A DNA stretch of 21,124 nt from a virus: positions 1 through 21,124 of the IMG/VR virus record IMGVR_UViG_3300036985_004809. One strand, 5' to 3'. The position numbers were made by a program, and so were the translations under genes. Of the stretch, positions 1-21,124 are shown piece by piece. Within the stretch, counting starts at the first letter, position 1, and each line of letters begins with the position of its first letter. The notes under the pieces are model-generated. The model was not told the DNA's origin. It saw only the letters and a list, made by a program, of their open reading frames with translations, and searched no databases.

Positions 1-18
1 ACCTCGGTTACCCCGTTT

Positions 19-40
19 CAAACCCGTACCAAACCCGTAA
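19..40. repeat. Two tandem 11-bp direct repeats
   Basis: CAAACCCGTAC (19-29) is followed directly by CAAACCCGTAA (30-40), identical at 10 of 11 positions and spaced by one helical turn. They lie just upstream of the first gene of the packaging module. Adjacent repeats with this spacing can be operator half-sites or iteron-like protein sites, but only two copies are visible and the left context is cut off, so the role is unknown. Confidence 0.5.
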
Positions 41-77
41 GGCGCGCGGGGCTTTCCCGCCGGGTTAGGTGGCTGGA

Positions 78-626
78 ATGACCACCACTCTCAGCATTGA
101 CGCAGGGCTTCACGGCTTAGGATGCGGGCTATTCGACGGTTTGGAACTTATAGCCGCTTGGTACGCTTCCCCGGGCGGTTATGGGCGCGGACCGGCTCGG
201 TGGCGGGCAGTTATAGCGGCGGGGCTCGCTCCGTTGGAAACTATGGCCATAAGTCCCGACGTTGTGGCCATAGAAACGATGCAGATTTATAACCGGGCAT
301 CATCACGGGGTGATCCAGCCGATATTCTGGAGGTGCAGGGAGTCTGTGGCGCTATATCTGGGTGGGGTCCGTTCGCGCGCTCGGAGCTGGTCGGGTACGC
401 CCCGCGCGAGTGGAAAGGCGCGGTCCCCCAGGCCGTCTACGCCGCGAGGGTGGACGCCTACCTTGCGAGGCGCGGGTGGAGCTCGCGGGTGTCACCGCAC
501 CCAGCTGCGCGGCACCACGACGTCGCCCACGGCATCGGGGTGGGCCTCCATCACCTCGGACTTGTCGTTGCGGGAAAAAGCTGCTACCCTGCTCCCCGGC
601 CTGTCGTTGTAGCGCCTCCCCTTTGA
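78..626 (+). CDS. RuvC-like Holliday junction resolvase (RNase H fold)
   Basis: A putative structure-specific nuclease of the phage RuvC-like group, which cuts Holliday junctions and branched DNA so that concatemers can be packaged. Numbered from the ATG at 78 (182 aa), the three expected acidic metal-ligand positions are visible: D8 in the first strand (LSIDAG), E66 (VVAIETMQ) and D148 near the C terminus (HHDVAHGIGVGL). A WKGAVPQAV segment at about residues 112-120 resembles the conserved WKG-VPK block of phage resolvases as I recall it. The in-frame GTG at 69 is possible, but AGGTGG at 67-72 sits 5 nt before the ATG at 78, so ATG is preferred. The terminase genes follow directly, which fits a packaging role. 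The first half uses more A/T-rich codons (ATA, TTA) than later genes. The family call is fairly firm; the exact substrate is inferred. Confidence 0.72.
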   Translation: MTTTLSIDAGLHGLGCGLFDGLELIAAWYASPGGYGRGPARWRAVIAAGLAPLETMAISPDVVAIETMQIYNRASSRGDPADILEVQGVCGAISGWGPFARSELVGYAPREWKGAVPQAVYAARVDAYLARRGWSSRVSPHPAARHHDVAHGIGVGLHHLGLVVAGKSCYPAPRPVVVAPPL

Positions 627-639
627 GCGTGCTCGCCAC

Positions 640-1086
640 TTGAACGTCCCCCGCACACAACTGACCACCCTCCAGCTCGCGTGCATCCAGCACCTCGTAG
701 CGGATGGGTGGTCCGTGCAACGGTGCCTCGATCACTACCACATCCCAAAGGCGACGTGGTACAACCAGTGGCGCAACGACGGGCGCTTTCTGCCTGCGAT
801 AGATGAGGCCAAGCGGATCCAGCGCGAGGGCGTGTGGGCCTCCATCGCGGCTAGCGGCGTACGAGCTGCTCAGGTGCTCGACGACATCATGATGGACCCG
901 ATGTCCAAAGAGTCGGTGCGAGTGCAAGCGGCCACGACGCTGCTCGACCGTGCCAACTACCTCAAGGCCGAAGCCGCCGCAGCAGAGGTCGTTCCGTACG
1001 CAACCCGCGACGAAATGGTGGCGGCACTGGCCTCCATCCCTGTCGATGTGCTCGAGGCCGCACTGGCCGCGCGAGTCAAGCCGTGA
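640..1086 (+). CDS. Probable terminase small subunit (HTH DNA-binding)
   Basis: A 148-aa protein that probably recognises the phage packaging site and hands DNA to the large terminase. Residues 8-50 look like a helix-turn-helix of the kind found in phage small terminases: LTTLQLACIQHLVADGWSV, then LDHYHIPKATWYNQW, with the recognition helix near IPKATWYNQW. The rest is predicted helical (IAASGVRAAQVLDDIM, SVRVQAATTLLDRANYL), suited to oligomer formation. The start is a TTG at 640; no ATG or GTG occurs in frame before the HTH and the ribosome-binding site is weak, so initiation may be poor or coupled to the upstream gene, which ends 13 nt before. Its TGA overlaps the ATG of the large terminase by one base (TGATG), which suggests coupled translation. 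The identification rests on the HTH and the position. Confidence 0.68.
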   Translation: MNVPRTQLTTLQLACIQHLVADGWSVQRCLDHYHIPKATWYNQWRNDGRFLPAIDEAKRIQREGVWASIAASGVRAAQVLDDIMMDPMSKESVRVQAATTLLDRANYLKAEAAAAEVVPYATRDEMVAALASIPVDVLEAALAARVKP

Positions 1087-2408
1087 TGCTCCGGGTACTG
1101 GCTACCTTGCGAGACCGCCAGCTCATGCTGTTCCAACCTAGCCCCGCGCTGGTGGGGTTCATGGGGAGCACGGCACGGCGTATTCTGGTCAGGGCAGCAA
1201 ACCGCGTGGGAAAAACCAAACACGCCGCCGCCAAACTCGCTGCGCTCATGCTCGAGCGCGCCGGTGGTCGGTATCGCGCCGTCGCTGTCAATTACCAGCA
1301 GTCCATCGCGGTGGTCGGGCAATACCTCGCCAACTTTTTGCCCGCCGACCAGCTCGCCAGCAACTGCCGGTTCAGTCTGGAAAACGGATGGACACATCAG
1401 CTCATCGTGCTCCGCAACGGCACAACGTGTGAGATCCGAAGCTGCGAACAGGCAGCGATCTCACACGCGGGAAGCGACCTCGACGGCGTGTGGCTCGATG
1501 AGGTGCCGCCCAGTTTCATATTGCAAGAAAATCTGTACCGCGTGAAAGCCCGCGACGGTTGGGTTTGGATCACGGCGACCCCCATCGGTCGCCCGGTCGA
1601 GTACCTACGCAAAGTGCTTGCGGATGAGGACACCACTTGGGTGGAGCACGTCGCGCCCCTGTCGGCAGCAAACTGCCCGTGGTACTCCGAAGCACAGGTC
1701 GAGGCGTGGGTCACAGAGGCACGCCTGTTCCCCGACAGCTACGAGCAGCGGATCAACGGCGCGTGGGAGGGCACTACCAGCGAGCGCACGTTTAGTGGCT
1801 TCGACTCGACGTGCTTGATCAACGCGGAGCACCCGCTGCCCAAAGCTTGCCGCATCGGGGTGGGCCTCGACCACGGCGAGCACGCGGGCAGTCAGGTCGC
1901 CGTGCTTATCGCGTGGAACAGCGACGGCGTGTGGGCGCTCGATGAGGAGGTCTCGACCAAAGCCACGACGCCAGCCGACGACGCCAAAGCCGTGCGGCGG
2001 ATGCTCCTGCGGAATAACATGGACATCCACCAAGTGGACGTTTGGATTGGCGACATCAACTCGGCGGGCAAAGCGCAGGCCGGGTTCCGGGTCAACGACG
2101 TGCTCGCCTACGAGCTCGCCAAAGACGCCGGGCATCACCGGCAAGGGTTCAGCATCGGCACACCGGTCAAGGGCAAGGGCTCGGTGGACTATGGTGAGAA
2201 GCTGTTGAACTCCGCGTTCCTGCTGCATAAGTTATGGGTTGCCCCTCGATGTGTTGCTTTGATCAAAGGGCTGAAACATTCCAAAGGTATCAAAGCGGAT
2301 GAAAGCCTCAAACACGCCCTCGACGCACTCCGATACATCGCCTATGCCCCCCTCTCTGCTATGACGGGCCAACGCAACGCCGCAACCCGCTATCAACTGT
2401 CGCTTTAG
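1086..2408 (+). CDS. terL: Terminase large subunit (packaging ATPase-nuclease)
   Basis: The motor that translocates DNA into the procapsid and cuts the concatemer. Numbered from the ATG at 1086 (440 aa; the GTG at 1083 adds one residue), it shows a Walker A of the terminase type (RAANRVGKT, about 36-44), a Walker B with catalytic glutamate (VWLDE, about 135-139) and a coupling motif ITATP (about 162-166). The C-terminal nuclease is RNase H-like with acidic residues in GLDHG (D262), WIGDINSAG (D323) and HALDALRY (D413). All main motifs are intact and the length is normal. The start overlaps the previous stop by one base. The portal gene follows after 9 nt with a TTTAGGAG ribosome-binding site. 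This is the most certain call in the window. Confidence 0.96.
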   Translation: MLRVLATLRDRQLMLFQPSPALVGFMGSTARRILVRAANRVGKTKHAAAKLAALMLERAGGRYRAVAVNYQQSIAVVGQYLANFLPADQLASNCRFSLENGWTHQLIVLRNGTTCEIRSCEQAAISHAGSDLDGVWLDEVPPSFILQENLYRVKARDGWVWITATPIGRPVEYLRKVLADEDTTWVEHVAPLSAANCPWYSEAQVEAWVTEARLFPDSYEQRINGAWEGTTSERTFSGFDSTCLINAEHPLPKACRIGVGLDHGEHAGSQVAVLIAWNSDGVWALDEEVSTKATTPADDAKAVRRMLLRNNMDIHQVDVWIGDINSAGKAQAGFRVNDVLAYELAKDAGHHRQGFSIGTPVKGKGSVDYGEKLLNSAFLLHKLWVAPRCVALIKGLKHSKGIKADESLKHALDALRYIAYAPLSAMTGQRNAATRYQLSL

Positions 2409-2417
2409 GAGCTTTCC

Positions 2418-3872
2418 ATGTTGCAACCTGAGAACCCCAACGACCAAGCCCGCTGGACTATGACCCGGCTACGCCGCAACATGTTGCAGGGAACATGGGA
2501 ACAAGAGATCCAAGAACGCATGAGGGAGCAGATGGGGCTGACGAACGTGGGCAACCTCGGTCGCCCGTCCACCAGCGTCAACCTGCTGGAAAACACGACC
2601 GACCAGACTGCGATTATCTACGACGCCGCGCCAACGGTGACCAACCCGGCCTTCGATCCAGGGCAGGCTAAGGCGTGGAGCGACACCGTCAACGGTGCCC
2701 ACCTGTGGGGCATCATGCAGGACGTGTGCAGTAAGACAGTTGGCTTGCGCGAGTGCTTCCTGTGGGTGGTCCCGACCGCCTCGGGTATGCAGCTGGAGAT
2801 CGTAACGCCCGATGAGATCGTGGTTACCAAGACGACGGGTGACGCGAGCACCCCCACGGCGTTGAAGCGGGCGGTGACGTTTGCAGTCACCAGTGCGCTT
2901 ACCGGCAAGACGGAACACATCGACACATGGGAGTGTTGGGATGTGTCGGATCCGACCGCGCCGACACACACCGTGATCGACGGCGAGGGCAAGGACATCA
3001 CTGCGGACGTCTACCCCGACGACCAAGGAACTTACCTGTACGTCGATGAGCAGGGGCCGTACCTCCCTTGCGTGCTGTACCGCGCCCGATACACCGGCGA
3101 TACATTCGACCCCTACTGGGGCTCGGGACTGGTCCACGGCACGCTCGACATCGGTATCGCGTGGACCGTGTGGTCCGTTTGCCTCCGCAACAACTCATGG
3201 CCTCAGTGGTACCTCGTTGACGGTGTGGTCCCCGGCCAGTCCATCGGCGACACACCCAACATGCTCGACGGGGTCGCAGCGCCGCCGGGAACCATCGAGC
3301 TCGCGCCCAACTCCATCATCCGTTTTAAGAGCGAGGGTGGGCCGGGTAGCGCGAAGGTGGGGCAGCTCACGCCCTGCGATGCAAAGTTGATGGCCGAAGC
3401 CATCATGATCAAGCAAAACACCATCCTCAACAACGTGGGCATCCACCCCGACGACCTGAGCAACGCAGGCCAGCCGATGAGCGGCGTGGCGATCCAGCTC
3501 AAGAAAAGCAGCTCACGCAAGATCGCAACGGCGATGGTGCCGATGTTTAGGGACGCCGACAGCAAGCTCTACAACGTCATGGCGCGCGTCCACAACGTGT
3601 TCTACGCCGACTCGGAGCAGGGCATCCCGTTGTTGCCGACCGAAGGTTGGCAGATCCAGTACAACCTGCCCGAAATGTCTACCGATGAGTTCCTCGCAGA
3701 CCTCGCCAAAGATGAGACCCTCATCGAGCTCGGCCTGCTCAGCAAAGTTGACGTTGCGATGAAGTTCTACAGCCTCACCGACCCCGCAGCAGCTATCCGC
3801 AAGCTCCAAGAAGTCGCGCAGTACAACCTCATGTTTCCGTTTGTTCCCCCGTCCACCAAACCAAAGTTCTAA
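2418..3872 (+). CDS. Portal protein
   Basis: A 484-aa protein of the right size and position (directly after the large terminase, before scaffold and capsid) to be the dodecameric portal through which DNA enters and leaves the head. The N-terminal third reads as a mixed alpha/beta wing domain, with a Trp-rich stretch (TVNGAHLWGIMQDVCSKTVGLRECFLW) at about 93-119. The central and C-terminal parts include a long helix-forming segment (DAKLMAEAIMIKQNTILNNVGI at about 325-346), then SGVAIQLKKSSSRKIATAMVPMFRDADSKLYNVMARV, consistent with the stem and crown helices of portals. TAGGAG lies 8-9 nt before the ATG. Portals diverge strongly, so the call depends on synteny and overall pattern rather than on a short motif. 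Confidence 0.85.
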   Translation: MLQPENPNDQARWTMTRLRRNMLQGTWEQEIQERMREQMGLTNVGNLGRPSTSVNLLENTTDQTAIIYDAAPTVTNPAFDPGQAKAWSDTVNGAHLWGIMQDVCSKTVGLRECFLWVVPTASGMQLEIVTPDEIVVTKTTGDASTPTALKRAVTFAVTSALTGKTEHIDTWECWDVSDPTAPTHTVIDGEGKDITADVYPDDQGTYLYVDEQGPYLPCVLYRARYTGDTFDPYWGSGLVHGTLDIGIAWTVWSVCLRNNSWPQWYLVDGVVPGQSIGDTPNMLDGVAAPPGTIELAPNSIIRFKSEGGPGSAKVGQLTPCDAKLMAEAIMIKQNTILNNVGIHPDDLSNAGQPMSGVAIQLKKSSSRKIATAMVPMFRDADSKLYNVMARVHNVFYADSEQGIPLLPTEGWQIQYNLPEMSTDEFLADLAKDETLIELGLLSKVDVAMKFYSLTDPAAAIRKLQEVAQYNLMFPFVPPSTKPKF

Positions 3873-3881
3873 GGAGTCTCT

Positions 3882-4517
3882 ATGGCCACCGAAACCAATG
3901 AAGCGGAAGCCCGCATCCAGCAGCTCATCACGGAGCGCAACGCCGCGCGCTCGGACCTCCAAGAAGCACGCGCTGAGATAGCCAGCCTGACCGAAGCGGG
4001 CACCGCGACCAAAGGCGCAACCGAATCCGCTGTCGCAGCTGCGCGCGCTGAGATGCAGGCGCGCATCACGGAGCTGGAGGGCAACCTCCGTCGCACCACC
4101 AACCGCTCCCTGCTGCTCGCGGACAAGATCCCGGAAGACGGCATGGACGACTTGCTCGAGTACCTGGACTACCAGTACAGCAAGCTCGAGGCCGGTGCGG
4201 ACGGTGCCAAACCAGAGTTTAGCGACTGGTACAAGGGCGCGAGGCGCGACAACAAGGTGTTGCGCGCTGCGATGAAGCCCAGCGTGGCAGCAAAGGCGGC
4301 AGAGGTTGAGGGCGAGGTCGAGACCGTCGAGGCCGCGCCGGCCAAAGCGGCACCAGCAGCTCGCACTGCGATCCCTGCCAAACCCAACGTGGTGCCTGTT
4401 CGCCCGGGCGATACGGGCAAGGAGATTGATATCTCAAAGCTTAAGCACGGCACCGCAGAATATGCAGCTGCCAAGCAAAGGCTCAAACAGATCGCTTTCC
4501 CCTCCGTGCGGCAGTAG
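3882..4517 (+). CDS. Probable capsid scaffolding protein
   Basis: A 211-aa, highly charged, mainly helical protein between portal and capsid, the usual place of the scaffold that directs procapsid assembly and then leaves. Residues 5-75 form a coiled coil rich in Glu, Arg and Ala (ARIQQLITERNAARSDLQEARAEIASL, later ARAEMQARITELEGNLRR). A short folded segment follows (LLLADKIPEDGMDDLLEYLDYQYSKL). Residues about 140-170 are an Ala/Pro/Glu-rich linker, and the C terminus is basic and helical (YAAAKQRLKQIAFPSVRQ), as in scaffolds that bind the capsid shell. No protease motif is seen. AAGGAG lies about 7 nt before the ATG. A head-fibre or other coiled-coil virion protein is the main alternative. 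Confidence 0.68.
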   Translation: MATETNEAEARIQQLITERNAARSDLQEARAEIASLTEAGTATKGATESAVAAARAEMQARITELEGNLRRTTNRSLLLADKIPEDGMDDLLEYLDYQYSKLEAGADGAKPEFSDWYKGARRDNKVLRAAMKPSVAAKAAEVEGEVETVEAAPAKAAPAARTAIPAKPNVVPVRPGDTGKEIDISKLKHGTAEYAAAKQRLKQIAFPSVRQ

Positions 4518-4527
4518 AAAGTAACTT

Positions 4528-4581
4528 ATGGCTTATGCGCCCGACGGGTTGTCAAATCGGGACATAACCAGTACCGTATAG
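4528..4581 (+). other. Candidate 17-codon leader ORF in the capsid leader
   Basis: An open frame ATG...TAG encodes MAYAPDGLSNRDITSTV inside the 159-bp gap before the capsid gene. Only a weak purine run (GTAGAAAG) precedes it, so translation is uncertain. Its first eight residues (MAYAPDGL) resemble the start of the 89-aa protein encoded at 6357 (MPYAPDAL), which might reflect a duplicated gene start or chance. It could be a leader peptide that affects the downstream structured RNA; this is speculative. Confidence 0.2.
4549..4577 (+). promoter_or_regulatory. Candidate sigma70-type promoter for the capsid gene
   Basis: TTGTCA (4549-4554, 5 of 6 matches to the -35 consensus) is separated by 17 bp from TACCGT (4572-4577, only 3 of 6 matches to -10 but keeping the T, A and last T). 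It lies in the only long intergenic gap of the late region and ahead of the most highly expressed structural gene. The weak -10 and the unknown host make this tentative. Confidence 0.25.
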
Positions 4582-4601
4582 CCACGTCCGCCCTACGTCA
4601 C

Positions 4602-4647
4602 GGGGCTCCGCGTGATCGGTCGCCCACGTTACGGGTCGGAGTTCCCC
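4602..4647 (+). promoter_or_regulatory. Structured 5' leader of the major capsid gene
   Basis: GGGGCTCCG (4602-4610) can pair with CGGAG-TT-CCCC (4637-4647): a 5-bp and a 4-bp helix separated by a 2-nt bulge. CGTG (4611-4614) and CACG (4625-4628) form a second 4-bp helix stacked directly inside. The element ends 29 nt before the capsid ATG. No tight U-run follows, so it does not look like an ordinary terminator; an RNA-stability or translation-control element is plausible. The pairings were read by eye and no energy was calculated. Confidence 0.4.
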
Positions 4648-4676
4648 CAAACCCCTTGATTTTACGAGTGTGACTC

Positions 4677-5603
4677 ATGCCCGCAGATACCAATGCCTCA
4701 CTTGCCGGCGATCTCGGAATCGCCGCATACCTCAACCTCCAGTTTTTCGACTTGCTGCACGAAACGCGCGACTTGAAGGACGTCTGCACCTACGTTCCGT
4801 TCACCGCCGGTGCAGGCTCCGCTACCCAGAAGTTGCGTTTCATCCAGCCCGTCGATCCGATGACCCAGCCCGGTGAAATCACCGCGCCGTCGATCACCAA
4901 TTGGACCACGGCGAACAAGACGATCACCGTCGCCAAGTCCAACCTTTACCGCTCGGGCAGCGACCTCGCGTACATCACTGGCGTTATCCAAGCGGACAAC
5001 CTGGTTATGTCGTTCCTCAAGTCCGTCGTGTACCACCGCTCCAGCCTGATCGCTGCACTTGGTTCCGGCTTCACCGCCAACACCGCAGTCGGCTCGACCG
5101 GCGTGGCGCTTACCGTTGACACCGTCTACGCTGGCTTGTTCGCGCTCCGTAAGGCGCTCGTTGAGGGTCAGATCGACCTCGTTACGCACGCGACCGGCAT
5201 CACCCAGTTCATGGCGTCGCTCCGTGGCGAGACCGCTACCCCGCTGCAAATCGCCCCTGAGACTCAGGGCGCGCTGAGCAACGACGGCAGCGGCAACATC
5301 CAGTTCAGCTGGATGGGTGTAAACTTCCGTTCGCACGCCAGCGTCCCGAAGATCAACCCCGGCAACGTGGACTACTCGGGCTTTATGTCCAGCCCCCGCG
5401 CCATCGCGTTCACCGAAGCCCCCGTGGCGAACTTCCTTAGCCGTCAGTCGTTCAACCCGCAGACCGTGGCCGGTGAGACCGCCATCATCTGTCAGGATCT
5501 CAGCACCGAATCTATCGGCGCTCGCTCCTACATCTGCCACTACTATCCCGGTGTAGCTGAGATGGAGGACGCTCGCGGCGTCCAGGTTGTGTCGGCGGTC
5601 TGA
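4677..5603 (+). CDS. Major capsid protein
   Basis: A 308-aa protein in the canonical capsid slot after portal and scaffold, expected to build the icosahedral shell with the HK97 fold. The N-terminal arm (ADTNASLAGDLGIAAYLNLQFFDLLHE) is helical, followed by a beta-rich extended-loop-like segment (KLRFIQPVDPMTQPGEI, KTITVAKSNLYRSGSDLAY). A long spine-like helical region follows (VIQADNLVMSFLKSVVYHRSSLIAAL; VDTVYAGLFALRKALVEG), then A-domain-like strands (IQFSWMGVNFRSHASVPKINPGN) and a C-terminal beta segment (YICHYYPGVAEMEDARGVQVVSAV). No protease domain or long delta domain precedes it, which agrees with a separate scaffold. The gene is isolated by a 159-bp structured leader and a downstream hairpin. 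Its ribosome-binding site (GAGTGTG) is weak, so the leader may help initiation. The fold is inferred; the role is well supported by context. Confidence 0.85.
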   Translation: MPADTNASLAGDLGIAAYLNLQFFDLLHETRDLKDVCTYVPFTAGAGSATQKLRFIQPVDPMTQPGEITAPSITNWTTANKTITVAKSNLYRSGSDLAYITGVIQADNLVMSFLKSVVYHRSSLIAALGSGFTANTAVGSTGVALTVDTVYAGLFALRKALVEGQIDLVTHATGITQFMASLRGETATPLQIAPETQGALSNDGSGNIQFSWMGVNFRSHASVPKINPGNVDYSGFMSSPRAIAFTEAPVANFLSRQSFNPQTVAGETAIICQDLSTESIGARSYICHYYPGVAEMEDARGVQVVSAV

Positions 5604-5618
5604 TAGGTAGATAGTCGA

Positions 5619-5653
5619 GGGGGTCCGACACCCGGACCCCCCGTACCCTTTTT
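5619..5653 (+). terminator. Hairpin terminator or attenuator after the capsid gene
   Basis: GGGGGTCCG (5619-5627) and CGGACCCCC (5633-5641) form a perfect 9-bp GC-rich stem with the loop ACACC. Five T residues follow at 5649-5653, seven bases after the stem, which is further than in a classic intrinsic terminator. The last Ts run into the ribosome-binding site of the next gene (TTTTTAGGAG). Partial termination or 3' end protection of the capsid mRNA is the likely effect. Confidence 0.6.
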
Positions 5654-5664
5654 AGGAGTCTCTT

Positions 5665-6357
5665 ATGGATCTCACTGCCAAGCAGTTTTCGCCGCAAGCG
5701 TTCAGCGAGGTCTCAGAGACCCGTGATCGCTTGCCCGTCCAGATGATCAACAACAAGCACGAGTTGTTCCACAAGCCCTTCGACTGGGAGCTTAAGAACG
5801 GCGCTTGGTTGCCTGTGTTGTCGGTGATGCCTTTTATGGCCTCGCTAAACAACTACGATATGGACGGAGTCAAAGACTGTGAAAACGTCCGCCAAATCTT
5901 CCGAAACAAGGGCTGCGCCTGCATCCCCAACGGCGACCAGCGCCTCGGAAAATGGGCGAACTACATGGCAACTGTAGACGCCTACAACCCCGCGATGAAC
6001 AGCGTCGGGAAGTACTGGATCACAATCTTTGATAGCCCGATCATGGTGGGCAACCGCGTCAAGTGGGCCCGCGACGAAAAGGGCTACGACGGCTTCCGGC
6101 AGCTGCTGGTGGACGTCGGCATCGTGACCCTCAACGCGACTATTGCGGGGATGGTCATTGATCGCAAAGTCGAGTCCCTGACCTCGATGCACCAAATCCC
6201 CGTAACCAGCAAGAGCAAGCAGCTCGCGGTCGAAACCCTCGAGCGCGACATTGCGGCGATGCGCGCCTCGCTGCTGGGCCTCGACCAGCCCGTCCCCGCC
6301 GCGCAACCCAAGCGCCGGCGCTTTACGTCTACCCCCGCTACTGAGGATGAATCCTAA
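5665..6357 (+). CDS. Uncharacterised virion-operon protein (230 aa)
   Basis: No function is recognised with confidence. The first two thirds are globular with many aromatic residues (WELKNGAWLPVLSVMPFMASLNNY, NYMATVDAYNPAMNSVGKYWITIFDSP), then a segment VKWARDEKGYDGFRQLLVDVGIV. The latter resembles a protein type I recall near capsid genes in environmental siphophages, though I cannot verify this here. The C-terminal third is helical (KSKQLAVETLERDIAAMRASL) and ends in a basic, Pro-rich tail (AAQPKRRRFTSTP). Four Cys or Met-Cys contexts (KDCENV, KGCACIP) occur in the middle. It follows the capsid hairpin with a strong TTTTTAGGAG ribosome-binding site, and its TAA overlaps the next ATG by one base. 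A head completion or inner-capsid role is a guess from position. Confidence 0.8.
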   Translation: MDLTAKQFSPQAFSEVSETRDRLPVQMINNKHELFHKPFDWELKNGAWLPVLSVMPFMASLNNYDMDGVKDCENVRQIFRNKGCACIPNGDQRLGKWANYMATVDAYNPAMNSVGKYWITIFDSPIMVGNRVKWARDEKGYDGFRQLLVDVGIVTLNATIAGMVIDRKVESLTSMHQIPVTSKSKQLAVETLERDIAAMRASLLGLDQPVPAAQPKRRRFTSTPATEDES

Positions 6358-6626
6358 TGCCCTACGCTCCCGACGCCCTTGAGGCTACCCGCTCCGCATT
6401 GCAGGCCGCGCTCGCCGCTTGCGAGGCCTACGACCCCGCCGACTCCGCACCGCTCGATGAGGCGCTTGTGGCGCTCGAGCAGGCGGTCTCTGCGATGAAG
6501 GGCAACGACACCGAAGAAGAGGACATGGACATGTCCAAGATGGACATGGCCGCTAAGAGCCCCGAAGACAAGGCCACGCTGAAAGCCAAGCTAGCAAAAG
6601 CGGCGTTTGGCGGCTACGGTGGCTAA
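6357..6626 (+). CDS. Small acidic protein with Met-Asp repeat (89 aa)
   Basis: No known family is recognised. Residues 1-49 are predicted helical and Ala-rich (EATRSALQAALAACEAYDP; LDEALVALEQAVSAMKG). Residues 50-66 are acidic and Met-rich (TEEEDMDMSKMDMAAK), encoded by a triple GACATG or GATGGACATG run. The C terminus is basic and ends in Gly-Gly-Tyr-Gly-Gly. It is coupled to the previous gene (TAATG overlap) and overlaps the next by 8 bp. GAGGATGA just upstream can act as ribosome-binding site. It may be a small helical virion or assembly factor; the function is unknown. Confidence 0.7.
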   Translation: MPYAPDALEATRSALQAALAACEAYDPADSAPLDEALVALEQAVSAMKGNDTEEEDMDMSKMDMAAKSPEDKATLKAKLAKAAFGGYGG

Positions 6627-6798
6627 CGATCCCAACGCCCCCAGCAAGGTTGTGGGCTTTGGGTATGGCGAACAGCCCAACAGCCGAAAGGCTATAGGCG
6701 ATGTCACCAAAGCGATGATTGAAGGCGGTGTCAAGCCCGCCGAAGCAGAGCGCAAGGCCCGCCAGCTTGCCGTAGACTGGGACCGGAAAAACCGGTAG
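6619..6798 (+). CDS. Small basic conserved-looking protein (59 aa)
   Basis: No known family is recognised. The likely start is the GTG at 6619 (MANDPNAPSKVVGFGYGEQ), overlapping the end of the previous gene by 8 bp; a TTG at 6607 would add four residues. The protein has a short Gly-rich turn (GFGYGEQPNSRKAIGDV), then a basic amphipathic helix (PAEAERKARQLAVDWDRKNR). The size and charge suggest a small assembly or nucleic-acid-contacting factor, but nothing in the sequence proves this. The next gene follows after 39 bp with its own TTTTAGGAG site. Confidence 0.6.
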   Translation: MANDPNAPSKVVGFGYGEQPNSRKAIGDVTKAMIEGGVKPAEAERKARQLAVDWDRKNR

Positions 6799-6837
6799 CC
6801 CGGAAGAGACTTTCAACCCCCCGTTTTAGGAGCCAAC

Positions 6838-7389
6838 ATGCCCGCATCTATCAAGAGCACTACCCCGTTTCAGTTCTATCGCCGCTTGGCTTATGCGGGC
6901 GATGGTGTCGCTGAGCAGACGATCACCGCCGCGTTGACGATCACTCCGTTTTACGAAGAGATCATCGCGCTCAACCCCAGCACGGGTACCCGCGTTGTGA
7001 CCCTGCCGACTGCGGCAGCAGGCGCTCGCAAGGGCATGTGGCACCGCATCGTAAACTCGGGAACAACCTACAACCTGACCATCAACAAGCCCACCGCAAC
7101 CACGCTGGTAACGCTTGCGCCTGGGCAGTCCTGCGAGGTCGTGTTCGGCACGTCGTGGACGCTGGTGGGGGCTTCCGCCACCTCGTTCAAGTCCAGCGAG
7201 CAGACCGGCACCGGTGCCCCCCAGACCGTCGCGCATGGCCTCGGCGTGGTGCCGTCGCTCTTCTACGCGGTCCCGTCCAACTTGACCGGCGGTGCATACG
7301 TCGTGTCGGCGGAAAGCGCCGATGCGACCAACGTTACCCTTACGGTGACCCTCGGCGAAAAGTTCAAGATCATCGCGCTCGCCAAATGA
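6838..7389 (+). CDS. Beta-rich virion protein, probable decoration or fibre protein
   Basis: A 183-aa protein with regular beta-strand alternation and no long helix. Residues about 45-110 form a compact beta unit (RVVTLPTAAAGARKGMWHRIVNSG, YNLTINKPTATTLVTLAPGQSCEVVF) of the kind seen in phage surface and fibre domains. Residues about 122-140 contain TGTGAPQTVAHGLGVVPSLF; I recall the pattern QxVAHGLGxxP as frequent in phage structural proteins and tail fibres. A strong TTTTAGGAG site lies 7 nt before the ATG. The stop overlaps the next ATG (ATGA). Head decoration or neck fibre are both possible; enzymatic function is not suggested. Confidence 0.65.
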   Translation: MPASIKSTTPFQFYRRLAYAGDGVAEQTITAALTITPFYEEIIALNPSTGTRVVTLPTAAAGARKGMWHRIVNSGTTYNLTINKPTATTLVTLAPGQSCEVVFGTSWTLVGASATSFKSSEQTGTGAPQTVAHGLGVVPSLFYAVPSNLTGGAYVVSAESADATNVTLTVTLGEKFKIIALAK

Positions 7390-7598
7390 ACCCCATCGCA
7401 CCCAAACGTAAAATCGACGTGCTCCACATTGTGGGCATCATCGCCGGGGCTATCGCGGGCATCGCTGGTGGGCAGCAGCTCGCCAGCCGCCCAGCGCCGT
7501 GCCCGGCGTGCCTCGAGTGCGCGCCCTGTCCCGAAGTGGTGGTCGCCACTCCCGCCGACTGCGAGCCGCCAGCAGCAGCTCCGGCAGTGGTGCCCTAA
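7386..7598 (+). CDS. 70-aa single-pass membrane protein with CxxCxxCxxC motif
   Basis: The gene starts at an ATG that overlaps the previous stop (ATGA) and ends directly before the GTG of the next gene, so it fits the operon exactly. The short N terminus is basic (MNPIAPKRK), followed by one hydrophobic segment at about 12-32 (VLHIVGIIAGAIAGIAGG), which predicts an N-in membrane anchor. The outer part is Pro-rich and carries Cys 39, 42, 45 and 48 at exact CxxC spacing (CPACLECAPCP), then Cys 59. There is no lipobox. The Cys run resembles metal or Fe-S sites but lacks the ferredoxin spacing before the last Cys. Function unknown; a lysis accessory, superinfection or assembly role are all possible. 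Confidence 0.72.
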   Translation: MNPIAPKRKIDVLHIVGIIAGAIAGIAGGQQLASRPAPCPACLECAPCPEVVVATPADCEPPAAAPAVVP

Positions 7599-8357
7599 GT
7601 GCCTACCTACTCCGTAGACTCGCAGCTGCCGTCGTTCTACGAGCGCGAGTGCAGCTCGACGGTGACGCTGCCTGTCTATGCGGGTGGGTCGTCGCCGGCG
7701 GTCGCCAACTCAGGCGTGTTCAAGCTCTTTGACGTAACCAAGGCCGTCGTTGTGACCGGCGCGGTGACGTTCGTGGGCGGGGTGGCGACGTTTACCGTGC
7801 CTGCGCTTTCCCTGCCCGCCACAGCGCCCCTATCGGCGTTCTGGCAGGAAGAGTGGGTGCTAACCTTTGGCACCCACGTCGAGACTTTCCGCCGCGATGC
7901 GTTCCTATGTCTCCGACTGCTCCACAACGTCGTAACGGAAACCATGCTGGTACGTCGGGTTAGTGACCTCGCGGCTATCCGGCCTCCGACGATCACCAGC
8001 TACGAGCCGTACATCCAAGAGGCTTGGGGCATTTGCCAGCGCACGCTGCTCCAAGACGGTCGCCGCCCGTACCTCGCGATGAACGACTACGCTTTTGCGG
8101 ACTGGGTGTGCGCCTTGACCCTTGAGCTCGCGTTCCGCGATTTTGCGACGTACAGCGGCGAGGGCAGGTTTTCGACGGAGGCGGACAAGTACCGCGCCGA
8201 TGCCGACAAGGCGTTCGACCGCCTCAAACTTGAATACGACTTGAGCGAGCAGAACGTGCGTACCGCCGCTATCCCCGGCCAAAGTGCCCAACCTGTAATC
8301 TATACCAACTACAACCCCGCCTCCGCATACCGGATGTGGGGTCCACGGAGAGTCTGA
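7599..8357 (+). CDS. Probable head-tail adaptor protein
   Basis: A 252-aa two-part protein. Residues 1-105 are beta-rich (STVTLPVYAGGSSPAVANSG, VVVTGAVTFVGGVATFTVPAL, EEWVLTFGTHVETFRRDAFL), like an immunoglobulin-type domain. Residues 115-235 are helical with the sequence pattern of head-tail adaptors that dock under the portal: SYEPYIQEAWGICQRTLLQDGRRPYLAMNDY, then FADWVCALTLELAFRDFATY, then a helix KYRADADKAFDRLKLEYDLSEQ. The start is a GTG immediately after the preceding stop, so expression is probably coupled. Its place after capsid genes and before tail genes fits. The adaptor call is by pattern and position, with no invariant motif. Confidence 0.62.
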   Translation: MPTYSVDSQLPSFYERECSSTVTLPVYAGGSSPAVANSGVFKLFDVTKAVVVTGAVTFVGGVATFTVPALSLPATAPLSAFWQEEWVLTFGTHVETFRRDAFLCLRLLHNVVTETMLVRRVSDLAAIRPPTITSYEPYIQEAWGICQRTLLQDGRRPYLAMNDYAFADWVCALTLELAFRDFATYSGEGRFSTEADKYRADADKAFDRLKLEYDLSEQNVRTAAIPGQSAQPVIYTNYNPASAYRMWGPRRV

Positions 8358-8358
8358 T

Positions 8359-8757
8359 ATGCCCTATGTGTCTACCGTTGTTGGACCTACGACCTCTGTA
8401 ATCAAAGGTCGCGCGACCTATCGCTGGACTATCAGCGAGACCGGTGCGGCACCCACCGACACTTGGACGATCACCGGCGCGCCGGCGGTCGGGACGATCT
8501 CGCTGTACCGCGCAAACCTGACCGCAGGCACTGGGGTCACGATCAACCCTCGCTTGGGTCGCACCCTTGCTTTTACGACCTCGACTAACGACGTGATCGG
8601 CGTGTCGGCCACCACGGCGGCCCTCGTCAACGACGGCACCAGCCTAAAGTACTCCGGCCTGACTGCCGGTAAGATCTTCGGGCGCTCTTTGCCCAGCAAC
8701 GCCGCTGCCGACCATTCGATCTCGACTGAGATTGTAATCGTGGAAGGTGTGGAATGA
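8359..8757 (+). CDS. Small beta-rich virion protein (132 aa)
   Basis: The protein is almost entirely short beta strands and turns rich in Thr, Ser, Gly and Ala (ATYRWTISETGAAPTDTWTI, AVGTISLYRANLTAGTGVTINPRLGR). It ends with a strand at the extreme C terminus (DHSISTEIVIVEGVE). No catalytic motif, signal peptide or membrane segment is present. GGAGAG lies 7-8 nt before the ATG. The stop overlaps the start of the glycine-rich gene by 4 bp (ATGA), so the two are probably co-translated and may assemble together. A head or neck decoration protein is the most likely role. Confidence 0.6.
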   Translation: MPYVSTVVGPTTSVIKGRATYRWTISETGAAPTDTWTITGAPAVGTISLYRANLTAGTGVTINPRLGRTLAFTTSTNDVIGVSATTAALVNDGTSLKYSGLTAGKIFGRSLPSNAAADHSISTEIVIVEGVE

Positions 8758-9650
8758 GTTGGTCGCAAGCCTCGGGCGCGTCCTCGGGCGCGGCTACGCT
8801 CCCCACCGGTTTCATGGCCCAACAATACGGTGTTGGATCAATGGCGGATCTCACCGTTGGGACCGGCACTATCACCACGCTGGCCAAAGACAGCTATTAC
8901 AACAACGTCACGATCCAAGGCACTGGCACGCTAAAGACCGCGGGCTGGCGTCTGTTCGTAAGTGGCACCCTTACAATCTCAAGCGCGGGTAGCGTCAACG
9001 ACGACGGCCTAACGTCCACAGGCACCAGCGGCGGCGCTGGTTTGGCTTCACGCGGCTCTTTGGGTGGCCAGTCTGGAGCGGGCGCTAACGGCATCATAAG
9101 CACGGGCAACGGTGGCGCGGGCGCGGGCGCGGGCGCGTCCTCAATGAACAACATCGGAACGCTCCCGCTCGGTGGCGCGGGCGGCGCGGGCGCGTCGGTT
9201 CAGATTGGTGGAGCCGGTGGTTCTGCAACCGGCGGGACCACGCTTCAGTCTATCTGGGGCTCGTGGGACAACGGGCGCATGAACAGCGGCGTGGTTTTCA
9301 CCGGCGGCGCTGGCGGCGGTTCGGGGTCGAGCTCCTCCGCTACGTCCGCGAGCTCGGGCGGCGGCGGGTCAGGCGGCGGGGTTGTTTGGGTAGCGGCTAA
9401 GGCCGTTAGCAATGCTGGCCGAATCTCCGCTAACGGCGGGAACGGCGCGGCGGCGGTCGGAACCAACAACGCTGGCGGCGGCGGCGGCGGCGGCGGCGGT
9501 ATTGTGGTTTTGATCACCGACACGCTTACCAGTCTGGTCGGTACGGTCACGGCCAACGCCGGCTCCGGTGGGACCGCTGTTGGCACCTCGCTCCCCGGCG
9601 TGGCTGGCGTGACGGGCGCGGTCTGCATTATCGGGATGAACGGAACGTGA
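8754..9650 (+). CDS. Glycine-rich virion protein, adhesin-like
   Basis: A 298-aa structural protein. Residues about 30-85 form a beta-solenoid-like unit (GTGTITTLAKDSYYNNVTIQG, TLKTAGWRLFVSGTLTISSAGSV) that I recall in many phage glycine-rich proteins. Residues about 88-265 hold repeated Gly-rich blocks of the GGAGGxG type (TGNGGAGAGAGA, LGGAGGAGASVQIGGAGGS, GGAGGGSGSSSS) and a run of nine Gly before IVVLITDTL. Such blocks can pack as polyglycine-II helices, as in the T4-like S16 adhesin. It lacks signals for secretion or catalysis. The gene sits between neck genes rather than beside tail-fibre genes, so it may form collar or neck fibres. It overlaps both neighbours by 4 bp. Confidence 0.72.
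   Translation: MSWSQASGASSGAATLPTGFMAQQYGVGSMADLTVGTGTITTLAKDSYYNNVTIQGTGTLKTAGWRLFVSGTLTISSAGSVNDDGLTSTGTSGGAGLASRGSLGGQSGAGANGIISTGNGGAGAGAGASSMNNIGTLPLGGAGGAGASVQIGGAGGSATGGTTLQSIWGSWDNGRMNSGVVFTGGAGGGSGSSSSATSASSGGGGSGGGVVWVAAKAVSNAGRISANGGNGAAAVGTNNAGGGGGGGGGIVVLITDTLTSLVGTVTANAGSGGTAVGTSLPGVAGVTGAVCIIGMNGT
9474..9500 (+). repeat. (GGC)8-GGT microsatellite encoding Gly9
   Basis: Eight uninterrupted GGC units and a final GGT run in frame through the glycine-rich virion gene and encode nine consecutive glycines. Perfect trinucleotide repeats can change length by replication slippage without breaking the frame. No functional proof is available. Confidence 0.85.
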
Positions 9651-10102
9651 GCGTCCGCGAGCGCCAGGACCAGACACTCCGCGCCCTGCTTACGCAGGTC
9701 GATAGCGTGCTGTCGGGTACTGGCCTCAAGCGGTCGCCCGCTCTGTTCAGCGCCGGTGACCTTCCCAAAAGCTTAGTGGACAACAGCTATTGTATGGCGA
9801 TCCAGAGCGCGGACACGCAGCTGTACCGCGAGGGCGGTGAGGAATCAGCGCGGGTGATCCACCAGCTCACGCTGTCGGTGCTCAAGCAGATTAAACCGAT
9901 GGCGCAGTTTCAATCGCTGCTCGATGCGGGCGACGTCGAAGAACGCCTTATGGCCGCAATGCTGAAACGATCCCACCTGCCCTACGCAGTCGTCAAATGG
10001 ATCTCCACCCAACGCACCCCGACCCCATCCCGCGAGTACCTGCTCATCGAGGCGGTGTTCACGTTGGAATGTGACTGGTCGTGGTCGGGGCTCAACGCCT
10101 AA
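9647..10102 (+). CDS. Probable tail terminator / tail completion protein
   Basis: A 151-aa mixed alpha/beta protein. The N-terminal helix (RERQDQTLRALLTQVDSVLSGTG) is followed by strands (SYCMAIQSADTQ; SARVIHQLTLSVLKQI). A helix then carries acidic residues (AGDVEERLMAAML), and the last strand is YLLIEAVFTLECDWSW. This order and a final 'edge' strand are typical of tail terminators, which cap the tube and join it to the head. It lies directly before the tail tube candidate, as expected. The start is a GTG overlapping the previous TGA. The assignment is by fold pattern and synteny; a neck protein is the alternative. Confidence 0.58.
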   Translation: MSVRERQDQTLRALLTQVDSVLSGTGLKRSPALFSAGDLPKSLVDNSYCMAIQSADTQLYREGGEESARVIHQLTLSVLKQIKPMAQFQSLLDAGDVEERLMAAMLKRSHLPYAVVKWISTQRTPTPSREYLLIEAVFTLECDWSWSGLNA

Positions 10103-10111
10103 CGTTTTATG

Positions 10112-10120
10112 TGCTATACC
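10112..10120 (+). promoter_or_regulatory. Candidate extended -10 element before the tail tube gene
   Basis: TGC-TATACC in the 39-bp gap before the tail tube gene matches a TGn extended -10 with 4 of 6 hexamer matches. No acceptable -35 is visible. In an operon where most genes overlap, this gap could hold a promoter, but the support is weak. Confidence 0.2.
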
Positions 10121-10141
10121 CTGCAACCTTAGAGGTGTCTC

Positions 10142-10648
10142 ATGCCAGAATCTACTGTGATCCGTACGAAGCGCGACGGCCAAATCCTACTCGCCGACAA
10201 CGGCGCGGGAAACACCTACACCATCGTCAGGGAAGACGGCAGCTTCACGCTGAACTTGCCCGATCACTCGATTGTCCACGTCCTTGATCGTGGCGTAATC
10301 GGCGCTATCCCGATGATCCGCATCGGCGATGAAGCGGTGATGAGCGGCGGTTTCAGCGCCTACCTGAGCGACTTGGGCGCGACTGCAAACAACTACGTCA
10401 CCCTCAACGACCTCATCATGCGTTTTACGGCGCGGTATGTCGCAACCAATTGGGTGTCTACGATGGGATCCAACAGCGACGTCTTTACGGTCACGATCAC
10501 CTACACCATCGACGGCTCGCCGTTTGGTGAGGCAGACAAGTCTCTTGTGTTGCCGTTCTGCGTGGTGCGCGGCAACATTGCCGAAGGCGACCCCAACAAG
10601 TTTGCCGTGACTTTTACCTCGTACGCCGTCCGCCCCACCCTATCGTAA
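10142..10648 (+). CDS. Probable major tail tube protein
   Basis: A 168-aa beta-rich protein proposed to polymerise into the hollow tail tube around the tape measure. It starts with short strands and turns (TKRDGQILLADNGAGNTYTIVREDGSFTLNLPD), then VHVLDRGVIGAIPMIRIGDEAVMSGGFSAYLSDL, a helix-like segment (NNYVTLNDLIMRFTARY), and finishes with a beta sandwich half (FTVTITYTIDGSPFGEADKSLVL, GDPNKFAVTFTSYAVRPTL). The 'input residues, base domain, small C-terminal beta unit' pattern and the position after the terminator candidate support it. AGAGGTG precedes the ATG by 6 nt. Tail tubes diverge strongly, so a second minor tail protein cannot be excluded. Confidence 0.66.
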   Translation: MPESTVIRTKRDGQILLADNGAGNTYTIVREDGSFTLNLPDHSIVHVLDRGVIGAIPMIRIGDEAVMSGGFSAYLSDLGATANNYVTLNDLIMRFTARYVATNWVSTMGSNSDVFTVTITYTIDGSPFGEADKSLVLPFCVVRGNIAEGDPNKFAVTFTSYAVRPTLS

Positions 10649-10663
10649 TCAGGAGCCACCAAC

Positions 10664-11209
10664 ATGGGCAACGCATCCGCCTCCGTCAGTCTGCAAATCA
10701 CCGCCCGCGACGTCCTGAACTCGGGACTGTCTCGCGGCGTCATTCCGATCCAGTTCGCGCAAGTGCTCGAGCTTAACAGCGGCCTCACCGACGCAAACAT
10801 CGACCTCGCTTGGTCGGTCACTCGCGTGGCCATGCCCGCAAGCGCCACAACCAATATGGACCTACACGGCGCGTTGAACGACTCGTTCGGCAACGTGGTG
10901 CAGTTCCATGAGGTGGTGTTGATCGCATTGGTCAACAACCGCGCCGACGCTGCGGCGTACCTGCTGCTCGCTCCCGCAGCTTCCAACGGGTTTGGCCGTC
11001 TGACCACGTCCAAGGGGTTTTGGCCCGCCGACATTGCAGCGGACGGCGACCAAGGCAGCATCGTGGGGCCGTCGTCGTGGTTGTGTCTGTACGATCCCAC
11101 TGGTGTGCCGACCGCAGCGGGGACTGCGGACATCCTCTCGATCACCACCAGCGCCGTCGTTGGCGCGACCAACGGGTGGTCAATCTTGATCCTCGGTCGC
11201 TCCGCTTAG
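10664..11209 (+). CDS. Beta-rich virion protein of the tail region (181 aa)
   Basis: The central block (MDLHGALNDSFGNVVQFHEVVLIALVNN, then AAAYLLLAPAASNGFG) has the pattern 'L-D-FGN-V-F--V--I---N--A--L-----ASNGF', which I recall from small structural proteins of environmental phages. It is followed by strands ending in SIVGPSSWLCLYD and GWSILILGRS. No helix-rich stretch, membrane segment or active site is seen. It has its own AGGAG 8-9 nt upstream. It may be a tube-decorating or minor tail protein; the exact role is not known. Confidence 0.6.
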   Translation: MGNASASVSLQITARDVLNSGLSRGVIPIQFAQVLELNSGLTDANIDLAWSVTRVAMPASATTNMDLHGALNDSFGNVVQFHEVVLIALVNNRADAAAYLLLAPAASNGFGRLTTSKGFWPADIAADGDQGSIVGPSSWLCLYDPTGVPTAAGTADILSITTSAVVGATNGWSILILGRSA

Positions 11210-11240
11210 TAGTCTCACCCCACACATAGGAGGGTTTGTC

Positions 11241-11642
11241 ATGCACGCCCACTCCCCCGACCTCGCACTTAAAATCGCCGCCATCGAGCGTGAGCTCGAC
11301 GTCATCCACGTTGGATGGCGCGACAAGGCGCGGTTCGATCACGTCGCGTACGACCTCAAAGCTCGTATCAAATGGTGCCTCAAGCGCCTGTCGTTGCTGT
11401 GTGAGGGCAACGACTACGACGTGCTCATCGTGCGTGACGCCCGCAACTCGCAGCAGTGCTACGCACACCCGGTCCTCCCGGCTACCCACCGCTACGAGGC
11501 GGTCACCCGCGAGCCTCCATCCCCCCTCGGCGTGCTCCCTCCGATGCCGATGGACGTAGAGACTCCCCGCGACGTCGGGGAGCTCGCTTTGGGTAGCAAC
11601 ACCGACCGCGAGCAGCTGCGGCAGCTGGGCGGTGCCGAATGA
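11241..11642 (+). CDS. Uncharacterised tail-module protein (133 aa)
   Basis: Residues 1-60 are helical and charged (DLALKIAAIERELDVIHVGWRDKARFDHVAYDLKARIKWCLKRLSLL), and the C-terminal half is Pro-rich and extended (PPSPLGVLPPMPMDVETPRDV). No family is recognised. It lies between tail tube and tail chaperone and ends in an ATGA overlap with the chaperone, so the two are probably co-translated. It has a strong ribosome-binding site (AGGAGGG about 8 nt before the ATG). It may be a chaperone partner or a tube-associated protein; this is only an inference from position. Confidence 0.72.
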   Translation: MHAHSPDLALKIAAIERELDVIHVGWRDKARFDHVAYDLKARIKWCLKRLSLLCEGNDYDVLIVRDARNSQQCYAHPVLPATHRYEAVTREPPSPLGVLPPMPMDVETPRDVGELALGSNTDREQLRQLGGAE

Positions 11643-12112
11643 AGACGCGCTCCAAGCCACTGGTGCTCCCCGTGCCGCTCCCTGACCGGTACTGGCAGCA
11701 GACTATCGAGGACCGGGGCGTGCTGACGTTCCGTCACCCCTACTACGGGGTGGCTTCGGCGGTAGTGCAGTGCCTGCTCGCTCACCGTACCGACGACGTG
11801 GATCTCAGCCCGCAGGCCACTGCGGAGCGGATGCTGCCGATGTGCGGACTGGTGATTGGAGTGTGCTGGTACGACCACTCGCTCGAGCTCGAGACCCAGC
11901 TGGACCTCGGCAAGCTCGGCGATGCCGACCTTGTGGCCTACGGCCACCGGGTCTGCGAGGAGCTACAGGATGCCGGGTGGGTGTTGCTCGACCTCGTCGA
12001 GCTGCTCGGTGGCATCGCGCCGCAGCTGTACCAGCGGCAGCTGCTGCTCAACATGGCAATGGCACGCTCCAGTTTTTCCGCAGCCCTTCCGGTAGACTCG
12101 ACGGCCTCCTAA
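11639..12112 (+). CDS. Tail assembly chaperone, short (zero-frame) form
   Basis: A 157-aa protein in the place of lambda gpG, between tail tube and tape measure, expected to bind the tape measure during tail assembly. It has an N-terminal beta part (PLVLPVPLPDRYW, GVLTFRHPYYGVASAVVQCLL) and a helical C-terminal half (TAERMLPMCGLVIGVCW, LGDADLVAYGHRVCEELQDAGWVLLDLVELLGGIAPQL). The zero-frame tail after 12076 (SAALPVDSTAS) is short and looks non-conserved. A second open frame at -1 extends 242 nt past this stop, as in phages that make a frameshifted G-GT product. The start overlaps the previous stop (ATGA). Confidence 0.72.
   Translation: MKTRSKPLVLPVPLPDRYWQQTIEDRGVLTFRHPYYGVASAVVQCLLAHRTDDVDLSPQATAERMLPMCGLVIGVCWYDHSLELETQLDLGKLGDADLVAYGHRVCEELQDAGWVLLDLVELLGGIAPQLYQRQLLLNMAMARSSFSAALPVDSTAS
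12073..12077 (+). promoter_or_regulatory. Candidate -1 ribosomal slippage site (T5)
   Basis: Zero-frame codons AGT TTT TCC let the P-site tRNA-Phe move from TTT (12074-12076) to TTT (12073-12075), while TCC becomes TTC in the A site. It is not a textbook X-XXY-YYZ heptamer. A possible stimulator stem, CGGCCTCC (12102-12109) with GGGGGCCG (12137-12144), starts 24 nt downstream, further than usual. Confidence 0.4.
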
Positions 12113-12354
12113 CGGAGCACGGCGCACGACACCTGGGGGGGCCGCACGCCGCCTACAACCTACCGACAGAGGAATATGTGGATCTCGTCGCGCACATCAT
12201 CACTCGCGACTCCCCGGATGGGTGGCAAAACACGCTCGCCCCGGTGAGCGCGAGCGACCACGTCTACATGAGCAACGTGCGCTCTAAGCCCGCCAGCCCT
12301 GCCCGCCCCAGTGATCCAGCCCTCGCGGCGTTCCACGACTGGGCGACACGGTAA
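12076..12354 (+). CDS. Tail assembly chaperone C-terminal extension, -1 frame
   Basis: A 92-aa segment with normal codon use and no plausible separate gene fills the 241 bp between the zero-frame stop and the next gene, in the -1 frame relative to 11639. It reads FRSPSGRLDGLLTEHG at its start and later EEYVDLVAHIITRDSPDGW and DPALAAFHDWATR. Slippage on the T5 run at 12073-12077 (zero-frame codons AGT TTT TCC) would join it after codon 146, giving a 238-aa fusion comparable to lambda gpGT. A GTG at 12178 behind GAGGAA could start a separate 58-aa protein instead. Its stop overlaps the next ATG by one base (TAATG). Confidence 0.6.
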   Translation, partial: FRSPSGRLDGLLTEHGARHLGGPHAAYNLPTEEYVDLVAHIITRDSPDGWQNTLAPVSASDHVYMSNVRSKPASPARPSDPALAAFHDWATR

Positions 12355-12806
12355 TGGGTTTTGAGTACCCCGTGCGGCTTGACAGCATCGACACCTACCG
12401 GTCGTCGCGGCACGGGTCGTTTCGGTTTTTGGAACTTGAAGAGCTGCAAGTGCTCGACAACTACGCGAGCGAGATCTTAAACGAGATTGAAGACCAGTGG
12501 CCGGTCGATACCTCGACGTCGAGGGACTCGTTTTCGTACACCTTGCTGTCGGATGGAACCACGGGTTTTACCATCCAAAACGACTGCGACTATGCCGAAT
12601 ACATCACGGAGGCGGGGACTACCCCCGTACGCGATAACGGCACCCCGCTGTTCGACACGTTGATCCCAAAAGTTCTGTCCAAATCCAACCCCACCGTCGT
12701 CAAAATGCTTGACGCGATGCGGGTGGTCACCGACTCCGTCGAGGCGCGGTTGTCGAGCACCCCAGCAGCAGCTGCTCGACCACGGAGGCCGCGTGGCAAT
12801 CGTTGA
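12354..12806 (+). CDS. HK97 gp10-like neck / tail completion protein
   Basis: A 150-aa protein with the typical layout of the HK97 gp10-like family, which helps join head and tail. The first helix is followed by a PVDT-type block (EIEDQWPVDTSTSRDSFSYTL, about 43-63; family pattern P-V-D-T-[GS]-x-[LS]-R-x-S), then a strand GFTIQNDCDYAEYITEAGTT (family pattern N-x-x-x-Y-A-x-Y-[IV]-E-x-G-T). Next come a turn (TPLFDTLIP) and a C-terminal helix. The C terminus is basic and Ala/Pro-rich and overlaps the next gene. Such genes normally precede the tail tube; here the gene follows the chaperone. The start overlaps the TAA of the chaperone extension by one base. Confidence 0.66.
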   Translation: MGFEYPVRLDSIDTYRSSRHGSFRFLELEELQVLDNYASEILNEIEDQWPVDTSTSRDSFSYTLLSDGTTGFTIQNDCDYAEYITEAGTTPVRDNGTPLFDTLIPKVLSKSNPTVVKMLDAMRVVTDSVEARLSSTPAAAARPRRPRGNR

Positions 12807-13251
12807 GGCCATATCGACCGTTGACCTGACGACGAACATTGATCGCCGGCTAAGCGACTGCGAGCGGCGGGTGTTCCGCAAACACAAGGATCGGATCCTG
12901 TTGGCCGTCAAAACCGCCTGGACGGGGTGGCTCTACATCGGACGCCCTGCCGGCGCACAAGAAAACGTCAGTTTCAAAGAGTGGTACGCCACGATTGAAA
13001 GCACCGTTGGCGATAAAGTAGTGCTCAGAATCTTCAATGCGGCGGACTACTCCAGCTTCGTGCATCGGTCGGGCTCCACCGTGATCGAATGGCAGCGGAT
13101 ATGGGCAGAGGTGGAGGCGGCTTACATCCCGCCCCTCGCCGCCGACCTGCGGGCTGAGATTATCAAAAACCTATCCGCGCCTGCCAACCCAAAGAAGCTG
13201 GGTCCAAAGGGTGGTGCTACAACAATCCGCAGAGAGGCTATCTCACTATGA
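12793..13251 (+). CDS. Second gp10-like tail/neck protein
   Basis: The start is placed at the GTG at 12793 (MAIVEAISTVDLTTN), 4 nt after GGAGG at 12784-12788; a longer frame back to 12709 gives an Arg/Pro/Gln-rich stretch that looks non-coding. The 152-aa product is helical at first (NIDRRLSDCERRVFRKHKDRILLAVKTAW). It then shows a strand-turn-strand block NVSFKEWYATIESTVGDKVVLRIFNAADYSSFVHRSGST, parallel to the upstream gene (RDSFSYTL ... NDCDYAEYITEAGT). A C-terminal helix (IPPLAADLRAEIIKNLSAP) and a basic tail follow. It looks like a diverged member of the same family. Its stop overlaps the tape measure start (ATGA). Confidence 0.58.
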   Translation: MAIVEAISTVDLTTNIDRRLSDCERRVFRKHKDRILLAVKTAWTGWLYIGRPAGAQENVSFKEWYATIESTVGDKVVLRIFNAADYSSFVHRSGSTVIEWQRIWAEVEAAYIPPLAADLRAEIIKNLSAPANPKKLGPKGGATTIRREAISL

Positions 13252-15014
13252 GCACCGTCAATATTCCGATCACCGGTGACGCGACCTCGCTGGTCGCCGC
13301 CACTCAAAAAGCCAACGCGGCGTTGAACACCATCGGAGTCGCCGCAGACAAGGCGAGCGCGAAGATCGCGCCCGCAATGAGCAGCCTGTCTGGTGGCGCG
13401 CAGAAAGCGGCGGCGGCGCTCGGGCCGTTGGGCGGCGTGCTGTCCAAGATCTCACCGGAGGCCGGTTCAGCCGCGAGCTCCATCGCCGGGCTGGCCAGTG
13501 CGGGTCAAGGGCTGGCCGCTGCGGGAACGGCGGCGGGCGTGTCCATGGTCGCCATGGCGGCGGTCCTCGGACCGGTGGCTATCGCCGTGGCCGCTCTGGC
13601 TGCGGCCTACTACGTGCTGGACCAGAACCTTCAGGCTGTTGAGGAGCAGAACCGAATCGCGGCGGAAAGAGCCGAAGACGCTACCAAACGGTTCATCGAT
13701 CAAAAGGCCGTAATCAAGGAGATCGGGGACGCCTACGCTGTGGCCGCAGGGAACCAAAGCGCCGCAGACCTGAAGGCCATTGCCCTCAAAGAAAAGCTTC
13801 AGGCGGCTTTTGCGGTTGACTTGGCCAACGCTCAAACGGCGTTGAACTACGCAAAAAAGCAAGCGCAAAACACCGGCGCTGGCTCGGACGCGGACAAGGC
13901 GCGGATTCGGGCTGAGGAAGGACTGGCGTCCATCAATGACCGCATGGAGATGCAAAACGCGCTTATAGACCAGACGATCCGCCTTGACGAAAAAAAGGCA
14001 AGCAGCGCCAAAGGCGTGAACGAAGCGGACAAGAGATCGGCGGACGCCGCGCGCGCGCAAAAGGAAGCGATCAACGCTGTTGCTACGGCTCAAACCGCAC
14101 TTGCCAGCATCACCCACGACTCCAGCGTAAGCAACCTCGACGCCCTGGGCAAAGAGGCCGACGCCTACCAGATCAAACTGGATCGCATCTACGAGCTCAC
14201 CGCCGCCGCGCTTGCCAACGCCAAAGTGGCGGGGCTGGGTGATACCAAAATCTTAGCGGAATCACTCGCTGCCCAAGAGGCCGTCGAAAAAGAGCACGCT
14301 GAGAACGTGGCTAAGATTAAAGCGACGGCGGCTGAAAAAGAGCAGAAAGAGTATGAAGACCGTATTGCTAAACTGGACGCGCTCAACGTTCAAGCGGCTG
14401 AGAAAGCCCTGTCCGATGCTGAGACCGCGTTCACCGCGCAGCTGTCCGTAGCAGAGGGCTACTACGCGGCGGCGGGTAAACTTAGCGGCCTGTTGACCGA
14501 AGCCACAAGCAAAGACTTTGACACCTCCACCGAAGCAGGCAAAGACGCGGCTATCAAACAGTTCAACACACAAAAGGCGGTTGCGGTGGCGCTGTCCATC
14601 GCGCAAGGCGCGCTTGCGGTCGTGCAGGCAATCGGCTCCGCACCGCCTCCTTTCAACATTCCGGCGATTGTAGCCACTGGCATCGCGGTCACCGCAGAGA
14701 CCGCGACCATCGCAGCGCAGCAACCAAAGTTCCACGCCGGAACCACAGGCTTTCGCCCCGACGAAGGGGGAGCAACCCTACAACGCGGAGAGGGCGTGGT
14801 CACCTCAGCAGGCATGTCCAAGCCGGGCATGAAAGAGACCGTGGCCGCTGCCAACTCGGGGCGCACGCCCGGCGGCAACGGCGGCTCTATGAACATGGTA
14901 TACCAGCACAAGGTGTACAACGAGTTCATCCGCGACAACCTGAAAGCCGGGTCGCCTCTTACACGCCGCATTGACAGCGGCACCAAAGTCGGTCACCGCC
15001 AGAGCCGGAGCTAA
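13248..15014 (+). CDS. Tape measure protein
   Basis: A 588-aa, Ala-rich, mostly helical protein placed after the tail chaperone. It sets tail length and is ejected ahead of the DNA. The N terminus has alternating Ala and small residues in heptad style (AATQKANAALNTIGVAADKASAKI). A strongly hydrophobic segment at about 98-124 (SMVAMAAVLGPVAIAVAALAAAYYVL) could insert into the host membrane. Long coiled coils fill about 125-420. A second hydrophobic stretch lies at about 440-490, and the C-terminal region (FHAGTTGFRPDEGGATLQRGEGVVTS) is typical of tape measures. No lysozyme or peptidase domain is present. At about 0.15 nm per residue the tail would be near 88 nm. The 588 residues are few for a siphophage, so the tail is short. 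Confidence 0.85.
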   Translation: MSTVNIPITGDATSLVAATQKANAALNTIGVAADKASAKIAPAMSSLSGGAQKAAAALGPLGGVLSKISPEAGSAASSIAGLASAGQGLAAAGTAAGVSMVAMAAVLGPVAIAVAALAAAYYVLDQNLQAVEEQNRIAAERAEDATKRFIDQKAVIKEIGDAYAVAAGNQSAADLKAIALKEKLQAAFAVDLANAQTALNYAKKQAQNTGAGSDADKARIRAEEGLASINDRMEMQNALIDQTIRLDEKKASSAKGVNEADKRSADAARAQKEAINAVATAQTALASITHDSSVSNLDALGKEADAYQIKLDRIYELTAAALANAKVAGLGDTKILAESLAAQEAVEKEHAENVAKIKATAAEKEQKEYEDRIAKLDALNVQAAEKALSDAETAFTAQLSVAEGYYAAAGKLSGLLTEATSKDFDTSTEAGKDAAIKQFNTQKAVAVALSIAQGALAVVQAIGSAPPPFNIPAIVATGIAVTAETATIAAQQPKFHAGTTGFRPDEGGATLQRGEGVVTSAGMSKPGMKETVAAANSGRTPGGNGGSMNMVYQHKVYNEFIRDNLKAGSPLTRRIDSGTKVGHRQSRS

Positions 15015-15016
15015 CC

Positions 15017-18000
15017 ATGTCTACCTCAACCACAAAGACTGCGCGCGGCCTGCTACTTCCGATCCACGGAGTGGACTCGACCACGTTGTTTGCCGCCTCC
15101 AGCATCACCCAGGCGGGGCCAAAGCCCGGCGTGCCTGTGGCCCAACAGCCGACTGAAATGGTCATGGAAGCCTCTGGGACGCAAGCAGCGTCTACGACCA
15201 TGCAGGTCAAGTGCCAGCAGAGCGGGATGCCCAGTGTGGACGGCGGCGGGCGGTTTGCGTGGAAGTACAGCACCGACTCTGCTACGCAGTTTCGCGCCGA
15301 CGGGTCACCGGGGCACAAAGGCATCAGCGGCTTTGAGGCGCTCGACTACACCACCACCGCAGACCGGTGGCACTACCCCAACGCGATTCGGCTGGCAAAC
15401 GACACCATGCTGCTGCTTTGCACACGCGGCCAAGACACCATTGTGGCGTGGACTAAAGCCCCCGACGCGGCGGCGTGGACGTCTTCGGTGCTCTACTCCT
15501 ACGCGGCCACGTCCAGCCAGATCATGTCCTGTGGGTTGCAGCTCCCCAACGGTCGCATCCTCGCGTTTTTTGGGGACGCGACCAACATCATCAGCAGCTA
15601 CTCCGACGACAACGGAGCGACGTGGACGATCTCTACACACGTCATCAGCGGCGACGTCGGCGTTTCGCTCACTGGTTACCCGACCACGCGAACCACAAAG
15701 CGGATGCGTTGCGCGTACATGAACGGGCAGATCTTGCTGGTTATCCACACCCTTGACGGGGACTCCGCTCAAAGCCGCGACCGCTTATTTCAGTACGCCT
15801 CAGTCACGTTGGGCGCGACCTGGGACTACGTTGACGCGACCACTGGGTACGTCACAAACTACGTCGCCGCGACCAACGCCGACCAAAACACACGCGGGTT
15901 CCACGACATTGTGGTGATCGGCGGGCAGGCCATGATTTGCTACCTCAAAGGGCAACCCACAGCAACTTTCGGTGAGGGCGGTCTGTACAACATGGTGCTC
16001 GGCAACGCCTATCAAGGCGTGCAGTCTCTGACTGAGACGCCGATGTTCCGCGACATTGGCCGTGACCTTGCAAACATCACTGCGGTCGGTGTGATCGACG
16101 AGGGCGACCTCGTGGCGTCGGTGGACGAAACCGGTATGCTGGTGTTCATCGTAAAAGACGGTGCGAACAACCGGGCAATGTTGTACGGCGAAAGCACGCG
16201 GGGGTTGGCTACCTCGACCTCAGACCTGACGTTTTACGAGCTGGCCGATCTCGCAAGTGCCACCAAGTATTACAACGAGTTTGCCGGGGCGCATCAGTTG
16301 GGGCGTCTGGTTGTAGCGCACGGCTTCAAATCGCCTTCCGACACCCACGACGAAAGCTTGTTGGTCACCTACGTTGGCGGCTACACGTCGTTGCAGCGGC
16401 ATCCGACTACCGGGAACACCGCGCTGTACTCGCCGTTCTACCTCCCCGAAAGTGTTGCGACTACTTGGACGCGCACCGACGTGCTCACCCCCACGGTGAC
16501 CCTTGCTAACGCCGCGCTCAACATTGTCTGCAACGCGATCAACGAGTCCGTAACGTGGCAGACTCCCAGCACGCTGTACGGCAAAGTCTACATCGACGCA
16601 AAGTGTACAACCACGGGCGTGGGCTCAGGCGCGTTCATTCGGGCGCGGTTTTGGGACGGGGTGTCGTCGTACTCGGTGAAGGTTCGGTTCAGCCAGCTGG
16701 CGTTCGTCGTCAGCGACGACAACGGCGGCACGCTCGCCACGGTCGCTGCGGCAGCAGCGGTGGCGGGCACCGGCATCCAAATCATGCTGACCGTTGGCTC
16801 GAGCTACTGCCGCGTGTTTTGGCGAGCGTCCAATCTTGCGGTGAAGTCCGACGCCGACCAACTTTGGCAGGACTTGGGGCTAATCACCGGTCTGGTCAAT
16901 GGTGGCGCGTCCACCTCGGTCGCACAGTTCGGTGCAGACTCTAGCCCCGTGCTTGCCCACACCCACACCACGGACGTCAAGACCGTGTCGGTGGGCGGCA
17001 CCAGCGTGATCGAGGACATTACGCAAACCAACCCGGTGAGCTTGTTTGGCCGCTGCTTGGCCTCCACGCCGCAGTACGTTGACGGGGGCCTGCGGTTGCG
17101 TGCTGCGGCGGGGCCGGGGTTCTACAACGATCTGTGGTACATTTCAACGGCGTACACCTACGGCGCTGAGAACGTGTGTACCGATGTGTCACCCAGCCCC
17201 AGTACCACTTGGCGCACGCTGTCCAACACCGCGCAAAACCTTCGGTTCGACCTCCCCGAAGTCGAGACGTACCACGAGCCCACTCGGGTGTTTGCGTTGG
17301 CGCTGTTCAACATCAACTACCGCACCGCGTTTTTGGACGGCTGGAACGGAGCGGCTTGGGTCCGCGTCCTCGACGTCAACTCTGCGTTCAACCAGTCAGG
17401 CGTCCGGTTTGCTCGCACGGGTTCCACGCTGACCGGCGTGTTTGGTTCTGGCAGCGTGCCAGGGACCAACTGGTTTACTTACAACGCGCTGGCCGGATCT
17501 CACGTCCGCATGACCGACGCATCCACCGCGATCACGGTGACTCGCCGCATTCGATCCAACACGGAGGGCGGGCTGGGTTCGGCGTGCGCGATGCAGTGCG
17601 TGATGCAGCTGGAGGACGTTGTCAACACTGACCCCACCGGTGCGGGTGTGGCAGACACAATGGAGATTTTGTCGAAAAACACGTTGACGCTGTGTACGTC
17701 AATCTCGCCGGGGTTCACCCGGTTCCGGCTCAACATTCCAGTGCAGACCGTCGCGGGGACCTACTTTGAGACCGGCACGATGGTAGCGGGCACTCTTGCG
17801 GTGTTCGGCACTCAGTACAGCCGGGGGCGTGCCGTCGCAAGCACGCAGAACACGCAGCTCACCACCGCCCGCAACGGGTCGCGAGTCGGCGTCAACCTCG
17901 GACCGGCGCGACGCTCGGTGGAGTTTGCGTGGGTGGACGGCATCAACACCATGTCGTTGTTCACCGCAGCCCCTGACCCCGACTACATCAACTTTGCGGG

Positions 18001-18265
18001 AGTGCCAACCGCCGCGCCCGCCGACACGGCGTACAAGGTTGCGGGCATCGTGGACGAAGCCAGAGGCGCGGACGCGCTTATGGTCTATGTCCCTTTCATC
18101 CAGCAGTACACGGCGTTCTTGGGCGCGCAGTTGAACATTACCGACATGAACCAGTTTTTCTTGTGCCGCGCCGTCAGCGACGTTCGTGTAGAAAGCATCC
18201 TCGGTAACGAGAAGTCTAACGAGTTGGTTCAGGTCGCTACCGTGACCTTGGAGGAAGAGGTATGA
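15017..18265 (+). CDS. Large tail-tip protein with Asp-box (sialidase-like) propeller region
   Basis: A 1082-aa beta-rich protein, the largest in the window, two bases after the tape measure stop. Residues about 110-470 look like a beta-propeller of the BNR/sialidase type: a clean Asp-box SDDNGATW at 196-203 (pattern S-x-D-x-G-x-T-W), preceded by the strand NGRILAFFGDATNIIS, and a degenerate copy SVTLGATW at 262-269. Residues about 485-640 resemble a jelly-roll lectin-type domain (TVTLANAALNIVCNAINESVTWQ ... IRARFWDGVSSYSVKVRFSQ). The rest is further beta modules. No sialidase Arg triad is evident to me, so glycan binding is as likely as cleavage. Its placement between tape measure and hub suggests distal tail or receptor binding. 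Its stop overlaps the next ATG (ATGA). Confidence 0.62.
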   Translation: MSTSTTKTARGLLLPIHGVDSTTLFAASSITQAGPKPGVPVAQQPTEMVMEASGTQAASTTMQVKCQQSGMPSVDGGGRFAWKYSTDSATQFRADGSPGHKGISGFEALDYTTTADRWHYPNAIRLANDTMLLLCTRGQDTIVAWTKAPDAAAWTSSVLYSYAATSSQIMSCGLQLPNGRILAFFGDATNIISSYSDDNGATWTISTHVISGDVGVSLTGYPTTRTTKRMRCAYMNGQILLVIHTLDGDSAQSRDRLFQYASVTLGATWDYVDATTGYVTNYVAATNADQNTRGFHDIVVIGGQAMICYLKGQPTATFGEGGLYNMVLGNAYQGVQSLTETPMFRDIGRDLANITAVGVIDEGDLVASVDETGMLVFIVKDGANNRAMLYGESTRGLATSTSDLTFYELADLASATKYYNEFAGAHQLGRLVVAHGFKSPSDTHDESLLVTYVGGYTSLQRHPTTGNTALYSPFYLPESVATTWTRTDVLTPTVTLANAALNIVCNAINESVTWQTPSTLYGKVYIDAKCTTTGVGSGAFIRARFWDGVSSYSVKVRFSQLAFVVSDDNGGTLATVAAAAAVAGTGIQIMLTVGSSYCRVFWRASNLAVKSDADQLWQDLGLITGLVNGGASTSVAQFGADSSPVLAHTHTTDVKTVSVGGTSVIEDITQTNPVSLFGRCLASTPQYVDGGLRLRAAAGPGFYNDLWYISTAYTYGAENVCTDVSPSPSTTWRTLSNTAQNLRFDLPEVETYHEPTRVFALALFNINYRTAFLDGWNGAAWVRVLDVNSAFNQSGVRFARTGSTLTGVFGSGSVPGTNWFTYNALAGSHVRMTDASTAITVTRRIRSNTEGGLGSACAMQCVMQLEDVVNTDPTGAGVADTMEILSKNTLTLCTSISPGFTRFRLNIPVQTVAGTYFETGTMVAGTLAVFGTQYSRGRAVASTQNTQLTTARNGSRVGVNLGPARRSVEFAWVDGINTMSLFTAAPDPDYINFAGVPTAAPADTAYKVAGIVDEARGADALMVYVPFIQQYTAFLGAQLNITDMNQFFLCRAVSDVRVESILGNEKSNELVQVATVTLEEEV

Positions 18266-20331
18266 GCACCACCGTCTACAAAGACTACTGGAACGCCGAA
18301 GAACTGCGGGGCAGGCGGACGTGGTGGTTGTTGGACATCACCTACGCGGGCACCGTCTACCGGCTCGCGGAAACCAACCTCAACATCACCAGCACGGCCT
18401 TGGGCGAGCTTCACTACCTGCCCTGCATCCTTAACGACGTTACCGTTGGCTACGGGTTCAGCCTGTTTGCCGACTCGGCAGAACAACAGTCCGTGGCCAT
18501 CGAGTGCCTTATGGGCTCGACGGACGTGGCCGCTATGGTGGCTGCGGGCCACGATCTCGCGGGCTCACCTTGCGTTCTGAGCAAGTACATCGAGGGCCAG
18601 GACTACGACGACCGCCGCGTGTTCGTCGTCGGTCGCATGAAAAACCCTGTCTACGGGGGAGCCGGTGAGCCTGTCCGGTTCTCGCTCGAGGATGCGTTCT
18701 TCGACGACTACGCTCTAATCCCCGATGCTGGAGCTCGCGTCACTGCCTCCACTACCAACGCCGGAACCGTCGGCCCCGACGACCTCGGCATCACCTACCC
18801 AATCGTGTTCGGCAACCCCGGCAAGTGCTCGTTGCTTACGTCGGGGAACTGCGCGGGGAGTCAAGCGGTGTGGCGCAGCAAACTGGCATTCGCGCAAGAG
18901 TTGATTGTTGCCGGGCACCCCACCAACTTGTTGATTGTCCGACTGTCAAACGATGAGTTGACGGAAGGCGCTCCGTATGTGGTCAACCAAACCGTTGACG
19001 ACGTCGGGCGTCCAATCAGCGTCATTCTGAGCAAGACCGACTTCGTGTCGCCCGCTGCCGCTTATTTAGGGCTGAACGCCACCGGTGCCCCCCCGGAACT
19101 TCTTGCAATATACGACCCCATAACCCCAGCCAACAACCTTGACATACCCGTCTATGTAAGCTGGTACATCGACGACCCCGACAACCACACCGGCGGGCTG
19201 GTCGTCAACGACCAGCTCGTGCGTGGAGCGGGCGACGTGCTCCAGTACGTTCTGGGGTTCTCAAAGTACCGCTTTGATTCCCGCCGGATTTTGGGCATTG
19301 CGGATCAGCTCAACACCTACGCCATCGACGCAACCATCGACGCTCAAGTACGGCCTTGGGACTGGGTGCGTAGCAACCTCATTCCAATCCTGCCGGTCTC
19401 GGTGACCAGCGGCACCAACGGCCTGTACTTCGTGCCGTGGGCGGCGAAATCAGGCAACCCCGTGTGCGCGCTCAACGACAGCATCGACCACGGAGTCGAG
19501 TTTGCGTTGACTATGGAGACCGACACACAGCAAATCTGCAACGATCTCACGTTGCAGTACGCCCTCGACGTGCGTACCGACACCTACCAGCAGGTGCTGC
19601 GCGCGGTGCCGACGTCGCAGACGTTTGCCACTGGGTTGCTACTGACCCGTACAGACGGCGCAATAGTCCTGACGGCCACACAACCCGATTTGCAGGGCGT
19701 CGGCATCTCCGTCGAGGTGGACGGCAACGCCGCGCCGGCGATCACCGAAGACACTGTTGCGCGCACGGTGTTGATCGAGATCAGTCTTGCGATCAACACA
19801 CTGGATCTGGTAGCAGACTTCATTAACGCTAACGCAACGTTGATTCGCGCCACGCTCCGACAAGGCTCAAACGGATCGCAAGGTGTGAACGGCTTTTACA
19901 ACCTCGACGGCTCGGGCCCCTATCTTACAAACGCGTTTGCTCAGACGACAGTGTTGACACAGGGCTTTGCTATACCTGAGCTTGCTACTCCGTACGCAAA
20001 CCTGTCGCAGAACCGGTATCGGTATGTGTCGGGCGACGGCTCCGGTGTGCTTGCAGACAACCTCGACAGCATCTGCATCTACGATCCGGCAACAGCAGCA
20101 GCGGTGTTGGCGTGGAGGATGCGGGCGTTCGCGTTCGCACACCGGTCTCTCCAGGGCATCGCCCCGGAAAGCCGGTACGGGTGGTTGCAGCTCGGCCAAG
20201 AGGTCGCGGTGACGTGCTCCCGGTTGTCGTTGTCCGCGCAGTCCATGATCGTGCAGCGGTTGGAGTACTCCAACGACGGGATGGTAGCGTTCACACTCGC
20301 GTGGATTGAAGACCCTTTCCACGACGGCTGA
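18262..20331 (+). CDS. Probable tail hub / baseplate central protein
   Basis: A 689-aa protein at the end of the tail operon. The N terminus (TWWLLDITYAGTVYRLAETNLNITS) and the segment RRVFVVGRMKNPVYGGAGEPVRFSLED at about 114-140 match a pattern I recall in hub-like tail proteins of environmental siphophages: a beta domain around the tail axis with a conserved YGGxGEPVxFSLED. The middle contains mixed alpha/beta units (VLQYVLGFSKYRFDSRRILGIADQLNTY, DWVRSNLIPILPVSV). The C-terminal end (GWLQLGQEVAVTCSRLSLSAQSMIVQRLEYSNDGMVAFTLAWIED) has the strand pattern of hub proteins. No peptidoglycan hydrolase domain is seen. It starts at an ATG overlapping the preceding stop. Confidence is moderate and rests on position plus these two blocks. 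Confidence 0.6.
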   Translation: MSTTVYKDYWNAEELRGRRTWWLLDITYAGTVYRLAETNLNITSTALGELHYLPCILNDVTVGYGFSLFADSAEQQSVAIECLMGSTDVAAMVAAGHDLAGSPCVLSKYIEGQDYDDRRVFVVGRMKNPVYGGAGEPVRFSLEDAFFDDYALIPDAGARVTASTTNAGTVGPDDLGITYPIVFGNPGKCSLLTSGNCAGSQAVWRSKLAFAQELIVAGHPTNLLIVRLSNDELTEGAPYVVNQTVDDVGRPISVILSKTDFVSPAAAYLGLNATGAPPELLAIYDPITPANNLDIPVYVSWYIDDPDNHTGGLVVNDQLVRGAGDVLQYVLGFSKYRFDSRRILGIADQLNTYAIDATIDAQVRPWDWVRSNLIPILPVSVTSGTNGLYFVPWAAKSGNPVCALNDSIDHGVEFALTMETDTQQICNDLTLQYALDVRTDTYQQVLRAVPTSQTFATGLLLTRTDGAIVLTATQPDLQGVGISVEVDGNAAPAITEDTVARTVLIEISLAINTLDLVADFINANATLIRATLRQGSNGSQGVNGFYNLDGSGPYLTNAFAQTTVLTQGFAIPELATPYANLSQNRYRYVSGDGSGVLADNLDSICIYDPATAAAVLAWRMRAFAFAHRSLQGIAPESRYGWLQLGQEVAVTCSRLSLSAQSMIVQRLEYSNDGMVAFTLAWIEDPFHDG

Positions 20332-20376
20332 CATAATGCTACGCTGTGTTATTGTGCGCTTGATTGGAGCCTGACT

Positions 20377-20664
20377 ATGCCCGAAAGCACTATAGACCGC
20401 CTGTTTGCGATGTTAGAGGCTCAGGCCCGGCTGGCGACCAAAGAGCGGGGGGCGCTGACCGATGCGTTTGAGCGGCAGATCACCGGCTTAAGGCTCGAGT
20501 TGCGGATCATTTTTATCGTTACCTCGGTGATCGTGCTTGCCCTGTCTGGTATCGGCGTCCGCCTCGCCAGCCCTGCTGGGTCAGTCACGACGACGGCGTT
20601 GGGCGCGTCAGCGTCGGAGCCGGCAGAACCGGCGGCACCGTTAGGCGATCACTTGACTCCCTGA
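20377..20664 (+). CDS. Small membrane protein, probable holin or lysis accessory
   Basis: A 95-aa protein with an amphipathic, coiled-coil-prone N terminus (IDRLFAMLEAQARLATKERGALTDAFERQITGLRLEL, about 6-42), one transmembrane segment (IIFIVTSVIVLALSGIGVRL, about 44-63) and an extended Ala/Pro/Glu/Ser-rich C terminus. This order of coil then single membrane helix resembles XhlA-type and related small lysis proteins. It precedes an amidase gene, which supports a lysis role. GGAG lies 7 nt before the ATG. The last 16 bp overlap the convergent amidase gene. The 45-bp gap before it contains CATAAT (20332-20337), a possible -10, without a convincing -35. Its C terminus could also be a spanin-like part. 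Confidence 0.62.
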   Translation: MPESTIDRLFAMLEAQARLATKERGALTDAFERQITGLRLELRIIFIVTSVIVLALSGIGVRLASPAGSVTTTALGASASEPAEPAAPLGDHLTP

Positions 20665-21124
20665 CTCGCAGCGAGGACCAGCTGCATGTAGTGATCCCAT
20701 GGCCAGTGCGCCCCGGGGTCAGTGTGGGTCACTCCAGGCACCTCGACGTGCCCAACGATGTGCTCGCGGTCCACCGGGATCGCAAACTTGCGGCACAGCA
20801 CAGCAGCGCAGCGCGCCGACGCCACCAGCATCGCCTCCGGCCACGCGGTCTGCGAGGCGTAGCCTTCGTGTTCGAACCCGATGGAGCGGTCGTTCCACCC
20901 GCGCTCCGTCGAGCTGCCCGCGTGGTAGCACTTGCGTTCGTCGGGAACCATCTGGCATACGTCGCCGACGCGGCTGAACAGGTAGTGCGCGGCGGTCGGG
21001 ACTTTGCGCCCCGACGTCTGGAACCATGCGATGGTGCCCGCAAACGAGCCTTCCATCGTGTGGATCACCAACCTGTCGATTTTGATCGAGGGCTTGCGCG
21101 GGTACATCGTGTCGTAAGCGGCGA
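20649..21124 (-). CDS. N-acetylmuramoyl-L-alanine amidase (Amidase_2 endolysin), 5' end cut by window edge
   Basis: This enzyme cleaves the bond between MurNAc and L-Ala in peptidoglycan for lysis. Numbered from the ATG at 21107, zinc ligands are expected at H16 (LVIHTMEGS), H120 (GHVEVPG) and D130 (HTDPG); the catalytic Lys of AmpD-like enzymes is replaced by H128, as in other HTDPG-type phage amidases. AAHYLFSRVGDVCQMV and SIGFEHEGYA are standard conserved blocks. The frame stays open to the window end (AAYDT before M) and no ribosome-binding site precedes the ATG at 21107, so the true start probably lies outside. It is the only - strand gene and overlaps the holin candidate tail-to-tail by 16 bp. 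No cell-wall-binding domain is visible in the covered part. Confidence 0.9.
   Translation of the reverse strand, partial: AAYDTMYPRKPSIKIDRLVIHTMEGSFAGTIAWFQTSGRKVPTAAHYLFSRVGDVCQMVPDERKCYHAGSSTERGWNDRSIGFEHEGYASQTAWPEAMLVASARCAAVLCRKFAIPVDREHIVGHVEVPGVTHTDPGAHWPWDHYMQLVLAASQGVK

Follow-up and report, generated by a model that had tools for sequence, protein, structure and literature searches.

Comparative evidence for a programmed -1 frameshift signal kept in a probable tail chaperone gene across an undescribed group of phages

The frameshift heptamer of phage lambda itself is G_GGA_AAG. Frameshift genes in the SEA-PHAGES collection are mostly those of tail chaperones, and at GGGGGAA sites re-pairing in the second codon through a G-U pair has been argued (PMC10885494). 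Slip tetramers shift modestly in E. coli, where U_UUU ranks third among them and the six best reach 0.26-5.6% with a strong stimulator; the usual spacing to the stimulatory structure is 5-8 nt (Sharma et al. 2014, PMC4066793). We describe here a locus in an uncultured phage that is of a known kind, that of lambda's G/GT trick, and that has an unusual slip site. Comparison with relatives gives good support for a conserved programmed -1 frameshift signal, in what is probably a tail chaperone gene, of a phage group that has not been described. Very probably, programmed -1 ribosomal frameshifting lets a single start yield both G (157 aa) and a G-T fusion (238 aa).

The window, by which we mean the whole stretch of DNA that was analysed, is a virus record of 21,124 bases from IMG/VR with a GC content of 62%. 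The zero-frame gene G stops at TAA 12110-12112, and the -1 frame has no stop across the end of G until a TAA whose last base (12354) is the A of the next gene's ATG (Table 1). An open -1 frame segment beyond the chaperone stop and a length of 238 aa for the predicted fusion had both been given in a sequence-only reading of the window, and both were confirmed. The same layout recurs in 12 other contigs with purifying selection downstream in the -1 frame, so that at the level of sequence comparison it is more than chance. The fusion length was recomputed, a slip at TTT 12074-12076 joining T after residue 146 of G (146 + 92 = 238 aa). Inside T, GTG 12178 could start a 58-residue fragment consisting of T only.

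Table 1. Coordinates of G, T, the shift signal and the neighbouring genes in the window
Feature	Coordinates	Strand	Basis or remark
G, zero-frame gene, 157 aa	11639..12112	+	ORF; homologues in relatives
T, -1 frame extension, 92 codons + TAA 12352-12354	12076..12354	+	-1 frame pN/pS; kept in L058 and L059 lineages
Shift site T_TTT_TCC	12073..12079	+	frame-0 codons TTT TCC; -1 codons TTT TTC
14-nt block TTTTTCCGCAGCCC (shift site, spacer, start of 5' stem arm)	12073..12086	+	invariant in 10 aligned clade sequences
5' arm of predicted stimulatory stem	12083..12090	+	folds; starts 6 nt after TTT codon
3' arm of predicted stimulatory stem (G-run)	12135..12142	+	folds and pairing conservation
Next gene, ATG overlapping T stop	12354..12806	+	weak match to tail completion/neck family
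Tape measure protein gene, 588 aa	13248..15014	+	homologous to L059 tape measure protein

Protein searches of the viral collection were used to identify relatives and gave nine contigs with both G and T, one of which (that of L007) ends inside T. The neighbour gene at 12354 was then used as bait and brought in three more distant contigs, L058, L059 and L060. In 13/13 contigs, the window included, and in three deep lineages, T follows the G stop in the -1 frame, and T_TTT stands where the frames switch. Since L010 resembles L012 and L059 resembles L060 in the G/T region, the independent lines are fewer than the contigs. Identity of G to the window protein falls from 93% to 43% (L019), 27% (L059) and 23% (L058), and at the last of these the homology of G itself is not significant (hhalign probability 12%). 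In both distant lineages T can still be identified (hhalign E 3e-8 and 3e-7). The reading of this locus as a programmed -1 frameshift, made earlier from the window's letters, is supported by this comparative evidence: a separate T gene with a conserved start was looked for in the relatives and was not found, and no start codon for T is conserved between lineages. The zero-frame stop of G is kept in differing forms among the relatives, its retention in simulations being not significant for any single sequence (0.18-0.60). One contig, IMGVR_UViG_3300011114_000947 (L004, L005; 32.8 kb), has both of its ends within the T segment, which may mean that the genome closes into a circle of about 33 kb. 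Searches of named phages by tblastn, run with the G and T proteins from the window, from L058 and from L059, gave no relative, and matches of T to Vibrio phages (E 0.5) were taken as chance. Two scans of prokaryote genomes likewise found no relative and so pointed to no host. A DNA pattern scan for the slip block and the G-run returned, as true matches, contigs of the window's own group, the remainder being unrelated.

Values of pN/pS were calculated by frame over nine sequences; those from sequence pairs depend on one another, yet the frames differ widely. Upstream of the T run, G has a frame 0 pN/pS of 0.28-0.32, and in the 60 nt that directly precede the run frame 0 has 0.28 against 2.69 for frame -1. 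Between the start of the run and the G stop this is reversed, with 0.24 in frame -1 and 1.12 in frame 0. Three successive segments after the run have -1 frame values of 0.24, 0.17 and 0.28, the second of them reaching from the G stop to GTG 12178. Downstream of the run, purifying selection is thus seen in the -1 frame only and is lacking in the other two, and the zero-frame tail of G past the run is not conserved as protein. The contrast therefore places the switch at the T run.

The T5 run (12073-12077) lies in the frame-0 codons AGT TTT TCC, and the proposal that the slip site is here is supported by the presence of T_TTT at every switch point. In-frame T_TTT occurs at 13 among 6355 codons of the tallied window genes, and T_TTT_TCC at the shift site only. 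The block TTTTTCCGCAGCCC is unchanged in the window's clade even at silent positions, although L009 differs just upstream (TGC for CAG). In the -1 frame its codons TTT TTC CGC AGC are fixed in four of four cases, against 6 of 31 other T codons at which the residue is invariant. No X_XXY_YYZ heptamer was found in the 11 overlaps scanned; T_TTT is the sole X_XXZ motif common to all of them, and as a zero-frame Z_ZZN tetramer it is present inside each. The window clade and L059/L060 carry T_TTT_TCC, whereas L058 has T_TTT_ACC; accordingly, the X5Y2 pattern X_XXX_XYY (TTTTTCC) is present in the former and absent from L058 (TTTTACC). The L059 site reads GAT TTT TCC GAT, in a contig where the -1 frame opens only 9 nt upstream of the run, and the L058 site reads AGT TTT ACC GCT and is the lone X_XXZ in an overlap of 169 nt. 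Re-pairing of tRNA-Phe after a -1 slip, from TTT to TTT, which the sequence-only reading had already suggested, fits all three lineages.

The nearest stem had been placed 24 nt downstream of the site; this was wrong, and the stem that begins 6 nt after the TTT codon had been missed. Among the nine clade sequences folded, the main helix begins with base 11 of the block (the first T being base 1), and the stem has 7-8 bp. In the lower helix, 96% of cells are paired and there is one compensatory change from A-U to C-G, which divides two groups and may be a single event. Sliding the partners by one base lowers whole-structure pairing from 86% to 51-54%. The inner helices are less well kept, and in the window the pairing of the 3' arm is one base out of register relative to its relatives. 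In all six clade contigs tested, the 60-nt region falls within the most stable 0-8% of places. The window's own stem is weaker (z -0.55; 7.5% of random places are as stable), as are those of L013 and L059. Structure at a spacing of 5-8 nt is found in the clade, at 6 nt; L058 has an unrelated 12-bp hairpin at the corresponding position, 4 nt after TTT (z -2.3; top 1.3% of 38-nt pieces), and L059 only a weak hairpin. RNAalifold further predicted pairs between the shift-site bases and an invariant TGGA-type sequence lower down; since those pairs never vary, they are uninformative.

An identical fusion would be produced if RNA polymerase added one U at the T5 run, so that some mRNAs encoded it in a single frame. 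Bacterial polymerases do slip where a T run is long, and slippage at T5C5 occurs in one IS element with a hairpin just upstream, but high-efficiency slippage is described at nine T, none was detectable at T5C5 without special context, and the known T5C5 case deletes a C, which is the wrong frame for G/T (PMC5009743). Moreover, the run in L058 is of four T only, and the conserved stem lies downstream, where a ribosomal stimulator belongs, polymerase slippage at four or five T being unlikely without an upstream hairpin; we therefore regard transcriptional slippage as improbable. Of nearly the same low standing, and marginally lower, is internal initiation, by which T would be a separate protein made, for instance, from GTG 12178. 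This codon and the SD-like GAGG/GGAGG ahead of it are kept across the whole window clade. Among the ALTERNATIVES, internal initiation fails on two counts, the onset of selection well ahead of GTG 12178 and the lack of this codon in the distant lineages: the stretch just upstream of it has the strongest -1 frame selection of all, and L058 and L059, which lack the GTG, have no start before the conserved T core. An internal start also leaves the invariant T run unexplained.

Two further explanations rank below these. By a +2 slip, tRNA-Phe would move from TTT 12074-76 to TTC 12076-78 and the fusion would be one residue shorter. Judged from the letters, tRNA-Phe could re-pair perfectly at the TTTTTC of the window clade and of L059, but L058 has TAC as its +2 codon, with which this tRNA does not pair; +2 shifting is rare, and the stem and its spacing are those of -1 signals, so that we hold this to be very improbable. 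Almost no credence is given to an assembly or sequencing error, or a recent frameshift mutation, that split one long gene. Nothing speaks for such an event beyond the single window, whereas the frame break stands at the identical place in the 12 other contigs, conservation is confined to the -1 frame with the zero-frame tail left to drift, and a zero-frame stop is retained, in differing forms. For a sequencing error in particular, comparison with the relatives amounts to exclusion.

The identification of G as a tail assembly chaperone is probable, and draws on its position, on the layout and on a moderate fold match of a predicted model, not on sequence homology. Neither G nor T had a match in Pfam, PHROGs or the named phage records searched, G had none among the Pfam and PHROG chaperone families in particular, and a PDB sequence search gave none. 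Tail chaperone families diverge fast, and an absent family match thus does not exclude membership. In a viral model library, the sole significant match of G was an uncharacterised marine virus protein. The model of G (pLDDT 83) had no significant Foldseek match in the PDB; its best fold matches were 5ir0 (Z 6.0), the HK97 tail assembly chaperone 2ob9 (Z 5.0) and 3fgx (Z 4.8), with unrelated folds at Z 3.0 or less and with the 2ob9 and 3fgx scores below the tool's reliable level. The 2ob9 alignment covers 97 residues of G at an rmsd of 5.0 and 12% identity, which is modest for a helical protein. The model of T (pLDDT 70) was too poor for a structure search. The top match, 5ir0, is a functionally uncharacterised protein, ORF19 from a PICI-like element of Vibrio cholerae, and may itself be related to tail assembly chaperones.

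The two overlapping frames lie upstream of a tape measure gene, with two genes intervening and the tape measure gene in synteny: T is followed by the gene at 12354, by a gene conserved with L059 and by the tape measure gene. The first of these matches phrog_5 with E 0.017 in the window and 0.0055 in L059. The window's tape measure protein is homologous to that of L059 over 183 aa (E 6e-8), in the C-terminal third only, and the L059 protein matches PHROG tape measure families (E 6.8e-12). Candidates for the tail tube protein are encoded at 10142-10648 and 10664-11209. Elsewhere in the window, a 298-aa protein very rich in glycine and alanine is encoded between structural genes (8754-9650), and an endolysin-like amidase gene lies on the minus strand at the end of the structural module (20649-21107), opposite to the latter.

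We hypothesize that programmed -1 frameshifting would proceed as follows. A ribosome at TTT 12074-12076 would be delayed by the stem-loop based 6 nt further on, and tRNA-Phe would slip back by one base to pair with TTT 12073-12075. Where the site is T_TTT_TCC, as in the window clade and L059/L060, the next tRNA, tRNA-Ser on TCC, could also re-pair with TTC via one G-U pair. Reading would then continue as TTC CGC AGC and on to 12354. The majority of ribosomes would make G and a minority the G-T fusion. If roles are divided as in lambda (PMC5009743), G would form a coat around the tape measure protein, and recruitment of the tail tube subunit would fall to the T part. More tentatively, and with considerable doubt, U_UUU_[U/A]CC_G might form a distinct bacterial class of -1 signal for tail chaperones, in which a single tRNA-Phe slip, tuned by the conserved CCG and by lineage-specific stems, sets the G:GT ratio and has been kept over deep divergence instead of a heptamer. 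Only T_TTT and a stem at a similar position are common to the three lineages, which makes it possible to test what the signal minimally requires. The locus is also a case where standard heptamer searches would fail.

With this locus, a phage group without prior characterisation joins those that appear to use G/GT frameshifting. Lambda G/GT is alike in having a short gene upstream of the tape measure gene, a T extension and a helical G protein, and its -1 shift near the 3' end of that gene is matched by a probable one in the window (PMC5009743). The window phage differs in lacking an X_XXY_YYZ heptamer, in its conserved stem just downstream and in the two genes between T and the tape measure gene, and there is no detectable sequence homology. 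To the HK97 tail assembly chaperone, the resemblance of G is at the level of fold and too weak to prove descent. The Z_ZZN tetramer signals of IS elements share U_UUU, the re-pairing by one tRNA that is proposed here and RNA structure 5-8 nt downstream (Sharma et al. 2014, PMC4066793); here the gene is a phage structural gene and not a transposase, and the CC(G) that follows is also conserved. The 'fivetwo' X5Y2 sites reported from SEA-PHAGES with PRFect share X_XXX_XYY and one possible G-U re-pairing in the second codon, but only GGGGGAA was seen there, whereas the present site is TTTTTCC and L058 does not fit X5Y2 (PMC10885494). In the Rab-GDI displacement factor gene of Podospora anserina, U_UUU_UCC, a close RNA structure and a -1 shift like the one proposed here recur (PMC5009743), but the gene is fungal, the ribosome eukaryotic and the structure a pseudoknot 2 nt downstream, with no relation by descent. 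Since U_UUU, U_UUU_UCC and X5Y2 sites have all been described (PMC4066793, PMC5009743, PMC10885494), the suggestion of a novel slip signal was too strong: the shift site is uncommon, yet every aspect of it has precedent.
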